Shown here piece after piece: positions 1 through 64,000 of a stretch of DNA of 64,000 bases. This stretch comes from Cerasicoccus frondis (lineage in GTDB: Bacteria; Verrucomicrobiota; Verrucomicrobiia; Opitutales; Cerasicoccaceae). Position 1 is the stretch's first letter, and every line of letters begins with the position of its first letter. Both the position numbers and the translations under genes were made by a program. The notes beneath the pieces are model-generated. The model was not told the origin of the DNA. It searched no databases and worked only from the letters and a program-made list of their open reading frames with translations. Location: contig JAVDPC010000028.1 in the NCBI GenBank assembly GCA_031296915.1, positions 22,476 through 86,475 on the forward strand, in the 5' to 3' direction.

Positions 1-1
1 T

Positions 2-1849
2 CACCTCAGCGTCAAGGCGCTGGAAAATCTGCTGCCCCACATGCGTCAGGGCATGCTCTATATGGCAAACCATGCCGAGGACTCCGCCATGCACGCTGCC
101 GGATACTTACGCAGGGACCAGCAAGCCAATACTGCCCTGAACGAACTGCCAGCGATGCAGGCGGCAACGTTTGAGGACATTGAGACAGCGGCCAGGCATG
201 CCGCTGAAAAGCTGGACAACGTGACTAGCCCAATCGTCCGCCGCGCACTTGTCGAGCTGCGCAAAGTCGTCAACGCGCTAATCAAAAAGCATGGCAGGCC
301 CACCCAAATTCATATCGAAATGGCCCGCTCGCTCAAGATGGGCCCCCAGCAGCGCAAAGAGCACAATAAGCGGAACCGCGATCTAGAGAGGCTACGCGAC
401 GAAGCCAGGGATGCACTCACCAAGCTGGGCGTAAAGCCGACCCGGGACGCCATCGATCTTTACCGTATCTGGCAGGAGCAAAACGAAGAATGTATTTACA
501 GCGGGAAGCACATCGGCATCCATCAGTTACTGAATGCCGAGGTGGATATCGACCACATCTACCCCTATTCACGCAGTCTGGACGACTCCTACATGAACAA
601 GGTCATCTGCCTACAAGGCATGAATCGTGACAAAGGCAATCGCACTCCCTACGAATGGCTCGCTGCCTCCAATCCCAATGCCTACGAGCAATTGGTGCAA
701 CGCGCCGAACGGCTCCCCTTCCCCAAACGCAAACGCATCTTCTCCAAGGAAATACCAGAGGGCTTTGCCAATCGTGACTTGAACGAAACGGCTTGGATGG
801 CGCGCGCCGCTCGCGCCTACCTCACTTGTCTGTTTGAAAATCCGGCGGACGTGGTCGCCATCAAAGGCATCCACACATCCATCCTGCGTGACCAGTGGCA
901 ACTGCACGGCCTGCTGCGCACGGATGAGGTGAACCTGAAGAATCGCGAAGACTATCGCCACCACGCGCTGGATGCTGTCGTCATCGCCTTGTGCAATCCG
1001 GCAACGGTCCAGAAACTGGCGCGCACGGAAACGCAGTTCACCCCCAACTGGGAAGCGCCAGCCAAAGGTCAACGCCGCTTCCATGTCCACATGAAGGCGC
1101 CACAAATCGAAGAGCCTTGGGAAAATTTCCGAGGCGATGTCGCAGCAGCCCTCAACAGGATTTGGGTTTCGCACCGACCACAGCGCAAAGTGTCCGGTCC
1201 GCTGCATGAAGAGACCTACTATGGCATGGCTGACCAAGGAACCTTAGTGATCCGAAAAGAACTGAGTTCCCTCAAGCCCAAGCAAATCGACAAAATACGC
1301 GACGTAACAATTCGCGAGATCGTGGCGCGCCATGTGGCCCATGGCGGCTCAATGGAAGATGAGATTTACATGCCTTCCGGCACCCCGATACGCAAGGTTC
1401 GCTTACTGGTAAGCAACGAATCGGCGGTTACTATTCGTGAGGGTAAGTCCGGTAAAACCGTGGTCATTCCAGGGAGCACACACCATGTGGCGATCTACGC
1501 ATTGCCCAACGGGAAACACCACTTCGAAGCGGTTTCGATGTTGGAGGCCAGCAATCGTCTCAAAGCTAAGCAACCGGTGTATCTGGATCATTCGACGGCC
1601 ATTACTCCCGGCGCCAAATTACTCATGCACTTGTGCAAAGGCGACAGCATCTTGGTAACCGATGGTGATGAAGAGCGCCTTTACACGTACAATACGATGG
1701 CCAGCACCAGCGGGCAGATGTGGTTCAAGGATCATCGCGACGCCAGCAAAGGAACAGGCCCCTCCTGCAGGCCCGGCTCTTTCGCGAAAAACTTCCCGAA
1801 TGCCCGCAAAGTCGTGGTGTTGCCACATGGAGAAATTCGCAACGCTTAA
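2..1849 (+). CDS. cas9: Cas9 endonuclease, type II-C, C-terminal part (5' end outside window)
   Basis: RNA-guided DNA nuclease of a type II CRISPR system. The frame is open from base 2, so the N-terminus (RuvC-I, bridge helix and much of the recognition lobe) is missing; 615 residues are visible. Numbering from base 2, a RuvC-II motif (IHIEMAR) has its glutamate at 106, the HNH nuclease has Asp184-His185 in DIDHIYPYS followed by an asparagine-rich NRDKGNRTP segment, and RuvC-III reads HHALDAVVIAL with Asp324. The remainder is the PAM-interacting C-terminal region. All nuclease residues seen are intact, so the enzyme is probably active. cas1 follows after 3 bp and cas2 overlaps cas1; no cas4 or csn2 is present, which fits type II-C. 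The ATG at 41 is internal to the gene, not its start. Confidence 0.95.
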   Translation, partial: HLSVKALENLLPHMRQGMLYMANHAEDSAMHAAGYLRRDQQANTALNELPAMQAATFEDIETAARHAAEKLDNVTSPIVRRALVELRKVVNALIKKHGRPTQIHIEMARSLKMGPQQRKEHNKRNRDLERLRDEARDALTKLGVKPTRDAIDLYRIWQEQNEECIYSGKHIGIHQLLNAEVDIDHIYPYSRSLDDSYMNKVICLQGMNRDKGNRTPYEWLAASNPNAYEQLVQRAERLPFPKRKRIFSKEIPEGFANRDLNETAWMARAARAYLTCLFENPADVVAIKGIHTSILRDQWQLHGLLRTDEVNLKNREDYRHHALDAVVIALCNPATVQKLARTETQFTPNWEAPAKGQRRFHVHMKAPQIEEPWENFRGDVAAALNRIWVSHRPQRKVSGPLHEETYYGMADQGTLVIRKELSSLKPKQIDKIRDVTIREIVARHVAHGGSMEDEIYMPSGTPIRKVRLLVSNESAVTIREGKSGKTVVIPGSTHHVAIYALPNGKHHFEAVSMLEASNRLKAKQPVYLDHSTAITPGAKLLMHLCKGDSILVTDGDEERLYTYNTMASTSGQMWFKDHRDASKGTGPSCRPGSFAKNFPNARKVVVLPHGEIRNA

Positions 1850-1852
1850 AGC

Positions 1853-2755
1853 ATGGTCAAACACACCTTGGAGTTTACGGAACGATGCACCCACCTGAAC
1901 CTCAGACATGGGCAACTGGTGGTCTGTCTGCGGGATGAGGAGCGCACCTTTGCCTGTGAGGATATCGGTGTGGTCGTCTTGCAGGAAGCCGCGACGTCAG
2001 TATCTACAGCCGCGCTGAATGCATTACTGGAATCCGGGGCCGCAGTCGTCATCTGCAACAAGCGTTTTCTGCCTACCGGCATGCTCCTGCCACTCGCCAC
2101 CCACACGGAGCTGGTGCCCCGCATGCAGGCTCAACTTCGGGCAGACCGTCCAGCCCTCAAACAAGCCTGGCGGCAGACTGTGATCGCCAAAATCAAGGCG
2201 CAAGCTGCCCTACTGGATAACCCGCAACGCAAACGTCTTGAGGAAATGCAGCAGCGCGTGCGCTCGGGCGACTCGGACAACTACGAAGCACAGGCCGCCT
2301 GCGTCTACTGGCCAAGCTATTTTCCCCAACAATACCACCAGGGCGATAAGCGCGACGCCGAGGGCGAGACCCTCTTCAACGCCTGTCTCAATTATGGCTA
2401 CAGCATCATTCGGGCCGCGGTTGCGCGGGCGATTGTCACGGCAGGCATGGTTCCCGCCTTAGGGATGGAACATCATCGGCGCAATAATCCATACTGCTTG
2501 GCCGATGACCTGATGGAGCCACTGCGGCCTCTCGTTGACCAACAGGTAAAGACTATACTTGCAACTGAGTGTGATACGAATGCCACACTGAAGCGCCATC
2601 ACCGCAATCAACTACTCAAACTGCTCACCAGCCCCTACCGGATGAACGGACGAACCGGCCCATTACTCGCAGTCCTTCCAGAATATATAAACGGCTACTT
2701 TCGCTTCATCACCAAGGAGGCCAAAACCATCAACTTCCCCATTCGGAGCACGTAA
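1853..2755 (+). CDS. cas1: CRISPR-associated endonuclease Cas1 (type II)
   Basis: Spacer-integration enzyme that works with Cas2. The 300-residue length is normal for type II Cas1. The metal ligands expected of the family are present: Glu145 (in YEAQAA), His207-His208 (GMEHH) and Glu222 in the LADDLMEPLRP block, preceded by the typical LNYGYSIIRA helix. It starts 3 bp after the cas9 stop and its stop codon overlaps the cas2 start (TAATG), so cas9-cas1-cas2 form one transcription unit. Nothing looks degraded, so acquisition capacity is probably retained. Confidence 0.95.
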   Translation: MVKHTLEFTERCTHLNLRHGQLVVCLRDEERTFACEDIGVVVLQEAATSVSTAALNALLESGAAVVICNKRFLPTGMLLPLATHTELVPRMQAQLRADRPALKQAWRQTVIAKIKAQAALLDNPQRKRLEEMQQRVRSGDSDNYEAQAACVYWPSYFPQQYHQGDKRDAEGETLFNACLNYGYSIIRAAVARAIVTAGMVPALGMEHHRRNNPYCLADDLMEPLRPLVDQQVKTILATECDTNATLKRHHRNQLLKLLTSPYRMNGRTGPLLAVLPEYINGYFRFITKEAKTINFPIRST

Positions 2756-3084
2756 TGTGGATATCGGGATATCGCTGCATGTGGATAGTCGTTCTCTTTG
2801 ATCTACCAGTTACGACTGAGAAGACGCGCAAGGCTTACGCACGGTTCCGCAAGTCTCTCGTAGAAGATGGGTTCGGCATGATGCAGTATTCGGTTTATTA
2901 TCGCCATTGCCCCAGTCGGGAAAACATGGCGGTCCATCTTCAGCGCATCCGGAAACTGGTCCCTCCCGACGGTGAAGTGCGCATCCTTCAATTTACTGAT
3001 AAACAGTTCTCTATGATGGAAGTTTATCGCGGAAAACGCTACCAACCATCCGAAGAACCCCCTGCTCAACTAGAAATGTTTTAA
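2755..3084 (+). CDS. cas2: CRISPR-associated protein Cas2 (type II)
   Basis: Small ferredoxin-fold partner of Cas1 in spacer acquisition. The start used here is the ATG in the TAATG overlap with cas1, giving 109 residues. A second ATG at 2779 gives 101 residues and puts the conserved aspartate of VLFDLPV at position 8, where the family usually has it, so 2779 is a credible true start. The MMQYSVYYRHC strand and a C-terminal tail are also typical. It is the last cas gene; the CRISPR array begins 47 bp after its stop, with a strong inverted repeat in the gap. Confidence 0.93.
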   Translation: MWISGYRCMWIVVLFDLPVTTEKTRKAYARFRKSLVEDGFGMMQYSVYYRHCPSRENMAVHLQRIRKLVPPDGEVRILQFTDKQFSMMEVYRGKRYQPSEEPPAQLEMF

Positions 3085-3086
3085 CC

Positions 3087-3127
3087 AAAAGCCGCCTAAC
3101 CTGCTTGTTTATAGTAGGTTAGGCGGC
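3087..3127 (-). terminator. Intrinsic-terminator-like hairpin between cas2 and CRISPR array
   Basis: Bases 3091-3102 (GCCGCCTAACCT) and 3116-3127 (AGGTTAGGCGGC) are perfect 12-bp inverted repeats; three more pairs including one G-T extend the stem into the 13-base loop. On the minus strand the stem is followed at once by TTTTGG (plus bases 3090-3085), as in a rho-independent terminator; on the plus strand no T-run follows. It would therefore stop a transcript coming out of the array toward cas2, and could also limit cas2 read-through. It ends 4 bp before repeat 1, so there is no conventional AT-rich leader here. Confidence 0.7.
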
Positions 3128-3131
3128 AGAT

Positions 3132-4679
3132 ATGGTAATTGATCACTGCCTACTGTCAATCCGCAGCCTCATCTTCGTAGTCCTTAACGTCATACCAATG
3201 GTAATTGATCACTGCCTACTGTCAATCCGCAGCATACTCAAGACTGTAGCCCTGACCGCTGTTATGGTAATTGATCACTGCCTACTGTCAATCCGCAGCA
3301 CACGATTCGAGGTGTCGCTTGATGGTCAGATGGTAATTGATCACTGCCTACTGTCAATCCGCAGCCGTTACCGTCGCCTTTGTCTGGTGACCTTTATGGT
3401 AATTGATCACTGCCTACTGTCAATCCGCAGCAGCAACCTGAATACATTCGAAGCAGCGCCCATGGTAATTGATCACTGCCTGCTGTCAATCCGCAGCTGG
3501 ATGGATCTCGTATGCGATTTGCAGACCATGGTAATTGATCACTGCCTGCTGTCAATCCGCAGCAATCGACGCCATGGAAAGAAGCAAAAGCTCATGGTAA
3601 TTGATCACTGCCTGCTGTCAATCCGCAGCCTGAATCAGCAGGGGCGCGGTGTCGGTGTTATGGTAATTGATCACTGCCTGCTGTCAATCCGCAGCACTGC
3701 GAGAACCATAGCCGATGGACATTAATGGTAATTGATCACTGCCTGCTGTCAATCCGCAGCATGGGCACAACCGGGCAATTCGGCAGGCCAATGGTAATTG
3801 ATCACTGCCTGCTGTCAATCCGCAGCAGTGGCAGCGATGTGCAAGTGCAGCGCAGTATGGTAATTGATCACTGCCTGCTGTCAATCCGCAGCTGCGGCTG
3901 CGTGGGATAGGCATCGGATTGGATGGTAATTGATCACTGCCTGCTGTCAATCCGCAGCTGGCTCCGGCTCGTGCCCGCGCCCGCATAGATGGTAATTGAT
4001 CACTGCCTGCTGTCAATCCGCAGCTCTTGTGGTTCGCGTAACCGGTTGTCCATTATGGTAATTGATCACTGCCTGCTGTCAATCCGCAGCTACGCTACCG
4101 ACGATGACGACGATATCGTATGGTAATTGATCACTGCCTGCTGTCAATCCGCAGCCACCAGAGCGAGCTGGCCAAGGGCCAGCGAATGGTAATTGATCAC
4201 TGCCTGCTGTCAATCCGCAGCCATATACGCTTCGAGGATTGCTTCATTGCATGGTAATTGATCACTGCCTGCTGTCAATCCGCAGCGAAATCCGGAACGC
4301 ATTGAGCGCCGACAATATGGTAATTGATCACTGCCTGCTGTCAATCCGCAGCAAAGCGTCGACCGCAGTCTGCGCGGTTTTATGGTAATTGATCACTGCC
4401 TGCTGTCAATCCGCAGCTAAAGTCCCAGGGCTTTCGCCTCCGACTGACATGGTAATTGATCAGTGCCTGCTGTCAATCCGCAGCTGAGCGCAATTTTGAA
4501 TGATTTGGGGCGTGCATGGTAATTGATCACTGCCTGCTGTCAATCCGCAGCTTAGACGAGGTTGTGACTGATGAATGGGATGGTATTGATCACTGCCTGC
4601 TGTCAATCCGCAGCTTGACCCCTGAGCAGGAACGCTCCGTCGCATGGTAATTGATCACTGCCTGCTGTCAATCCGCAGC
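3132..4679 (-). CRISPR. CRISPR array, 24 repeats of 36 bp and 23 spacers
   Basis: Repeats begin at 3132 and recur about every 66 bp; the last spans 4644-4679. On the plus strand each begins ATGGTAATTGATCACTGCC and ends GTCAATCCGCAGC. Spacers 1-8 are exactly 30 bp and later ones 28-31 bp. Repeats 1-5 carry A at position 21 and repeats 6-24 carry G. Repeat 21 (4449) has CAG for CAC, and repeat 23 (4580-4614) has lost one A and is 35 bp. Read on the minus strand the repeat starts GCTGCGGATTGAC, the handle form I recall for other type II-C crRNAs (for example Parvibaculum), so minus-strand transcription is inferred. No spacer source was recognised. The plus-strand reading frames across the array are not genes. 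Confidence 0.99.
4644..4671 (-). promoter_or_regulatory. Promoter-like element inside a CRISPR repeat (example: repeat 24; recurs in the repeats)
   Basis: On the minus strand the repeat contains a perfect -35 hexamer TTGACA (plus 4666-4671), then 16 bp, then TACCAT at its very end (plus 4644-4649), matching TATAAT at 4 of 6 positions. A start about 7 bp further would fall in the spacer and leave roughly 23 nt of guide before the next repeat. Repeat-borne promoters that produce individual crRNAs are known from Neisseria type II-C systems; applying this here is inference. The same pair occurs in all full-length repeats. Repeat 23 has 15-bp spacing and may be weaker. Confidence 0.6.
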
Positions 4680-4769
4680 TGCTTATTGGGCGAAGAGAGC
4701 TGAAGAATTCTCAGAAACCTACACAATTCCACACTTCCCACAGCGACTATTTTCCTCAAAATTGCGAGC

Positions 4770-5423
4770 ATGATTGAAATCACTTATTCAGATAAACTGA
4801 AGCCGCTGCTAAAGCTTGGCGCACCAACGCGAGGGCCCCAATGGTTGGACTATGCGAAGCAGTTTGGGCTGACGACTGCAGACGAAGCCGAGCTGCTGCG
4901 GATGGCGCAGGATAAGGACTTGAATCAGCTCAAATCAAAAAACCGGGCGGTCTTTGCGCCACTGCATGCTATCCGAGCATTGAAGCAAGTTGGCACCGAG
5001 GCGATCGTTACGCCATTGATCCAAATATTGGAAGCATATGAGGATGACGACTGGGTTTCGGTCGATATTCCGCGCACCTTAGCAAAGCTCGGAAAATCAG
5101 TGATTCCAGAGATTGAACAATACCTGCGAAACGTTTCCAATAGCGAATCCGCCCGCTTTTCATTAGCGAGTTTTTACACCGCGTGTGACGAGCAGCACCC
5201 TCACCTGCGCTCCACGCTGACTAATAGCGCACATTCGCTGATCTCCGACTTTGACCGTTTTGAGCCAGAATTTAATGCATTCATCATCTGTGAATTAATG
5301 CGCCTCCATGCCATTTCCTCCCTACCCGCCATTCGCCTAGCTTGCTTGAGCAAGCAAGTCGAAGAGATAATTTGCGGTGACTATGCAGACATCAAGGCCC
5401 ATATCGAAAGCGCAGAGATATAG
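4770..5423 (+). CDS. HEAT-repeat-like protein of unknown function
   Basis: A 217-residue soluble protein with no signal peptide or membrane segment. The segment around residues 65-115 (HAIRALKQVGTEAIVTPL, then DIPRTLAKLGKSVIPEIEQYL) has the paired-helix rhythm of HEAT or PBS-lyase-like repeats, suggesting a protein-binding scaffold; this is a structural guess. It lies 90 bp after the last CRISPR repeat, and the gap shows no clear promoter or anti-repeat. The next gene starts 15 bp downstream on the same strand, so the two may be co-transcribed. There is no evidence of a CRISPR role. Confidence 0.6.
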   Translation: MIEITYSDKLKPLLKLGAPTRGPQWLDYAKQFGLTTADEAELLRMAQDKDLNQLKSKNRAVFAPLHAIRALKQVGTEAIVTPLIQILEAYEDDDWVSVDIPRTLAKLGKSVIPEIEQYLRNVSNSESARFSLASFYTACDEQHPHLRSTLTNSAHSLISDFDRFEPEFNAFIICELMRLHAISSLPAIRLACLSKQVEEIICGDYADIKAHIESAEI

Positions 5424-5438
5424 CTCATTCAATTTGCC

Positions 5439-6071
5439 ATGCCCGACAACGAGAACCAACTACCCGAGCACGACGACGACCCGCGCATAGAGCAGGCGCT
5501 CCGCCTAGGAGAATTGCGGGCGCAGGTTGATGCCGCGACCGATGGCGAGTTCATCGAAGTCATTGGGGAGGATGTGTCGATGGATGCGCAGGAGCAGTTT
5601 TGGCAGCATGTGCTCGCGTATGAGTCAGCGCCGGAGGGCACCTTGTTCGTGCAATTGAAGGAACGCTGCGGCTTGCGCCCCACCAAGCCGACGGAGCTCG
5701 AATCTGACGCCGCCGTGCATGAGGCGCTGTGGGAACTGATCCGCGCACTGGCAGAGCTGCGGGTGTTTTTATATGACACCAACCACCTGAGCGACCGCGA
5801 TCTCTATCAGTTGCTTTATGACGAAACGCTACCCGAGGAACGGACCATCATGCCACCGGAGTCGGGCTGGAATTGCCGCATTGGCATCAGCGAATACCCA
5901 ACCCCCGAATTCCCCGAGCCCAGCGACACCTATCTGGCTTACTTCGCAAAAGATGAAGAACGACAACGGTGGCTCGACGATTTTCCCGAAACACCGTTGC
6001 CACCCAAGCGAATGCCGATCTGCCACCGCGACCACTTGCTGCCCATTCCGCCGGAAGAACAGACCAACTAG
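5439..6071 (+). CDS. Conserved hypothetical protein, acidic
   Basis: A 210-residue acidic cytoplasmic protein. The central part (FWQHVLAYESAPEGTLFVQL, then LWELIRALAELRVFLYDT) and the C-terminal part (GWNCRIGISEY, then DEERQRWLDDFPETPLPP) resemble a conserved bacterial family that I recognise only as hypothetical. No catalytic motif is apparent. It sits 15 bp after the HEAT-like gene and is convergent with the TPR gene that follows. Start choice: the first ATG in frame; no convincing ribosome-binding site is visible. Confidence 0.6.
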   Translation: MPDNENQLPEHDDDPRIEQALRLGELRAQVDAATDGEFIEVIGEDVSMDAQEQFWQHVLAYESAPEGTLFVQLKERCGLRPTKPTELESDAAVHEALWELIRALAELRVFLYDTNHLSDRDLYQLLYDETLPEERTIMPPESGWNCRIGISEYPTPEFPEPSDTYLAYFAKDEERQRWLDDFPETPLPPKRMPICHRDHLLPIPPEEQTN

Positions 6072-6103
6072 AGCACAGCGTTAGCCAGGACCGTATTGAT
6101 CGA

Positions 6104-7102
6104 TTAACTGCTTTTGCCGCGAACGCGCTTGAGCCAACTGACAGCCTCTTGGTTGCCCAACCAGAGCGCTTGCGTGTGTTGGGCAAGGATTTCCGCCTCT
6201 TGCAGGCTGCCCGGTGAATACATGCCAGGCATCTCATCCGGCAACTGGTAGGCGCCTGTGAAAAACTCCGCGCAGTGGGGGTTGTTTTTCAGCGCTTTCT
6301 TGAGGGCGGCATCAGCCTTCTTGCCCGCACCATGACGCAGGAAGAGCTCCAAGGCGTTTCCATAGAGCCAGGCCGCCATGTCCTGCGGGTAGCGGTCGAG
6401 TAAGGCGCGCGCCGCGTCCAGGTCCTCCACCATCAGGTAGGCGGCGCCCAGAGAATCGCGCACTCCCTGGTTGTCATTGGGATTCAGCTCCAACATTTCC
6501 TCCCAAGTATCAATGGCTGCCGACAGATTGCCTTCAGTGAAATAAAATTCCCCCAACGCAGCCAAGCCGCGCATGAAGGGACGCGTCTCCATGAACCCCC
6601 AGAACTCACCGCGAAAGTCATCAAAGTCATCTCCAATAATGACACGACCTGCGTTGATGGCGCGCATCACATAGCACTCGTATTCCGCAGCCGAGAGATC
6701 CAGCGAGTGCGCCAGAATCAGCCAAGCGTCAGCACATTCCGGGTGCGTATCAAGCGCCTCACGCGCCAGCTTGATGCGCTTCTTTAGAGTTGGCGCATCC
6801 TGGGCGTCGTAAACCAGCTCATTGGCGTCGTAAAGCCGGTCTTCATCGTCGATGCCGCCAGGCATAGCGCTCCAATCGATAGCGCCCAAAGCTTCGGGGC
6901 CACCCGCCAAATCAACTGCGTCCATCAGTTCGCTCAAGGCGGATTTCATCTCCGCCAATGCAGCGTGGTCGCCACCCAATTTTTCGAGCATCATCTGCTC
7001 CATCGGATTCACGACACTCTGGGCAGTCTTGGCGGATTTCTTAGCCGCTTTCTTCGTGGCTTTTTTGGCCTGCTTGCGTGGTTGGCTGGATTTCTTCGGC
7101 AT
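6104..7102 (-). CDS. TPR-domain protein with Lys/Ala-rich N-terminus
   Basis: About 332 residues. The frame extends upstream to 7165, but the ATG at 7102 (MPKKSSQPRK) is preferred because the upstream residues look like non-coding translation. The N-terminus is a basic Lys/Ala tail (repeated AKK/TKK), as in histone H1-like or nucleic-acid-binding tails. The rest is helical, with TPR-like units (for example PECADAWLILAHSLDLSAAE and LNPNDNQGVRDSLGAAYLMV), suggesting a protein-interaction role. The C-terminus PGSLQEAEILAQHTQALW is also seen in conserved TPR proteins of unknown function. It is transcribed convergently with the preceding gene. Confidence 0.65.
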   Translation of the reverse strand: MPKKSSQPRKQAKKATKKAAKKSAKTAQSVVNPMEQMMLEKLGGDHAALAEMKSALSELMDAVDLAGGPEALGAIDWSAMPGGIDDEDRLYDANELVYDAQDAPTLKKRIKLAREALDTHPECADAWLILAHSLDLSAAEYECYVMRAINAGRVIIGDDFDDFRGEFWGFMETRPFMRGLAALGEFYFTEGNLSAAIDTWEEMLELNPNDNQGVRDSLGAAYLMVEDLDAARALLDRYPQDMAAWLYGNALELFLRHGAGKKADAALKKALKNNPHCAEFFTGAYQLPDEMPGMYSPGSLQEAEILAQHTQALWLGNQEAVSWLKRVRGKSS

Positions 7103-7196
7103 GCACTCAACAAGGCAAATACGGCCCTGCAATGCAATGACAAGTACGCAGCAAAAAGCAGCCACGGCAATTATATAGGCGTTAACCTGATACTAT

Positions 7197-8135
7197 TTAC
7201 TCTTTTCCATCATCGTGCGCTGCGCGTAGGGCGCCGCCCAGCAGCCAACGCTGTATAACTGCCACTTCTTCGGTAGTTAATTGAGGTTTGTCCTTAGGCG
7301 GCATGTGATCACTGTCGGACATCGGCAGAAGGACGCTGGTCAAGATGGTGCTGGCATCGGGATCGCCCGGGACAATGCAAGGGCCAGACTCCCCTCCCCG
7401 CAAAAGCGCCTCATAGCTATCCATGATCAATCCACCTTTGAAGTAAGCTCGCTTGTGGCATGAGTTGCATTTCGCCGCAAAGAGGGCGGCAATCGTCGGC
7501 TCATAATAAACCGGACTGCCGACAGACGGGATCTCGATCACGGTCACCGCATTTGAATTGGCCAACCATGGCAAATGCTCGGTTAGATAGTCTTCGCCGT
7601 GCGTAATGGAGCCGCCCTGATGGCCGGTCCAAACCAGCAGCCCACAAGCAACGACCAATGTTACGCGATAAAACCAGGACCAAACTTTTTGCAAGTGGTA
7701 GGCAGGCAGGCAACGCAGGGTCAGCGCAAAGACCGTTAAGGCCGCAGTCGCGATGCCCCAGCGCAAATGACTGCTAATCAGCGGCCCGGCGGACGCTTCG
7801 CTATCGGCCAACAGAATACCGAAGACGGTGGACGCCACGGTGACCAAGGCGGCAAACAGCATGGCCAATCCAGTGGGATAGTTCAGCTTCCCACGGCTGA
7901 GGACAGTCACCAGCTCCATTAGGAGAACCAGGAATAAGATCCCAATGGGCAGGTGGATAATTGCCGGATGCAGACGCCCGAGAAAGAACGCCCACTCCAC
8001 AGACGTATCTTTCAACAGTAGCAGAATCAGTGGACTGCAGGCGACCAGCGGAAGTAAAAGGAAGAGCTTGGAACGCCGACCATGATTAGCGTTTCCGCAG
8101 CTTCCTGACACTATCCCTTGGCGGTCCACATTCAA
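7197..8135 (-). CDS. DUF2231-type membrane protein with C-terminal cytochrome c domain
   Basis: A 312-residue protein with an N-terminal set of about five membrane helices (starting LFLLLPLVACSPLILLLLK, then HPAIIHLPIGILFLVLLMEL, a DUF2231-like segment) and a periplasmic c-type cytochrome domain of the planctomycete type. Residues 223-227 are CNSCH, the single heme-attachment site; MPPKDKPQLTTEE near the end supplies the usual distal Met and the conserved tail of this domain. Its start overlaps the stop of the VKOR-DsbA gene by 4 bp (ATGA), so the two are translationally coupled. A redox role at the membrane is likely, the substrate unknown. Confidence 0.8.
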   Translation of the reverse strand: MNVDRQGIVSGSCGNANHGRRSKLFLLLPLVACSPLILLLLKDTSVEWAFFLGRLHPAIIHLPIGILFLVLLMELVTVLSRGKLNYPTGLAMLFAALVTVASTVFGILLADSEASAGPLISSHLRWGIATAALTVFALTLRCLPAYHLQKVWSWFYRVTLVVACGLLVWTGHQGGSITHGEDYLTEHLPWLANSNAVTVIEIPSVGSPVYYEPTIAALFAAKCNSCHKRAYFKGGLIMDSYEALLRGGESGPCIVPGDPDASTILTSVLLPMSDSDHMPPKDKPQLTTEEVAVIQRWLLGGALRAAHDDGKE

Positions 8136-9583
8136 TCCCCAGATGATGACTCAATGCCATGCGCTCTATCCGCCTCGGCCAAGGCCTGGTCAATGAGTTC
8201 GGTAAACTCGTCAATCGACGGAGCGCCGCTGCGCATTTTTCCGTTAATGATGAATGTTGGCGTAGCGCTGATGCCTGCTGCACGCGCTTCATCGATATCC
8301 TGCTCCAGAGCAGCAACCTGAGCCGGATCAGCGACGAAACGCCGTAGTTGCTCCCCATCCATGCCCAAAGATTCTGCCAAAGCGACGGCTTGCTCGAAGT
8401 CTAGCTGCTCAGCGGAAAATAGCTTGTCCTGAAACGCCCAAAACTGCCCCTGAATTTCCGCAAAGCGTGCGGCGAGGGCCAGCTCTCTAGCGCCTGGATG
8501 ACGCTTAAGCGGGTAGTCCTTGAAGACCCAGCGTATTTGGCCCGCGTATTTATTTTTAATTGCCTGAACATTGCCGTGCGACTTTCGGCAGGACGGGCAC
8601 AGGTAATCGGAGAGCTCCACGACCGTCACCGGAGCATCCGTTGGGCCAATACTCGGCGCGTCGTCAATGCGCACCTGAGTCGACGGCAAGGGCGGCGGCT
8701 TCAAATAGATTTCCACCGGGTATCTTTCGCGCAGCACCTTAAAATAGTCGAGAACCAGTGGCGCAGTGTCCCGCTCATGCAGCGCCTCGCGGATATGCGC
8801 CTTCACCTCGTCCTCAGTTCCGGCCCAATCGCCCAGACTGCGATAAAGTCCAGTTTCGTAATAATGATCCACGACATGAGGCGCAAGCGGCGGGATTTTA
8901 CTACGTATCTGTTGAAGCAAAGCATCGACGGAAATACCGCGTTTCTCGGCATCCACCTCAAGCAAACGGTCGTTGATTCGATTCTGCAGCAGCGCGTTCT
9001 TGAGCTCGTAGATTTTCTGCTCTTGGCGGTGCAAAGGCGCGCTCAAAGGACGCTCAATATCCTCGGCCCAGATGGCATTTCCATCCACCAAAGCGAGAAT
9101 ATCAGTCTCATTAGTTAACTTTTCCGACCGTCCGTCGGTAATCAAAAACCCCGCCAAAGTGAACGTCATCAGGCTAACGGCCGCAGTTTCCCAAAGTCGA
9201 TTTCTGTCGAATTCCAGCAGCCAAATGAAGCACACCACGAGGAAATTCAGGGCGCAGAAAACGCAGATAAATTCGTTTTCGACCATGATGCGTAAGAGGG
9301 CTAATTCAAAACCCAACCCAGCAACCGCCCCCCAGAACACCCAGCCGCGACGGTGTAGACAAAGCATCCCCATGACGCCATAGTACAACATGCCCCAGGG
9401 AGCAAGCGGCAGGCCGAAAAGCCTGTATTGATGCGTGTTGTGGCAGCCATCACCCAGCATCCCACAGAACTCGGCGATAGCGGGAATCTTTGCTTCCAAC
9501 GCAGATAGTGAGGCCACGACGATGCCTACCAGGATCAAGGCGATGATAAACGGCTGGCGCTTCTGGAGACTTGGTAATTCCAC
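8132..9583 (-). CDS. VKOR-DsbA fusion, disulfide-forming oxidoreductase
   Basis: A 483-residue fusion. Residues 1-170 form a membrane VKOR domain with the four expected cysteines (Cys40, Cys47, and Cys107/Cys110 in CVFC). The middle (about 170-280) looks like a SurA/PpiC N-terminal-type helical segment, and the C-terminus is a DsbA/thioredoxin-4 domain with CPSC at 329-332 and ISATPTFIINGK (cis-Pro). VKOR would reoxidise the DsbA domain using quinone, giving disulfides to exported proteins. It is coupled to the downstream cytochrome gene and divergent from the pseudopilin cluster; disulfide formation would serve the many secreted Cys-containing and heme proteins encoded here. Confidence 0.85.
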   Translation of the reverse strand: MELPSLQKRQPFIIALILVGIVVASLSALEAKIPAIAEFCGMLGDGCHNTHQYRLFGLPLAPWGMLYYGVMGMLCLHRRGWVFWGAVAGLGFELALLRIMVENEFICVFCALNFLVVCFIWLLEFDRNRLWETAAVSLMTFTLAGFLITDGRSEKLTNETDILALVDGNAIWAEDIERPLSAPLHRQEQKIYELKNALLQNRINDRLLEVDAEKRGISVDALLQQIRSKIPPLAPHVVDHYYETGLYRSLGDWAGTEDEVKAHIREALHERDTAPLVLDYFKVLRERYPVEIYLKPPPLPSTQVRIDDAPSIGPTDAPVTVVELSDYLCPSCRKSHGNVQAIKNKYAGQIRWVFKDYPLKRHPGARELALAARFAEIQGQFWAFQDKLFSAEQLDFEQAVALAESLGMDGEQLRRFVADPAQVAALEQDIDEARAAGISATPTFIINGKMRSGAPSIDEFTELIDQALAEADRAHGIESSSGD

Positions 9584-9871
9584 GGTTTAAAAAGTATTGG
9601 CGGTCAGTTGTCAGACTCGGTTCGCGTTGGCACAGAGATTTATTCCAGTGCGGCCGCTATTCAATTTGGTTAACCATAGCACCACAATACTTAATATATG
9701 ATTAATAAATCATTAGCATGACTAATCCACAGGATGAGCTTCTAGAAAATGAAACTCAATATCAAATAAGCCATTGACGCATCTTCTTGAGACTGGTTTT
9801 CATGACAAAAGTCCATCACCGCTCCACTACGTTGGTAATGGATTCGACTGAAAATCATTAAAATTAAAACC
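9584..9871. other. Divergent intergenic region, 288 bp
   Basis: It lies between the VKOR-DsbA gene (minus) and the first pseudopilin gene (plus). The part nearest 9660-9870 is AT-rich compared with the surrounding genes, as expected for promoters. A TTGACG at 9774-9779 is a possible -35, but no good -10 sits 16-18 bp away. No sigma-54 GG-N10-GC element was found. I see no RNA gene, repeat or small ORF that I would support. Confidence 0.5.
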
Positions 9872-10789
9872 ATGAAGGTAAAATCACTCAATACTCGCAA
9901 GCACGCAGCAGGTTTCACCCTGCTCGAACTGCTGGTTGTCGTAGCCATCCTCGCTGCGGTCGCTGGCACGGCTTCTATCGCCTTGAAAGACACGGATGCC
10001 CGCGCATCCGCCGCAGCCCACGTCGCGATGATGGACGAACTGAATAAGGGAGTTCACACTTATCGTGTGCTTACACGAAATTCCTTTCCAAACCAATTCG
10101 ACTCCCTCATGGAGTTGGGAACAGACACCACTGACGCCGTTCGCGCAGGCTCTACTGCTACAAGTGGCGACGAGCTGCTCGGGTGGGATGCAGGCGACGC
10201 AGACGCCGCCTTCGCACTAAACGCCGATGCAGTCGGTGTGTTGGGTGATGCCGGCATTACTGACTTAATGTATATTGATACTGCAGGTGATCCTGCCGAT
10301 GACGGCGATTGCTCTGATGTTAATGATCTTATTGCTTCGCGTGGCAACGCAGTGGTTTCGAATAACATCTTCATGACCCCTGACGCCAACGGCTGCGGCA
10401 GTATCGAAGCTTTAGTCGATGGTTCAGTCGTAACGGTATGGACAGGTGGCAATGAGCGCCTGACTGGTCAGGAAGACCCAGCTGGTGACGGCTCTGCATA
10501 CAATGCTGACGGCAATCCAGTTTACCTGATGGTAGGTGTTGGTCCGTCGAGCACTCTGTTCAACACAGGCGAACTCGGTGGCATGACAACTGTGCCCGTC
10601 TATCGTCATGTTGGACCGACTCAATATGGTCGCTTCATTGCAATCTTCGAAATCGGCACTTGGGATTCCGCCGAAGCCGATGGCTACGAGGTCATCGACC
10701 AAATCGAGTTCATCACTGTCGTCGACGGCGCACTCGACACCAAGGAAGAAGAACTTGGCGAGTGGGACGGCACCCGCAACACCATCTAA
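9872..10789 (+). CDS. Type II secretion major-type pseudopilin (GspG-like)
   Basis: A 305-residue prepilin-like protein. A short basic leader ends at Gly14, followed by the class III prepilin motif FTLLELLVVVAILAAVAGTA with Glu at +5, so cleavage and methylation by a prepilin peptidase are expected (none is in the window). The long acidic C-terminal domain is larger than a classical GspG (about 140 residues). It heads a collinear cluster of pilin/T2SS genes. The 140 bp after it contains two stable hairpins, which could cause differential stability of this likely abundant mRNA. Confidence 0.8.
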   Translation: MKVKSLNTRKHAAGFTLLELLVVVAILAAVAGTASIALKDTDARASAAAHVAMMDELNKGVHTYRVLTRNSFPNQFDSLMELGTDTTDAVRAGSTATSGDELLGWDAGDADAAFALNADAVGVLGDAGITDLMYIDTAGDPADDGDCSDVNDLIASRGNAVVSNNIFMTPDANGCGSIEALVDGSVVTVWTGGNERLTGQEDPAGDGSAYNADGNPVYLMVGVGPSSTLFNTGELGGMTTVPVYRHVGPTQYGRFIAIFEIGTWDSAEADGYEVIDQIEFITVVDGALDTKEEELGEWDGTRNTI

Positions 10790-10806
10790 TCTTATCAGCC
10801 TGAGTA

Positions 10807-10895
10807 GACCGGCGTGGGGGCAACCCCGCCCGGTCGCTTCCAGGAGCTGACAGGCTCGAACCACGACAGGCAATGTCCTCAACGGGTTCGGGCCT
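10807..10895 (+). other. Two consecutive RNA hairpins downstream of the pseudopilin gene
   Basis: Hairpin 1: GACCGG (10807-10812) pairs with CCGGTC (10830-10835), with an inner GGGG-GCAA-CCCC helix. Hairpin 2: AGGCTCGAACC (10852-10862) pairs with GGTTCGGGCCT (10885-10895), 10 of 11 Watson-Crick and one G-T, with a small inner GACA/TGTC helix. No T-run follows either, so classical termination is unlikely. An mRNA-stabilising or attenuating element between the first pseudopilin and the rest of the cluster is the simplest reading. Confidence 0.55.
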
Positions 10896-10929
10896 TAGTC
10901 GGCTTTAGCCCCCTCAACTTCTTCGATTC

Positions 10930-11247
10930 ATGAGAAACAAATACGCGAAAATATCATTAACGATAAATGGCTTATTAGTGATTTCATTGTTAAGCCTCGC
11001 TGGTTGCAGTCGCCCGAATGTCGATGAAATGAAATCGGGCTTGGTCAAAACCGGCATGCCTGCGGATCAAGCGGATTGCTTCGCCAATGAAATGAAAAAA
11101 TCCGTCGACGCGGATCCCTACAACTACATGGCGGCGCTGATGAACGCCGGGGCCGACGAAAAAACTGCAATCAACAAAGCGCGGCGAAAATACGGCGCTG
11201 AATTTAAAGCGCCCTTGGAGAAAGCGAGAGATATATGCACCGAGTAA
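10930..11247 (+). CDS. Small putative lipoprotein in pilin cluster
   Basis: A 105-residue protein with a signal peptide and lipobox LAGC (Cys26), so probably lipid-anchored. The mature part is short, helical and charged, with three further cysteines or cysteine-like positions (DCFANEM, DICTE). I do not recognise a family. It overlaps the next pseudopilin start by 13 bp and sits inside the secretion cluster; a pilotin-like or assembly role for the secretin is possible from context only. Confidence 0.6.
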   Translation: MRNKYAKISLTINGLLVISLLSLAGCSRPNVDEMKSGLVKTGMPADQADCFANEMKKSVDADPYNYMAALMNAGADEKTAINKARRKYGAEFKAPLEKARDICTE

Positions 11248-11993
11248 ACCAACACAACAGCCGCGAAGCATTGGCCCCTCGCGGCTTTACGCTGCTTGAG
11301 CTCCTCGTCGTGGTGTCCGTTCTGGCGGCAGTGGCGTTCATTGCAACGGGCGCCTATCGCGGCATCAGCGAGGACAGTAGCGACCGCCTCGTCCGCGTGG
11401 AGATGCTGGAAATCGCTAAGGCAATCCAACAGTTCAAACATGACACTGGTTACTATCCCAAGACGGGCCCCTTCGCACTGTCAACTGACGGCGGCTCGGT
11501 CGTCATCGACAATTTGCCTGCGCACGCTGGCAGTAACGATACGGAAAAAACAAGATGGTTCTACTCACCCGCTAACTTCGAACAACTCATGACAACGGTT
11601 AGTCCATTGGACAGCTCCGGACACCAGTTAGCAACTTGGAACCCCGAAACCGGCCGTGGTTGGCGTGGCCCATACCTGACTGGTTACGGCGAGGGCTACG
11701 TGGACATTCGCGACGATATCAACGACGATCCCGACACTGCAGCAGGTGATGCATTGGGCGATCCCTTACTCGGTACTACGATCACGAACGTCGACGGTAT
11801 TGCCGACCCTTTTGAACACAGCGTGACAGCCAACAATTTACTGGGCTGGAGCAGCACCGTCGATGGTGACGAACTCGCTAAATGGGGCCGCCCTTACTTG
11901 GTCTTTGGCCTAAACGGCCAGCCGTTTCTCATCAGTATGGGCCTCGATGGTGAATATGACACGGAGGACGACGTGCGCCTCGACATCAACTAA
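11235..11993 (+). CDS. Type II secretion pseudopilin
   Basis: A 252-residue prepilin-like protein: leader ending in Gly17, then FTLLELLVVVSVLAAVAFIA with Glu at +5. The mature domain begins with a helix (MLEIAKAIQQFKHDTGYYP) typical of GspG-like folds, followed by a loop-rich region ending LDGEYDTEDDVRLDIN, close to the calcium-site tail of GspG proteins (GxDGxxGxDDI). It overlaps the upstream lipoprotein gene by 13 bp and is followed after 13 bp by another small secreted protein. Confidence 0.8.
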   Translation: MHRVNQHNSREALAPRGFTLLELLVVVSVLAAVAFIATGAYRGISEDSSDRLVRVEMLEIAKAIQQFKHDTGYYPKTGPFALSTDGGSVVIDNLPAHAGSNDTEKTRWFYSPANFEQLMTTVSPLDSSGHQLATWNPETGRGWRGPYLTGYGEGYVDIRDDINDDPDTAAGDALGDPLLGTTITNVDGIADPFEHSVTANNLLGWSSTVDGDELAKWGRPYLVFGLNGQPFLISMGLDGEYDTEDDVRLDIN

Positions 11994-12006
11994 TTGGATT
12001 TGAAAA

Positions 12007-12570
12007 ATGAACCCGTACTTATATCGAACTACTTTTTCTGCATCACAGCGAATGCCTTTGACAGCCTTACTTATCTGGTTTGGAATCCTGGCTGGCGGCT
12101 GTGGAGAAGAAGCCCCTAAGGGTGTTCCTGAAGCCATTCACCAAGAACAAGCCCAGGCGCTCACTGCAGATTTCATTCGTATTGAATTAGATGACTTAAT
12201 TGCCGACGCCATTGCCGAAGTCGAAAGTTTTAACGGGCAAAAGACGATCAAGGCTGCTGTCCCGGTTCGCTTCACGGCCAGGAAAAAACGCGACCCCGAG
12301 GAAAAAGAAATGTCCTACGTCTACACGGCGTTGGAGGTCGCGGGCGTGACTCCTCTGCCCGACATTCAACACCGCATGTTTGTCGAATCTGACAACGGCG
12401 AAATCATCCCCGTCTATGTGGAAAAAAGCGCGGCGGAAAAGCTGACCGCTGACTTGCCTGACGAGGCATCTGCCGAATTTATCGGTTACCACATTTACAA
12501 TTACGACAAAGGCCCAGCGATCCTGGTCGTTGATTTCCTGCCTGCAATGAGCAAGGAGGACGCGCAATGA
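12007..12570 (+). CDS. Putative lipoprotein of unknown function in secretion cluster
   Basis: 187 residues with a hydrophobic N-terminal segment ending ILAGGC (Cys32), a plausible but non-ideal lipobox. The mature part is acidic alpha/beta without a recognised domain. Its stop overlaps the start of the next pseudopilin by 4 bp, so it belongs to the operon. A role as a dedicated T2SS/T4P accessory protein of this lineage is inferred only from position. Confidence 0.55.
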   Translation: MNPYLYRTTFSASQRMPLTALLIWFGILAGGCGEEAPKGVPEAIHQEQAQALTADFIRIELDDLIADAIAEVESFNGQKTIKAAVPVRFTARKKRDPEEKEMSYVYTALEVAGVTPLPDIQHRMFVESDNGEIIPVYVEKSAAEKLTADLPDEASAEFIGYHIYNYDKGPAILVVDFLPAMSKEDAQ

Positions 12571-13640
12571 CGCAGCGCGCAATCCAGATATATCGCACAA
12601 GAGGTTTCACTTTGCTGGAGCTACTGCTGGTCGTGGTGATTCTGGCTTCTGTCGCATGGATGCTGACCAGCACTGTCGACGACAACATCAGCCAAGTCCG
12701 CTACGAAGACACACGCAATCGACTCGATGCAATCCGTACTGCAGTCCTTGGCCCCAACAGCCCGGCAACGTGGGAGCGTGGCATCCAAAGCGGGTATGTC
12801 GTAGATAATGGAGTTTTGCCGGTAAACATTGACGCCTTGGTGGCGCTACCAACTGACTACGATGAGTACGGTGCGGTCGAACCTATTTATGATCAAGGAG
12901 GCGCAAACGAATACGATTTTTCCGGCGCGACCAGTAGCGTCAATTATCAACTGTTCAAAGGCCACCGGCAAGGCTACTTACCGGCCTCATCTTCGGGATA
13001 CTTTCGGGATGGCTGGGGAACAGACCGTAGCGAAGATGGCGCGGATCTGACCGACTGCCCCAGTGCTACGACCTTCAGCCTCGCGGCTGACTTGGGCAAC
13101 GATATTGATTCGGAAAACCATGGCTGGTGTGTTAGTCGTGTCGACTCTGGTATCAGTAGAGACGGATGGTATGTCGACAGTTATGGAATGGACGGAGGCA
13201 TGGGTGAGTTAACCGGCCATGACTACGAAACCGACATGCTCATGGGCCAGCCGATCCTGAATACTGATTGGCAAATCGATATCTCGGGCGCGAGTGTGCG
13301 GATTGAGAATATGACTGGTGACATGTCATTTAGCAGCAATCATAATTTCTCTGCTGCGCTTCTAGTTTACACTAATGACGACAGTGGTGACGGGCCTACC
13401 TGGGAGACCGTGCCGTCATCATCCGTCTCACTCGGAGCATTGGCTAACGGCGCTGACTTCGTCGTCAACTTTCCAGCATCCACCAGAATCCCTGTAGGCG
13501 AACACCTTTTAATTCTTTTGGCCGACGATGATGCCGAACTCAACTCGATAACCGAATGGACTGCAGAGGATCTCGTGGCCAAGCGAGTTAAATTCTTTTC
13601 ACGCGGGGGCGTACCCGAACTCGTTCTCGAAATTCGTTAG
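12567..13640 (+). CDS. Type II secretion pseudopilin, large
   Basis: A 357-residue prepilin-like protein with leader ending Gly13 and FTLLELLLVVVILASVAWML (Glu at +5). It is much larger than a normal minor pseudopilin; the C-terminal part (about 230-357, with DWQIDISGASVRIENMTGD and a terminal VPELVLEIR) looks like a beta-sandwich added to the pilin. It may sit at the pseudopilus tip or bind cargo. The gene is translationally coupled to the upstream lipoprotein gene and precedes the assembly-platform genes. Confidence 0.75.
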   Translation: MTQRAIQIYRTRGFTLLELLLVVVILASVAWMLTSTVDDNISQVRYEDTRNRLDAIRTAVLGPNSPATWERGIQSGYVVDNGVLPVNIDALVALPTDYDEYGAVEPIYDQGGANEYDFSGATSSVNYQLFKGHRQGYLPASSSGYFRDGWGTDRSEDGADLTDCPSATTFSLAADLGNDIDSENHGWCVSRVDSGISRDGWYVDSYGMDGGMGELTGHDYETDMLMGQPILNTDWQIDISGASVRIENMTGDMSFSSNHNFSAALLVYTNDDSGDGPTWETVPSSSVSLGALANGADFVVNFPASTRIPVGEHLLILLADDDAELNSITEWTAEDLVAKRVKFFSRGGVPELVLEIR

Positions 13641-13661
13641 AGCACCTACTCCTGTATCGCG

Positions 13662-15377
13662 ATGAAACAACAAGACAGAACAAGTAACCCCGGCAGCAAG
13701 GACGCTTTCAAACTAAGCGTTCCGCGCAGCATGCTTGTTTTTGAAACAACCGGCTTTCGACTGTTTGGCATGGTGGCGTCCCGCGATCTAAAAGGTTCGC
13801 TGAAGACTAGCGCCATCACGCAAAGCGACGCAGTGGATTTCACCAGTGCAGTAGGCGAAGTCTTGGCCAAATTGCGCGAAAGCTACGGCAAGCGCCTGCC
13901 GAAGAAAGCCGTGCTCATCACGCCATCGGCGGCAAGCGACTTTCTCCATCTACCGGTAGACCCCAGGCGTCCCCGTCCTCCAGCACAAATGAAGGAATTG
14001 GCGCGCTGGGACATTGAGGAAATTCACGTCCAGCAAAATGACATTTGGTCCATCGGCGCATTGCTGCAAGGCCGTGGCCACGTAAGCGCAGAAGAGCGGC
14101 TAGAGCTGGAACTCAGCGTGACGGCTGGCGCTCAACGTAGCCCCGCAACCAATGCCTACCGCGATCTGGTCGGGCGCGCACAAATGGAAGAATGCCTGAC
14201 CATGCAGGAGCCGCTGATCGGGCTGGATGACGAGTTGGCGATTGGTTGCTATGGCCAATCCAGCACCGAAGAAGATGGACGCTATCCGTGGCATTGCGCG
14301 GGCATTAGCGATGGCCTACGCAGCCAGTGGGTCCAGGCGTTTAAGAAACACGGCGTTTTCTGCAGTTGGATTTACCCTCAGTTGGGCGCCGCGTTACCGA
14401 TGGTTGACTGGCGGCGCACCGACGGCGCCTTCATTGAAGTGCGCCAGGAGCAGTTTGCCATTTTTCAACTGAAGAGCGGTTACGTGGAAAACATCTCTGT
14501 TCAGCCATGCCCACATGGCCATGCCGATGTGAAATCCATTGCATCCATCGCGGCGAGACTACTTCCTCAAGGAACGCCACTTGTAGCAATCAACGCTTCG
14601 GCGGAGCTACAGACCCAGTTGCGGGAAGCCTTGCAGGCCGTTCTCAGCAACGTCGAAGTGCGAGACGTACGTCCTCCCACTGTTGAGCTGAACGGCTTGC
14701 CCTTAGCTAGCTCCATGCATGGCGTAACCCGGCATGCGTTAAAGCTTTGCGATGCAAAGTATTTGCCCCGTATCCAGGCACAACCTCCACAACCACCGAT
14801 CTGGAAATCACGCGAGTTCTGGCCATGGGTCATCATTGCCGTGTTGCTCATTTCCATTGTTAGCTTGGAAACAAGCATGCGTGTGAAGACGGACCAGAAT
14901 GAACTCAACCTGGACTTATTGGATATCGAGTATGAACAGCGCATGCAGATCCGACAAGAGGCGCTTAAAACTCAATCGGAAATTAAACAACTGGAGGAAA
15001 CCCTGGCGTCCAAGGAAAATGAAATTCAGGAGAAGCAACGACGCATGGTGTTGCTGGATCAAGTGATCTTGCGTCGGCAGGAAATGACGCCGGGTATACT
15101 GGAGGCAATTGTCCAGTCGATTCCCCGAGACGTCGTAGTGGACGTATTAGAGGAGAATGACGAACGAAGCGGGTTCTATCTGGAAGGCTGGGCGCGACGT
15201 GACGCCGAGGGGCAACTTTTTGGAAATCTGCTCAATCAGAAGCTCGGACCTTGGAACTACAAAGTGGCGGATGTCCGTTTGTCCCGAGGCCTCAGTCGTA
15301 GCGGAGAAGATGGCTACGTGCTCAAAGTCCGCGTTATGCAAACCAAGCTCAGCGAGGAGGTCAGCGATGTTCAGTAA
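13662..15377 (+). CDS. PilM-PilN/GspL-like fusion, inner-membrane assembly platform protein
   Basis: 571 residues. The N-terminal 370 residues read as a PilM/GspL actin-like cytoplasmic domain (VLITPSAASDFLHLPVDP, ELARWDIEEIHV). A single membrane helix lies at about 386-404 (WPWVIIAVLLISIVSL), followed by a coiled coil and a PilN-like periplasmic domain (SIPRDVVVDVLEENDERSG, then FYLEGWARRDAEG). It would link the GspE ATPase to the periplasmic platform. Its 3' end overlaps the pilO start by 11 bp. GspL itself has this domain order, so it may also be called a GspL homologue. Confidence 0.75.
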   Translation: MKQQDRTSNPGSKDAFKLSVPRSMLVFETTGFRLFGMVASRDLKGSLKTSAITQSDAVDFTSAVGEVLAKLRESYGKRLPKKAVLITPSAASDFLHLPVDPRRPRPPAQMKELARWDIEEIHVQQNDIWSIGALLQGRGHVSAEERLELELSVTAGAQRSPATNAYRDLVGRAQMEECLTMQEPLIGLDDELAIGCYGQSSTEEDGRYPWHCAGISDGLRSQWVQAFKKHGVFCSWIYPQLGAALPMVDWRRTDGAFIEVRQEQFAIFQLKSGYVENISVQPCPHGHADVKSIASIAARLLPQGTPLVAINASAELQTQLREALQAVLSNVEVRDVRPPTVELNGLPLASSMHGVTRHALKLCDAKYLPRIQAQPPQPPIWKSREFWPWVIIAVLLISIVSLETSMRVKTDQNELNLDLLDIEYEQRMQIRQEALKTQSEIKQLEETLASKENEIQEKQRRMVLLDQVILRRQEMTPGILEAIVQSIPRDVVVDVLEENDERSGFYLEGWARRDAEGQLFGNLLNQKLGPWNYKVADVRLSRGLSRSGEDGYVLKVRVMQTKLSEEVSDVQ

Positions 15378-16008
15378 ATGGAAAAAGATGTCGCGCGGCG
15401 ACCGCCTACGCACACAGCTGTTGATAGGCTTTGGCTTACTTGCCTTATACGCGCCGGTTTATCTGAAAACCAGCAAGCAACTGTTTGAGTCCGAGAAAAT
15501 GCTGAGTCGACGTGAAGATCGCATCGAAAAACGCACCGGCTTGGAAGGCATCGAATCCACGGGACCAACCATTCGCACGATTGAAAAACGCATTGCTGAA
15601 GCCGACGCCAAGTTGCAGGCAGTAAACCAACAGTATGCTGAAGTCAGCGCAGGCTTTGCCTCACTCGAATCCACCGAAGAGCAGCATAAACTCATGTTGG
15701 AAGTCTCCACTCTCGCTGAACGCACTGGCGTGAGGGTTATATCGGTTGCCCGTGAAGGCTCGGTCATCCGAGGCGGTGATGGCGGACAAATTCCCGTTGA
15801 CCGCGAACTTGGACGTCCGGTGATTGAGGTCACAGCCCGCGCACAATTTTATTCGCTTCTTAATTTTTTAAATCAACTCGACGCGCTGACTTACCACGTC
15901 GCCGTGGTGAACCTGAAGCTCTATTCAAGGAATCCGAACAAGCAGTCGAAATCAACCGCCGCCGAAACTGAGGGGGCCCTCTTTATTCAGTTGGAACTCG
16001 CCCTGTAA
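15367..16008 (+). CDS. PilO/GspM-like assembly platform protein
   Basis: 213 residues from the ATG at 15367 (MFSKWKKMSRGDR), overlapping the PilM-PilN gene by 11 bp; the longer upstream frame is read-through in the wrong frame of that gene. There is one membrane helix near residues 17-33 (LLIGFGLLALYAPVYL), then a long coiled coil, then a PilO-like ferredoxin fold (ARAQFYSLLNFLNQLDALTY is the recognisable PilO signature). It should pair with the PilN-like domain of its neighbour. Confidence 0.75.
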   Translation: MFSKWKKMSRGDRLRTQLLIGFGLLALYAPVYLKTSKQLFESEKMLSRREDRIEKRTGLEGIESTGPTIRTIEKRIAEADAKLQAVNQQYAEVSAGFASLESTEEQHKLMLEVSTLAERTGVRVISVAREGSVIRGGDGGQIPVDRELGRPVIEVTARAQFYSLLNFLNQLDALTYHVAVVNLKLYSRNPNKQSKSTAAETEGALFIQLELAL

Positions 16009-16010
16009 CC

Positions 16011-17114
16011 ATGACACCGATGACATCGAACGACCAATTGGAGCAACTGCTGAATCTTTGCATTCAACAGGGGGCTTCCGATGTCCACCTTTCATCCGGG
16101 CGCCCCGCCAGCTTTCGGACTCAGGGGAACCTGCAGCCCCATAGCGAAAAGTCCATCAGCGCGGAGTTGATCACCAAGATGTCGACCGACATTATGACGC
16201 CGCGTCAGAGGGAAGCTTTCCACTCAAAACAGACGATCGATATCGGCTACTCGACTGCTACAGGAGAACGTTTTCGGATCAATTGCTATTTTGAAATGGG
16301 GCAGCCCACCATGGCGATTCGGCACTTGGACCAAAGTGTGCTTTCGTTGAAAGAACTGGGTTTGCCGCAGCAGCTAAAAGACTTGGCGGAATTAACATCC
16401 GGGCTTGTGCTCGTTACCGGGGTCACTGGCAGTGGCAAGTCCACCACCTTGGCGGTGTTGATCGACGAAATTAATCGCACGCGTCACAGCCATATCCTCA
16501 CGGTCGAAGACCCAGTAGAGTTCGTCCACCAGAATCAGAAGAGCCTGATCCATCATCGGGAAGTGGGCACCGATGTTCCGAGTTTTGCTGAAGCGGTGCG
16601 CGCGGGCTTACGACAAGATCCGGATGTCATTTTGGTCGGCGAGCTACGAGACCGCGAAACGATGCAAACGGCGATCATTGCCGCCGAAACCGGGCACTTG
16701 GTTTTTTCGACGCTGCATACCGGTTCCGCGGTAGGGGCGGTCGAGCGGTTCATCGGCGCATTTTCCGGACATGAACAAGCGGCGGTGAGGCATCGCTTCT
16801 CCATGGTGTTACGAGCAGTAATCGCGCAACAATTGATCCCGGACATCAGTGGCAAGGGGCGTCTGCCGGCAGTAGAAATCCTCAAGGCGACACCTGCCGT
16901 GGCGCACATGATCCGCTCATCGAAAACAGAGCAGTTGTATGCACTGATGGAATCTGGATCCGAGGATGGCATGTGGACAGTGGATCAAGCTTTAACGCGC
17001 CTACTGAAAGAGCAAAAAATCACCATAGAAGTCGCCATGCGGCACTGCAACAACTTGGATAGTTTTCAAGGGATGCTTGCCTCTAACGGAAGGGGAGCAG
17101 TGTCATGGCAGTAA
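16011..17114 (+). CDS. PilT-like pilus ATPase
   Basis: 367-residue secretion ATPase. Walker A (GVTGSGKST, about 137-145), Asp box (HILTVEDPVEF), Walker B (DPDVILVGELRDRET) and His box (AAETGHLVFSTLHT) all match the PilT branch, the retraction motor of type IV pili. The C-terminal AIRNLIRE-type motif is altered to VAHMIRSSKTEQL, so retraction activity is uncertain. A PilT-type gene directly before gspE is not part of classical T2SS operons. Its stop overlaps the gspE start by 10 bp. Confidence 0.85.
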   Translation: MTPMTSNDQLEQLLNLCIQQGASDVHLSSGRPASFRTQGNLQPHSEKSISAELITKMSTDIMTPRQREAFHSKQTIDIGYSTATGERFRINCYFEMGQPTMAIRHLDQSVLSLKELGLPQQLKDLAELTSGLVLVTGVTGSGKSTTLAVLIDEINRTRHSHILTVEDPVEFVHQNQKSLIHHREVGTDVPSFAEAVRAGLRQDPDVILVGELRDRETMQTAIIAAETGHLVFSTLHTGSAVGAVERFIGAFSGHEQAAVRHRFSMVLRAVIAQQLIPDISGKGRLPAVEILKATPAVAHMIRSSKTEQLYALMESGSEDGMWTVDQALTRLLKEQKITIEVAMRHCNNLDSFQGMLASNGRGAVSWQ

Positions 17115-18754
17115 ATGACGCAACCTTGATCGACGCTGGCGTTCGCGTGGGCTTACTCAACTCTGAGGATGTTCAACAACTACGCCTCCAAGCTAAGCGC
17201 GAACGCCTGGGTTTGGTAGAAGCCGCGACTCGGGCGGGGCGTTTTCCTGAAGCCGCGCTTTACCGCGCTTTGGCGGATGTACGCCGGATGCGCTACCTGA
17301 AACCAGAAGAATTGCAGGCTGACCAGGAAGTGCTCGGCATGGCGCCACGCAAAATTTGGCAGGGTCGGCTGGTGCTTCCTTTGCGAGACAAAGCTGGTGA
17401 GCGTATATTAGCCATCGCCGACCCGGATGACCGCTTAAGTGTGGAACGCGCTGAACGCGCCACCGGCTTAACGTTTGAGACGGCACTGGTTGATCCCGAT
17501 ACGCTGCGAAAAGCCATAGCATCTCAATTGGGGCTAGTCGGCAACGGAGGCGCACTCGCATCCCCCTCTCTGGATGCGGTGTCGGAGCGCGACCCAGTCA
17601 GGCTGATGGACGACGTGATGAAAGAGGCCTATTTGCGGCGCGCCTCGGACATTCACCTAGAGCCGCAGGAAGCCGGCATGCGCATTCGCCTGCGCGTCGA
17701 TGGACACCTGCAAGATTACCCGGCAGTGCTGTCTGCCTCCGATGAAGAAGCCCTCGTCAATCGGGTAAAAGTGCTCGCCAATCTCGACATTGCTGAACAA
17801 CGCATGGCGCAAGATGGCGCGATGAAATACACCGTCATGAACTGGGGCATTCCCGAGTCGGACATCCGCGTAGCGACGATTCCTACGCGTTGGGGAGAGC
17901 GCTGCACCTTACGTATCCTCGGTGAAGACACTGGCCAGTTCAGCTTAGGCGACTTGGGCATGTCTACCGCGATGCGCCAACGTTTCGGGCGCGCGATTAC
18001 TTTACCCCATGGAATGATTCTGGTGACCGGTCCGACTGGCAGCGGTAAGTCCACCACGCTTTACGCGGCTATTCGCGAGCTCGCAATACATGAGCTCAAT
18101 GTACTCACGGTGGAGGACCCGGTCGAGCAGACTCTGGCAGGCATCACGCAAGTTCAGGTGAGCAACAAAGTTGGCTTTGCCCAGGCGCTGCGTTCATTCC
18201 TGCGCCATGACCCGGATGTGATTCTAGTCGGGGAAATTCGTGACCGGGAGACAGCGGACATCGCGTTGCGCGCGGCAATGACGGGACACCTCGTGATGTC
18301 AACGCTGCACACCAATGACTCCGTGGGCGCCGTCACCCGACTAGTAGACATCGGCGCGCAACGTTTCCTAATTGGTTCGACCTTGATTGGAGTTCTGGCG
18401 CAACGCCTGGGACGTCGTTTGTGCAAACATTGTCGAGTAAAGCGCCCTGCCCTCTCTGAAGAATTAAAATTACTCGGTCTTCCTGAAGGCGAGTCATTGG
18501 AAATTTATGAGCCTGGTGGCTGCTCATTCTGTATGGGGACAGGCTTTGTGGGACGCATAGGATTCTTCGAGGGACTTTGGGTCGACGAAGACCTGCGTAC
18601 GGCAATCGCCGAAGGCGCCAACGAACGAGCGATTCGCCAACAGGCCAAGGAGTTTAAAACCCTTTGGTCGGACTGCTGCGAAAAAGTGATTCAAGGCGAC
18701 GTGGCGCTCTCCGAAATCATGCACTTCAAGCCGGGGGGGGCGGCGCAGTTATAG
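17105..18754 (+). CDS. gspE: GspE/PilB-type assembly ATPase
   Basis: 549 residues powering pseudopilus assembly in the cytoplasm. The N-terminal domain (about 1-150) resembles the GspE/MshEN N1 region. The ATPase core has Walker A GPTGSGKST at about 309-317, Walker B DPDVILVGEIRDRET and the His box TGHLVMSTLHTND. A zinc-binding tetracysteine lies at Cys440/Cys443 and Cys473/Cys476 (CKHC, CSFC), typical of GspE/PilB and absent from PilT. A tract of eight G (18733-18740) lies 11 bp before the stop. gspF begins 1 bp after the stop. Confidence 0.9.
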   Translation: MAVNDATLIDAGVRVGLLNSEDVQQLRLQAKRERLGLVEAATRAGRFPEAALYRALADVRRMRYLKPEELQADQEVLGMAPRKIWQGRLVLPLRDKAGERILAIADPDDRLSVERAERATGLTFETALVDPDTLRKAIASQLGLVGNGGALASPSLDAVSERDPVRLMDDVMKEAYLRRASDIHLEPQEAGMRIRLRVDGHLQDYPAVLSASDEEALVNRVKVLANLDIAEQRMAQDGAMKYTVMNWGIPESDIRVATIPTRWGERCTLRILGEDTGQFSLGDLGMSTAMRQRFGRAITLPHGMILVTGPTGSGKSTTLYAAIRELAIHELNVLTVEDPVEQTLAGITQVQVSNKVGFAQALRSFLRHDPDVILVGEIRDRETADIALRAAMTGHLVMSTLHTNDSVGAVTRLVDIGAQRFLIGSTLIGVLAQRLGRRLCKHCRVKRPALSEELKLLGLPEGESLEIYEPGGCSFCMGTGFVGRIGFFEGLWVDEDLRTAIAEGANERAIRQQAKEFKTLWSDCCEKVIQGDVALSEIMHFKPGGAAQL

Positions 18755-18755
18755 T

Positions 18756-19994
18756 ATGGCGCAATTTCAATACAAAGCCTTGGATGCCCAAGGGAAACCA
18801 GCTAACGGTCGGATCGAAGCCGATAACGAAAAAGACGCAGTGCTGCGCCTGCGGCAACAATCTATTTTTGTGCTCGAAATCAGGGAGTCCGCAGGTGATC
18901 CCCAAACGCATGGAAGCACGATCAGTAAGCTGCTTGGCGGCTTAGCCCCTCAGCGGTGGCTTCCCGTCATGACGGGGGATTTGGTGATTTTCTTTCGGCA
19001 ACTTTCCCTGATGCTGCGTGCGGGCTACACCGTATTGCAGGCGCTCAAAGCGGCCAAAACCATGCAGTCCAAGGCCCGGCTAATACGCGCCATTGATCAG
19101 ATGAGCGAGCGGATTCAATCTGGCTCCAGCCTATCCGCCAGTATGGCGGTGGACAAGCGACTGTTCTCGCCGCTTGTGGTGAATCTGATCGCAATCGGTG
19201 AACGAAGCGGGAATCTCGACGCGATACTCATTCGCCTCGCGGAGAACCTCGAACGAACTAAGGAATTGAAGCGCCAACTCCTCAGTGCGCTATTCTACCC
19301 GATGATCGTGTTGATGACCTCACTCGCCGTAGTGACCGGCCTCGTCATTTGGGTCATCCCTCGCTTTGCCACCTTTCTGGAAGTGCGTAATGTTTCGCTG
19401 CCAAACTCAACACAACTACTCCTGGATATTGGTGACTGGACTTTGCACTACGGCAGGGTGCTGGGACCGTTCATTGGCATCGTTATCTTTCTGATTTTTG
19501 CGGCCTACACCTTTGAAGCAGGCAAACAGGTCATCGATCGAATATTCCTAAGATTACCCTTAGTCGGCACAGCGATTCAATACAGCGCCATGGCGCAAGC
19601 CGGTTGGAGCCTGTCCCTGCTCCTGCGCAGTGGCCTGCCTGCCCTGGAATCACTACGCATCAATGGCCAAGCTGCAGGCAACTTGGCAATCCGCGAGAGC
19701 TTCGTGAAAGCCGCTGACGAATTACTTGTAGGCCGTGCACTGTCGCGCTCTTTCGAGCAGCCACATTTCCCGCTGATGATGCGGCACATGGCGGCTGTTG
19801 GTGAAAAAAGCGGCGAGCTCGACGTGGTCATGGAAGACCTGGGGCAGTATTACCAGAATGAGTTAGCGGCCAAGGTAAAGCTGATGTCCGCCATGATTGA
19901 ACCGGTGTTAATCCTGATTGTCGGTGGCCTCGTCGGCTTTGTGTATTTTTCAATGTTTCAGGCGGTTATGTCCGTCTCCAAAGGAGGAATGTAA
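18756..19994 (+). CDS. gspF: GspF/PilC-type inner-membrane platform protein
   Basis: 412 residues with the duplicated GspF domain: cytoplasmic helical bundles around 70-165 and 275-370, and membrane helices near 180-210, 230-255 and 380-410. Recognisable signatures are FFRQLSLMLRAGYTVLQAL, GERSGNLD and the second-half counterpart GEKSGELDVVMEDLGQYY, ending in IEPVLILIVGGLVGFVYFSM. It would rotate or anchor the growing pseudopilus, driven by GspE. It is tightly packed between gspE and the PilP-like gene. Confidence 0.9.
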   Translation: MAQFQYKALDAQGKPANGRIEADNEKDAVLRLRQQSIFVLEIRESAGDPQTHGSTISKLLGGLAPQRWLPVMTGDLVIFFRQLSLMLRAGYTVLQALKAAKTMQSKARLIRAIDQMSERIQSGSSLSASMAVDKRLFSPLVVNLIAIGERSGNLDAILIRLAENLERTKELKRQLLSALFYPMIVLMTSLAVVTGLVIWVIPRFATFLEVRNVSLPNSTQLLLDIGDWTLHYGRVLGPFIGIVIFLIFAAYTFEAGKQVIDRIFLRLPLVGTAIQYSAMAQAGWSLSLLLRSGLPALESLRINGQAAGNLAIRESFVKAADELLVGRALSRSFEQPHFPLMMRHMAAVGEKSGELDVVMEDLGQYYQNELAAKVKLMSAMIEPVLILIVGGLVGFVYFSMFQAVMSVSKGGM

Positions 19995-19997
19995 GTT

Positions 19998-20528
19998 ATG
20001 CATGATTTGATAACCCAAACCTGCGTCACGCGACGTTTGCCAATCGCGTTGCTGATGCTGTCATGCCAGTTGGCCATGGTTCAAATACACGCTGATGTGA
20101 CGCCAACGACTGGCGATACATCTGCTGCCGAAAGTCATCCGACTACGGAGGAAACGGCTAAACCAACGCCAACGAAGCCACAGCCGATGCGAGACCCTTT
20201 CCAGTCTTCGTACCAGCATATTGGTGATCCGATCTACCCGGTCGTATCTTCATCCGATAACGAATCAAACTTTGGCGAGCTCGAGTTGAAGGGCATTTTT
20301 ATCATGGAGGGCTATCCGCCCAGCGCAATTGTGCAAGCGGGTGGAAAGGATGGCGTGCGCGACATCGTTCGCGTTGGAGACTTAATCCCGTTGCCACTCA
20401 AAGCGGCGGCAAAAAGCCGCAACGTAAAAGTCTCCGATCAACGCTACTTGCTCGTGGTGGATATCCAGCCCAACAGCATCATCGTGGCGCCCAAAACGCG
20501 CCCGGAAGAACACATTACCATCCGATAG
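19998..20528 (+). CDS. PilP/GspC-like periplasmic protein
   Basis: 176 residues with an N-terminal signal or anchor segment (LPIALLMLSCQLAMVQIHA), a Thr/Pro-rich linker and an RDPFQ motif at about 64, the hallmark of PilP proteins. The C-terminal half (ELELKGIFIMEGYPPSAIVQ, VRVGDLIPLP) has the homology-region beta fold of GspC/PilP, which contacts the N0 domain of the secretin. The secretin gene starts 4 bp downstream, in keeping with that partnership. Confidence 0.75.
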   Translation: MHDLITQTCVTRRLPIALLMLSCQLAMVQIHADVTPTTGDTSAAESHPTTEETAKPTPTKPQPMRDPFQSSYQHIGDPIYPVVSSSDNESNFGELELKGIFIMEGYPPSAIVQAGGKDGVRDIVRVGDLIPLPLKAAAKSRNVKVSDQRYLLVVDIQPNSIIVAPKTRPEEHITIR

Positions 20529-20532
20529 CATC

Positions 20533-22335
20533 ATGCGAATTTCCAAATCTTTGTTTTTAGCTGTAGTGGCGCTAGCGCTTGCTGGGGGCAAGGCCCAGGC
20601 AGAAGACCCCCGCCTCAATCAGCGCATCGAGTGCCTGAGTTTACGCGCGGAATCTCTAGGTGAAGCAGTCCGCTTAATCAGCACAGTCTCAGGGCTGCCA
20701 GTCGTTTGTACGCCGCAAGCCTCGGGCACAGAGGTATCCTGCTACTTCACCGGCGTCTCGTTGCAAGTTGGCTTGCAGGCGATGTGCCGCGCGCATGACC
20801 TCTGGCTCAATGTTTCGCCGGAAGGTGTGTTGATCATATCCACGCTCCAACAGCACTTGGCGTCGCAGACCTTTTATTCTGCGGATTACGTCGAAACCGT
20901 AACGGTTAAATATCCCTCCGTTTACGATGTTGGGGACACCCTCAAAGGGCTCTTCCGAGATCGCATCGTTTGGCAACGTCCGAACGAAAGAGATTATGAT
21001 CCCATGGAACGTTTAGAGAGCGCCATGGATCGCATGGACCTACTTGCCGAGCGCAGCCAGTTCAGTGTACAAAGCGATGGTTCCGGCTCGGGCTCAAACA
21101 ATAATAGCAGCTATAACTCTAACAGCTCCAACAGTCGCAACAATTCCCGGAACAATTCATCGCGCTCTTCCAACTATGGTTCGAATAGCGGATCGAACTA
21201 TAATTCTGGCAATGATCGGCAACAGATCGAATCGATCATTCAGCGACAAGAAGTCATCGACACACAAATGCGCGAGCGGTTATCCGAAGGGTATATCAAC
21301 GACGCAGCGCCGATTGCCTTGGTGTATTTATCAGCATTGCCAGAAATCAACACGCTGCTGATTCGCTCCAGTGATCGCGACGCGGTTCAAGCAGTCAAAG
21401 CCGCGATAGAGTCAATGGATAAGCCACGTGGCCAAGTCTTGCTCAAGGTTACGGTTCTGGCGGTAACACTGGATGATAGCATGGAAACCGGCGTTGAATG
21501 GCTGATCGAAGAAGGCGGGTTCAACACTGGCTTTGCCGACGGAGCAATCCAATCCATTTCTCAGAATCTGGCGACTTACACCACCGGTGCGCCCGTCTTT
21601 GCCTTCGTGTCGAACGACATAAAACTCCGTGCGAAACTAGAAGCAAAGAACGATAATGTACGGCAGTTGGCAAACCCGACACTGTTGGTTGCTGATAATG
21701 AAGCCGCCAATGTGTTCGTTGGGAAGAACGCCCAGTTTCTGGACCAAGTGGAGCCGGGCCAAACCACAATATCACAGGGAGTAGAGAGCACAACCGAACC
21801 AACGCCAACATTGGTTGAGCGCAACATTGGACTTTCGTTGCTGATTACTCCACGCGTACACGCCGACCGTACAATCACGCTACGTATTCTGCAGGAACGC
21901 TCTGAAATCGATCCGAACCTGCGCACCATTAATTACGGGACCTCAAGCAATGGGACAGACTTGAATCTAACCGTACAGGACGTCGACCAGCAAACGGTTA
22001 CCAGCACTTTGGTGGCGAACGATAAGTCACTCGTGATTCTCGGCGGCCTTGTGAAGGAAGAAACTGTCTTGAATGAAACTGGGGTGCCTGTGCTCAAGGA
22101 CATCCCGTTACTCGGTATGCTCTTCAGTGATAAAACCGAACAAGTTAACCATGAGGAACTGATCGTTCTGATTCAGCCTCACGTGTTAGCAATTCCCGGC
22201 GAGGAACATATCGCTTCCGGTGTTGTGTTGGAAGAACTGGGCGTGGACCTGACTTCGCCCATCGAGCGATTCAATCAGAAAAACGAAGAACAGCCGGTCG
22301 GGCGTTTTCTCGAACGCCACATGCAGAAGGAATAA
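20533..22335 (+). CDS. gspD: Type II secretion/type IV pilus secretin
   Basis: 600-residue outer-membrane channel. It has a signal peptide (LFLAVVALALAGGKAQA), an STN/N0-like domain (LRAESLGEAVRLISTVSGLP), then N1/N2-type domains separated by a Ser/Asn-rich stretch (residues about 178-232, almost only S, N, G, R, Y). The conserved secretin core from about 370 has VERNIGLSLLITPRV, LVILGGLVKEET and VPVLKDIPLLGMLFSDK. The low-complexity insert is unusual and may be a flexible loop. It is the last gene of the cluster; a 24-bp gap separates it from the MoxR gene. Confidence 0.9.
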   Translation: MRISKSLFLAVVALALAGGKAQAEDPRLNQRIECLSLRAESLGEAVRLISTVSGLPVVCTPQASGTEVSCYFTGVSLQVGLQAMCRAHDLWLNVSPEGVLIISTLQQHLASQTFYSADYVETVTVKYPSVYDVGDTLKGLFRDRIVWQRPNERDYDPMERLESAMDRMDLLAERSQFSVQSDGSGSGSNNNSSYNSNSSNSRNNSRNNSSRSSNYGSNSGSNYNSGNDRQQIESIIQRQEVIDTQMRERLSEGYINDAAPIALVYLSALPEINTLLIRSSDRDAVQAVKAAIESMDKPRGQVLLKVTVLAVTLDDSMETGVEWLIEEGGFNTGFADGAIQSISQNLATYTTGAPVFAFVSNDIKLRAKLEAKNDNVRQLANPTLLVADNEAANVFVGKNAQFLDQVEPGQTTISQGVESTTEPTPTLVERNIGLSLLITPRVHADRTITLRILQERSEIDPNLRTINYGTSSNGTDLNLTVQDVDQQTVTSTLVANDKSLVILGGLVKEETVLNETGVPVLKDIPLLGMLFSDKTEQVNHEELIVLIQPHVLAIPGEEHIASGVVLEELGVDLTSPIERFNQKNEEQPVGRFLERHMQKE

Positions 22336-22359
22336 TCATTAGTAGGGGAGAGAACCAAA

Positions 22360-23292
22360 ATGGAAGCCGTCGAATTACCAAAGCAAGTAACAATCGAGCC
22401 TCTACTTAAGCGGCTCAACGAAATCGTTCTGGACAAAGAACAGCAAGTGAAGCTTTCGCTCGCCTGCCTGCTAGCACGGGGACACTTGCTCATCGAAGAC
22501 CTGCCGGGCATGGGCAAAACCGTCCTTGCCCACGCCTTGGGCGGCGCACTTGGGCTCCAGTATCAACGCGTGCAATTCACCAGTGATTTATTGCCCGGCG
22601 ATATCATTGGCTGTTCAATCTACGACCGTAACAAGGGTGAGTTCGTTTACAATGAGGGACCGGTATTTTCTCAGCTGTTACTTGCAGACGAGATCAATCG
22701 CGCCACGCCGAAATGCCAAAGCGCGCTGCTGGAGGCCATGGAAGAACGGCAAGTCAGTGTGGAAGGAACGCCCCGTAATTTGCCCGAACCGTTCTTTGTC
22801 ATCGCGACCCAAAATCCATCCGAGCAGATTGGCACGTTCCCGCTGCCCGAGTCCCAGCTTGATCGTTTTCTGATGTGCATCTCGATGGGCTATCCCAACC
22901 GCGAAGCGGAGATCGCGCTGTTTCGAGGAGAAGACCGCCGTCGCATGCTGGACGATTTAAAACCGGTGCTGGAACCCTTTACGTTGGTCAGCCTCCAACA
23001 GCAGGTCGAGCAGGTTACGCTGAGCGACGCCGTCCTCGATTACCTGCAGCGCATTTTAGAATTCACCCGCAGCTCCGACCTCTTCGTCCATGGTCTTTCC
23101 TCGCGTGCGGGCTTGGGATTGCTTCGCGCATCGCAGGCATGGGCGCTATTGCATGGCGAGGACAAGCTACTCCCAGGCGACATACAAGTCGTGCTGCCTT
23201 GGGTGGTCGGCCATCGACTGGCGCCAGTGGCCGGTCGCATGTCCGCCGAACGCATTGGCGACGAAATTCTCTCAAAGGTAAACGTGGAGTAA
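22360..23292 (+). CDS. MoxR-type AAA+ ATPase
   Basis: 310 residues with Walker A (DLPGMGKT), Walker B (LLADEINRA), sensor 1 (FFVIATQNP) and the MoxR signature AKCQSALLEAMEERQVSVEG-like block. MoxR ATPases act as chaperones for cofactor insertion or complex assembly and typically precede DUF58 and transglutaminase-like genes, exactly as here. A purine-rich AGGGGAGAG lies upstream of the ATG as a good ribosome-binding site. Confidence 0.92.
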   Translation: MEAVELPKQVTIEPLLKRLNEIVLDKEQQVKLSLACLLARGHLLIEDLPGMGKTVLAHALGGALGLQYQRVQFTSDLLPGDIIGCSIYDRNKGEFVYNEGPVFSQLLLADEINRATPKCQSALLEAMEERQVSVEGTPRNLPEPFFVIATQNPSEQIGTFPLPESQLDRFLMCISMGYPNREAEIALFRGEDRRRMLDDLKPVLEPFTLVSLQQQVEQVTLSDAVLDYLQRILEFTRSSDLFVHGLSSRAGLGLLRASQAWALLHGEDKLLPGDIQVVLPWVVGHRLAPVAGRMSAERIGDEILSKVNVE

Positions 23293-23299
23293 CCAAGCC

Positions 23300-24238
23300 A
23301 TGGCCGCCGGAGCAAAAAGTTTGCTGAGCCTGAAGCTGCCCTTGAGCAGATCAACAGCAGCCGCGGGCAAACTACGTTTGCAACTGACTGCTGCGGGCTG
23401 GAGTTTCCTTGGACTCATTCTTTGCCTGTTTTTGATGTCCATCAATTTCAGCAACAATCTCATTTTCGCGATGAGCTTTTTGCTGGTGGGCATTGCTTTG
23501 GTCGGCGCCCGATTTACCTGGACTAATTTGCGTGGGCTCACGCTGGCGGACTGGCGATGCGAGCCAGTCTTCGCCGGGCAAACCGCAGCCTATCGACTCG
23601 GCGTGGAAAACCGTACGCGGAGCTTTCGCTATGGATTTCAGGCAGTGGCAAATGGAGTCGGCAAAGAGCAACACTTACCGCCTCAGGCTCAGGAAGAACT
23701 TTTGTTCGAACGACCAACGGAGCAACGTGGCGTTATCGCGGCAGAGCATGCGATGCTCAGCAGTTGTTATCCGTTGGGAATCTTTCGAGCGAAACTGACA
23801 ACGGATGATTTGCCGGAATGCCTCGTCTACCCCAAGCCCATGGGCGCACAGCCAATCAACGACCGGCCCAAAGGACAGCAAGCACACTTACGCGCAGAGT
23901 CCGGCTCTTTCACCGACATGCGCCGTTATGCTCCCGGTGACCCGCTGTCGCACATTCACTGGAAAGCCATGGCGCGTTTTGACGAGCTCTACACCAAGCA
24001 ATTTGACGGCGCTCAAGGCCAGCCTGCGCTGTGGCTTCGCTGGGACGATGTCCAAGCCTCCGGAGTGGAGGCCAAGCTATCGCAACTTTGCCGCTGGGTG
24101 TTGGATGCGCATGCTCAAGGTCGCGAATATGGCCTGGAGTTGCCCGGCTTAATCATTGAACCCGGCAACGAAGACCCACATCAACGCGAGTGTCTGCGCG
24201 CGCTGGCCCTTTATAGTGGGAAGGAGGCAAGCGAGTGA
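23300..24238 (+). CDS. DUF58 domain protein
   Basis: 312-residue protein with two adjacent membrane helices (about residues 33-70) and a cytoplasmic or periplasmic DUF58 domain containing the diagnostic DPLSHIHWKAMAR near 215, preceded by DMRRYAPG. The family accompanies MoxR ATPases and TgpA-like proteins, but its molecular role is not well defined. The gene starts 7 bp after moxR and its stop overlaps the next start by 4 bp, so the three genes form an operon. Confidence 0.88.
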   Translation: MAAGAKSLLSLKLPLSRSTAAAGKLRLQLTAAGWSFLGLILCLFLMSINFSNNLIFAMSFLLVGIALVGARFTWTNLRGLTLADWRCEPVFAGQTAAYRLGVENRTRSFRYGFQAVANGVGKEQHLPPQAQEELLFERPTEQRGVIAAEHAMLSSCYPLGIFRAKLTTDDLPECLVYPKPMGAQPINDRPKGQQAHLRAESGSFTDMRRYAPGDPLSHIHWKAMARFDELYTKQFDGAQGQPALWLRWDDVQASGVEAKLSQLCRWVLDAHAQGREYGLELPGLIIEPGNEDPHQRECLRALALYSGKEASE

Positions 24239-26316
24239 AGCAGTATCAAAGCTGGGTGTTGTTAACACTGGCTCTCGCCGCATTGCCAAGTTTGTTGACG
24301 CTGCCAATCTGGGTCGCTGCCGTGGCTACAACCGGCGTGGTGCTGCATTACATCAGGCCGCTGCGACGAAGCTGGTATGGCAAAGCAGTGGGCGCTGCTC
24401 TACTCGGTTCGACGGTGCTGGGCATTTGGTTCAGCTTCACCGGATTCTTCAGCGGTCAGGCGGTGCTCAGCTTTTTTATCTCCGTGGTGTTTTTAAAGTG
24501 GGCAGAGTCACGCAGCCGTCGCGATTACTTACTGCTGATTTTTGCGGCGGTCATCCTCGCCTGTATTGGGGCGCTCTATTGGGAAAACCTGTGGAGCCTC
24601 CTACACATGCTGGTGGTTATCTTCGCATTGACCGTCAGCCTCGTGGCAATTCATGGCGATCCGTCAATTCTCAGTCGGCTGTTTGCGCTACGATTTGCCG
24701 GTCAGTTGGTGGTGCTGGCATTGCCCATCATGCTGCTGCTCTTTCTGACGTTTCCACGAATACCGGGACCACTCTGGGATATTGGCCTGGCTTTCGGATT
24801 GCCAGTGAAAGCGCTGATGGATCGCGGCGATGGCGACTACGGCAAAGAAACTACGCTCGCGCCCGGCGCCACGAGTGACGCCAGCAAGGATGATCAAAAT
24901 GTTCTCGTGGCTGAGTTTAAGGGCGCTGTACCGTTTAAAAGTCGTCTGTATTGGCGCGGTCCAGTGTTCTACGATTTTGACGGCGAAAACTGGAACTTGC
25001 CCGATGGCTGGGATAATCGAAACCGTCTCCTACGCCATGCAATTCGTTCCAAGGAGGACCTCGACCGAGAGCTGCGCTGGAGCGATAACCCGGTGCGCTA
25101 CACCATCCGCGTGATGCCCAACGGTGGCCGCTGGCTTTACGGGCTGGATGTCCCGGCGGCGCCAGCGCCCGAGGCGTTTATCTCGGAAGATTTCCAGCTC
25201 CTGAGCATTCGCACCATTGATGATCAGGAGCCCAAGTTCCCGATGCTGGCGTATCTAGATTACCACATCGGCTCCGAACTGACGGATGAGCAACGCGCCA
25301 GAGCGTTGGCTTGGCCCGGGGAAACAAACCCCCGACTGCGCCAGCTCGGCGCCGAACTGGCGGCGAAGTATGCAGATTCCGAAGAGCTGGTTGTGCAGAT
25401 TTTCAGCTTGCTCCGCGCCAGTGACTATCAATTTGACGCCGGGCATCTACTAGAACCGGGACCCGATTTGCTGGATCGTTATTTCTTCGATGAAAAGCGT
25501 GGGGGCGCCGAATACCTTGCTGGCAGCTTCGTCATGCTGCTGCGCGCTTCCGGCGTCCCGGCCCGGCTGGTCAGCGGCTATCGCGGCGGGACCATCATTG
25601 CGCTGACGAACTTTGTCATCGTGAAACGTTCGGATGCGCACGTCTGGGCGGAAGTCTGGCACGAAGGCAAAGGCTGGTTGCGGGCCGATCCGAAAGACAT
25701 TGTGCTGCCGCCGGACAAGAAGCCAACCGAGGATAAGCAAGAGCAACCAGCAGAAGTCGCTGAGGTGAAAATCGAAACGCCTGAAGGCTTCGACGCCCCG
25801 CAGCCAGAGCAGTCAACCACCACGCCCAAGCCTGTTGCCGTCGCCAAAGAACAAGCTGCGCCGCCTTGGGAACTACCGGATTTTGCCTCCCTACTCGGCG
25901 GCTTGCAAAAATGGGTGATCCAATACGACCCGGATCGTCAGATGGACATATTGCAAGGCGTCGGCCTCGAAGGAGGCAACTGGATGGACTTGCTAATCGG
26001 CGGCGCGCTCGGCATGGCTGGACTACTCAGCCTCTATCTCTTGATTGCTTGGCTGCGAGGACGCCCACGCCAGGAGCCTGTCACGAAGGCGTGGGGGCAA
26101 TTCTGCGACCGCCTGCAAAAGCTCGGACTGACCAAGACTCCACAAGAATGCCCGCGCAGTTTCCAACGACGAGCTTGCCAGGAGAAACCCGAACTAGCCG
26201 ACGCGCTCAACGATATCATCGGGCGCTACATCGACATTCGCTACGGCAGCGAGCACTCACCTGAAGCCATCAGTAACTTCAAACGACAAGTCGAGCGCTT
26301 CGTCGCGATGTCCTGA
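24235..26316 (+). CDS. TgpA-like membrane transglutaminase homologue lacking the catalytic Cys
   Basis: 693 residues: N-terminal membrane helices (about 1-190, DUF3488), a periplasmic transglutaminase-like domain, a further helix near 585-605, and a cytoplasmic DUF4129-like tail. In the core, the segment that normally reads GxCEHxAS reads GGAEYLAGS, so the nucleophile position is Ala425 (codon GCC at 25507-25509). His469 (SDAHVWAEVW) and Asp485 (ADPKD) are kept, as is VPARLVSGYRGG. Loss of the Cys suggests a non-catalytic or altered function; a sequencing error would need several changes to restore the motif. Confidence 0.85.
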   Translation: MKQYQSWVLLTLALAALPSLLTLPIWVAAVATTGVVLHYIRPLRRSWYGKAVGAALLGSTVLGIWFSFTGFFSGQAVLSFFISVVFLKWAESRSRRDYLLLIFAAVILACIGALYWENLWSLLHMLVVIFALTVSLVAIHGDPSILSRLFALRFAGQLVVLALPIMLLLFLTFPRIPGPLWDIGLAFGLPVKALMDRGDGDYGKETTLAPGATSDASKDDQNVLVAEFKGAVPFKSRLYWRGPVFYDFDGENWNLPDGWDNRNRLLRHAIRSKEDLDRELRWSDNPVRYTIRVMPNGGRWLYGLDVPAAPAPEAFISEDFQLLSIRTIDDQEPKFPMLAYLDYHIGSELTDEQRARALAWPGETNPRLRQLGAELAAKYADSEELVVQIFSLLRASDYQFDAGHLLEPGPDLLDRYFFDEKRGGAEYLAGSFVMLLRASGVPARLVSGYRGGTIIALTNFVIVKRSDAHVWAEVWHEGKGWLRADPKDIVLPPDKKPTEDKQEQPAEVAEVKIETPEGFDAPQPEQSTTTPKPVAVAKEQAAPPWELPDFASLLGGLQKWVIQYDPDRQMDILQGVGLEGGNWMDLLIGGALGMAGLLSLYLLIAWLRGRPRQEPVTKAWGQFCDRLQKLGLTKTPQECPRSFQRRACQEKPELADALNDIIGRYIDIRYGSEHSPEAISNFKRQVERFVAMS

Positions 26317-26325
26317 ACTTTGATT

Positions 26326-27522
26326 ATGAAAACAATCGCCACATTATTCATCACGATCCTGCTAGCGCCTTTGGCTTTATGCGCGGAGCAAGGGCTGACC
26401 GAGAATTACGGGCCAGTCGTTGCGGCGATTGTCGAACGCGGTGATGCTGCAATGGCGGTATATTCCCCGGCAACCGCGACCGCGACTGGTAACGAGTTTT
26501 CCCGCCTCTACTTTGATGTATTCGAAGGCAGCGGCATGGAGTTCACGCTGAACCTGAAGAGTTCTAACGCGATGTTAAAAATCGAGTCCGGTTTCAGCCT
26601 GATCATCAGCCAATGCATGCGCAGCGAGCCCAAGGAAAGCATTGAAGCAACCTGGAAGCAGATGAAGGTCGACATGGACTATGCGGTTCAGCACTACTCC
26701 AGTGGCGAAGAAGCGCCGAGCTTCTGGGGGCGCGTCGTTCAGTCGTTCCTCATCCTGTTCCGTGAAGGCATTGAAGCAATGCTCGTCGTGGCTGCGCTGG
26801 TGGCCTATCTACGGCGCTCCGGCTACTCCGACAAGGTGAAGGTTATCTGGTGGAGCTGCGGGCTGGCGCTGATTGCGAGCGTTGCTGCAGCGTGGCTGCT
26901 AACTTCCGTGATCCAGGCGAGCGGCGCGAACCAGGAAGTCATCGAAGGCGTCACCATGCTGATCGCCGCGTTGGTGCTGGTCTATGTCAGCTACTGGTTG
27001 ACGGCCAAACGGGACGCTGACCGCTGGCAGGCCTTCGTAAAGAAAAGTATGGATCAGGCCATCAGCGGCGGCAGTATGTTTGCGCTTGGATTGGTGGCTT
27101 TTCTCGCGGTGTTTCGCGAAGGCGCCGAGACCATCCTGTTCTATCAGGCGCTGATGGCTGGCTCAGGAGAGCAGAACAATTCGGTGTGGATCGGAATGGC
27201 GATTGCCGCAGTCGGCTTGGTCGCAGTTTATTTCGTTGTCCGCGTTGCATCCATCAAGCTGCCAATCAGTCTGTTTTTTGGCTCAACGGCGGTGCTTCTG
27301 TTTGCGATGGCGTTTGTCTTTACCGGACAGGGAATTCTGGAGCTACAAGTAGGCAGCCTGGTGCAGACCACGCGGCTCGATGGCTGGCCGATGGTCAGTT
27401 GGCTGGGCATCTTCCCGACCAGGGAAACCATGATCGGCCAAGCCCTCATTCTCGCCGCGATTCCCGCAGGCTGGCTTTGGCTCAAGTGGTCAGAAAAACA
27501 ACAGGCGGTTGTGGCCCAGTAA
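26326..27522 (+). CDS. FTR1/EfeU-type high-affinity iron permease
   Basis: 398 residues from the ATG at 26326 (MKTIATLFITILLAP), preferred over a TTG two codons earlier because it gives a clean signal peptide. An N-terminal periplasmic region of about 130 residues precedes a seven-helix permease with two REGxE iron-binding motifs, REGIE (about 146) and REGAE (about 264), both intact. It imports iron, usually with ferroxidase partners; the imelysin and di-heme genes 6-9 kb away are plausible partners. It ends 3 bp from the convergent MFS gene and starts 9 bp after the tgpA-like gene. Confidence 0.9.
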   Translation: MKTIATLFITILLAPLALCAEQGLTENYGPVVAAIVERGDAAMAVYSPATATATGNEFSRLYFDVFEGSGMEFTLNLKSSNAMLKIESGFSLIISQCMRSEPKESIEATWKQMKVDMDYAVQHYSSGEEAPSFWGRVVQSFLILFREGIEAMLVVAALVAYLRRSGYSDKVKVIWWSCGLALIASVAAAWLLTSVIQASGANQEVIEGVTMLIAALVLVYVSYWLTAKRDADRWQAFVKKSMDQAISGGSMFALGLVAFLAVFREGAETILFYQALMAGSGEQNNSVWIGMAIAAVGLVAVYFVVRVASIKLPISLFFGSTAVLLFAMAFVFTGQGILELQVGSLVQTTRLDGWPMVSWLGIFPTRETMIGQALILAAIPAGWLWLKWSEKQQAVVAQ

Positions 27523-27525
27523 GGA

Positions 27526-28773
27526 TCAGGCTAGCGACTCCGGTTTCACATCACTGCCTCTCGCGAGCAGTAACCCCCAGAGGCAGACAATGATTCCCAG
27601 AACGGCAATCGGTAACAATGCGATGTTCTGATTTTCCAATAGATCAATCACATAGCCAAGCGCAGGCGCGGTAATCGCAACGAATAGTGACCGGGTTTGC
27701 GACTCCGTGCTCAGGATAGTGGCGAGCACCTGCTCATCCTGCCCATCCGCAATGCGGCTAACCAGAATCGGACGCCAAATGTTTTGCAACACCGTCAATA
27801 TGAGAAAACCGGCAATGCCCACATTGAAATAGCCCGTCAGCACCCCCACCCCGATGAATAGATAGGCGAGTAAGTCCAACCCCCAGAGAAAGTTTGACGC
27901 CCGTGACTCTCCGCCCAGCCGCTCAAGGACCAACCCGGAGCACCGCGACGCCAAGCTCGATATCAGGAAAATAATTGCGTAAACCACTCCAATGTAAACC
28001 GCCACGCGCTGGATATCGTTTAAAGCAGAGAGCAAGGCAAGCCCCAGCGCCGCCTGCAAAATCAACGGTTGAACATAATCCTTGGTCGATTTGTAGGCTC
28101 CTTCAAAAAGCATGCCCTCCATCAATAATCCGCGCAGTCGTCGGCTACGGGCGCAGTTCAGCAAGCCAGTGCGCAATGTTTGGTAAACTTGCGCATACTT
28201 CTGCCCAATTGCGTTTTCACTTCGCTTTGGCTGATCATTCGGGTAGCCGAGGAAATTGTAAATGTTGAGCAAGATCGGTAAGCAACTCAGCCAAAACAGC
28301 CACACGTAGGCTTCGGTGATAAAGACGATAATTGCCGCCACCACCGCGCAGAGTGCGCTGCCCAGCTTTGACCAACTCCGAGTAACTCCATAGACCTGCG
28401 TCTTCTCTTGCTCCCGCCCCTGCTCTTTCAACCAGGAGAAGATAACGGACTTATGCGTGCCACTACGGAAGGCCTCGCCAATCGCATAAAACAACATGCC
28501 CACCAGATAGAACGGCAGACTGCCTGCGACCGCAAACAGGATGAACGACACGCAGTAGGCGACATGCGAGAAGATCAGCGAATTCCGCCGCCCCATACTG
28601 TCTGCAATGGCGCCGGTCGGGATTTCAAACAGATTGACCAGAAGCGCCTTTGCCCCAAACAGAATCCCGATTTGAAAAAAGTCCAACCCTTGCGCCAGCA
28701 AGGCTAGATAGAAAAACGGCTCGAAGTACTGTTGGTTTTTGAAAAAGCCATATAGACAAAATCGAGTGAGCAT
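27526..28773 (-). CDS. MFS transporter
   Basis: 415 residues with about 12 hydrophobic helices and an MFS-type loop (AIADSMGRRNSLIFSHV, the GxxxDRxGRR-like motif between helices 2 and 3). The substrate cannot be told; the IFEIPTGAIAD signature is shared with many uncharacterised MFS proteins. It is the most distal gene of the minus-strand iron-related region; linkage to that function is by position only. The 96 bp to the VOC gene upstream shows no clear terminator. Confidence 0.82.
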   Translation of the reverse strand: MLTRFCLYGFFKNQQYFEPFFYLALLAQGLDFFQIGILFGAKALLVNLFEIPTGAIADSMGRRNSLIFSHVAYCVSFILFAVAGSLPFYLVGMLFYAIGEAFRSGTHKSVIFSWLKEQGREQEKTQVYGVTRSWSKLGSALCAVVAAIIVFITEAYVWLFWLSCLPILLNIYNFLGYPNDQPKRSENAIGQKYAQVYQTLRTGLLNCARSRRLRGLLMEGMLFEGAYKSTKDYVQPLILQAALGLALLSALNDIQRVAVYIGVVYAIIFLISSLASRCSGLVLERLGGESRASNFLWGLDLLAYLFIGVGVLTGYFNVGIAGFLILTVLQNIWRPILVSRIADGQDEQVLATILSTESQTRSLFVAITAPALGYVIDLLENQNIALLPIAVLGIIVCLWGLLLARGSDVKPESLA

Positions 28774-28869
28774 TGAATGAAGCTTAAAGCGATTTTCAAA
28801 GGAAGTGAACAGCCCGTTACCGTTCTTTAAAAGTGTCTTTCAGAACTTTCGTTGTGTATCGAGCCCATT

Positions 28870-29247
28870 TCAGAGTTCGCCGCGCAGTTGGAAGATGTTG
28901 CCTTCGCAATCCCAGGCATCGCATACCCAGCGGCCTCCGAAAGTCCAATCCTTCGGCGCATGCAAGCCCCCACCATACGCTTTTACTTGAGCGCTGATGT
29001 CCGCTAAACTTGTGGAGATGAAAAACGCGGGCTTGATTGCGGTCGCATCCCGGGGGGATGGGATTCCTTCGCTGTTTACGCCCAAAGAACGCGCTGTCTC
29101 CGTTTCAAGGATGACGAGTTCGAAGTCATCGTCTTCCAGTAGCGCATACCCGCGATCATGCTCCTTCAATTCGAGGCCAAACACCTCTCCATAAAAACGC
29201 ATTAACTTATCGAGTTGTGCAGAGTAGATGACCAAACCGCTTTTCAT
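28870..29247 (-). CDS. VOC (glyoxalase/bleomycin-resistance) family protein
   Basis: 125 residues with the beta-alpha-beta-beta-beta fold pattern of vicinal-oxygen-chelate proteins: SAQLDKLMRFYGEVFGLELK at the start and GRWVCDAWDCEGNIFQLRGE at the end. Such proteins bind a metal and act on small organic substrates or sequester drugs; no specific substrate can be assigned. It lies between the DHOR and MFS genes on the same strand. Confidence 0.8.
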   Translation of the reverse strand: MKSGLVIYSAQLDKLMRFYGEVFGLELKEHDRGYALLEDDDFELVILETETARSLGVNSEGIPSPRDATAIKPAFFISTSLADISAQVKAYGGGLHAPKDWTFGGRWVCDAWDCEGNIFQLRGEL

Positions 29248-29298
29248 GACCTTGGGTTATGGATTTCATTACTGTTTACCGCGAGCACATTCCACGCC

Positions 29299-30834
29299 TT
29301 ACAAGGTCCGCAAGAACGCTAAGACTGCTTCGCGATCACCTTTGCTCAAGTGCTTGAATGACTCCTTCGCAGTGCGCGCTTCACCATCGTGCCAAAGAAT
29401 GGCTTCTTCCAAATTACGGGCGCGGCCATCGTGGAGAAAATCCGTGTGGCCGTTGACGCGTTCTGTCATGCCGATGCCCCACAGCGGCGGGGTCCGCCAT
29501 TCCGAACCCGTCGCGTCATAGGTCGGTCGATGATCGGCGAGCCCCTCACCCATGTCGTGAAGCAGCAAGTCGGTGTAGGGATGAATCTTTTGATTGCGAA
29601 GACGCCATTGACGGTGGTCGTTGCCGGTCGTCCAGGTTTGCTTGTGGCAAGCCACGCAATTCATTTCCACGAATAGCTTTTCACCGCGTTGCGCCTTGGG
29701 GTGGTCAACAGGATCGCGAGCCGGCACGGCCAGAAACTCGAGGTAGGTCACCACTTCGTTGAGCTCCTTCTCCATAATCTCGAAGGCGTCGCCAACCGTT
29801 CCATGAAGCGCATCACGGCAGGCATCCTGCTCGTCACCACAAGATTGATCCGGAAAGAGCGAGCTGCTGATGCCAATGTCATTCACGGCGGCGTCTGCTG
29901 CTTGTTGTCGCAGGTTTGGCGTCTCCGCCTTCCAGCCATATTTACCCACGGCCATTTCTTTGGCTTCAATATCCCAAACCCAGTTCACTTTGCCTGAGAT
30001 GCCATCGTTGTTCGCATCATTCGGGTCCGCATAGGCAATGATTTCAGCCGGGGTGATCGCGTCGAGCAAGCCCATGCCAATCATGCTGGGGGCGATGCGC
30101 GGCGAGATCATTGCTTCATCGCCAAGTGGACCGTAGTTGGTTTCGGTCAGGTCGTAGATGGGCTTACGCAGCGTGTATGCGGTTCCGTCCGGATACATCC
30201 CCGGAAGCTCTTCGTAGCGCATGGCGATTTTCACTTCCGGCTGGTGCCCCTCATTGGCGTTATCCGCAAGCTGCCCACCGTAAACCGGGTGATGCTTGGG
30301 GCCGCCATGTCTCCCCTTACCCGGGACACTCACGCGCAACAGAAAGCCTTCGAACCCGCGCTCATTAGACGGCGCTGCCGAACGCCCATCGGCAACATGG
30401 CAAGCCTCGCAAGACTTGGCGTTGTAGAGCGGGCCAAGCCCATCGGCGTAATGACCATCGTTGAAAGACTTGGCTTCGGAGAAAGGTCGCTCAAAAACGC
30501 CGTCGCCGCCATCGAACTGTGCCGACAATTTCCAATGCAAATTGTAAGGCTCCTGCTCAAAGGAGATATTCCCAAACTTAAAATGCGTGAGGTCGCCTCC
30601 AGTCAGAGAATCCGGATGCTTGCCATCAAGAATCGCCAGGCTTTCCCAGTCATCGCCATAACCCGTCTTGGCTTTCCAAAAGCTGTGGTAAACCGTGACC
30701 ACGAACACGCTCAAGCTAACGATCATCGCCAGGTACATCGCAACGCGCACGAAGCCGTTTCGCTTACGAAAAACAGATAGCTGCGGCGTAGATACTGGCT
30801 GACTGGAAGCTTTCATCGACGGGCGGGCGGCCAA
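29299..30834 (-). CDS. Di-heme oxidoreductase (DHOR family, COG3488 type)
   Basis: 511-residue exported protein with an N-terminal membrane segment (VAMYLAMIVSLSVFVVTVYH) and two heme c sites, CEACH and CVACH. The conserved DHOR stretches DLTETNYGPLGDEAMISPRI, LGIGM-like and FLHDGRARNLEEAILWHDGE are present. COG3488 proteins are often found with imelysins in iron-regulated loci and were once called thiol oxidoreductases; the reaction is not established. It is separated by 150 bp from the RidA-like gene and followed by the VOC and MFS genes. Confidence 0.85.
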   Translation of the reverse strand: MAARPSMKASSQPVSTPQLSVFRKRNGFVRVAMYLAMIVSLSVFVVTVYHSFWKAKTGYGDDWESLAILDGKHPDSLTGGDLTHFKFGNISFEQEPYNLHWKLSAQFDGGDGVFERPFSEAKSFNDGHYADGLGPLYNAKSCEACHVADGRSAAPSNERGFEGFLLRVSVPGKGRHGGPKHHPVYGGQLADNANEGHQPEVKIAMRYEELPGMYPDGTAYTLRKPIYDLTETNYGPLGDEAMISPRIAPSMIGMGLLDAITPAEIIAYADPNDANNDGISGKVNWVWDIEAKEMAVGKYGWKAETPNLRQQAADAAVNDIGISSSLFPDQSCGDEQDACRDALHGTVGDAFEIMEKELNEVVTYLEFLAVPARDPVDHPKAQRGEKLFVEMNCVACHKQTWTTGNDHRQWRLRNQKIHPYTDLLLHDMGEGLADHRPTYDATGSEWRTPPLWGIGMTERVNGHTDFLHDGRARNLEEAILWHDGEARTAKESFKHLSKGDREAVLAFLRTL

Positions 30835-30984
30835 GGCATATCAATACAAAGAGCCAGCGTAGGCACGCCCATTACTGCGACTCAATCGCATAAGCAGACG
30901 ATTGAGCATATACACCCCGAGCTAATGCTCCGGATTACCGCAGCTACTCAGCGAGTCACGTATGTAAGCAATGTCTGGCGCTTT

Positions 30985-32160
30985 CTAGAAGTAGGCGTAG
31001 GAGCTATTTTCGACTGCCTTGATTCCCATACACTCGATTTCCACCAACCAACCGGGACGACAGACCGGGGCCAGCACGTAAACCTTGGGAATCACCGGAT
31101 AATGCTCATCCAAATAATCCTGAACCACGCCCGAATCAGAAATGTCGCGCAGGTAAACGATCAGGTGCGCGACATCACACATGGTAAAGTCCGCATCCGC
31201 CAACAAGGCCTCGATGTTGACCATGGCGCGCGCTGTTTGTTTTGCTACGTCATTGACGTGCAAAATCTCGCCCTTGTTGTTGATACTCGCCGTTCCGGAG
31301 ATCAGCACGTGTCGGCGGTCACCGTAATCCACGCTCACACCGCGCTCAAACGTAACGCCATATTCGTGAGTTGGATTGAGGTTATCCGGGGCGGTCAGAA
31401 AACGAATTTGCCCATCGCGGAGCCCACGAACCGAATAGGCGTCGAGCAGCACATTCGTCTTAGCGCAGGCGTTGCGTCCCTCGATGCCAGTGCTGGCGAT
31501 GTAATGCGTATCGGGCGTCATACCGAGTCCGGTAAACATGTCTTTGCGGGCCTCGACGACGCCTTGGTAATGGTAGTCGATGTCCTTCACGTAAAACCAT
31601 GTGCGGATGCAATCATCCTTCATCGAAAACCCATTGCTCTCCAACAGCTGATTGTAATCGCGAAGGATCTTGTCCGTCTGCCCCGCAGAATCAACCACGC
31701 CATTGCAGGAACAACGATGCGTGCTCCAAAGGTGTTCATAGCCGCCACGACGGATGATTAAATCCGAATCCGAAAGAATGTCCGGCGGCGTCTGATCACG
31801 CTGGCCATCGTGGATGATGTAGGACCACGCAATCACCTTGTGCGCCGAAAGCGGCGGCTGCTGAATGATCGACAAGGCGAAGCGATTTTTGCTGTCCCGC
31901 ACCAGCTCACGAATGGTTTCCAAAGCCTGGTATTGGTTGGCGTAATCACTGACAAAAAAGCGACAGAAGACTACCGCCTCACGCGGAATTCCTTCGCCGT
32001 CCAGAAACGCGTTTTGCGCATCGATGATGTGCTGTACCTGCTGGCTAAAGCTGCCGCCCACAGCTGGCTTCACGACCAAGTGAATTTCTTCCGCTCCGTT
32101 TTGCGCAAAGCGGGATGTCTCCAAGTGCGAGCCTTTTATCTGATAATTTGCGTAATCCAT
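30985..32160 (-). CDS. Two-domain RidA/YjgF-like protein (chorismatase-like fold)
   Basis: 391 residues, soluble, no signal peptide. Two RidA-like halves are visible: the N-terminal half (FSQQVQHIIDAQNAFL, VVFCRFFVSDYANQYQAL) and the C-terminal half (ISGTASINNKGEILHVNDVA, CDVAHLIVYLRDISDSG, VPKVYVLAPVCRPGWLVEIE). The double-domain layout and length resemble FkbO/Hyg5-type chorismatases and uncharacterised RidA fusions. It may hydrolyse an imine or modify a chorismate-like aromatic. Why it sits between two di-heme genes is unclear. An AAGGAG lies only one base before the ATG, and an eight-G tract lies just upstream of that. Confidence 0.7.
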   Translation of the reverse strand: MDYANYQIKGSHLETSRFAQNGAEEIHLVVKPAVGGSFSQQVQHIIDAQNAFLDGEGIPREAVVFCRFFVSDYANQYQALETIRELVRDSKNRFALSIIQQPPLSAHKVIAWSYIIHDGQRDQTPPDILSDSDLIIRRGGYEHLWSTHRCSCNGVVDSAGQTDKILRDYNQLLESNGFSMKDDCIRTWFYVKDIDYHYQGVVEARKDMFTGLGMTPDTHYIASTGIEGRNACAKTNVLLDAYSVRGLRDGQIRFLTAPDNLNPTHEYGVTFERGVSVDYGDRRHVLISGTASINNKGEILHVNDVAKQTARAMVNIEALLADADFTMCDVAHLIVYLRDISDSGVVQDYLDEHYPVIPKVYVLAPVCRPGWLVEIECMGIKAVENSSYAYF

Positions 32161-32176
32161 GCTCCTTGTCCCCCCC

Positions 32177-33778
32177 CTAAATTGCTTTCAAGAAAGCGAT
32201 GACAGCCTCGCGGTCTTCCTTGCTGAGATTGCGATAAGCCTCACGCGCAGAGAGCCCCTCGCCGTAGTGCCAAAGTATCGCTTCCTCAAAATTGCGCGCT
32301 CGTAAATCGTGCCACATGTCGGTGTGGTCCACTGCAGTTTTCATCAAGCCGCGCGCCCATAACGGCGGCGTGCGAAAATGCTCTTCGATGCCGTGGTTCA
32401 TGGCTTTGACTCCGTGATTCAGCGCCCAGCGGTCATCCATCAGGGCGTCGTCAATGGGCTCGATTTCCGCAAGCGCAGGCACGGTGTAGGTCTTGCATTT
32501 GACGGGTTCGGCTTGGTGGCAAGCGCGGCAATTGGCCTTGCCCATATCGTGCATTAACAGGTCCGTGTATGGCCAAATCTTTTGATTCGCGTAGCCCGGT
32601 ATGGTATCTGATTTCCCCGTCGTCCAATTCGGCTTATGGCAAGCGATGCAATTCGCCGCATGAAAAATCTGTTTGCCGCGCTGCACTTGTGGGTCGTTGA
32701 GATTGCGAGCAGCGGGAACCGCCAGACCGGTAAACCAAACCTTGAGATTTTCCAAATCATCCTCACCGAGCTCCACCGGTTGCTTGGCGGTGAGCTGGCT
32801 GATGTCGTGCCCTAGCTCGGCTTGCTTCTCGATCCACTCTTGCGAAGCAAACAGCTTATCGCGATCCGAGCGCGTAATATTTGGAACGTTCCAGATGCCA
32901 TTGAAACCGGGGCCATTCTGCAAGGTCGCGCGGCGGCTGTGCCAAGTAAATTTGCCCAAGTGCTGCTGGCCATCGAAAGGCTCGGTGACCCACGGCCCAT
33001 GCTTTCCTTTGACCATACCAGGCGCTGCTTGTTGTCGCTCATACTCGGCAATGATGTCTGCATCAGGAATGGCGTCCAGCAGACCCGTGCCATAAAGACC
33101 AATGGTTCCCTCGATGCTGACTTGATAGTCTTCCGGCAGTGGCAACAACGGGTCAATGATGTCGACCTCCGGGTAAATGAGCGTGCCCTCGTAGAGTGTG
33201 CCTTCATTGTAAGGCGCGCCATCCGGAAACTTGTTGCCATACTCGTCAACGAAGTCGCGCCATTGAATATCGAGCCCCTTGGCAAGCGGTTCGTAAGGCG
33301 GCGTAGCCTTCGTTTGTAGCATGAATAAGTAGCCGTTGATCAGCTTGCCTTTGGAGTCGTGGACAAAGGCCGTATAGCTATTGCCAAACTGCTCCGTGAA
33401 TTTATCCACGCGGCGCCCACGACCATAGTTCGGATGGCAGTTGCGGCAGGAGTTGTTGATGTAAATTGGCCCCAGCCCGCCAAAGGGCGCGCTTGGATCG
33501 ACAACAAAGTCAGCTTCAAAAATGGCTTCCCCCTCGGCAAATTGTTCGGCGAGTTTGGGATTCGCGTCAACCGCTGGCGCAGGCATTTCCAAGCATCGTG
33601 AAGTCGTGTTAAACACCGTGCCCTGCTTACCGCCAGTATAATACTCTTCTGAAATTCCTGGGGGCGTAGCCGTAATACTAGGATGTGCGCTCATCTCGTA
33701 GCTCAAACTAACAACGCCCACCGCCCCGATGCACCAGATCCAGAAAATGTTTTTCAAGCAATGTCCTTGGTCAGTCAT
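32177..33778 (-). CDS. DHOR-family multiheme protein with a third heme motif
   Basis: 533-residue exported protein related to the DHOR gene downstream. It has CRNCH and CIACH at the expected places, plus an extra CRACH (plus-strand bases 32516-32530) within an insert of about 45 residues after LLMHDMG. The family core (LYGTGLLDAIPDADI, FRTPPLWARGLM, HDLRARNFEEAILWHYGE) is retained. The extra heme could extend an electron path. The N-terminal hydrophobic segment (IFWIWCIGAVGVVSLS) is a signal or anchor. It lies 16 bp upstream of the RidA-like gene and 27 bp after imelysin 1, so is probably co-transcribed with them. Confidence 0.85.
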   Translation of the reverse strand: MTDQGHCLKNIFWIWCIGAVGVVSLSYEMSAHPSITATPPGISEEYYTGGKQGTVFNTTSRCLEMPAPAVDANPKLAEQFAEGEAIFEADFVVDPSAPFGGLGPIYINNSCRNCHPNYGRGRRVDKFTEQFGNSYTAFVHDSKGKLINGYLFMLQTKATPPYEPLAKGLDIQWRDFVDEYGNKFPDGAPYNEGTLYEGTLIYPEVDIIDPLLPLPEDYQVSIEGTIGLYGTGLLDAIPDADIIAEYERQQAAPGMVKGKHGPWVTEPFDGQQHLGKFTWHSRRATLQNGPGFNGIWNVPNITRSDRDKLFASQEWIEKQAELGHDISQLTAKQPVELGEDDLENLKVWFTGLAVPAARNLNDPQVQRGKQIFHAANCIACHKPNWTTGKSDTIPGYANQKIWPYTDLLMHDMGKANCRACHQAEPVKCKTYTVPALAEIEPIDDALMDDRWALNHGVKAMNHGIEEHFRTPPLWARGLMKTAVDHTDMWHDLRARNFEEAILWHYGEGLSAREAYRNLSKEDREAVIAFLKAI

Positions 33779-33805
33779 GAGGAAGTCTCGTTGGGCAGTT
33801 TAGTA

Positions 33806-34981
33806 TTATTGGACATAGGCGGCATATGGTTCGACCGCCGGATCGAGAATGACCCAGGGAATCGCCAAGCTGATGCGCGCGGTGAGTTTTTCCAGCTCGG
33901 CCTCAGCAATGCGCACGTCCAAAGCATATTCCGCTTCGCTTTTTGCTTGGGTGGCTTTCAGCGACTCGATGCGATAGGCCGTGTGGGCAAAGGATATTTT
34001 GATGAGTCGATCGAGCACTGGTTCATGTGCGGCAACCAGCTCTGAAATGGAATGTGCGCGCGAACCTTCAACACCACCGAGATAGGCGTTTTCCGCGCTT
34101 TGAAGTTGATTCAACATGTCGGCATGCGGGTCCAGGCTGTCCCAATATGCCATGGCTTCCAGACTAGTCGCCTCCGGATACTCACCGATCTGTGGCGCGA
34201 GGTCTTCAAATACCCCAATGATGTCCTGAAAAACCTCCTGTAGAGAAATCGACGTCGATGCATAACGACTACCTGCCGTGCCCGGATAACGCAGCTCATC
34301 GGCATAGGCGACGCGGGCTGCAATACCTGCATTTTCCAAGACAGCGCGTTTACGCACTGAGAGGTTTTCCGTGCCACGCCAAGCTGCCTCGAAATCAAGC
34401 GTGTCTTGGAACAACGCTTCAGCAACCGCGCTTAGATACATCAACTCTGCTCGTGAAAAATCACTGACGTCACGCAGCGCCCCATCGCGATATAGCAGAT
34501 ATTGCAACGCATAAAACCCCCGTAACCCAGCAAACTCCTGCTCGCGCAAATAGCGGCCATCCAGTTGACGCTCGCCGCGTTCCACCCTGGTGATCAGCTC
34601 CTCGGCGAGAATTTTCTCGAAGGGCCAGGTTGCGATCCGCTTATGAAAATCATACTGCGTGGCGGGACCGAACTGACAAGCTGCAGTCGCATTCCAGGAT
34701 GCGTGTGCTTGACGCCAGGCCGTTGCGGTTACGTCCAGATTCACCTGCGTAGGCCGAGACGCCAAATTGCCCGCAGCAATGCAGAGCTGCTCTGTGTCGG
34801 TGGACAATTGTTCGAGCGATTTCAGAACCGCGTTATCGACATAATCGGCTATGGCGACCTTGGCGTTATGCGCACGGAAGTATTGCTGGACTCTGGGATT
34901 TCGGTAGGCCAAGGCAGCAGCCAAAGCTGCAAATAAGGCAGCGGTTAACAAACAGATGAGACTGATGGTTTTAAGTTTCAT
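33806..34981 (-). CDS. Imelysin-family protein (COG3489 type), membrane-anchored
   Basis: 391 residues with an N-terminal signal anchor (ISLICLLTAALFAALAAALAY) and an all-helical imelysin domain. Family features: AWRQAHASWNATAACQFGPA, then FAGLRGFYALQYLLYRDG. The GxHxxE motif of iron-binding imelysins is changed to GFYALQ, so the metal site differs. Imelysins act in periplasmic iron handling and resemble EfeO. Located between imelysin 2 (56 bp upstream) and the triheme gene in one probable operon. Confidence 0.82.
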   Translation of the reverse strand: MKLKTISLICLLTAALFAALAAALAYRNPRVQQYFRAHNAKVAIADYVDNAVLKSLEQLSTDTEQLCIAAGNLASRPTQVNLDVTATAWRQAHASWNATAACQFGPATQYDFHKRIATWPFEKILAEELITRVERGERQLDGRYLREQEFAGLRGFYALQYLLYRDGALRDVSDFSRAELMYLSAVAEALFQDTLDFEAAWRGTENLSVRKRAVLENAGIAARVAYADELRYPGTAGSRYASTSISLQEVFQDIIGVFEDLAPQIGEYPEATSLEAMAYWDSLDPHADMLNQLQSAENAYLGGVEGSRAHSISELVAAHEPVLDRLIKISFAHTAYRIESLKATQAKSEAEYALDVRIAEAELEKLTARISLAIPWVILDPAVEPYAAYVQ

Positions 34982-35037
34982 ATCCTCTCATTCAGGGTGT
35001 CGCTGGTTCATCGTAAATTGCCCGTAGGAAGAGCTGC

Positions 35038-36126
35038 TTATGGATTCCCTCCACTGGCGAAAGTGGGCTGCTTACCGGTGTAAACATCGAGCTCGAGTAC
35101 GAGAGAGCCCTCGATCAGTTGCTTCTGAAGCTTGTTCAGTTGACCATACAAATCCTTCAGCGTTGTAGGATCTTTCTTCAATTGCTGATCAATCGGAGTT
35201 GAGCTTTGCTGCAGCTTGGCGAGAGCATTCTGGATTTTGTTCAACTGTTTGCGAATAGCTGTCGCCAACGCGGGATCACATTTTTCCACCAACCCATCCT
35301 GCGTCGCGACGAGGTTGAGCAAGCTGTCGCTCCTGTTGCCGAGCAGCGCCAACTGAACACCGTCGATGGCAGCCTGCATACCAACAATTGTCGACTCGCT
35401 ACGCCACGCAGGCAGATTTTCCGGCGTTGCTGCACCTTTAAAAAAAGCACTGGGCAACCCAATTTGATCCAGTAAAAGATGCTCCGTCACGTTGAGCAGC
35501 CTCACATAAATTATGCTGAGCGCATCCGAAGTTGTCAGGAACGGCTCACCATCACCAGCCGCGATAAACTCTGCCGCAAAGCCATCGCTCCACAGTTGCT
35601 GAGCTTCGGTTGCACAATGATCGATTTCCGCCGAAATGGCTAAGAGGTGGGCGCATCGACCAGGCGTAGTCGCCGCCGACACATTATCCGGAGCAAAAAG
35701 CAAGTACTCCAAAGCCGCAAAACCACGTTGCTCAGCTTGAGTAAGCAAGTGATCCAACCCCTGTGATTCCACAGCTGCATCCAGCACAACATCGTTCACC
35801 GCCCAACGATTGATCTTCCGATCCAATATCGCGACTGGTCCAAAGCGAAAGACCGCCGCCCGGTTCCAAGCAAGATAAGCTTGCTTCCATTCCTCGCGCG
35901 CTTCACGTAAAGTTGATTCCGTGGGGTTGGCACATAGTCGCACAACGCCCCCATGTAACTGAGACGCGCAATCAGCAGCCTGTGTCAACATTGGCTCAAT
36001 GGCGTCGGCGGCCAATGTCGCTAAAACACGCGATTCAGTGGTCTGTGCTTGGCTAAAACTACTAATGAAGGCCGCAAGCATGCCAAGAACCATGCAGAAG
36101 TAATGCTTATACAATCCCTCGCCCAT
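35038..36126 (-). CDS. Imelysin-family protein (COG3489 type), exported
   Basis: 362 residues with signal peptide (FCMVLGMLAAFISSFSQAQ). Imelysin signatures: REEWKQAYLAWNRAAVFRFGP, and GFAALEYLLFAPDN where the GxHxxE His is Ala but the Glu remains. The C-terminus carries a coiled coil (about 285-345). This is the first gene of the minus-strand block imelysin 2 - imelysin 1 - triheme DHOR - RidA-like. The upstream AT-rich stretch (about 36185-36230) probably holds the promoter; I could not identify a Fur-type palindrome there. Confidence 0.82.
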   Translation of the reverse strand: MGEGLYKHYFCMVLGMLAAFISSFSQAQTTESRVLATLAADAIEPMLTQAADCASQLHGGVVRLCANPTESTLREAREEWKQAYLAWNRAAVFRFGPVAILDRKINRWAVNDVVLDAAVESQGLDHLLTQAEQRGFAALEYLLFAPDNVSAATTPGRCAHLLAISAEIDHCATEAQQLWSDGFAAEFIAAGDGEPFLTTSDALSIIYVRLLNVTEHLLLDQIGLPSAFFKGAATPENLPAWRSESTIVGMQAAIDGVQLALLGNRSDSLLNLVATQDGLVEKCDPALATAIRKQLNKIQNALAKLQQSSTPIDQQLKKDPTTLKDLYGQLNKLQKQLIEGSLVLELDVYTGKQPTFASGGNP

Positions 36127-36274
36127 ACATTAGATGAGCTTACAAAGACGAGATCGTGACTCAATTACAGACTCTGCGGCCGGCTATTTTATTAATTCTG
36201 GACGAATCTTATTTTAGAATAGCTAATCACCACAGCCACCTCCTCAAACCTGGCTTCAGCGCCAAAGCTCAGGG

Positions 36275-36312
36275 GAGCCCTTGAGGCAACTGACAAGCTA
36301 TTATAAGGGCTC
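36275..36312 (-). terminator. Inverted repeat after sulfatase operon
   Basis: GAGCCCTT (36275-36282) pairs perfectly with AAGGGCTC (36305-36312), with a 22-base loop. It begins right at the sulfatase stop codon when read on the minus strand. No T-run follows, so it is a weak terminator candidate or an mRNA 3' end structure. Confidence 0.35.
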
Positions 36313-37706
36313 TATTGGGCGCGCTTGTAGTCTTCTTCGCGGAGCGCGTTGGGGGCGTCGTGCTTAGGGAGCCACTGGGATAAATCAGCAATAACCGAAG
36401 CGAATTGCGGATCTTGCGCCAAGTTCGTCCATTCATTTGCGTCACTGCGATGATCATAGAGCTCTTCACCGCCATCTTGATAACGAATGTAACGCCAATC
36501 TTCCGAACGGACCGCGTGGTTGCCCATGAAATTTGTGGTCACAGCCGGGTAAGGCCATTCCAGATTGGGTGATTCCAACAGCGGCGCCAAACTTCGTCCT
36601 TCGACCGGTGGCACGTTCTGCAAGTTGCACAACTCCGCCAGCGTAGGATATAGATCCTGTAAGCTTACGGTACGCGTGCTGACCGTGCCTGGTTTCGTCA
36701 CACCAGGTACGCGAAAGACAAGCAGCACACGGGTGCTTTCTTCCCACAACGTGTATTTGCTGAAGCGCAGTTTTTCGCCGAGATGAAACCCATGATCACT
36801 CCATAGCACAACGATAGTGTTATCGGCATAGGGGCTGGTTTGCAAAGCATCCAAAACACGACCAACCTGCTCGTCTGTAAATGAAATGCAAGCACGGTAA
36901 GCCTTCAAGATGCGGTCCATGCCGCCATCGAGCGCTTTCACTTTGTTGTAGCCAGGGCCGGAGAACTTTTGGGCAGTCGTAACGCCCGAGGCCGGGAGAT
37001 CGTCCCAATCCTTTTCGTTTATCTGCGGGTGGACGATCTCGTCATCGGGATACAATTCAAAAAAGCGGGGCGGGCAAAAAAAAGGCAAGTGTGGACGGAT
37101 AAACCCAACCGCTAAAAAGAACGGCGTCTGCTGCGGCTGGGATAAAAATTCAACGGCAGCCGTCGCGCAATTGTAGTCGCCAAAGGCATTGTCTGGAGCG
37201 TCAACCGGCCCCCAATCGTATTGTCCTTTTACCGGGAATTCTGGATCGACCGGCTCCTTGGGCCAAATGCCATGACCAAAGCTTTGGTAGCTGTCCCACG
37301 AGGCTTTGTCACCGTTATAACGGTTGTGATAGATTTTACCGAGGCCCGTGGAGCGATAGCCGTTTTGTCGAAAAAGCTGTGGCAGCGTAACGACATCCGG
37401 CATGTTTTTTCGCCACGGTTGGTCATTCAAATAAATACCGGTTGTGGACGCGCTAAAGCCCGTTAAGATCGCTGCGCGCGATGGATTGCACGCTGGCGAA
37501 GCGCAATAAGCCCGCGTGAAGAGCTCGCCGCTGGCCGCCAGTTTATCCATATTGGGGGTAAGCGCCGCCTCATCGTCTTCCAGCGGTCCCACCCAATCGT
37601 TCATATCATCTACCGCCATGAAAAGCACATTGGGCGGGTTCGGCGAAGTCGCACAAACAAAGCAAGCGCCTGTCAGCAGGAGAGATAACCAAGCAAGGCC
37701 TTTCAT
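36312..37706 (-). CDS. Exported sulfatase (iduronate-2-sulfatase-like, CNPSR type)
   Basis: 464 residues from the ATG at 37706 (MKGLAWLSLLLTGACFVCA signal peptide); the frame extends further upstream inside the neighbouring gene but that part is not coding. The catalytic formylglycine Cys73 lies in PACNPSRAAILTG, and VDDMNDW gives the N-terminal metal aspartates; WSDHGFHLGE gives the C-terminal ones. Closest by eye to IDS-like S1_7 sulfatases that desulfate uronic acid-containing glycans. It overlaps the upstream sulfatase by 4 bp (ATGA). Confidence 0.9.
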   Translation of the reverse strand: MKGLAWLSLLLTGACFVCATSPNPPNVLFMAVDDMNDWVGPLEDDEAALTPNMDKLAASGELFTRAYCASPACNPSRAAILTGFSASTTGIYLNDQPWRKNMPDVVTLPQLFRQNGYRSTGLGKIYHNRYNGDKASWDSYQSFGHGIWPKEPVDPEFPVKGQYDWGPVDAPDNAFGDYNCATAAVEFLSQPQQTPFFLAVGFIRPHLPFFCPPRFFELYPDDEIVHPQINEKDWDDLPASGVTTAQKFSGPGYNKVKALDGGMDRILKAYRACISFTDEQVGRVLDALQTSPYADNTIVVLWSDHGFHLGEKLRFSKYTLWEESTRVLLVFRVPGVTKPGTVSTRTVSLQDLYPTLAELCNLQNVPPVEGRSLAPLLESPNLEWPYPAVTTNFMGNHAVRSEDWRYIRYQDGGEELYDHRSDANEWTNLAQDPQFASVIADLSQWLPKHDAPNALREEDYKRAQ

Positions 37707-39217
37707 CGCGGATCTTTCTGCGGAGTTTTCGAAGCTGAATTCGCGCCCAACGGCATCGGATAGGTGCGCACGAAATCGCCACTGCCAAATTCCTCGCTCT
37801 GCCAAAGGGTATTGGAGGTATCGACTACCTTGTCGTGATGACCAGCGAAAATCATGGGCAGTGCTAGTTGCGTCATGGCTTGCTCGCACTCCAATGCGAT
37901 GTGAGCACACTCGGGATCATGTATGCGATTCTGCTGCTCGAGTGGATCGTCATCAAGGTTGAAGAGCGTGAACTCTCCAGTGCTATATTTGGCGTATTTC
38001 CACGATCCTTTGAGATACATGCTAGCGTTTGACAGCCAACCAAGCACAGAGTCGCGCTCTGGGAGATCGGGACGCCCCTCCCCTAAATATGGCAACATAG
38101 GCAGCGGGATGCTTTCGGTGAATTCGGGCAACTCAGCCCCTGCATAAGTAAGCATGGTGGCGGTTACATCCGTTAGCGTCACCAGTTGATCGCACATTTG
38201 GCGCACGGGGGCCGATGGATCGCGTACGAGCATCGGAATATGGCAACTGCCCTCGTAGTATGTGCCCTTGCCGGCCATGTCGTGGTCGCCCACATAATCG
38301 CCGTGGTCACTGGTGAAAATGATAACGGTGTTGTCCAGTCGCCCAGTTCGTTCGAGCGCCGCGATAATGTCTCCCACCTCGCGGTCAATCTGCTGGATAA
38401 GGCCTGCGTAGTGTTGTCGCACTTTACGTTTATGCTCATCGGTCCAATCGCGATGATCGACGCCATTCCACGGGAAGAGATTGCCTTCATGGTTCGCCTT
38501 TTTAACTAATGGGCAATCTTCAGGAACGCTTGGCGCCGGATCAGGAATCTTCGCCGGATCGATGTCCGCAATAAATTCTTCGTTCGGATCATAGGGACAA
38601 TGAGGGCCAGTGAAACCAACCATCATGGCGAAAGGCTTTTCCTTCTCACGCTGATAAATATAGTCGACGGCTTCGGCCCCGACAAAGTGATCCCAAGAAT
38701 CTTCCCAAGGGTTGCGGCTGATAATCGCGCCTTTGTTTTCCAGGTAGCCTTCGTGATCGAAGCCCGTGTATTTGCGCGAACCTTTACCACAAAGATACTG
38801 GTAATAGTCGTCCTGTATGTAAGGCCAGCGCTTGTCCTCGGTGACGGAGCGATGCTGGTAGCCCATGCTTTCATTCCACGGATAAAAGTGCATCTTGCCG
38901 ACGCCAGCAGTGTGGTAGCCCAATTCATTTAACCGCTCTGGCCAAGTGCGGATGCCTTGCTCTGCGTAGTCCGGCCGAATCCATTGCCCATTCGTAAGCA
39001 CGCCTGTAGTCAGCCCGTGCATGCTGGTAATCAAGGCCGCGCGTGCGGGCACGCATAATGGATGTTGTGAATAAGCGCGCGTATAGCAGGTGCTTTCGCT
39101 GGCCAGTCGGTCGATATTGGGGGTTTGGAGAAAATCAGCTCCGGCATAGCCTAAAAAGTCCCAGCGGAGCTGATCCGCCATCATGAAGACTATGTTTGGT
39201 CGATCGTTCGTGTTCAT
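37703..39217 (-). CDS. Sulfatase (CVPAR type)
   Basis: 504 residues without an obvious signal peptide. Formylglycine Cys55 lies in PLCVPARAALITS (the C-x-P-A-R variant), N-terminal metal site MMADQLRWD, and C-terminal FTSDHGDYVGDHDMAGKG with the Lys. It resembles choline-sulfatase or arylsulfatase-type enzymes. A cytoplasmic or unconventionally exported location would imply it acts on imported oligosaccharides or small sulfate esters, but a missed signal peptide cannot be excluded. The downstream sulfatase is translationally coupled. Confidence 0.88.
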   Translation of the reverse strand: MNTNDRPNIVFMMADQLRWDFLGYAGADFLQTPNIDRLASESTCYTRAYSQHPLCVPARAALITSMHGLTTGVLTNGQWIRPDYAEQGIRTWPERLNELGYHTAGVGKMHFYPWNESMGYQHRSVTEDKRWPYIQDDYYQYLCGKGSRKYTGFDHEGYLENKGAIISRNPWEDSWDHFVGAEAVDYIYQREKEKPFAMMVGFTGPHCPYDPNEEFIADIDPAKIPDPAPSVPEDCPLVKKANHEGNLFPWNGVDHRDWTDEHKRKVRQHYAGLIQQIDREVGDIIAALERTGRLDNTVIIFTSDHGDYVGDHDMAGKGTYYEGSCHIPMLVRDPSAPVRQMCDQLVTLTDVTATMLTYAGAELPEFTESIPLPMLPYLGEGRPDLPERDSVLGWLSNASMYLKGSWKYAKYSTGEFTLFNLDDDPLEQQNRIHDPECAHIALECEQAMTQLALPMIFAGHHDKVVDTSNTLWQSEEFGSGDFVRTYPMPLGANSASKTPQKDPR

Positions 39218-39309
39218 TGAAAATTGGCGTTAAATGGATACAACAGGCCCGCCGTCAACGACCCTGCGTTAACGAAAAGCATCGGCTCGAAATAAAGGGA
39301 AACGGGAAT

Positions 39310-39372
39310 GGCGCCACCGAAACAGCTGTTACGGTGACGCCAATTTATTCAAACCCGGACCCCCTGCCCGGG
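39310..39372 (-). terminator. Hairpin pair between PEP-CTERM gene and sulfatase gene
   Basis: Read on the minus strand after the PEP-CTERM stop codon: a 5-bp GC stem (39368-39372 with 39354-39358) followed by TTTG, then a longer hairpin (39332-39341 with 39310-39319, 9 of 10 paired). They may give partial termination so that the PEP-CTERM protein is made in excess over the sulfatases. Confidence 0.4.
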
Positions 39373-39373
39373 A

Positions 39374-40234
39374 TTAAGAAGAGCGGCGACGTAAAAAGAT
39401 GCAGAACAACAAAGCGACGGCAGCAGCATAAGCGGCTGATTCAGCAGGTTCTGGAACGGCGGTAAACGTTTCCAGATTATCGATCATGAATTCGGCGCCA
39501 GTGGGAGTGGAGAATGAAGTGAAACCAAAGCGGCCTAAGGGCAGATCCGTATCAAAGGCAACCGATGTCCCAAACAAATCGCCATCGATATAGACGTCGA
39601 AACTTTTGGAAGCCAGTGAAATAGAGCCACTGCCGTCCAAGGCGTCATAGCTGTAGGAAGAATCTCCGCCGTTGGCCACGATCGACATAGAATGACTGCC
39701 AGTCGGGTCAGTCAGATCGATGCCGCCACCAGACCAGCTCACCCGGCCATTATAATGCAGATTAATAGTGACTGCACGGTTGGTGTCACTGCCGGTCGCC
39801 GAGTTGTTTGGGTTATTGATGGAGACATTGCCAAACCCAGCTGAGTTCAAAGAATCAACAGCGACGAAACTGAAATCGAAATCGACGCGCGCGACTTCGT
39901 AAGTCTCATCGGTGGCGCTAAAGTTAATGCCATTGCGAGAGACACCGCTATCGCCATCGAAATAATAGAGCGCATTGCCCGTGCCTGCACTATTGGCGGG
40001 AAGAGTGACACCAGTGCCAGTGACGCCGCCAGTTTCGTCAGTGACGAGTTGGTTGCTCGTTGTTTTGGAAGCGCCGTTGCTGTTTTGCCAAGTGATGCCC
40101 TGAGTGTTCGTTCCTGGCTGATCGCCAAAATCGTATTCATCGAAGTTATCGGACACCAAGGGCGCCCATTGGGCTTGGCAGAGGGTTGCCAGTGATAGCG
40201 TGGAGAGGCTGAGGTACAATGCTTTGTTATTCAT
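39374..40234 (-). CDS. PEP-CTERM sorted surface protein
   Basis: 286 residues from the ATG at 40234 (MNNKALYLSLSTLSLATLCQA signal peptide); the frame upstream is the divergent promoter region. The body is a beta-sandwich-like domain (DNFDEYDFGDQPG start, FDVYIDGDLFG, FGFTSFSTPTGAEFMIDNLE), suggestive of a concanavalin/LamG-like carbohydrate-binding fold. The C-terminus is AVPEPAESAAYAAAVALLFC followed by RRRSS, the exosortase sorting signal. It is divergent from the LacI-type regulator and upstream of two sulfatases, so may capture the polysaccharide at the surface. Confidence 0.8.
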   Translation of the reverse strand: MNNKALYLSLSTLSLATLCQAQWAPLVSDNFDEYDFGDQPGTNTQGITWQNSNGASKTTSNQLVTDETGGVTGTGVTLPANSAGTGNALYYFDGDSGVSRNGINFSATDETYEVARVDFDFSFVAVDSLNSAGFGNVSINNPNNSATGSDTNRAVTINLHYNGRVSWSGGGIDLTDPTGSHSMSIVANGGDSSYSYDALDGSGSISLASKSFDVYIDGDLFGTSVAFDTDLPLGRFGFTSFSTPTGAEFMIDNLETFTAVPEPAESAAYAAAVALLFCIFLRRRSS

Positions 40235-40278
40235 AACGAGTCTTATAGGTGTTGATTTGAGGGGTTGGGTTTGAATGC

Positions 40279-40292
40279 GTATCGTTCGATAC
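40279..40292. promoter_or_regulatory. Palindrome, candidate operator
   Basis: GTATCG (40279-40284) and CGATAC (40287-40292) are perfect inverted repeats around TT, lying between the divergent PEP-CTERM and LacI-type regulator genes. Size and position fit a LacI-family operator controlling both directions. No binding data, and the sequence was not found elsewhere by eye. Confidence 0.35.
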
Positions 40293-40439
40293 AGATATGA
40301 GCATGGCGCGAATGGCAGGTATGTCCATGCGCTTGGGAATGCATACATATGGATTGCGATTGATTCACTTGTGTTTTTCTTCAAATATCTGCGATGAAAC
40401 AGGAGGCATCCTGACAACTACCTCACTTACTTTCTTAAA

Positions 40440-41501
40440 ATGCAGCCCCACGTTACCCAAAAAGACATCGCCGAAGCCACCGGACTGAACCAATCAACCA
40501 TTAGCCTAGCTTTACGTGGCGATCCCCGCGTAAACGAAGAAACGCGGGAGAAGATATTAAAAATATCGCGCGACCTCGGCTATCGTAAAGATCCCATGCT
40601 GACAGCCTTGGCGTCTTACCGCGACAACATGCGGCAAACAAATTACCGCGGCACACTGGCTTGGTTGTGCGACCCAGTAGTTTACAATTTAGACTATTAT
40701 GAAGATTCGGTTTGGAATCTCTACAGAGAAGGCGCCCTAGAACAGGCCACACAGCATGGCTACAACCTGGAAGTTTTCGAAGTCGATACCGACTCAATCA
40801 CACAGCAACGGCTATCCAACATTCTTTACCATCGCGGGATCGAGGGTGTTGTCCTGCCGCCGCTGTTACACGCTGGGCCAGCGCTAAAGCTCGACTGGGA
40901 GCGATTTGCGGTCGTCACTTTTGGTTGGTCGGTTACGGAACCGCGATTTCATTCCGTGAGTCCCAATCATTATCAGAACAGCATTGAGATCGTCAACAAT
41001 CTGCATACGCTCGGCTACCGTCGCATCGCAGTGGTTCTAATGGTGAGCGAGAAAGAATCAACCAAGCTGAACTTTCGCCTATCGGGCCATGGCGTTGAGA
41101 TGAAAACGGTGAGTTCTGGCCTCCAAAAGCAAATTCCCACACTGTACCTGGAAGCGCAGAATGAGAAATCTATGCGCGCATTGCATACCTGGTATCGCAA
41201 ACATCAGCCGGACGCACTGGCCATAATGAAAGAAGGCGCTAACTTCATACTGGATAGCCTGAAGGAGATCGACGTGCAGGCGCCCCGTGATGTCGGCGTA
41301 GCCACATTCTTTTACCAAAGGCAGATGAAGGATCTCGCGGGCATCAATGAAAATTCACGCGACATCGGAAAGGCGGCGGTTGACATCCTCGTAGGCACCA
41401 TCCGGCGCAGAGAATTTGGCGTCCCAAACATAAGACGCATGCTGCAGATCGAAGGCGTTTGGCAACCAGCCAAGTCTGTGCGTGAGCAAAGCATTGCTTA
41501 A
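40440..41501 (+). CDS. LacI/GalR-family transcription regulator
   Basis: 353 residues. N-terminal helix-turn-helix: VTQKDIAEATGLNQSTISLA at about 5-24, followed by the hinge-region LGYRKDPML. The ligand-binding domain is periplasmic-binding-protein-like (IEGVVLPPLL, GYRRIAVVLM, VGVATFFYQR) with a family variant common in Verrucomicrobia. It is divergent from the PEP-CTERM/sulfatase operon and precedes the sulfatase-lyase-transporter operon, so probably controls the polysaccharide locus in response to a degradation product. Confidence 0.9.
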   Translation: MQPHVTQKDIAEATGLNQSTISLALRGDPRVNEETREKILKISRDLGYRKDPMLTALASYRDNMRQTNYRGTLAWLCDPVVYNLDYYEDSVWNLYREGALEQATQHGYNLEVFEVDTDSITQQRLSNILYHRGIEGVVLPPLLHAGPALKLDWERFAVVTFGWSVTEPRFHSVSPNHYQNSIEIVNNLHTLGYRRIAVVLMVSEKESTKLNFRLSGHGVEMKTVSSGLQKQIPTLYLEAQNEKSMRALHTWYRKHQPDALAIMKEGANFILDSLKEIDVQAPRDVGVATFFYQRQMKDLAGINENSRDIGKAAVDILVGTIRRREFGVPNIRRMLQIEGVWQPAKSVREQSIA

Positions 41502-41627
41502 TTTCTGTCATAAATACCGAAATTCCATAAGTATGGAATCCCAGCTTGGTTGAGCTTTCTCCGGCGAATGTATTAACTCGTCTATAGATTCGAGTTACTT
41601 CCCCAGCATCTCTGAAACACTATACCC

Positions 41628-43085
41628 ATGTTGCCCAGAAAACTTTCACTCATTGCATTCATCGCATGCCTTACCGCACCAACGCTGTTCGGTAAAAATG
41701 TGATCTTTGTTTTAGTCGACGATCTCAGCCCACGTTTGGGCTGCTACGGAGGCCAGGTCGTTTCGCCAAACCTGGATAAACTCGCTGAGGAGAGCTGCCT
41801 GTTTCAACACGCCTATGCCCAGGCCACGATTTGCACCCCATCCAGAGCAAGCATCATGACGGGGATGCGCCCCGATGAAGTCGGTTCTCGTGACAACAAT
41901 TACCGCAAGTCACGGTTTCGGAATTTCCATCCCGATGTGAAAACCTTGCCGCAATACCTACAGGACTTCGGCTACACTTCGATTGGTCTGGGGAAAACCT
42001 ACGGACCCAGCGATAAGGCCTCATGGTCGCGCGATGACCTCGGCGAAGCTGGCGCAGTGGATCAATACGCCTTGCCAGAAAACAAGGCCATCCTCGAAGC
42101 AAATATGAAGGACCCCAGCAAGCGGGGTTGGGTTAATCGTGGCCCGATCACGGAAGCCGCAAACGTGCCAGACAACGCCTACCCTGATGGTCGCGTGACT
42201 GAGCGCGCCGTCGAAATTCTACACGAACTCAAGGACCAGCCATTCTTCTTGTATGTCGGCTACCAGCGTCCGCATCGTCCGTTTACGGCGCCGCAAAAGT
42301 ATTTTGATCTCTATGCTGGCGACACGCTTTCATTTCCTGAACCGTCAGGATATCCGAAGGGTGCGCCGAAACTTGCGCTGAAAAGCCATCGCACCGCTGC
42401 GCTCCAACCCGGAGATAAAAACTACGAACGCGATTATGGGCAGATGATCGGTCACTATGCCGCGGCGTCTTACACCGATGCGCTCTTCGGGCAATTGATG
42501 GCTACGCTGGATGAGCTTAACCTCAAAGAAGAGACGCTGGTCATCTTCGCTGCAGATCACGGCTTCCACATCGGCGAAAACGGTCAGTGGGATAAATCAA
42601 CGCTCTTTGAAACCGCCTGCGCTGTGCCGCTGATCATCCATGTGCCGGGAGATAAAAAGCAACCACTGGTAATCAAACAACCAGTCGAGCTACTAGACAT
42701 CTATCCAACCGTGCTCGACTTCCTCGGATTGAAATACCCACCTCAACTCGCGGGCAAAAGCCTGCTGCCACTCATGGAAGGCAAGCAGACCGAAACAGCG
42801 GGTGAAGCCTATACCGAAGTCTTGCGCAGCGCCGGTGGAAAGAACGCCGCCATGAACTGGGACGGCAGCATCGAAGGCCGAAGTCTGCGCATGGGCGACT
42901 ACCGTATGACGCGTTGGTGGGACGCCCACACGGGTGAAGTATTGGGCTTGGAACTTTATGATTTCTCCTTGCCCGAGCCCGAAAATCAGAACCTCGCAAA
43001 TGATCCAGACTACACCAATGTTCAACATAATTTATTATCAAAAATCAATGAGCATTGGCCTCTACCTGCTACGTCAGAACTCTAG
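41628..43085 (+). CDS. Exported sulfatase (CTPSR type)
   Basis: 485 residues with signal peptide (LSLIAFIACLTAPTLFG). Formylglycine Cys69 in TICTPSRASIMTG, metal site VLVDDLSPRLGCYG, and AADHGFHIGENGQWDKS near the C-terminal metal site. IDS-like overall. First gene of a five-gene plus-strand operon (gaps of 21, 9, 71 and 39 bp) with the heparinase-like lyase, a prepilin-like protein, a sodium symporter and an esterase. The 126-bp upstream region presumably contains the promoter. Confidence 0.9.
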   Translation: MLPRKLSLIAFIACLTAPTLFGKNVIFVLVDDLSPRLGCYGGQVVSPNLDKLAEESCLFQHAYAQATICTPSRASIMTGMRPDEVGSRDNNYRKSRFRNFHPDVKTLPQYLQDFGYTSIGLGKTYGPSDKASWSRDDLGEAGAVDQYALPENKAILEANMKDPSKRGWVNRGPITEAANVPDNAYPDGRVTERAVEILHELKDQPFFLYVGYQRPHRPFTAPQKYFDLYAGDTLSFPEPSGYPKGAPKLALKSHRTAALQPGDKNYERDYGQMIGHYAAASYTDALFGQLMATLDELNLKEETLVIFAADHGFHIGENGQWDKSTLFETACAVPLIIHVPGDKKQPLVIKQPVELLDIYPTVLDFLGLKYPPQLAGKSLLPLMEGKQTETAGEAYTEVLRSAGGKNAAMNWDGSIEGRSLRMGDYRMTRWWDAHTGEVLGLELYDFSLPEPENQNLANDPDYTNVQHNLLSKINEHWPLPATSEL

Positions 43086-43106
43086 CAAATTGACTCCGTT
43101 ACCCTT

Positions 43107-45215
43107 ATGCCTTTCTTAAAACCAGTTTTTGCATTAGCCATTACTGCTCTGCTCTGCCAAGGCTGCAATGAACAAACCTCTACGCAGCAAACCACGCAGA
43201 AGGAGACGCCACAGAAGACGACGATCGCACAAGAACAAGCAGCCGTTGCTTTGACGATTGAGCAAATGGAAATGCCGGAGGCCTTACCAGCACTGGGTGA
43301 TGAAACTCCATCAAAACCAACCAGCTCAACGCAAAAGTTCCCACCAGCGCCAGTTCCCAGCAAACAGGAGATCGAACGCATTGCCGCCCTGGTGACGCCG
43401 CAGCCCGTTGGCGTCGGCGCGCCAGCAAGTGACCGCTCGGTATGGGATGCATTTGCCGCCCAACCCGAAGCCCGCGAGTTGATAGCCAAAGCGAATGCTG
43501 CGCTCCAATCCCAGACGCCTGAGCTCACACAGGAGCTTTGGGAGCTTTTCGATAAGACGGGAGACCGTCGCAAATATCAGGATGCTTCATCCGCTCGTTA
43601 TAACCGACTGGTCGACATGGCGCTCGGGGAAGCTTTGGAATACAAAGGTCGCTTTCTACCGGAGATTGAAAACTCGATTCGCACTATCTTGGATCAAGGC
43701 GCCTGGAGCGTACCCGCCCATGGCAAGGATCTCAGCGTTTTTCACGGTGAACGCAGAGTTGTCGATCTAGCATCTTCGCAATTAGCATGGGCATTGGCGA
43801 CAGTTGACTATTGGCTGGCCGATGAATTACCCGCTGAGCTGCGCGCCGAAATCAAAGCGCAAGTGCAGGAGCGTGTGCTCAGCCCATACCTGCAAGCGGT
43901 TCGCGAAAGAAAACCGATCTGGTGGATGAGTAAGCCCAACAACTGGACTGCGGTATGCTGCGGCGCCGTGACTGGAGCTGCATTGACGCTGGAAAACGAC
44001 CCCATAGTACGCGCGGAATTCATCGCGGATGCGGAAGTGTTCATGGGCCGCTACATTGAAAGTTTTTCAAGCGATGGAATCAGCGAAGAAGGCGTCGGCT
44101 ACTGGGCATATGGATTTTCCCACTTCCTCTACGCCAGTGAATCCATCCGCCGCACCACACAAGGCGCCATCGATTTGCTCGCCAATGAGAAAGTCATGAG
44201 CGTGAGCCAGTCGCCACGCACATTGGAAATTGAAAACGGCGTATATGGCGCCTTCGGCGATCAGTCGGTGAATGGAAAGCCAGACTGGCGCTTGGTCGAA
44301 TTTGCAGCAATGCGTTACGGTATGCCCGGGGTGGATGCCGGACAGTTTGGACGCATCAATACAGGCGCTCGCCATCCGCTGGGCCCCCTCCCCTACTCCT
44401 TGATTCTCCGAAGCTTTGGTGAGGACGCCCCACCTGTCAGTGGCATGGATATCGATGCAGATACTGCCGGTGATTTCGCACTGCGTAGTTGGTTTCCGGC
44501 AAGTGAGCTTTTTATATGCCGTCCGGGTAAAGTAAATGGGCCTGCAATGAGCGTTGCGATTCGCAGCGGCAACAATGGCGAATCACATAACCACAATGAC
44601 ATCGGCAGCTACGTGGTCACCTATCAAGGAAAGCCGGTGCTCGTCGATCCAGGCATGGAACGCTACACTGCCTCATCATTCAGCCCTCACCGTTACGATG
44701 TTAGTTTGAATAATTCCTTTGGACACGCGGTGCCGCTCGTAGCCAATCGCATGCAAAAGAGTGGAGCGGAAGCCAAGGGAGAGATTGCCGACACGTTTAA
44801 TGCGGAGCAAGAAGATCGCATCCAGTTGGACATGACGGAAGCTTACCGCGCGCCTGACTTGGAGAAACTCACACGCACTTTGACTTATGAACGTCCCGGT
44901 AAAGCCCAAGCGGGTTCGATCTCAATTGCCGATGCTGTTTCGTTTACAAACCCACAGGCATTTTCCACGGCCATCGTCACCCGAGGCAGCTATGAACTAC
45001 TGGACTCCGGCGTCATTCGCGTGACCGAGAAAGGCGCGAGTTTATACGTATCCATCGAAACCGAAGGAAAAGCCTATACCCTGGCCGAAAGCCCGGTAAC
45101 CGGGTTCTCCAACCCAGATAAAGCGCTGGCGAAACGCCTGGGCATTTACCTAACCGAACCTGTTGGCGAAGCAACGATCACCATCAACATCTCCCCAGAA
45201 CAACCTCAAGCGTAA
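43107..45215 (+). CDS. Heparinase II/III-like polysaccharide lyase
   Basis: 702 residues. Export signal with Cys20 (LLCQGC; a weak lipobox), a Gln/Thr-rich linker to about residue 90, an alpha/alpha-toroid domain (about 110-440, with KPNNWTAVCCGA and SEEGVGYWAYG), and a C-terminal heparinase II/III beta-sheet domain with GNNGESHNHNDIGSY, including His494 and His496, and GKPVLVDPG. It should cleave uronate-containing chains by beta-elimination after or before sulfatase action. Substrate (glycosaminoglycan-like versus algal polyuronate) cannot be fixed. Confidence 0.85.
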   Translation: MPFLKPVFALAITALLCQGCNEQTSTQQTTQKETPQKTTIAQEQAAVALTIEQMEMPEALPALGDETPSKPTSSTQKFPPAPVPSKQEIERIAALVTPQPVGVGAPASDRSVWDAFAAQPEARELIAKANAALQSQTPELTQELWELFDKTGDRRKYQDASSARYNRLVDMALGEALEYKGRFLPEIENSIRTILDQGAWSVPAHGKDLSVFHGERRVVDLASSQLAWALATVDYWLADELPAELRAEIKAQVQERVLSPYLQAVRERKPIWWMSKPNNWTAVCCGAVTGAALTLENDPIVRAEFIADAEVFMGRYIESFSSDGISEEGVGYWAYGFSHFLYASESIRRTTQGAIDLLANEKVMSVSQSPRTLEIENGVYGAFGDQSVNGKPDWRLVEFAAMRYGMPGVDAGQFGRINTGARHPLGPLPYSLILRSFGEDAPPVSGMDIDADTAGDFALRSWFPASELFICRPGKVNGPAMSVAIRSGNNGESHNHNDIGSYVVTYQGKPVLVDPGMERYTASSFSPHRYDVSLNNSFGHAVPLVANRMQKSGAEAKGEIADTFNAEQEDRIQLDMTEAYRAPDLEKLTRTLTYERPGKAQAGSISIADAVSFTNPQAFSTAIVTRGSYELLDSGVIRVTEKGASLYVSIETEGKAYTLAESPVTGFSNPDKALAKRLGIYLTEPVGEATITINISPEQPQA

Positions 45216-45224
45216 GTTACCGTT

Positions 45225-45917
45225 ATGAATACCCCCAAGCATTCCAATACTCCTGATCGTCTCCACGATCTGACTCAATCGAGATGTGGATTTACACTCA
45301 TCGAGCTCCTGGCGGTTGTCGCCATCATTGGCATCTTGGGAAGCATTATCTACGCTGTTGGAAATCGCGCCTACATCAGCTCACAGAAAGCAGTATCCAT
45401 GTCAGGACTGAGAGATGTTGGCATGGCTATGGCAATGTACACTCAGGAAAACGACGGCTACTTGCCAGGGCCATTGTATGGAGGGCAGTCCGCGCGCTAT
45501 GCCCAGGATGATCGCATGCTGGGCTATCACTTATGGTCCTACTTGGAGCTGCCTGAGCCCTCGAATAGCCGACAGCCATTTCCCCCTTTAACCTGCCCCT
45601 TGTTCGATGACTTAACCGATGATGCCGCCCCCGCATACTTCATGCAGCAGACCGTAGCGATGCCAGCAGGCAATCGAAACCCTTGGGGCTATCGTCGTGC
45701 TGACCAAACCGAAGACGAGGGATCGAAGCCACAGTTAATCAACCTGATCCAAATGGCGAATAATGAAAATACCTGGGCCATGCGCGCCGCAGACGCAGGC
45801 TCGAATAATTCCCCTCAAGCGGGTTGGGCTGACAAGCTTTTGCCCGAGCCGCTGTATAGCGGCGAGCGCCTGCACCTCTACTACGACTGGCACGTAGAAT
45901 TCGTGCCAGTAGATTAA
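45225..45917 (+). CDS. Prepilin-like (type II pseudopilin) protein in polysaccharide locus
   Basis: 230 residues: unusually long leader ending CG (Gly22), then FTLIELLAVVAIIGILGSII with Glu at +5, then a C-terminal domain ending LHLYYDWHVEFVPVD. That end resembles the H-X9-DG tail of Verrucomicrobia/Planctomycetes prepilin-like proteins, but Trp replaces the Gly of the DG pair. It is embedded 9 bp after the lyase gene, inside the operon. A role in surface capture of substrate or in pseudopilus function is possible. Confidence 0.8.
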   Translation: MNTPKHSNTPDRLHDLTQSRCGFTLIELLAVVAIIGILGSIIYAVGNRAYISSQKAVSMSGLRDVGMAMAMYTQENDGYLPGPLYGGQSARYAQDDRMLGYHLWSYLELPEPSNSRQPFPPLTCPLFDDLTDDAAPAYFMQQTVAMPAGNRNPWGYRRADQTEDEGSKPQLINLIQMANNENTWAMRAADAGSNNSPQAGWADKLLPEPLYSGERLHLYYDWHVEFVPVD

Positions 45918-45988
45918 TCCTCAAAGAAATCCTGATTCCACGGGCGCATGGCAAATGCGTCTGCCGGGCATCGCTGTCTCATCTAATC

Positions 45989-47707
45989 ATGACTCTCGAA
46001 TACTGTACGCTTGGCGTGTATCTAATCATCCTGATGGTGGTCGGTTCGCTCTTTTCCAAGATGAACAAGAACCTCAGCGACTTTGCGCGCGGCGGCGCTC
46101 AAGGAACCTGGTGGATGGTGGGAACGAGTATGTTCATGGGTGGCATCAGCGCCTTCACATTTACCGGCAATGCCTCAGCAGCCTACACGGCCGGACCAAC
46201 TTTTCTGGTCATCTATTTGGCCAACTGCGTCGGCCTGGCCTTGTGCATTTTTCTAGGCCCCTGGTTTCGGCAGACACGCGCAACGACTTGGGCCGATGTT
46301 TTACGCGAACGCTTTCACGTTAGCGTGGAGCAGTTCAGCGTCTGCTTTTCGCTGATCATTCAGCCAATCAGTTCCGCAACACAGCTCTATGCCCTGTCGA
46401 TATTCATTTCGGCGATCATGGGGTTGCCGACTCCCTGGGTGATCGTGGTGCTCGGTTTCATCGTAGTCTTTTATTCCACAACCGGAGGACGCTGGGCTGT
46501 TATGGCAACTGACTTCGTGCAAGGCTTGGTTCTGTTCGCGCTGACGGTGCTGATGTTTTTCCTCGCCATGCAAAAGATCGGCGGCATCGAAGCATTCTTC
46601 TCTTACTTTCAGGATCCCCGCTTCGCCGAGGACTTTAAATTCGTCAAAGACCCTGGGCAATTTCCGGACGATAAGTTTACCTGGAAATGGATTTTCGTGG
46701 TCTTTATTTTGCAGCTTCAAGGCTACATCAACCTGGGAACTGCGGGCAAGTTCCTGTCAGTTAAAGATAGCCGCCATGCGCGCTGGGCAGCTGCCTGGGC
46801 CTGCGGACTAATGGCGATTGGCACCATCATTTGGTTTGTGCCGCCAATGGTGGCGCGCTTCCTTTTTGAGTCCGAAGTCATGGCCATGAATATGAAAGAG
46901 CCAGCGACTGCCAGCTACGCGGTTATTTCGGCGCAGTTGTTGCCCAACGGATTACTCGGGCTGATGCTGGCCGCGATGCTGGCCGCGACCATGAGCAGCA
47001 TGGACACCGGGCTCAACGGCACGACGGGCGTCATCGTCAATAACATCATCCCGCGCATTCGCGGACGCCAAGGAAAGCCGGATTTGAGCGATCGCGTCAA
47101 CCTGCTGCTCTGCCGCACCTTCACCGTCTTGCTCGGCATCTACATCATCATGGTCAGCTTACTGTTGGCCTTTCAAAAAGAGCTGGCTCTGTTTGACGCC
47201 TATCTGATGATCGCTGCAGTAGTCGGCCTACCGCTGAGCATGCCTATCTTCTTGGGCTTGTGGATTAAGCGACTCCATTGGCGGTCCTACTTCATCATCA
47301 TCGGCGCATCGCTGCTGCCCTCGCTTTACTTTGTGGTGCGCAGCTCGCTGTGGGATGAAAACTGGCCCATTCAAGACCGACTAGTGTGGATCTACGGCTT
47401 CAGCCTCATCGGCGTGCTCTTCTCGCTACCACTCTGGAAAGGCGCCACCGAGGCCTATAAAGCGCAGGTCGCTAAGTTCTACGAGAAGATGCACAAGCCA
47501 GTGGATTTCGCGACCGAAATCGGGGAATCTCGCGACAATGCCCAATACAAAATCCTAGGTTGGACGGCCTTAACCATTGGCTGCATGATCCTGCTCTACT
47601 TGTTCGTCCCCAATACGTTTGCGGCGCGCATACAGATACTCGCCTTAGCTACGTTGATCATCACCATTGGAGCTGGCTTAATTAGAGTTGGCAGACGTTT
47701 CAGATAG
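45989..47707 (+). CDS. Sodium:solute symporter (SSS family)
   Basis: 572 residues with about 13-14 membrane helices. SSS features: MWVGTSMFMGGISAFTFTG-like TM1-TM3 region (residues 40-60), FYSTTGGRWAVMATDFVQGL and LMLAAMLAATMSSMDTGLNG, the last matching the conserved sodium-binding helix 8. It probably imports a sugar or uronate released by the lyase and sulfatases, driven by sodium. Confidence 0.92.
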   Translation: MTLEYCTLGVYLIILMVVGSLFSKMNKNLSDFARGGAQGTWWMVGTSMFMGGISAFTFTGNASAAYTAGPTFLVIYLANCVGLALCIFLGPWFRQTRATTWADVLRERFHVSVEQFSVCFSLIIQPISSATQLYALSIFISAIMGLPTPWVIVVLGFIVVFYSTTGGRWAVMATDFVQGLVLFALTVLMFFLAMQKIGGIEAFFSYFQDPRFAEDFKFVKDPGQFPDDKFTWKWIFVVFILQLQGYINLGTAGKFLSVKDSRHARWAAAWACGLMAIGTIIWFVPPMVARFLFESEVMAMNMKEPATASYAVISAQLLPNGLLGLMLAAMLAATMSSMDTGLNGTTGVIVNNIIPRIRGRQGKPDLSDRVNLLLCRTFTVLLGIYIIMVSLLLAFQKELALFDAYLMIAAVVGLPLSMPIFLGLWIKRLHWRSYFIIIGASLLPSLYFVVRSSLWDENWPIQDRLVWIYGFSLIGVLFSLPLWKGATEAYKAQVAKFYEKMHKPVDFATEIGESRDNAQYKILGWTALTIGCMILLYLFVPNTFAARIQILALATLIITIGAGLIRVGRRFR

Positions 47708-47746
47708 CTGCAAAGTTCGTCGCTTCAAACTCGAGCCACACGAAGA

Positions 47747-48577
47747 ATGCAGCACGTTTCGAAATCGATCATTAAACTGTTCACGCTAGTCGTAAGTCTA
47801 TCCTTGGTGGGCGCAGCGTACTCACACGCAGGAGACGAATTCGCAAAACTGCCGGACAAGGAGCATTTCCACCTCTATCTGTTAGCTGGCCAATCGAACA
47901 TGGCGGGACGTGGCTTCGTCGACGAAGAAGCAAACATCCCTCACCCGCGCGTGCTCATGCTGGACCAGGAAGGCAATTGGCTTCCTGCGGTAGACCCAGT
48001 GCATTACGATAAGAAATCGGCCGGTGTCGGCCCGGGCAGAACGTTTGCCGATGTTCTCGCGGCGGAAGATGAGTCCATCGTCATCGGACTGATCCCAACT
48101 GCCTGCGGTGGCTCCTCGATCACGAAATGGGTTCCCGGAGGATACCACGATCAGACAAAAAGTTATCCATACGACGATGCCATTGCCCGAACGCATACGG
48201 CAATGGAACAAGGGGTATTGAAAGGCGTCCTCTGGCATCAAGGCGAGTCGGACAGCAAGGAACCGAACGCAAGCGAGTATCAGCAAAGGCTGACGGAACT
48301 TCTGGAGCGTTTTCGAACTGAATTTAATGAACCCAATTTGCTCATCGTCATCGGCCAACTTGGGCAATTCCCCGAACGGCACTGGAACCAGAGCCGGATC
48401 AAAGTCGATCAAGCCCAGCGCACTGTGGCCGATACATTGCCCAACGTGGTGTTTGTGCCCAGCGACGGCCTGACGAGTAATCCAGACCTAATTCACTTCA
48501 ATGCTGAATCCCAACGAGAATTCGGACGACGCTACGCCGAAGCCTATCTAGCGCTGAAACAGCAGAGCTCTGATTGA
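47747..48577 (+). CDS. SGNH-type esterase (sialate O-acetylesterase-like, DUF303)
   Basis: 276 residues with a signal peptide (LFTLVVSLSLVGAAYSHA). Catalytic Ser50 in LLAGQSNMAGRG, the oxyanion segment CGGSSITKW, the WHQGESD block, and DLIHFNAES giving the Asp247/His250 dyad. It would remove acetyl or other ester groups from the polysaccharide, making it accessible to the lyase. It ends the operon. Confidence 0.88.
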   Translation: MQHVSKSIIKLFTLVVSLSLVGAAYSHAGDEFAKLPDKEHFHLYLLAGQSNMAGRGFVDEEANIPHPRVLMLDQEGNWLPAVDPVHYDKKSAGVGPGRTFADVLAAEDESIVIGLIPTACGGSSITKWVPGGYHDQTKSYPYDDAIARTHTAMEQGVLKGVLWHQGESDSKEPNASEYQQRLTELLERFRTEFNEPNLLIVIGQLGQFPERHWNQSRIKVDQAQRTVADTLPNVVFVPSDGLTSNPDLIHFNAESQREFGRRYAEAYLALKQQSSD

Positions 48578-48670
48578 ATTCCCTGACACATCCTACCACC
48601 TTCAAACTGGCTCCCCTGCTTATTGCATTAAAGATTGTGGCTGTTTAGATAAGCTTAACTGTGAAATGGA

Positions 48671-49090
48671 TTGACCTGCGAGCGCATCATAAGTGTGTTC
48701 AAAGCTGTGCAGAAATTCCGCCTGGTAATTGTCATTCTGGGATTGGTGGCCGTGTTCGCCGCCAACGGATTGCACTTGCCTATTATCCAAGGCGCAGCCT
48801 GGGTGAAAATGTATCAGGGCTACAGCGAGGTAATGCCCTCCTACCAGGCCTTGGAGTACACCATGAAGAGTGAGAACATGTGCGGCGTTTGCTCATGGGT
48901 GCAGGATCACAATCCCGCCAGCGAGAAGGACGACCTCAATTCGTCTGACACGGCACAAACACAACCGCTCATCTGGCTGTTCATGGCGACGATACAAATC
49001 ATCGCGCCCGAACAGCGAACTTATTTCCATTTGTTTGACGGAGTAACGGCGGACCAACTGCCTGCCTCCGCCCCAATCCTACCCCCATAA
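48671..49090 (+). CDS. Small membrane-anchored protein with CGVC motif, unknown function
   Basis: Up to 139 residues from a TTG at 48671; GTG at 48695 (MFKAVQKFRLVIVILGLVA) is an equally good start. An N-terminal membrane helix is followed by GAAWVKMYQGYSEVMPSYQAL and a MCGVCSWVQ dithiol motif. I recall short Verrucomicrobia hypotheticals with a similar helix, AWxxM and CxxC layout, of unknown role. It precedes the prepilin and PEP-CTERM/cytochrome genes on the same strand and might belong to that module. Confidence 0.5.
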   Translation: MTCERIISVFKAVQKFRLVIVILGLVAVFAANGLHLPIIQGAAWVKMYQGYSEVMPSYQALEYTMKSENMCGVCSWVQDHNPASEKDDLNSSDTAQTQPLIWLFMATIQIIAPEQRTYFHLFDGVTADQLPASAPILPP

Positions 49091-49222
49091 GTCCGAGCAC
49101 TGCGACTATACTGTGTCCGCGCGTACGCTGTGTTCTGGCGTCCGTGCGGTTTCTGCTGAAGGCGCATTCGCTGCGCTTTAGCGCTGTGCCTGTAACGAGC
49201 ATTGCTCACGACTTATTTGGAA

Positions 49223-49903
49223 ATGGATATCCACAAGCGGGGTTTCACCCTCGTAGAATTACTCACGACGATTGCGATCATCGCGATTCTAGGCGCAATC
49301 CTGATCAGCGCCGTTGGCGAGGTGCGTGAGCGCGCCAAAGCAACGGAGTGCATGACCAATCTCCGCAGCATAGGCCAGGGAGCTCATTTGTATGCGGTGG
49401 ACCACAACAGTGCACTGCCGACGAATGAACATTCCGGCGGACTAGCTGCTTCCTGGATGTGGCAGTTACTCGACTACATAAACCCTGAGATACCGAACAA
49501 CCAGCGCACCCGCGCCTTCAGCCACTATTTTCGTTCCCCCTTGGACGAAAATGAGGAGCGGCTCTGGAGCTACGCCTTAAATGATTTCCTCGCGCCCAGC
49601 AGCGAAGCCAACGGAGCTTACTCCGTGGCCACCCGACTGTCACAGGTTGAGCGACCCGAATCCACGCTGATGGCGACGGTATGCACCGTAGACTATTCCG
49701 ACTCAGACCATTTCCATTTCACATCGATCAGCGATGGCGCCAGCAGCGCATTCTCGCAACAAGTCGCGACCCAACTACACAACGGCGAAGGGCATTACCT
49801 GTTTGCCGACGGCCACGTGGATTCACTTGCGTGGGATGAAGTCGCCCAACGCCTCGAACCGCTACATCCCTTTGTCGCGCCCAGACCAGCAAACAACCTT
49901 TAA
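49223..49903 (+). CDS. H-X9-DG type prepilin-like protein
   Basis: 226 residues from the ATG at 49223 (MDIHKRG then FTLVELLTTIAIIAILGAIL); an upstream TTG is less likely. The leader is cleaved after Gly7. The C-terminus has HNGEGHYLFADGHVDSL, a clear H-x9-DG signature of the large prepilin-like families of Verrucomicrobia and Planctomycetes. It lies 3 bp before the PEP-CTERM gene and so is probably co-expressed with the beta-propeller cytochrome gene after that. Confidence 0.82.
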   Translation: MDIHKRGFTLVELLTTIAIIAILGAILISAVGEVRERAKATECMTNLRSIGQGAHLYAVDHNSALPTNEHSGGLAASWMWQLLDYINPEIPNNQRTRAFSHYFRSPLDENEERLWSYALNDFLAPSSEANGAYSVATRLSQVERPESTLMATVCTVDYSDSDHFHFTSISDGASSAFSQQVATQLHNGEGHYLFADGHVDSLAWDEVAQRLEPLHPFVAPRPANNL

Positions 49904-49906
49904 ATC

Positions 49907-50593
49907 ATGACCAAACTTTCTCAATTTCTCATTACCGCTACGTGCTTAACCGTTGCGACTTCCGCCATCGCCCAGCACACGCACATCAACGCTGGCGCTT
50001 ATGACGAAGCCGACCGCAGCTACATCGAAATCGGCGATCCGCTGATCGCTTACAACGCGCCGGACGAGATCGAGTTCGACTACAATGACGGCGCCAGCAC
50101 TGCAGGCGAAGACGGCTTCTTCTACGAAAGCGACTTCACCTTCGCCGCTTACGACAGCTATTATTACAACCCGTCGACGCAGATCGGCGGCGCAGTCGAA
50201 GGCTCCTCCATCTACATTGAGTTCTGGGGCATCGCAAGCGGACCCGAAGGCGGCGCCTTTGCTTTTTACGAAGCTGGCGCAACCGACCCGACGTTTCTCT
50301 CGACGGTCGAAGATGGGCAGGGCTATGTCGGGATATTCAACCTCAGTGACCCAGCTTTAGCGCCGAACGCTTTTGGGCACATCCATGGCCGGGTATACGC
50401 GATCACCAAGCCTGGCACATACGAGACTTATTGGAAGCTGGTCGACGAGAATGGCAACCAAACAGACAGCAGCGTTTTCACCCTCACCTTCACCGCAGTC
50501 CCCGAACCGGCGCATTTCGCGATGCTCGCCGCCGTTGGCATGCTTGCGCTCATGGTGATGCGTGAACGGCGCCGCTCGTCCATGAGACGATGA
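49907..50593 (+). CDS. PEP-CTERM protein with His-rich surface-anchor-like domain
   Basis: 228 residues with a signal peptide and a mature N-terminus of HTHINAGAYDEADRSYIEIG. The central IHGRVYAITKPGTYETYWKL resembles the H.H...G.Y pattern of choice-of-anchor M / All3515-type surface proteins, some of which are zinc-regulated. C-terminal sorting signal: VPEP from residue 198, membrane helix, RERRR. Its stop codon overlaps the start of the cytochrome/beta-propeller gene (ATGA), an unusually tight coupling that suggests substrate-enzyme or partner relationship. Confidence 0.75.
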   Translation: MTKLSQFLITATCLTVATSAIAQHTHINAGAYDEADRSYIEIGDPLIAYNAPDEIEFDYNDGASTAGEDGFFYESDFTFAAYDSYYYNPSTQIGGAVEGSSIYIEFWGIASGPEGGAFAFYEAGATDPTFLSTVEDGQGYVGIFNLSDPALAPNAFGHIHGRVYAITKPGTYETYWKLVDENGNQTDSSVFTLTFTAVPEPAHFAMLAAVGMLALMVMRERRRSSMRR

Positions 50594-53142
50594 AACTCCC
50601 CACATTCACGTTGTTGCTCGCACTCGCGTTAAGCGAGGCGGCGGGTGACTACGTGCATTACGAGGCGCGGCAAACGCGGCCAATTGTGCTGTCACCGGAT
50701 GGCCAAACGATACTGGCGCTGAACTCGCCAGATGCGCGACTGTCAGTGTTCAATGTTGGCAATGCCGACAACCCGGCGCCGGTGTTGATCCGTGAGATAC
50801 CCGTGGGCTTGGAACCCGTGGCCCTCGCCGCGCGCAACGACGACGAGGTGTGGGTGGTCAACGAGTTGTCGGACAGCATCTCAGTCGTGTCGCTCAACCG
50901 CCGCGCAGTCATCGCCACTCTGCCCGCTCCCGATGAACCCGCAGACATCCTCATCGCTGGCGACAGGGCCTACGTAACCTGTGCGCGCAGCAACGAGCTC
51001 GCCGTCTTCGATGTCACCACGCGCAAGTTACTCACCCGCATACCGCTCGAAGGATTGCTGCCGCGCGCATTAGCGATCAGCCCCGATGGCGCCCAGCTCT
51101 ACGCCGCCTTTTTTCACTCGGGCAACAACACTACAACACTCAACTTTCGCGATGCGCCCGCACAACCCGCGCCGGACAACCCCGAATTGCCAACGGCTCC
51201 CAAGACGGCCCTCATCGTTACCGACACTGACTCTCGCATCAGCTACGACGTCATCGATCACGACATCGCGGTGATCGATACCGAAAGGTTGGAAGTCGTC
51301 GACTATATTGGCGGCGTTGGCACGAATCTTTTCTCGCTGGCTACGCTATCCGATGGCAGCCTGTGGGCCGGGCACACCGAAGCGCGTAATTTGATCCGCT
51401 TCGAACCGGCGCTCAACGGCGTCTTTGCAAGCAGTCGAATCGGCGTCATCAACGGGGACGACCTGACGCTGATCGCGCTGAACCCATTCGACGACCAACC
51501 GTTTGCCACCGCTGCTGAAAAGGCTCAGGCGCTCGCGCAACCATTGGCGTTTGCAGTTGATGAAAACACAGTGTGGCTGGCCGCCTACGGCAGTGATCGT
51601 GTCGCGGAATTATCCAACGATGGCGAAGTTCTGCGCATCATCGACCTGCGCGCAAACGCGTCGGTCGATTCCTCTCAGATGCGCGGCCCACGCGGTTTGG
51701 CGCTGGGTCCGCATAACCGCCTTTTTGTGCTGAATAAATTGAGCAACACCGTAAGTGTCATTGACCGCGCAACGGGCGCCGTCGTCGCTGAAACACCGGC
51801 CGGTAGTTACGACCCGACGCCCGACATCGTGCGACGCGGCCGCAGTTTTTTCAACGACGCGCGCCTCTCTGGCAACGGCACAGTCTCCTGCGCCAGTTGC
51901 CATCTGGACGCCGACCGCGACGGCATTGCCTGGGATCTCGGCGATCCGGGAGGCGAGCTCGAATACGTCATCGGTTACGATTTATCCATCGATGAAACCG
52001 AGCCGGTCATCCGCACGATGCACCCCATGAAAGGGCCAATGGTCACGCAATCCCTGCGCGGCTTGAAGGGGCAGGCGCCGTTCCACTGGCGCGGCGACCG
52101 ACCAGCAATTCAGGACTTCAATCCGTCCTTCGAAAACCTACAAGCTGGCGAGCAACTGAACTCTGAAGACATCGACGCCGTCGCCGCATACCTCGAGTCC
52201 ATTGCGCATCATCCAAACCCGAACCTGCAACTGGACCGCAGCTTGCCCGAGACGCTGAACGGCGCCGATCCACTGCGCGGCCAAGAGCTGTTCATTCACC
52301 CCAACAACCTGTGCTCCGCCTGCCACACCCTGCCCGAAAGCACGAACCATAATCTGGATTTGTTCACGAGCGTCTTGTCCACGCAGCCGGTTAAAAACGC
52401 CTCCTTGCGACTCGCCTATCAGAAGAACTTTTACACACCGCAAAGCGGGCAAACCTTGAGCGGCTTTGGCTATGGTCACGATGGGGCCGGACCGGGCCTA
52501 CCCAGTGGCCACGAATACGATATCGACATTCTCGACATCATCGAAAATGGCGAAGCAGATGTATCCGCGTTCGTGCTGTCGATTGACACTGGCACGGCGC
52601 CGACGGTCGGCTACACTCTAACACTCTCCGGAGACGCCACACCTTCGCCGGACGAACTTGAAGCAATCGAGCTGCTGGAGTCCCGAGATGCCGTAGGCGA
52701 CTGTGAACTGGTCGTTCGCGGCGTGTGGCAAGGCCGCATGACATCCTGGCGATTCGATGCTGAACAGGAGCTTTATCTCCCCGATTCCAGCAGACAAACT
52801 CCGATCAACCGGAGTGAACTGATCAACCAACTCAACACCGATGATAGCCTAACATTCTTAGGCGCGCCAATCGGCCAAGGTGACCGCTTGGGCGGCGACC
52901 GCAATCAAGACGGCATACTGGATCAAGACGAGCCAAAGCCCGATCTCGAGATGTGCAACATGCATGGCCAGAGCTTAGCCAGTTGGCCCAACAACGCCCT
53001 CGGCTGGCGCCTCGAAACCACTCCGTCACTCAGGGACGAGTGGAGCATTGTCACCGATAGCATTGAGCAAATTTCCGAAAATCAACAAGGCATTCACGCC
53101 ACCCAACCGCGACAATTTTTCCGATTAACCCGCACTTGGTAA
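50590..53142 (+). CDS. YVTN beta-propeller/di-heme cytochrome c peroxidase-like (MauG-like) protein, paralogue 1
   Basis: 850 residues with a signal peptide (LLLALALSEAAG). Residues about 25-400 form a YVTN/NHL beta-propeller (HYEARQTRPIVLSPDGQTI, DEVWVVNELSDSISVVSL). The C-terminal region is di-heme: CASCH at 434-438 and CSACH at 575-579, with PMKGPMVTQSLRGLKGQAPF between them as in MauG/CcpA-type proteins. It ends QFFRLTRTW. It may carry out radical or peroxide-dependent oxidation of partner proteins. Translationally coupled to the PEP-CTERM gene upstream; a second PEP-CTERM gene starts 12 bp after it. Confidence 0.85.
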   Translation: MKLPTFTLLLALALSEAAGDYVHYEARQTRPIVLSPDGQTILALNSPDARLSVFNVGNADNPAPVLIREIPVGLEPVALAARNDDEVWVVNELSDSISVVSLNRRAVIATLPAPDEPADILIAGDRAYVTCARSNELAVFDVTTRKLLTRIPLEGLLPRALAISPDGAQLYAAFFHSGNNTTTLNFRDAPAQPAPDNPELPTAPKTALIVTDTDSRISYDVIDHDIAVIDTERLEVVDYIGGVGTNLFSLATLSDGSLWAGHTEARNLIRFEPALNGVFASSRIGVINGDDLTLIALNPFDDQPFATAAEKAQALAQPLAFAVDENTVWLAAYGSDRVAELSNDGEVLRIIDLRANASVDSSQMRGPRGLALGPHNRLFVLNKLSNTVSVIDRATGAVVAETPAGSYDPTPDIVRRGRSFFNDARLSGNGTVSCASCHLDADRDGIAWDLGDPGGELEYVIGYDLSIDETEPVIRTMHPMKGPMVTQSLRGLKGQAPFHWRGDRPAIQDFNPSFENLQAGEQLNSEDIDAVAAYLESIAHHPNPNLQLDRSLPETLNGADPLRGQELFIHPNNLCSACHTLPESTNHNLDLFTSVLSTQPVKNASLRLAYQKNFYTPQSGQTLSGFGYGHDGAGPGLPSGHEYDIDILDIIENGEADVSAFVLSIDTGTAPTVGYTLTLSGDATPSPDELEAIELLESRDAVGDCELVVRGVWQGRMTSWRFDAEQELYLPDSSRQTPINRSELINQLNTDDSLTFLGAPIGQGDRLGGDRNQDGILDQDEPKPDLEMCNMHGQSLASWPNNALGWRLETTPSLRDEWSIVTDSIEQISENQQGIHATQPRQFFRLTRTW

Positions 53143-53154
53143 ATTACAAATATA

Positions 53155-53850
53155 ATGAATAAAACATACTGCACACTAGGCTCACTGATGCTCTCAGCCA
53201 TCGCGGCTGAGGCGACCTTGAGCATCACCACCTACGACACCACGCACTTGCCCTACCAGCGCGAGGTCACGATCAGTGCTGGCGAAGACACCGCCAATGC
53301 TGGCCCTGGCAATGAAAGCATGGACTTCAATGTCGGCGGCTGGAGCTGGGAAGACTTGAGGACTACCGCGAACCCTAATCGCGGTTGGGGGCATACCTCC
53401 GATTGGATTCTGCTCGACCTGACGGAAGACGCCTACGTGACCTTTTACCAAACGCTGGATGCCAGTGATTTGGGCGCAGAAAATATTGCCCCGGGCTTCA
53501 CCGTCTACAGCGGCGAGAAGACCACTGGCGATTTCTCGGCCGGTCATAGCTACAATAACAACGGCAAAGAAATGTCCCTCAACGATGCATGGGACCCAAC
53601 CGACGAATTGAGCTACTTCACCTCCTATTTCTCAACGCTGGCCGAAGACATTTCCTGGTCCGTCTACATGCCGGCCGGACTTTACACGATCGCCATTGGC
53701 AACCGAGCAGACTCCGATCTGGCGCCGACCGCAGTCGACTACAACTTCCGCATTGTCACGACAGCCGTCCCCGAGCCCACGACATATGCGTTGATCGGCG
53801 GCCTGCTCTCACTGCTCTTCGTCGCGGTGCGCCGTCGCCGGATGCAATAG
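53155..53850 (+). CDS. PEP-CTERM protein, pre-peptidase-like domain
   Basis: 231 residues with signal peptide (LMLSAIAAEATLS). The body is a beta-sandwich with WGHTSDWILLDLTEDAYVTF and MPAGLYTIAIGNRADSD, similar to bacterial pre-peptidase C-like domains. Sorting signal: VPEP, helix, RRRRMQ. It sits 12 bp after the first cytochrome/beta-propeller gene and its 3' end is convergent with the second copy, 1 bp away, so it may serve both. Confidence 0.72.
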   Translation: MNKTYCTLGSLMLSAIAAEATLSITTYDTTHLPYQREVTISAGEDTANAGPGNESMDFNVGGWSWEDLRTTANPNRGWGHTSDWILLDLTEDAYVTFYQTLDASDLGAENIAPGFTVYSGEKTTGDFSAGHSYNNNGKEMSLNDAWDPTDELSYFTSYFSTLAEDISWSVYMPAGLYTIAIGNRADSDLAPTAVDYNFRIVTTAVPEPTTYALIGGLLSLLFVAVRRRRMQ

Positions 53851-53851
53851 C

Positions 53852-56443
53852 CTACCAGGTGCGGCGCAATCGGTAGAACATGGCGGCCCCCGAACGTTCA
53901 TCCGTTTGCGAAGTGGTGTCCCCGTCCGTTTCCTGAGGAGACAGGACGGGAAGCCACGCGCCGCTCAAGCCAGGATTATATTCCCAAAACCAATCATTCG
54001 ACAGCGCCGGTTTATCCAGTTGGACGACGGCGCCAGCTTCTGTCACTTGGAGTTGCCCAATCGGCGCATCCGCCTCGCCATCGGCAACGGCGTCTTCATC
54101 CCGGTCCAAACTAAATCGGGCGCCCTGCCCCGGCGGCACGCCGAGAAACGTCAGGTAGTCGCCCGGCTCGCGACCCGCCAACAGCTCTGTCCGCGAAAGT
54201 AACTGCGCACCGACATCCGACTGATAGTTGTCCGCCGTCGGATCGTAAAGAAAACCTCGCGGCTTACCGCCCCAAGCGCCGCGCACGATTAGATCGCAAT
54301 CCCCCACGCCGGACCGAGCCTCAAGCAACGCAATATCGCTTAGCGCTTCTGTATCCAAATTTCCGGAGTCCACTACCCGCTGATAGCCAACCGTCGGCGC
54401 CGTGCCGGTATCGAATGAAAGCACGTAAGCCGTCATGTCTGGGAAGTCCTCTTCCGTAAGGACATCAAGCACATACGGGTGCCCGCGCGGCATCGAGAAT
54501 CGGCTGCCATCATGCCCCAGGCCGTAGCCGCTGACCGTCGTCTCATCTTCGGGCGTAAAATCCTGCTTCTGGTAAACCGCCCGCAACGTCGGGTTTTTCA
54601 TAAACTGCCGCAGACCCACCAGACTGGGAATGTCGAGGTTGTTGTCCGTGCCCGTCGGCAAAATGTGGCATACAATGCAGTGGTTGTCGTGCGGCAGATA
54701 AAGCTCCTCGCCGCGCACGGCATTGCCACCGTTGAGTTCGGTTTTCAGCGAGCGGTCGAGGTTCTGATTCGGATTCGGGTGCAAGCCAATCGATTCAATG
54801 TAAGCCGCGAGCGCATCGATGGCTTCATCTGAAATTTCTTCGCCTGCCATGAGCTTTTCGTAGTTGCTGTTGAAGCTCTGCAAAGTCGGTTTGTCCCCGC
54901 GCCAATGGAAGGGCGCCTGCCCCTTGATGCCGCGCAATGTCTGCGTCATCATCGGCCCCTTCATGGGGTGCAGCGAGCGCTCGTACAGCGTCGGATCGTG
55001 CAGGGATAAATCGGCCCCCAGCACGGTGACCATCTCGCCATTGGGGTCACCGAGATCCCAGGCCAACCCGTCGCGGTCGGCGTCGATGTGGCAAGTCGCG
55101 CAAGAAACAGTGCCATTTCCAGAAAGACGCGCATCGAAAAGAAACCCACGCCCGGCGGCAATGGTTTCGGGCAAAGGGTCATGGCTGCCAGCCGGCGTTT
55201 CGCCGAGAATAGCGCCCGTAGTTGCGTCCACCGAAATGATGCTGCCCGACAGCTTGTTGTAGACGAAAATGCGTCCCGTCGTGCTCTGGTAGACAAGGCC
55301 CCGCGGCCCCCGCATGTGGGCGGAGTCCTCGCCCACTGGCCGCAAGTCGACAATGGTCTCGACCTCCCCGTCGTAGCTTAGGCGCGCCAGGCGATCCGAC
55401 CCGAAAGCGGCTACCCATAGCCCAGTTGAAAGCGCCAACATCGCGTCGGGTTGGGCGAGTGACGTCGCCAAGTCTTCGTCCGTCGCGACAGGTCCATCCA
55501 TCCAGGGATTCAGGTCAAATACGTCGGCCTCGCCATTGGCGCGATTAATCCGCGTCACGCGGTTTTGCGCAAAAATGCCGTTCACCGCCGACTCGAATCG
55601 AATCAGGTTATGCGCCTCGGTATTGCTCGCCCAAAGATCACCGAATGGGTCGAGCGCAAGGTTGAAAATATTGGCGCCGACGCCTTCAAAATAGTCATCG
55701 ACCGTCAGCGTTTCGATGTCGATAACGGCAATGTCGTGGTCCAGCACATCGTAGCCAATACGCGCATCGGTGTCCGCCACCAGTAGCCCAACTTTGGGCG
55801 GGGTCGGCAGCTCAGTGTTCGTGGGGTCCGGTTGAGTGGGAGCGTCGCCTTCGGGCAAGATCGTCGTGTTGTTTCCGGAAAAAAGAAACGCAGCATAAAC
55901 TTGGCCATTCAGTTCATCAGCCAACAAAGCTCGTGGCATGACGCCCTCCAATTCAATCTGCGTCAACTCAACATGAGTCGTCGCATCAAGCACGCGAATC
56001 AAGCTATCGCGAGAGCAAGAAACGAACGCCTTCCCCCCGGCAAAGACGACGTCCGCCGGCTCGTCTGGCGTGTAGATCGAAGCAACGGTGGACCGAGCCG
56101 AAAGGGACACAATGGAAATGCTGTCCGACAACTCATTGACCACCCACACCTCGTCGTTGTTACGCACCGCGATGGAAACCGGCTCCAGCCCAACAGGAAT
56201 TTCTGCGATCAGAATCGGTGTCGGGTTTGCTTGGTTTTCCACGTTGAACACCGACATACGCGCATCCGTGCTGTTGAGCGCCAGGAGATGCCGCCCGTCC
56301 GGCGTTAGCGCCAATGGCCTTGTATGTCGCGCTTCATAATGCACATACTCCGCCCTCCCGCAATGGACTGAAAATGTGAACATGAGGACGAGTATTCTGC
56401 GAAGTAAACCTAGCATCTGAAACAAAGGCCAATTAGATGCCAA
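53852..56443 (-). CDS. YVTN beta-propeller/di-heme cytochrome c peroxidase-like (MauG-like) protein, paralogue 2
   Basis: 863 residues, clearly paralogous along its length to the 50590-53142 product (for example EYVHYEARHTRPLALTPDG at the start of the propeller and MFYRLRRTW at the end). Hemes: CATCH at 448-452 and CIVCH at 589-593. A TTG start at 56443 is chosen because AAAGGAG lies about 5 bp before it; the ATG at 56416 lacks such a site. It is on the opposite strand, tail to tail with the PEP-CTERM gene. The 232-bp upstream gap to the AraC gene has no supported gene but probably holds its promoter. Confidence 0.83.
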   Translation of the reverse strand: MASNWPLFQMLGLLRRILVLMFTFSVHCGRAEYVHYEARHTRPLALTPDGRHLLALNSTDARMSVFNVENQANPTPILIAEIPVGLEPVSIAVRNNDEVWVVNELSDSISIVSLSARSTVASIYTPDEPADVVFAGGKAFVSCSRDSLIRVLDATTHVELTQIELEGVMPRALLADELNGQVYAAFLFSGNNTTILPEGDAPTQPDPTNTELPTPPKVGLLVADTDARIGYDVLDHDIAVIDIETLTVDDYFEGVGANIFNLALDPFGDLWASNTEAHNLIRFESAVNGIFAQNRVTRINRANGEADVFDLNPWMDGPVATDEDLATSLAQPDAMLALSTGLWVAAFGSDRLARLSYDGEVETIVDLRPVGEDSAHMRGPRGLVYQSTTGRIFVYNKLSGSIISVDATTGAILGETPAGSHDPLPETIAAGRGFLFDARLSGNGTVSCATCHIDADRDGLAWDLGDPNGEMVTVLGADLSLHDPTLYERSLHPMKGPMMTQTLRGIKGQAPFHWRGDKPTLQSFNSNYEKLMAGEEISDEAIDALAAYIESIGLHPNPNQNLDRSLKTELNGGNAVRGEELYLPHDNHCIVCHILPTGTDNNLDIPSLVGLRQFMKNPTLRAVYQKQDFTPEDETTVSGYGLGHDGSRFSMPRGHPYVLDVLTEEDFPDMTAYVLSFDTGTAPTVGYQRVVDSGNLDTEALSDIALLEARSGVGDCDLIVRGAWGGKPRGFLYDPTADNYQSDVGAQLLSRTELLAGREPGDYLTFLGVPPGQGARFSLDRDEDAVADGEADAPIGQLQVTEAGAVVQLDKPALSNDWFWEYNPGLSGAWLPVLSPQETDGDTTSQTDERSGAAMFYRLRRTW

Positions 56444-56675
56444 ACGCTCTCCTTTGAACAGGATTTATTCACCGAAACGAACGTGCATTTGCTGGCTGAA
56501 AATTAGTTTGAGCGACATGCCGATTTTCTATTCCCGTCACTTTTATTTAAGCTCCTCCACAGCGGCGATGTCGGCGACATCAGCATCAAGGGCCGCTATA
56601 ACGGCGAGTTCGCCGAAGCCATACAAAGCCATGGAGGCAAGATCGGCGTCGCCTATCAATGGTGACGTCGAGGCC

Positions 56676-57551
56676 CTACGTGATGCCGTTCCGGTACTTT
56701 TTCGGCGTTTGCCCGCACTCTTGGCGGAAAGCACGGATGAAGTAGTTCAGCGAATTAAAGCCACAAGCCCAGGCGACTTCGGATACTTGCAGATCCCGCT
56801 GCGCGAGTAATCGCTTGGCCAGAGCCATGCGTTCCCGCCGGAGATAAGTCTGCGCCGAGATCCCCATGACCGACCGAAAACAGCGCGAAAGGTGATCCGC
56901 CGTGCAACCAGCGTCGGAAGCCAGCGACGCAACCGTGAGCGCCGAGTCAGCCAAGTAGGCGTCAATCGTCGCCTTCGCTTTGCCAACTAAAGCCGAAGCT
57001 TGATCCACGTACTGCGCACTGTGTTGTGACTGCCGTAAGGCATCTTCAAGCAAGCCAAGCAGCGCATAGAGCAAAGCGCTGCGGACGTCTTCCCGCTCGA
57101 CAGTGACGGCGTCTTCCATGAGGCGGCTAATTTTTTCGCGATTCCCGGTGCTCAGCTTAAAGACCTGCGTAACGTAGGGCTTACCACCTTCCAAACGCAC
57201 GCCTGAAACAATGACCGAGATCCCATGAGAATACTGGCATATGACCATGCCCCGGAAAGCTCCACTTGCGCTGGAGTATCCCTTCTCACTGTGCGGCACC
57301 GCCGCTGGCATCAACGCCATTTCCCCCGGCAACACAGAAAATTTCTCGTGCGGACAGGTAAAATCCCAACGCCCTTCATTCACTAAAAACAACTCTGAGT
57401 GATCGTGAAAATGCGACAGTGGCAGATTTTTGCGCAACCCCAGCCGCTTCGCCACACGCACTGGACGCCCCTCCATCAGCCGACGCTGAAATTGCTCAAT
57501 CGGCTGAATAAAATCGGTTTCCACCGCGATGGAGGGGGGCTCTTGAAGCAT
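56676..57551 (-). CDS. AraC-family transcription regulator
   Basis: 291 residues: N-terminal cupin sensing domain (LSHFHDHSELFLVNEGRWDF, LPGEMALMPAAVPHS) and C-terminal double helix-turn-helix (LTVASLASDAGCTADHLSRC, VSEVAWACGFNSLNYFIRAF, then QTPKKYR). It is divergent from the Gfo/Idh gene (88-bp gap), which it probably controls in response to a sugar or uronate. It could also act on the cytochrome gene downstream, but that lies 232 bp away. Confidence 0.9.
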   Translation of the reverse strand: MLQEPPSIAVETDFIQPIEQFQRRLMEGRPVRVAKRLGLRKNLPLSHFHDHSELFLVNEGRWDFTCPHEKFSVLPGEMALMPAAVPHSEKGYSSASGAFRGMVICQYSHGISVIVSGVRLEGGKPYVTQVFKLSTGNREKISRLMEDAVTVEREDVRSALLYALLGLLEDALRQSQHSAQYVDQASALVGKAKATIDAYLADSALTVASLASDAGCTADHLSRCFRSVMGISAQTYLRRERMALAKRLLAQRDLQVSEVAWACGFNSLNYFIRAFRQECGQTPKKYRNGIT

Positions 57552-57639
57552 GGCTATTGCGTCGGATTCGTGCTATTTTTGACGGCTTAGTGATCTCCTT
57601 TTCATTTGCCGTATCGGCTATTAAGTCAATCCTATTGGC

Positions 57640-58686
57640 ATGATCAAAGTTGCTATCGTTGGAACCGGAGGCATGGCCAATAACCATGCCGTGAAGCTAT
57701 CCCTATCCGCAAAATCAGAAGTCGTCGCCTGCTGTGACATCTCGCCCGAGCGCGTGGCGGAGTTCAGCAAGAAACACAATATCCCGGAGGCTTACACTGA
57801 GCTTTCAGAAATGCTGGAAAAATGCGACTTCGACGCCGTGTCGATTGTCACCCCGGATCCCTTTCACGCCCCTATTGCCTTGCAAGCGCTCGCCGCAGGC
57901 AAGCACGTGCTCAGCGAAAAACCGTTGGCGACAAGCGTCGAAGACGCCGAAAAAATGACTGCCGCCGCTAAGGAAGCGGGCGTCATCAACATGGTGAATT
58001 TCTCCTACCGCGACAGCTCGGCGATCCAGCGCGCCGCAGAGATGATTCAAGCGGGCGAACTAGGTCGGATTTTTCACGTTGAGGCCCACTACCTGCAAAG
58101 TTGGCTGACCTCCCAAGACTGGGGCGACTGGATGACATCGCCCAAGTGGCTCTGGCGCTGCTCCACCGAACACGGCAGCAATGGCGTGCTTGGCGACGTC
58201 GGCGTCCACATCCTGGACTTTGCCACGTTCCCGGTAGGCGACGCCGAAAGCATGCAATGCCGCTTGCACACCTTCGACAAAGCGCCGGGCAACCAGATCG
58301 GTGAATACAAACTCGACGCCAATGACAGCGCCATGATGATCGTCTCGTTCAAAGGCGGCGCCATGGGCTCAGTCACCACCACGCGCATGGCCACCGGGCA
58401 CCGCAATACCGTTGCGATCACCATTCATGGTGAAAAAGGCGCGCTCCGCATCGACCTCGATAAGTCTTACCACATGATCGAAACCTGCCGCATCGGCGCC
58501 GACGGCAAAACTGAACCATGGGAAAGCCACTACTGCCCACCCACCCCAAACATCTACGAGCGTTTCATTGCCAGCATCGAAACCGGCGTTCAGGATCAAC
58601 CTGATTTCGCCCGTGGCCTCGCTGTCCAAAAGATGCTCGCCGCCGCCACGGAATCTGACCGCACCAACCAACCCGTCACCCTTTAA
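57640..58686 (+). CDS. Gfo/Idh/MocA family oxidoreductase
   Basis: 348 residues with an N-terminal Rossmann fold ([14 protein letters not shown]) and the EKP motif ([16 protein letters not shown], about 93) whose Lys is catalytic in this family, followed by the C-terminal beta-sheet dimerisation domain ([25 protein letters not shown]). NAD(P)-dependent oxidoreductase of a sugar or inositol. A ThuA-type gene follows after 13 bp, a pairing common in Verrucomicrobia and Planctomycetes. Confidence 0.9.
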
Positions 58687-58699
58687 CCCCCGCATCATT

Positions 58700-59488
58700 A
58701 TGCCAATTCGCGTTACTATCTGGAACGAATTCGTTCACGAAAACACCAATAAAGTCGTTCAGGGCATCTACCCAAACGGCATTCACGGCGCCATCGCTGA
58801 GGGGCTCGAGAAGCTGCTCGGTTCGCAAGTCCAGATCACCACAGCGACCCTTGATCAGCCTGAGCACGGCCTCCCCCAGGACGTCGTCGACAACACCGAC
58901 GTCCTGCTCTGGTGGGGCCACTGCGCCCACGGAAAAGTCAGTGACGAGATCGTCGATCGCGTGCAAAAGCGTGTGCTCGCGGGCATGGGCCTGATCGTCC
59001 TCCACAGCGGCCATTTCTCCAAGATCTTCAAGCGCCTACTCGGCACCTCCTGCGCCCTCAAGTGGCGTGAAGCTGGCGAGCGCGAACGCCTGTGGGTCAC
59101 CTCCCCCGGCCACGCAATCGTCAAGGGCCTCGGCGAGTGCATCGAGCTGCCGGAAACGGAAATGTATGGCGAGCCGTTTGGCATCCCCACCCCGGACGAA
59201 CAGATTTTCATTTCGTGGTTCGAAGGCGGCGAAGTCTTTCGCTCCGGCTGCACCTGGCGTCGCGGCAATGGCAAAATCTTCTACTTCCGCCCCGGCCATG
59301 AAACTTACCCGATCTACCACAACGACCAAGTTCGCCAAGTCATTGCGAACGCCGTTGAGTGGGCTAAGCCGGAAGGCAATTGGACTGGCGCGATGACCGC
59401 CCCCAATGTCCCCGTCGACAAGGCGCCCGAGAAAATCACCGCCAAGGGCGGCAGCCTCCACGAAGCAGGTCAGGAGGGCTTCAAGTAA
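58700..59488 (+). CDS. ThuA-domain protein
   Basis: 262 residues from the ATG at 58700 ([14 protein letters not shown]); the frame upstream reads into the preceding gene. It has a ThuA/class I glutamine amidotransferase-like fold: [39 protein letters not shown], and [19 protein letters not shown]. ThuA-like proteins work with Gfo/Idh dehydrogenases in sugar (originally trehalose) catabolism, probably in 3-keto sugar metabolism. A terminator follows 25 bp after the stop. Confidence 0.85.
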
Positions 59489-59513
59489 ACCAGACGGTTA
59501 GCCTATTTCAGTA

Positions 59514-59542
59514 GCGCCCGGGTTACCAAGCTCGGGCGTTTT
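59514..59542 (+). terminator. Rho-independent terminator
   Basis: CGCCCGGG (59515-59522) pairs with CTCGGGCG (59531-59538), one G-T pair, 8-base loop, followed by TTTT. It terminates the Gfo/Idh-ThuA operon. Confidence 0.8.
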
Positions 59543-59610
59543 CATTGGTCTGTCATGTGACAAATGAGAGAAGTTGTTCGGGGAGAGAATTTTGCGTTGC
59601 GATCCAAATC

Positions 59611-59620
59611 GTATACAATA
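59611..59620. promoter_or_regulatory. Possible GntR operator upstream of the GntR gene
   Basis: GTATACAATA includes the palindrome GTATAC; FadR/FCD-type GntR regulators often bind TTGTATACAA-like sites. It lies 12-21 bp before the start codon, consistent with autoregulation. Very short, so weak evidence. Confidence 0.3.
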
Positions 59621-59631
59621 TTAGTGGTTTA

Positions 59632-60330
59632 ATGCCTTTGCAAACCCGGAGCAAAAAACCCCGCAGCAGCCGTAGTGAAGATGTTTACAAAGTCCTCGAA
59701 AAGAGGATTCTCGCTTGGGAATACCCACCCGGGCACCGCCTGAAGGAAGACGAGCTCTGCAAAGAATTCAACGTGAGCCGCATTCCCGTGCGGGAAGCGC
59801 TCAGCCGCTTGAGCCAGATTCACTTGGTTGAGCGTAAGCCCAACGTCGGCTGCACGGTGAAGCGCTGGAGCGTCAACGAGATCAACGACCTCTACGAGCT
59901 GCGGATCGCGCTGGAAAGCTACGTCTCAGAAAGCCTCGCCAACAATCCACCGTCCGAGGAAGTTTTTGCCGAACAAATCGCCGCATGGCGTCAGCATTTG
60001 GAAGCCTCCAAATGCGAAGGATTCCCGAAGAAAAGCTGGTTTACGGCCGACGAGGCCTTCCACGAAAGCCTCGTGATCGCGCTCGGGAACCAGCAGATCC
60101 TCACCATGCTGCGCGACATTAATTCCCGCCTGCGGTTCCTGCGCGTCAAAGACATCACCAACGCCCAAGTCCTCGCCGACAGTAGTAAGCAGCACCTCGC
60201 GATCATGGACGCCATCCTGGCCGGCAACGCTGAGTTGGCAGTCGCCACCGTCCGCTCGAACATACGCATGGGCAAAGACAACGTCAAAGCCGCCCTACAG
60301 GACGTCCTCCTCCGGGCATTCGAGGTGTAG
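59632..60330 (+). CDS. GntR-family (FCD-type) transcription regulator
   Basis: 232 residues from the ATG at 59632 (MPLQTRSKKPR); the upstream extension is non-coding. Winged helix-turn-helix at about 18-85 (DELCKEFNVSRIPVREALSR) and a helical FCD effector domain (DLYELRIALESYVSESLA, ADEAFHESLVIALGN, SSKQHLAIMDAILAGN) whose Asp and His residues bind metal and carboxylate ligands. It probably controls sugar-acid catabolism, possibly the genes just upstream. The convergent neighbour ends 76 bp away. Confidence 0.88.
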   Translation: MPLQTRSKKPRSSRSEDVYKVLEKRILAWEYPPGHRLKEDELCKEFNVSRIPVREALSRLSQIHLVERKPNVGCTVKRWSVNEINDLYELRIALESYVSESLANNPPSEEVFAEQIAAWRQHLEASKCEGFPKKSWFTADEAFHESLVIALGNQQILTMLRDINSRLRFLRVKDITNAQVLADSSKQHLAIMDAILAGNAELAVATVRSNIRMGKDNVKAALQDVLLRAFEV

Positions 60331-60406
60331 GTGAGCACGACTCCAATGGACTTGTCGTGATGCCGCACCGAGCAAAGCGATTAGAGATAACATGAGGTTA
60401 CCTAAG

Positions 60407-63400
60407 TCAGCGCTCGTTTAATTCCAGTCGGACAAAGGCAGGCTTCGAAAAACTGGTCAGGTCTACATCGAGCATCATTGGGCCCGTTGAGTCCGATCGG
60501 AATTGGTCCACTTCGTCCCAGCGGACTAGATCATCGGAAACCAGTACGGTATAGCGGCGCGTCTTAATCAAATTTGCCAGGATGTGAAGTGTTTCTCCGG
60601 AAAATCCATCAACTTCCATCGTAAGTGGCGTCGAGTTGTAGACATTGGGATCAGTCTCCAATAATTGCTCCAATTTATTGGAAAGCTGATCGCCGTCAGG
60701 ATCGGCCATAGGATCTGCATTTGATGGCTCACCACTAAAGTAGTGTATTGCGAACTCCATGTATTGCGTATCGCCGATGGCGCTTGCTGCGCTGGGTAGG
60801 ATTCCAATCTCCGTGGTGAGAAACGTCTGTGGCTCGCCATCTTGACTGTTGGGAAAGTCGACCTCAAAGGCAGTCGCCAACAAGTTTGTCAGTTGATCGG
60901 CAAAGGCGAGAATGTGGAGAACCTGCGGTCCGCTGTTGACATTATATATCCGCCACACGCCGTTTTGATTCGTGATGGCGTATGAGTCATATTCGCGCTC
61001 GAATGCGCCACTCTCATTGTTATCAAAATAAATCGTAACTCCTTGAACGCCATTTTCGTTTTCGTCATACAGTCCGTTCTGGTTTTCATCGTTGAACACC
61101 AAACCTTGAATCGTATTAAGCCGTTCCAGTTCAAAATCAATCTCCTGGCTGTGGGTGAGATCATCGAGGGCAATGGTAGACCTGCGACCGACCGAAACGC
61201 GGTAGCCTAAAGGAACAATCACACTGATGTTGCCCGTTCCCTCGGGTATGCCCGAAATCCCGTAACCACCATCAGCCCGAGTGATCGTAGTTGGGTCAAT
61301 ACCCGGATCAAATGCAAGGTTATCGTTGGCATCTGCATAAATGCGGAATCCTGACAGCGGCTCTCCGGTATTTACATCGGTGAGCGTGCCATAAACTTGG
61401 GGGCGGATGACATAAGGACCGATTAGCTCGGAGTATTTTACTGATTGCCGACCATTGAGCAGCCGAGCGTAGAGGTAAAATTCTTCGGCTACGTTACCTG
61501 TGGGGTTGTAGGCATTCCAGGTAATCTGACTGGTAGCAGAGTCCAGATCATCCGGATTCGTGTACTCTATATCGGAAATAATTTTATAGCCATTGCGACC
61601 GTTGGCGTCGGTATCCAAATGTAGGGAGATTACCGTGTCCTCAGCGAATTCTTGCGGAGAGTAACTTTCGATATCGAGGGTAATCAGATCGTTATAATCA
61701 AAGGACGTCGCGGTTGAAGCCAGATGCGTTCTCAGATACGCGGTATTTTGGGCAAGAACCGCTGCTTGAGCTTGGGCAACAGTGGCGGCGATTTTTGAGT
61801 CCTTGCGCCCCATTCCAAAAAGGACATGGGGCTCCTCTATGTGAATTTTTCCGTCATATAGCCTGAGATATTCGAGGGAGAGCTTCACTTCGCCTGCGGC
61901 GATGGCCGCCTGGAGTTCAACGCTGCCAGAGAGGGCGCTGAAAAATAAGCCTTCAGTGCTGAGGCGCACGCCATTCGTATTCTCCAGTATGCTGAACTCG
62001 TCATCATAGGATGTCGTAAATGCCTTTGCATTGGCATCGTAAGTAAGTTGGTAGAGGCTAAGCTCTTGTTCCACCACTTCGCCTCCTTTGGACGTGACAT
62101 GGCCGGTGGCGGTGACCACTATTTCCGGCACGGGCGACGTTCCCCAAACGCCATCGTTCACATCAGGGTCGTAGCTCCAGCGAAAATTGGCCACCATCGA
62201 CTTCACGCCTTCAGGTGCAGTGACATGATAGGTCTTTTTGATGCTATCGGACCCATCAAGCGCTTCAGTGGTCTCGTTTTCAATGTTAGAAATCTCTGAA
62301 CCTGAAATGAATGAAAAAGACCCATCGTCGAAAGTGTACTGGATACCTGCTTCCTCATCGTGAACTAGCAAATCGATGTCTACCCATCCCGCTGCAAAGC
62401 TTTTAGACGAATCCAAGTTGTCAATCAGTAGGGCTGCATCAATGGAACCGAGATCCGATCCCCCTATCAGCTTGATATCATCTGGAACACGTACTTCGGC
62501 TTGAGCCATCAGGGCGACTTCATCTTTGTTGAACACCAAGTCTTCAGAGATTTTTATTCCGTAATCAGTGGGCAAGCTGACACCACCAGCCAGCGAATAG
62601 TCTTCCTTCGTCCAGTCGAAATTAATTTCCGCGTTTCCGGTGAAAATGAGCGACTTCCAATCATCATGACTGTCTTCGTATGCTCCAAAATAGACCGCGT
62701 CAGTGAGTCGCAACTCATTGTGATTGATATAAGCTTCACCGCCAACATAAGCGAGTGTCACGGTGACGCCGTCAATTTCTATTTGTCCACCGAACTCGAG
62801 CCCAATGCCACCTTTGAAGAAAAATTCACTGGGCTGGTTTAGGTTTTGCAGTTCGATATTGACGTCCACAATGCTGACGCCTGTCTCCGGAATTTCAAAT
62901 CCATCGGTTGTGCCCTCCGCTTGAAAATCGAGGAATATACTATGAATTTGCCCATTTTGTTCCACTACTTTGCCTGCGACCTCCAGACCGAGCTCAGGGA
63001 TGTAGACATCGAGATCAATATCCACGTCAACTTCGTTGTTAACCCGGGAAAAGGAGACTTGGAGCTCTCGCATACTCACGAAACCGAGCGATAAATGGTC
63101 GATAGCAATTTCAAACTCCTCAACTTGCCAGGAGTTGTTTTCCACGATAATCCCCTGTTGCGCCGCAGTTCCCAGAGAAACAGTAGCTTGCCATAGGCTG
63201 TCGAGTGACACCTCGCCGCTTAGGGAATAGTAGTCATCTTCTGCTCGATATTGTAAGGTCAGTGGGTCGCTCGATGGCGAACGTAGAGTAAAGCCGCCTA
63301 AGGAAATATCTGTAGCGACACCGATATTAACTTCGTCCACCGTACCATTTTTGATCAAGAGGCCCGGTTCGCTCTCATTGCCAAGGAGGGCATCCAAGCT

Positions 63401-63814
63401 GTCGCCATCTATCTCAAGATCGATTTCGCCGTATATAGAAAAATCGTCGCTGGCTTCACGATAATTAAAGGTCACGCCGCTTTCCCCCGCCGACATGTCG
63501 AGTTCATAAAGTGTAAAGTCGCCTTCGATTCGGGATTCCAATTTGAGAATTTCGTAGTCGCCGCCAGAGTCTCGAACCTCCAAGCCATTGGGCGGAACCG
63601 TAGCGACGATTTCCTCAGTTTCGAATGATGCTTTCAGTGACCCACTGCCAACATAGACCGAGTCCTCGCCTTCCTTTATGGTGAAATTGAGCCCTTCGGC
63701 GCTGAATGTCATTCCCGCCACAGAGAAATCCTCAGTTGGAGGAGCAGCTTCAACTACACCAAACAGCCCTATCAACCCAAAGAAAACACAGTGCAAAATG
63801 ATCCTACCCCTCAT
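60407..63814 (-). CDS. Large secreted multidomain protein with SdrD_B-like domain
   Basis: 1135 residues with a signal peptide (IILHCVFFGLIGLFGVVEA). Residues about 30-560 consist of beta-rich units with recurring motifs (DFSIYGEIDLEI, YYSLSGEVSL, DYSLAGGVSLP), probably beta-solenoid or adhesin-like. Residues about 840-1010 hold two regulatory or SdrD_B-like beta-sandwich domains (YGTLTDVNTGEPLSGFRIYA, then VFNDENQNGLYDENENG with calcium-type Asp/Asn). Near the end ADPDGDQLSNKLEQLLETDP is a TSP3-like calcium repeat, and the last 90 residues form a domain ending FVRLELNE. Acidic and Cys-poor. Function unknown, probably surface or adhesion-related. Confidence 0.8.
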   Translation of the reverse strand: MRGRIILHCVFFGLIGLFGVVEAAPPTEDFSVAGMTFSAEGLNFTIKEGEDSVYVGSGSLKASFETEEIVATVPPNGLEVRDSGGDYEILKLESRIEGDFTLYELDMSAGESGVTFNYREASDDFSIYGEIDLEIDGDSLDALLGNESEPGLLIKNGTVDEVNIGVATDISLGGFTLRSPSSDPLTLQYRAEDDYYSLSGEVSLDSLWQATVSLGTAAQQGIIVENNSWQVEEFEIAIDHLSLGFVSMRELQVSFSRVNNEVDVDIDLDVYIPELGLEVAGKVVEQNGQIHSIFLDFQAEGTTDGFEIPETGVSIVDVNIELQNLNQPSEFFFKGGIGLEFGGQIEIDGVTVTLAYVGGEAYINHNELRLTDAVYFGAYEDSHDDWKSLIFTGNAEINFDWTKEDYSLAGGVSLPTDYGIKISEDLVFNKDEVALMAQAEVRVPDDIKLIGGSDLGSIDAALLIDNLDSSKSFAAGWVDIDLLVHDEEAGIQYTFDDGSFSFISGSEISNIENETTEALDGSDSIKKTYHVTAPEGVKSMVANFRWSYDPDVNDGVWGTSPVPEIVVTATGHVTSKGGEVVEQELSLYQLTYDANAKAFTTSYDDEFSILENTNGVRLSTEGLFFSALSGSVELQAAIAAGEVKLSLEYLRLYDGKIHIEEPHVLFGMGRKDSKIAATVAQAQAAVLAQNTAYLRTHLASTATSFDYNDLITLDIESYSPQEFAEDTVISLHLDTDANGRNGYKIISDIEYTNPDDLDSATSQITWNAYNPTGNVAEEFYLYARLLNGRQSVKYSELIGPYVIRPQVYGTLTDVNTGEPLSGFRIYADANDNLAFDPGIDPTTITRADGGYGISGIPEGTGNISVIVPLGYRVSVGRRSTIALDDLTHSQEIDFELERLNTIQGLVFNDENQNGLYDENENGVQGVTIYFDNNESGAFEREYDSYAITNQNGVWRIYNVNSGPQVLHILAFADQLTNLLATAFEVDFPNSQDGEPQTFLTTEIGILPSAASAIGDTQYMEFAIHYFSGEPSNADPMADPDGDQLSNKLEQLLETDPNVYNSTPLTMEVDGFSGETLHILANLIKTRRYTVLVSDDLVRWDEVDQFRSDSTGPMMLDVDLTSFSKPAFVRLELNER

Positions 63815-63962
63815 TAGGCTATAAGCCTTATCAATTCAGGCATAATTGTAAAGAAACATTATGTGACAAATCAGCAGCGATAGGATTTACCACATTGATT
63901 GGCTGGCTGTTGTCTTGGATATGCTAGTGTTCCGTTAGCTTAGTTCTTGGCAAAACCATACT

Positions 63963-64000
63963 ATGCATCATTCTACGTTCATGGCACGACCAGGACGCCC
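63963..64000 (+). CDS. Start of a gene cut by the right edge, possibly a regulator
   Basis: An ATG at 63963 (or 63981) opens a frame reading MHHSTFMARPGRP to the end of the window. The MARPGRP start is common in LacI and other HTH regulators, but with 12 codons visible this is a guess. It is divergent from the 1135-residue protein gene, and the 148-bp gap between them has AT-rich promoter-like sequence. Confidence 0.3.
   Translation, partial: MHHSTFMARPGR

Follow-up and report, generated by a model that had tools for sequence, protein, structure and literature searches.

A six-gene locus of Cerasicoccus frondis encodes COR, a PEP-CTERM protein that, as judged by sequence profiles, is a relative of CorA and MopE, methanotroph surface proteins that bind Cu(I) and contain kynurenine. 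COR is tightly linked, beyond chance, to a clade of enzymes in which a propeller is fused to a di-heme domain. We consider it probable that the locus is a copper-capture operon, in which two such enzymes oxidise W78 of COR to kynurenine.

Gene order and the two enzymes

The window analysed here is a 64,000-nt stretch of contig JAVDPC010000028.1 (assembly GCA_031296915.1, forward strand, positions 22,476-86,475). The module occupies positions 48671..56443 of the window and contains six genes (Table 1), and all coordinates of the initial annotation were verified. An ATGA overlap at 50590-50593 joins PEP1 to ENZ1, and 12 bp separate ENZ1 from COR. COR and ENZ2 are convergent, with a single base between their stops; ENZ2 starts with TTG, preceded by AGGAG. 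The initial annotation had described two paralogous YVTN-propeller/di-heme genes converging on a PEP-CTERM gene, and our coordinates, motifs and percent identity (51% between ENZ1 and ENZ2) agree with this. The His-motif PEP-CTERM gene overlapping ENZ1, with the prepilin and CGVC genes upstream, was likewise found in the sequence as described.

Table 1. Genes, heme motifs and predicted site residues of the module (positions in the window)
Feature	Position	Strand	Remarks
CGVC, 139 aa	48671..49090	+	small CxxC (CGVC) protein; hydrophobic N-terminal stretch read from sequence
Prepilin-like (N_methyl motif, DUF1559-type)	49202..49903	+	PF07963, PF07596, TIGR02532
PEP1 (PEP-CTERM 1)	49907..50593	+	surface protein with His sites; TIGR02595
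ENZ1, 850 aa	50590..53142	+	YVTN propeller fused to di-heme domain
ENZ1 heme motif 1, CASCH, residues 434-438	51889..51903	+	C434, C437 and H438 in 88/88 enzymes
ENZ1 heme motif 2, CSACH, residues 575-579	52312..52326	+	86/88 enzymes; remaining two gapped there
COR (PEP-CTERM 2)	53155..53850	+	CorA/MopE-like protein of Cu(I)-binding type; PEP-CTERM tail
W78, predicted kynurenine precursor	53386..53388	+	aligns with CorA Kyn62 and MopE Trp130; 54/54 domains
H80, predicted Cu ligand	53392..53394	+	aligns with CorA H64 and MopE His132; 54/54 domains
H131, predicted Cu ligand	53545..53547	+	aligns with CorA H114; 53/54 domains
ENZ2, 863 aa	53852..56443	-	second propeller/di-heme enzyme, convergent with COR
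ENZ2 heme motif 1, CATCH, residues 448-452	55088..55102	-	from sequence
ENZ2 heme motif 2, CIVCH, residues 589-593	54665..54679	-	from sequence

Both enzymes have a lactonase/YVTN-type propeller (approximately residues 28-395 in ENZ1) and two CxxCH motifs. The CCP_MauG-type domain PF03150 was matched at 31.8 and 31.0 bits (cut-off, 25.6); both enzymes have the two c-type heme motifs in such a domain, as in MauG and MbnH. The curated models for MauG (TIGR03791; cut-off, 443.85) and MbnH (TIGR04039; cut-off, 362.85) were reached by neither ENZ1 (16.9 and 28.0 bits, respectively) nor ENZ2 (23.6 and 23.1 bits). The model of the hydrazine synthase beta-gamma fusion (NF052342; cut-off, 1250) was not reached either (71.3 and 41.2 bits). 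The nearest solved relatives of the architecture appear to be the beta and gamma subunits of hydrazine synthase; the fold-search lists for whole ENZ1 were dominated by propellers, and the nearest relative of the di-heme half was taken from sequence profiles. The predicted ENZ1 model had a pLDDT of 83.9 and a pTM of 0.90, with many stretches at pLDDT 50-75 in the di-heme half. Y628, a candidate counterpart of the distal Tyr that ligates the second heme in MauG, is at a position that is not conserved, with Tyr in 5 of 88 enzyme rows. A genome search returned three enzyme matches, with ENZ1 and ENZ2 as the only strong copies; the third was 30% identical over approximately 207 residues.

COR, its predicted copper site and its linkage to the enzymes

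When a profile of the COR family (13 relatives) was compared with all PDB sequences, only CorA (4bz4; 6.4e-6) and MopE (2vov; 5e-4) were matched at E<=1. MopE and CorA also made up the top four rows of a Foldseek search with COR, the beta-sandwich fold itself being common. COR scored 26.3 bits against PF18252, just short of the cut-off of 27. This model was matched at E<=0.01 by 5 of the 13 relatives, and a tandem relative (in locus L025) reached 48 bits. Two to four CorA-like domains are strung together in one protein in 13 of 26 COR relatives, which come from loci of the best 80 of 567 enzyme matches. COR has the Trp-x-His and the second His of the CorA/MopE copper site, as well as a neighbouring gene for a di-heme peroxidase-like protein. 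Further hallmarks of the CorA/MopE proteins are the Trp in kynurenine form, a single bound Cu(I) and repression by copper. The conservation counts in Table 1 cover 54 aligned domains, namely the COR of the window and 53 CorA-like stretches; 10 of 63 stretches scored below 100 bits and were excluded, these being Asp-type or partial.

Both COR and PEP1 exceeded the cut-off of 16 for the PEP-CTERM model TIGR02595 (22.6 and 16.5 bits). With PF07589 alone (cut-off, 20.7), COR scored 20.3 and PEP1 15.1. Scoring of 150 of 171 candidates gave at least 65 PF07589 matches in the genome; COR is one of them and PEP1 is not. Both proteins end in a VPEP motif, a hydrophobic stretch and an Arg cluster, as exosortase substrates do, and six exosortases are encoded in the genome. 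COR may be anchored at the surface.

Linkage was surveyed at the best 80 of 567 confirmed enzyme matches, a set skewed to close relatives, with 34 loci in the enzyme clade and 46 outside; L091 and L092, which have shortened enzymes (49% and 48% identical), were counted as outside. Within these 80 loci, COR relatives lay 0-211 bp from the enzyme in 26 of the 34 clade loci, and in the remaining 8 the contig stopped 0-98 bp past the enzyme. Outside the clade, COR was beside the enzyme at 0 of the 46 loci. One further neighbour profile (hyg) was kept out of the locus counts, since it cross-matches CorA-like proteins. In a midpoint-rooted enzyme tree, from which 2 of 88 rows (each with <600 residues) were omitted, all 31 COR-adjacent rows from this set fell into one 39-row group with an SH-aLRT of 100; the contigs of the 8 other rows end 0-98 bp after the enzyme. 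Among 387 genomes of the phylum (Verrucomicrobiota, judged from identities with loci L040 and L055), 5 of 5 COR genes adjoined an enzyme. This set overlaps the locus survey: one of the five genomes is that of L040, a locus of Roseibacillus persicicus, and two enzyme loci of the set are identical in sequence to L040 and L055. The initial annotation had named a lack of conserved linkage in other genomes as grounds for rejection, and the linkage was conserved. Its coupling of heme enzymes to a surface protein stands as well.

A sister family of COR, named A7, has Asp at the W78 position in 12 of 12 rows. Eight of nine A7 genomes had neither the enzyme (E<=1e-60) nor a full-length COR. The enzyme was present in 5 of 5 COR genomes versus 0 of 8 A7 genomes (Fisher p = 0.0008, a value that ignores relatedness among 4 and 5 genera, respectively). 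In one A7 genome (G436, locus L133), the pattern search did not find the GDxH motif; the Asp is thus observed in 8 of 9 genomes. A7 proteins also have a His at the apparent mature N-terminus.

The portions of the literature consulted (PMC3912023, PMC11784148, PMC3621798, PMC3423442 and PMC6189053) describe CorA/CorB of Methylomicrobium album BG8 and MopE/SACCP of Methylococcus capsulatus Bath as pairs of a Cu(I) protein and a di-heme peroxidase-type protein, with a Trp oxidised to kynurenine beside Cu(I). In these portions, kynurenine beside copper is described only for the methanotroph proteins CorA and MopE; MbnP/MbnH (TIGR04052/TIGR04039) is presented as a conserved pair of a di-heme enzyme and a partner protein. 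The claim that no described system has this combination was therefore too strong. As in CorA/CorB and MopE/SACCP, a surface-type W-x-H...H protein is encoded in the window beside a di-heme c-type peroxidase-like protein. Unlike those pairs, the relatives belong to Verrucomicrobiota, COR has a PEP-CTERM tail, tandem proteins have 2-4 domains, and two enzymes with an N-terminal propeller flank one putative substrate. To our knowledge, CorB and SACCP have no propeller; their heme spacing is wider. The window resembles MbnP/MbnH in having a di-heme enzyme and a partner protein. However, neither COR nor PEP1 matched TIGR04052 at E<=1, and with ENZ1 far below the MbnH cut-off, membership in MbnP/MbnH was rejected. 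A literature search, with subscription journals mostly outside its scope, found no paper on pairs of CorA-like proteins and propeller/di-heme enzymes in Verrucomicrobiota. New here are the enzyme architecture, the PEP-CTERM anchor, the tandem CorA-like domains and the arrangement of two enzymes around one presumed substrate.

Proposed role of the locus and alternatives

In the proposed mechanism, COR would be exported and held by its PEP-CTERM anchor, H80 and H131 would hold Cu(I), and W78 would be converted to kynurenine next to the metal. ENZ1 and ENZ2 would be the maturases of COR. By analogy, the MauG- or MbnH-like di-heme domain would use peroxide or oxygen to pull electrons from W78, yielding kynurenine, the product that MbnH forms in MbnP. 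The propeller would probably serve as a docking site for the substrate or a partner. Further surface or envelope parts of the operon, PEP1 and the CxxC protein, may handle metal and hand copper inward. The initial annotation had offered oxidative maturation and metal capture as separate possibilities. The two fit together, because COR keeps the CorA/MopE site with the predicted kynurenine position beside the Cu(I) ligands.

Copper is the most likely metal. SCO1-type genes of one cluster occur at 9 of 34 clade loci (within 2.2 kb at six of these) and at 0 of 46 loci outside the clade (best 80 of 567 matches). One cluster member (L020) was confirmed as SCO1 by Pfam, as was another SCO1 gene, found in L125. 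Among six regions around PEP1 relatives, a CusF gene was present in one and TonB-receptor genes in two. The His motifs, together with a weak match of PEP1 to a Zur-repressed PEP-CTERM family, had raised zinc or iron as candidates. Copper was preferred, since this match is confined to residues 167-201 beside the anchor and some relatives adjoin SCO1 or CusF. No match to PF02461 (pMMO/AMO) was obtained in the genome of the window, in a search whose controls were silent too.

The enzymes could instead be redox partners of COR that reduce Cu(II) to Cu(I) or transfer electrons at the surface, with W78 unchanged or oxidised as a by-product. We regard this as unlikely, although several observations speak for it. 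Both hemes are kept family-wide and COR is not required, 7 of 34 clade loci (best 80 of 567 matches) have a cytochrome-type gene of cluster c6 no more than 1.3 kb from the enzyme, and the literature cited above describes faster growth of M. alcaliphilum when corB is mutated. The c6 member of L019 is without a CxxCH motif. A Cu(II) reductase should suit Asp-type proteins too, yet the enzyme is absent from 8 of the 9 A7 genomes while all 5 Trp-type genomes have it, an argument that is valid only if Asp-type proteins need Cu(I).

It is less probable still that COR is a surface protein with the CorA fold that binds a different metal or ligand, its site being conserved for structural reasons, and that the enzymes modify something else. 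The commonness of the beta-sandwich fold, the PF18252 score just under the cut-off and the Zur-family match of PEP1 are compatible with this; against it stand the W-x-H and the second His, which are conserved almost without exception, and the SCO1 or CusF genes next to some relatives. We give very little weight to the view that the enzymes act chiefly on PEP1 and that COR is incidental. Its basis is the ATGA overlap in the window and a PEP1-like frame in L017, which enters the enzyme frame if the enzyme's first possible start is used. It is opposed by the PEP1 relatives, which occur without an enzyme (E<=1e-60) in 6 of 7 genomes, and by COR, which was found in 25 of 25 clade loci with at least 600 bp downstream (best 80 of 567 matches).

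Kynurenine formation in COR by its neighbouring enzymes remains our preferred reading. Possible, but clearly more tentative, is a wider picture of a Verrucomicrobiota branch with modular, exosortase-anchored copper-catching surfaces made of chained CorA-like domains, in which hydrazine-synthase-like propeller/di-heme maturases form kynurenine from the Trp residues, beside an enzyme-free Asp-type sister family. If this is true, the maturase follows the Trp, kynurenine copper sites are a general metal strategy beyond methanotrophs, and Trp-modifying maturases sit next to hydrazine synthase in evolution. The same site with its own di-heme enzyme clade, in Verrucomicrobiota outside the described methanotrophs, would generalise the chemistry. 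Trp-type proteins with the enzyme and Asp-type proteins without it are natural controls that bear on whether a partner enzyme makes the kynurenine.

The upstream genes

The initial annotation had treated the PEP-CTERM proteins as one module. This held for COR and not for the His-motif protein PEP1, which, together with the CxxC protein and the prepilin, makes up a second, partly independent unit. The choice-of-anchor M model NF038134 (cut-off, 55 bits) was matched weakly, far under the cut-off, by PEP1 (17.1 bits) and its relatives (17.0, 26.3 and 22.7 bits; best relative, 6.6e-6). PEP1 may be a distant relative of this family and is no formal member. Its His sites are H24/H26 near the mature N-terminus and H158/H160 in GHIHGR; H26, H158 and H160 are invariant in 4 of 4 aligned proteins.

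The top 6-, 7- and 8-mers in 40 regions upstream of the CxxC gene were not commoner than in letter-shuffled regions, and gapped palindromes, counted without a shuffled control, were common to at most 2 of the 40. A common regulator site was therefore rejected. The CGVC protein exceeded the cut-off of no Pfam or NCBIfam family. Its family has the consensus W-x-x-M ... T-F-D-G-x-H-P-C-x-x-C ... PPP. In the window copy, W, M, T, the two Cys and PP are retained; W44, M47, T64, C71, C74, P138 and P139 are invariant in an alignment of 13 rows. A CGVC relative was present in 27 of 30 clade loci with at least 1.5 kb upstream (best 80 of 567 matches). The prepilin passed the cut-offs of PF07963 (28.9; cut-off, 21.2), PF07596 (28.7; 23.3) and TIGR02532 (29.2; 16.3), and a prepilin gene lies between CGVC and PEP1 also in L017 and L063.

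Gene layout and identity of the COR protein

The gene positions given in the initial annotation matched the gene set of the window exactly. The gene for the CxxC protein (139 aa), the prepilin gene, PEP1, ENZ1 and COR follow one another on the plus strand, and ENZ2 converges on them from the minus strand. PEP1 and ENZ1 are joined by an ATGA overlap, 12 bp separate ENZ1 from COR, and a single base lies between the stop codons of COR and ENZ2. The two enzymes share 51% identity, and the host genome contains no other strong copy. At least 65 PEP-CTERM matches and six exosortases were counted in this genome, indicating that surface sorting is routine in the host; the mere presence of PEP-CTERM tails therefore tells little. 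A pMMO/AMO search of the host genome gave no match, and neither did the controls. A second prepilin-motif protein is encoded upstream of the module without adjoining it, and a 1135-aa protein encoded near the module has an SdrD_B-like match over the cut-off and a weaker carboxypeptidase-regulatory-like match.

Coordinates of features in the window and at loci of relatives (L handles)
Feature	Location	Position	Strand
Second prepilin-motif protein	window	45225-45917	
CxxC protein	window	48671-49090	+
Prepilin (DHFHF)	window	49202-49903	+
PEP1, PEP-CTERM protein	window	49907-50593	+
ENZ1, YVTN propeller + di-heme domain	window	50590-53142	+
COR, PEP-CTERM protein	window	53155-53850	+
ENZ2, YVTN propeller + di-heme domain	window	53852-56443	-
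1135-aa protein	window	60407-63814	-
DHFHF prepilin-like protein	L017	1636-2331	
DHFHF prepilin-like protein	L063	19771-20508	
COR-near family	L018	13158-14213	
COR-near family	L040	13249-14184	
COR-near family	L126	7409-8344	
Two tandem enzymes	L094	7158-12763	
Three tandem enzymes	L095	3669-12688	
A7, Asp-type family	L122	8320-9162	
A7, Asp-type family	L134	4633-5424	

COR scored 26.3 bits with the Pfam model of copper(I)-binding CorA, just below the cut-off of 27, and was the sole match to this model in the host genome. A profile built from COR plus 12 relatives matched CorA (6.4e-6) and MopE (5e-4) and no other PDB entry at E ≤ 1. The predicted site residues W78 and H80 align with CorA 62 and 64 and with MopE 130 and 132, while H131 aligns with CorA 114. 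In CorA, H64 and H114 are described as holding copper with Kyn62 beside it; in MopE, these roles are assigned to His132 and His203 and to a kynurenine from Trp130. Among 54 COR domains (that of the window plus the 53 of 63 stretches above 100 bits), W78 and H80 are kept in all and H131 in 53. When the predicted COR model (pLDDT 68.8) was used with Foldseek, the best four rows were MopE and CorA. The same two ranked on top in VIA-align, with unrelated beta-sandwiches scoring nearly as high, so the fold by itself would not decide the identity of COR.

Linkage of the enzymes to COR

Loci were taken from a search of a genome collection in which the enzyme pair served as query (best 80 of 567). A tree was built from 86 enzymes. 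The 31 COR-adjacent rows, including ENZ1 and ENZ2, all fell inside one group of 39 (SH-aLRT 100), referred to as the clade; the other eight rows come from contigs that stop 0-98 bp past the enzyme. Among these best 80 of 567, COR was found at 26 of 34 clade loci, each time 0-211 bp from the enzyme, and at 25/25 clade loci with at least 600 bp downstream. It was found at none of the 46 loci outside the clade; at 33 of these, each flank measures at least 2.5 kb. Half of the COR relatives (13/26) are multidomain proteins with two to four CorA-like domains. The enzyme-COR-enzyme order of the window recurs at three loci (L022, L023 and L041), but with all genes on one strand; there the first enzyme is a sister of ENZ1 and the second does not group with ENZ2. 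Tandem enzyme copies were also seen outside the clade, at L094 and L095, and no COR was found at these two loci.

In a draw of 387 genomes from the same phylum, full-length COR genes were present in five and the enzyme (E ≤ 1e-60) in seven, with COR directly beside the enzyme in 5/5 cases. Ten further genomes matched in the COR search through C-terminal tails only. The two surveys overlap, since two of the seven enzyme genomes are those of loci L040 and L055. The enzyme (E ≤ 1e-20) was absent from the three same-genus and six same-family genomes listed. Thus, the distribution of the module is patchy.

Companion genes

The CxxC protein is a common companion, detected at 27 of the 30 clade loci with sufficient upstream DNA (best 80 of 567); the three loci lacking it are the two-enzyme loci. 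Among the genomes fetched, it was present in 4/4 further COR genomes, 6/6 PEP1 genomes and 3/3 further Asp-type genomes. Relatives of PEP1 were found in seven of the 387 genomes, including the window's own, and 16 other genomes matched by C-terminal stretches only. A recognisable prepilin gene accompanies PEP1 relatives in 3/6 regions and a TonB receptor adjoins them in 2/6; in one of these two regions, a CusF gene scoring over its cut-off is also present. An SCO1-type cluster was represented at 9/34 clade loci vs 0/46 outside (best 80 of 567), within 2.2 kb of the enzyme at six loci and at 4.5 to 9 kb at the other three. Two genes checked individually, a cluster member at L020 and a separate gene at L125, passed Pfam SCO1-SenC. 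The SCO1-type, TonB receptor and CusF neighbours point to copper.

The PEP1-adjacent prepilin-like proteins of the window, L017 and L063 have a DHFHF motif in common; the PEP1 unit may thus be accompanied by a pseudopilin that has a possible metal site. A COR-near family occurs at 18/34 clade loci (best 80 of 567). Several members carry HHGxDF directly after the apparent signal peptide, and some have His-rich loops; those of L018 and L126 had no Pfam/NCBIfam match at E ≤ 0.01.

Proposed mechanism and the Asp-type family

In the mechanism we propose, COR would be exported and anchored via its PEP-CTERM tail, W78 would be oxidised by the di-heme enzymes, and oxidised COR would then bind Cu(I), which might be handed inward with the help of PEP1 and the CxxC protein. 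We infer the kynurenine, the copper binding and the enzymatic step from sequence comparison. The general kind of system is already known. In the CorA work, it was proposed on the basis of a resemblance to MauG that CorB and SACCP oxidise the Trp, but the authors noted faster growth of a partner mutant in M. alcaliphilum. In M. buryatense 5GB1, growth on methane was normal after deletion of corA. Our literature searches did not find a description of the present variant.

Family A7, a sister of COR with the motifs AH-x-x-Y, GWAD and GDSH, provides a natural control: when it is aligned with COR, the position of W78 is taken by Asp and that of H80 by His. The profile comparison with COR gave a probability of 99.0, which owes part to the PEP-CTERM tail common to both. 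A7 is present in 9/387 genomes, a tenth match covering just a COR gene tail. Of these nine genomes, only G378 (locus L125) has the enzyme, and its Asp-type domain is part of a fusion with Trp-type domains. The enzyme was present in 5/5 Trp-type genomes vs 0/8 Asp-only genomes (Fisher p = 0.0008, a value that ignores relatedness: two of the five and four of the eight belong to one genus each, leaving four genera vs five). The enzyme tracks the Trp-type and not the Asp-type, as expected if it changes Trp. In A7, an invariant His directly follows the apparent signal-peptide Ala (A23-H24, 12/12 rows), suggesting a histidine metal site at the N-terminus.
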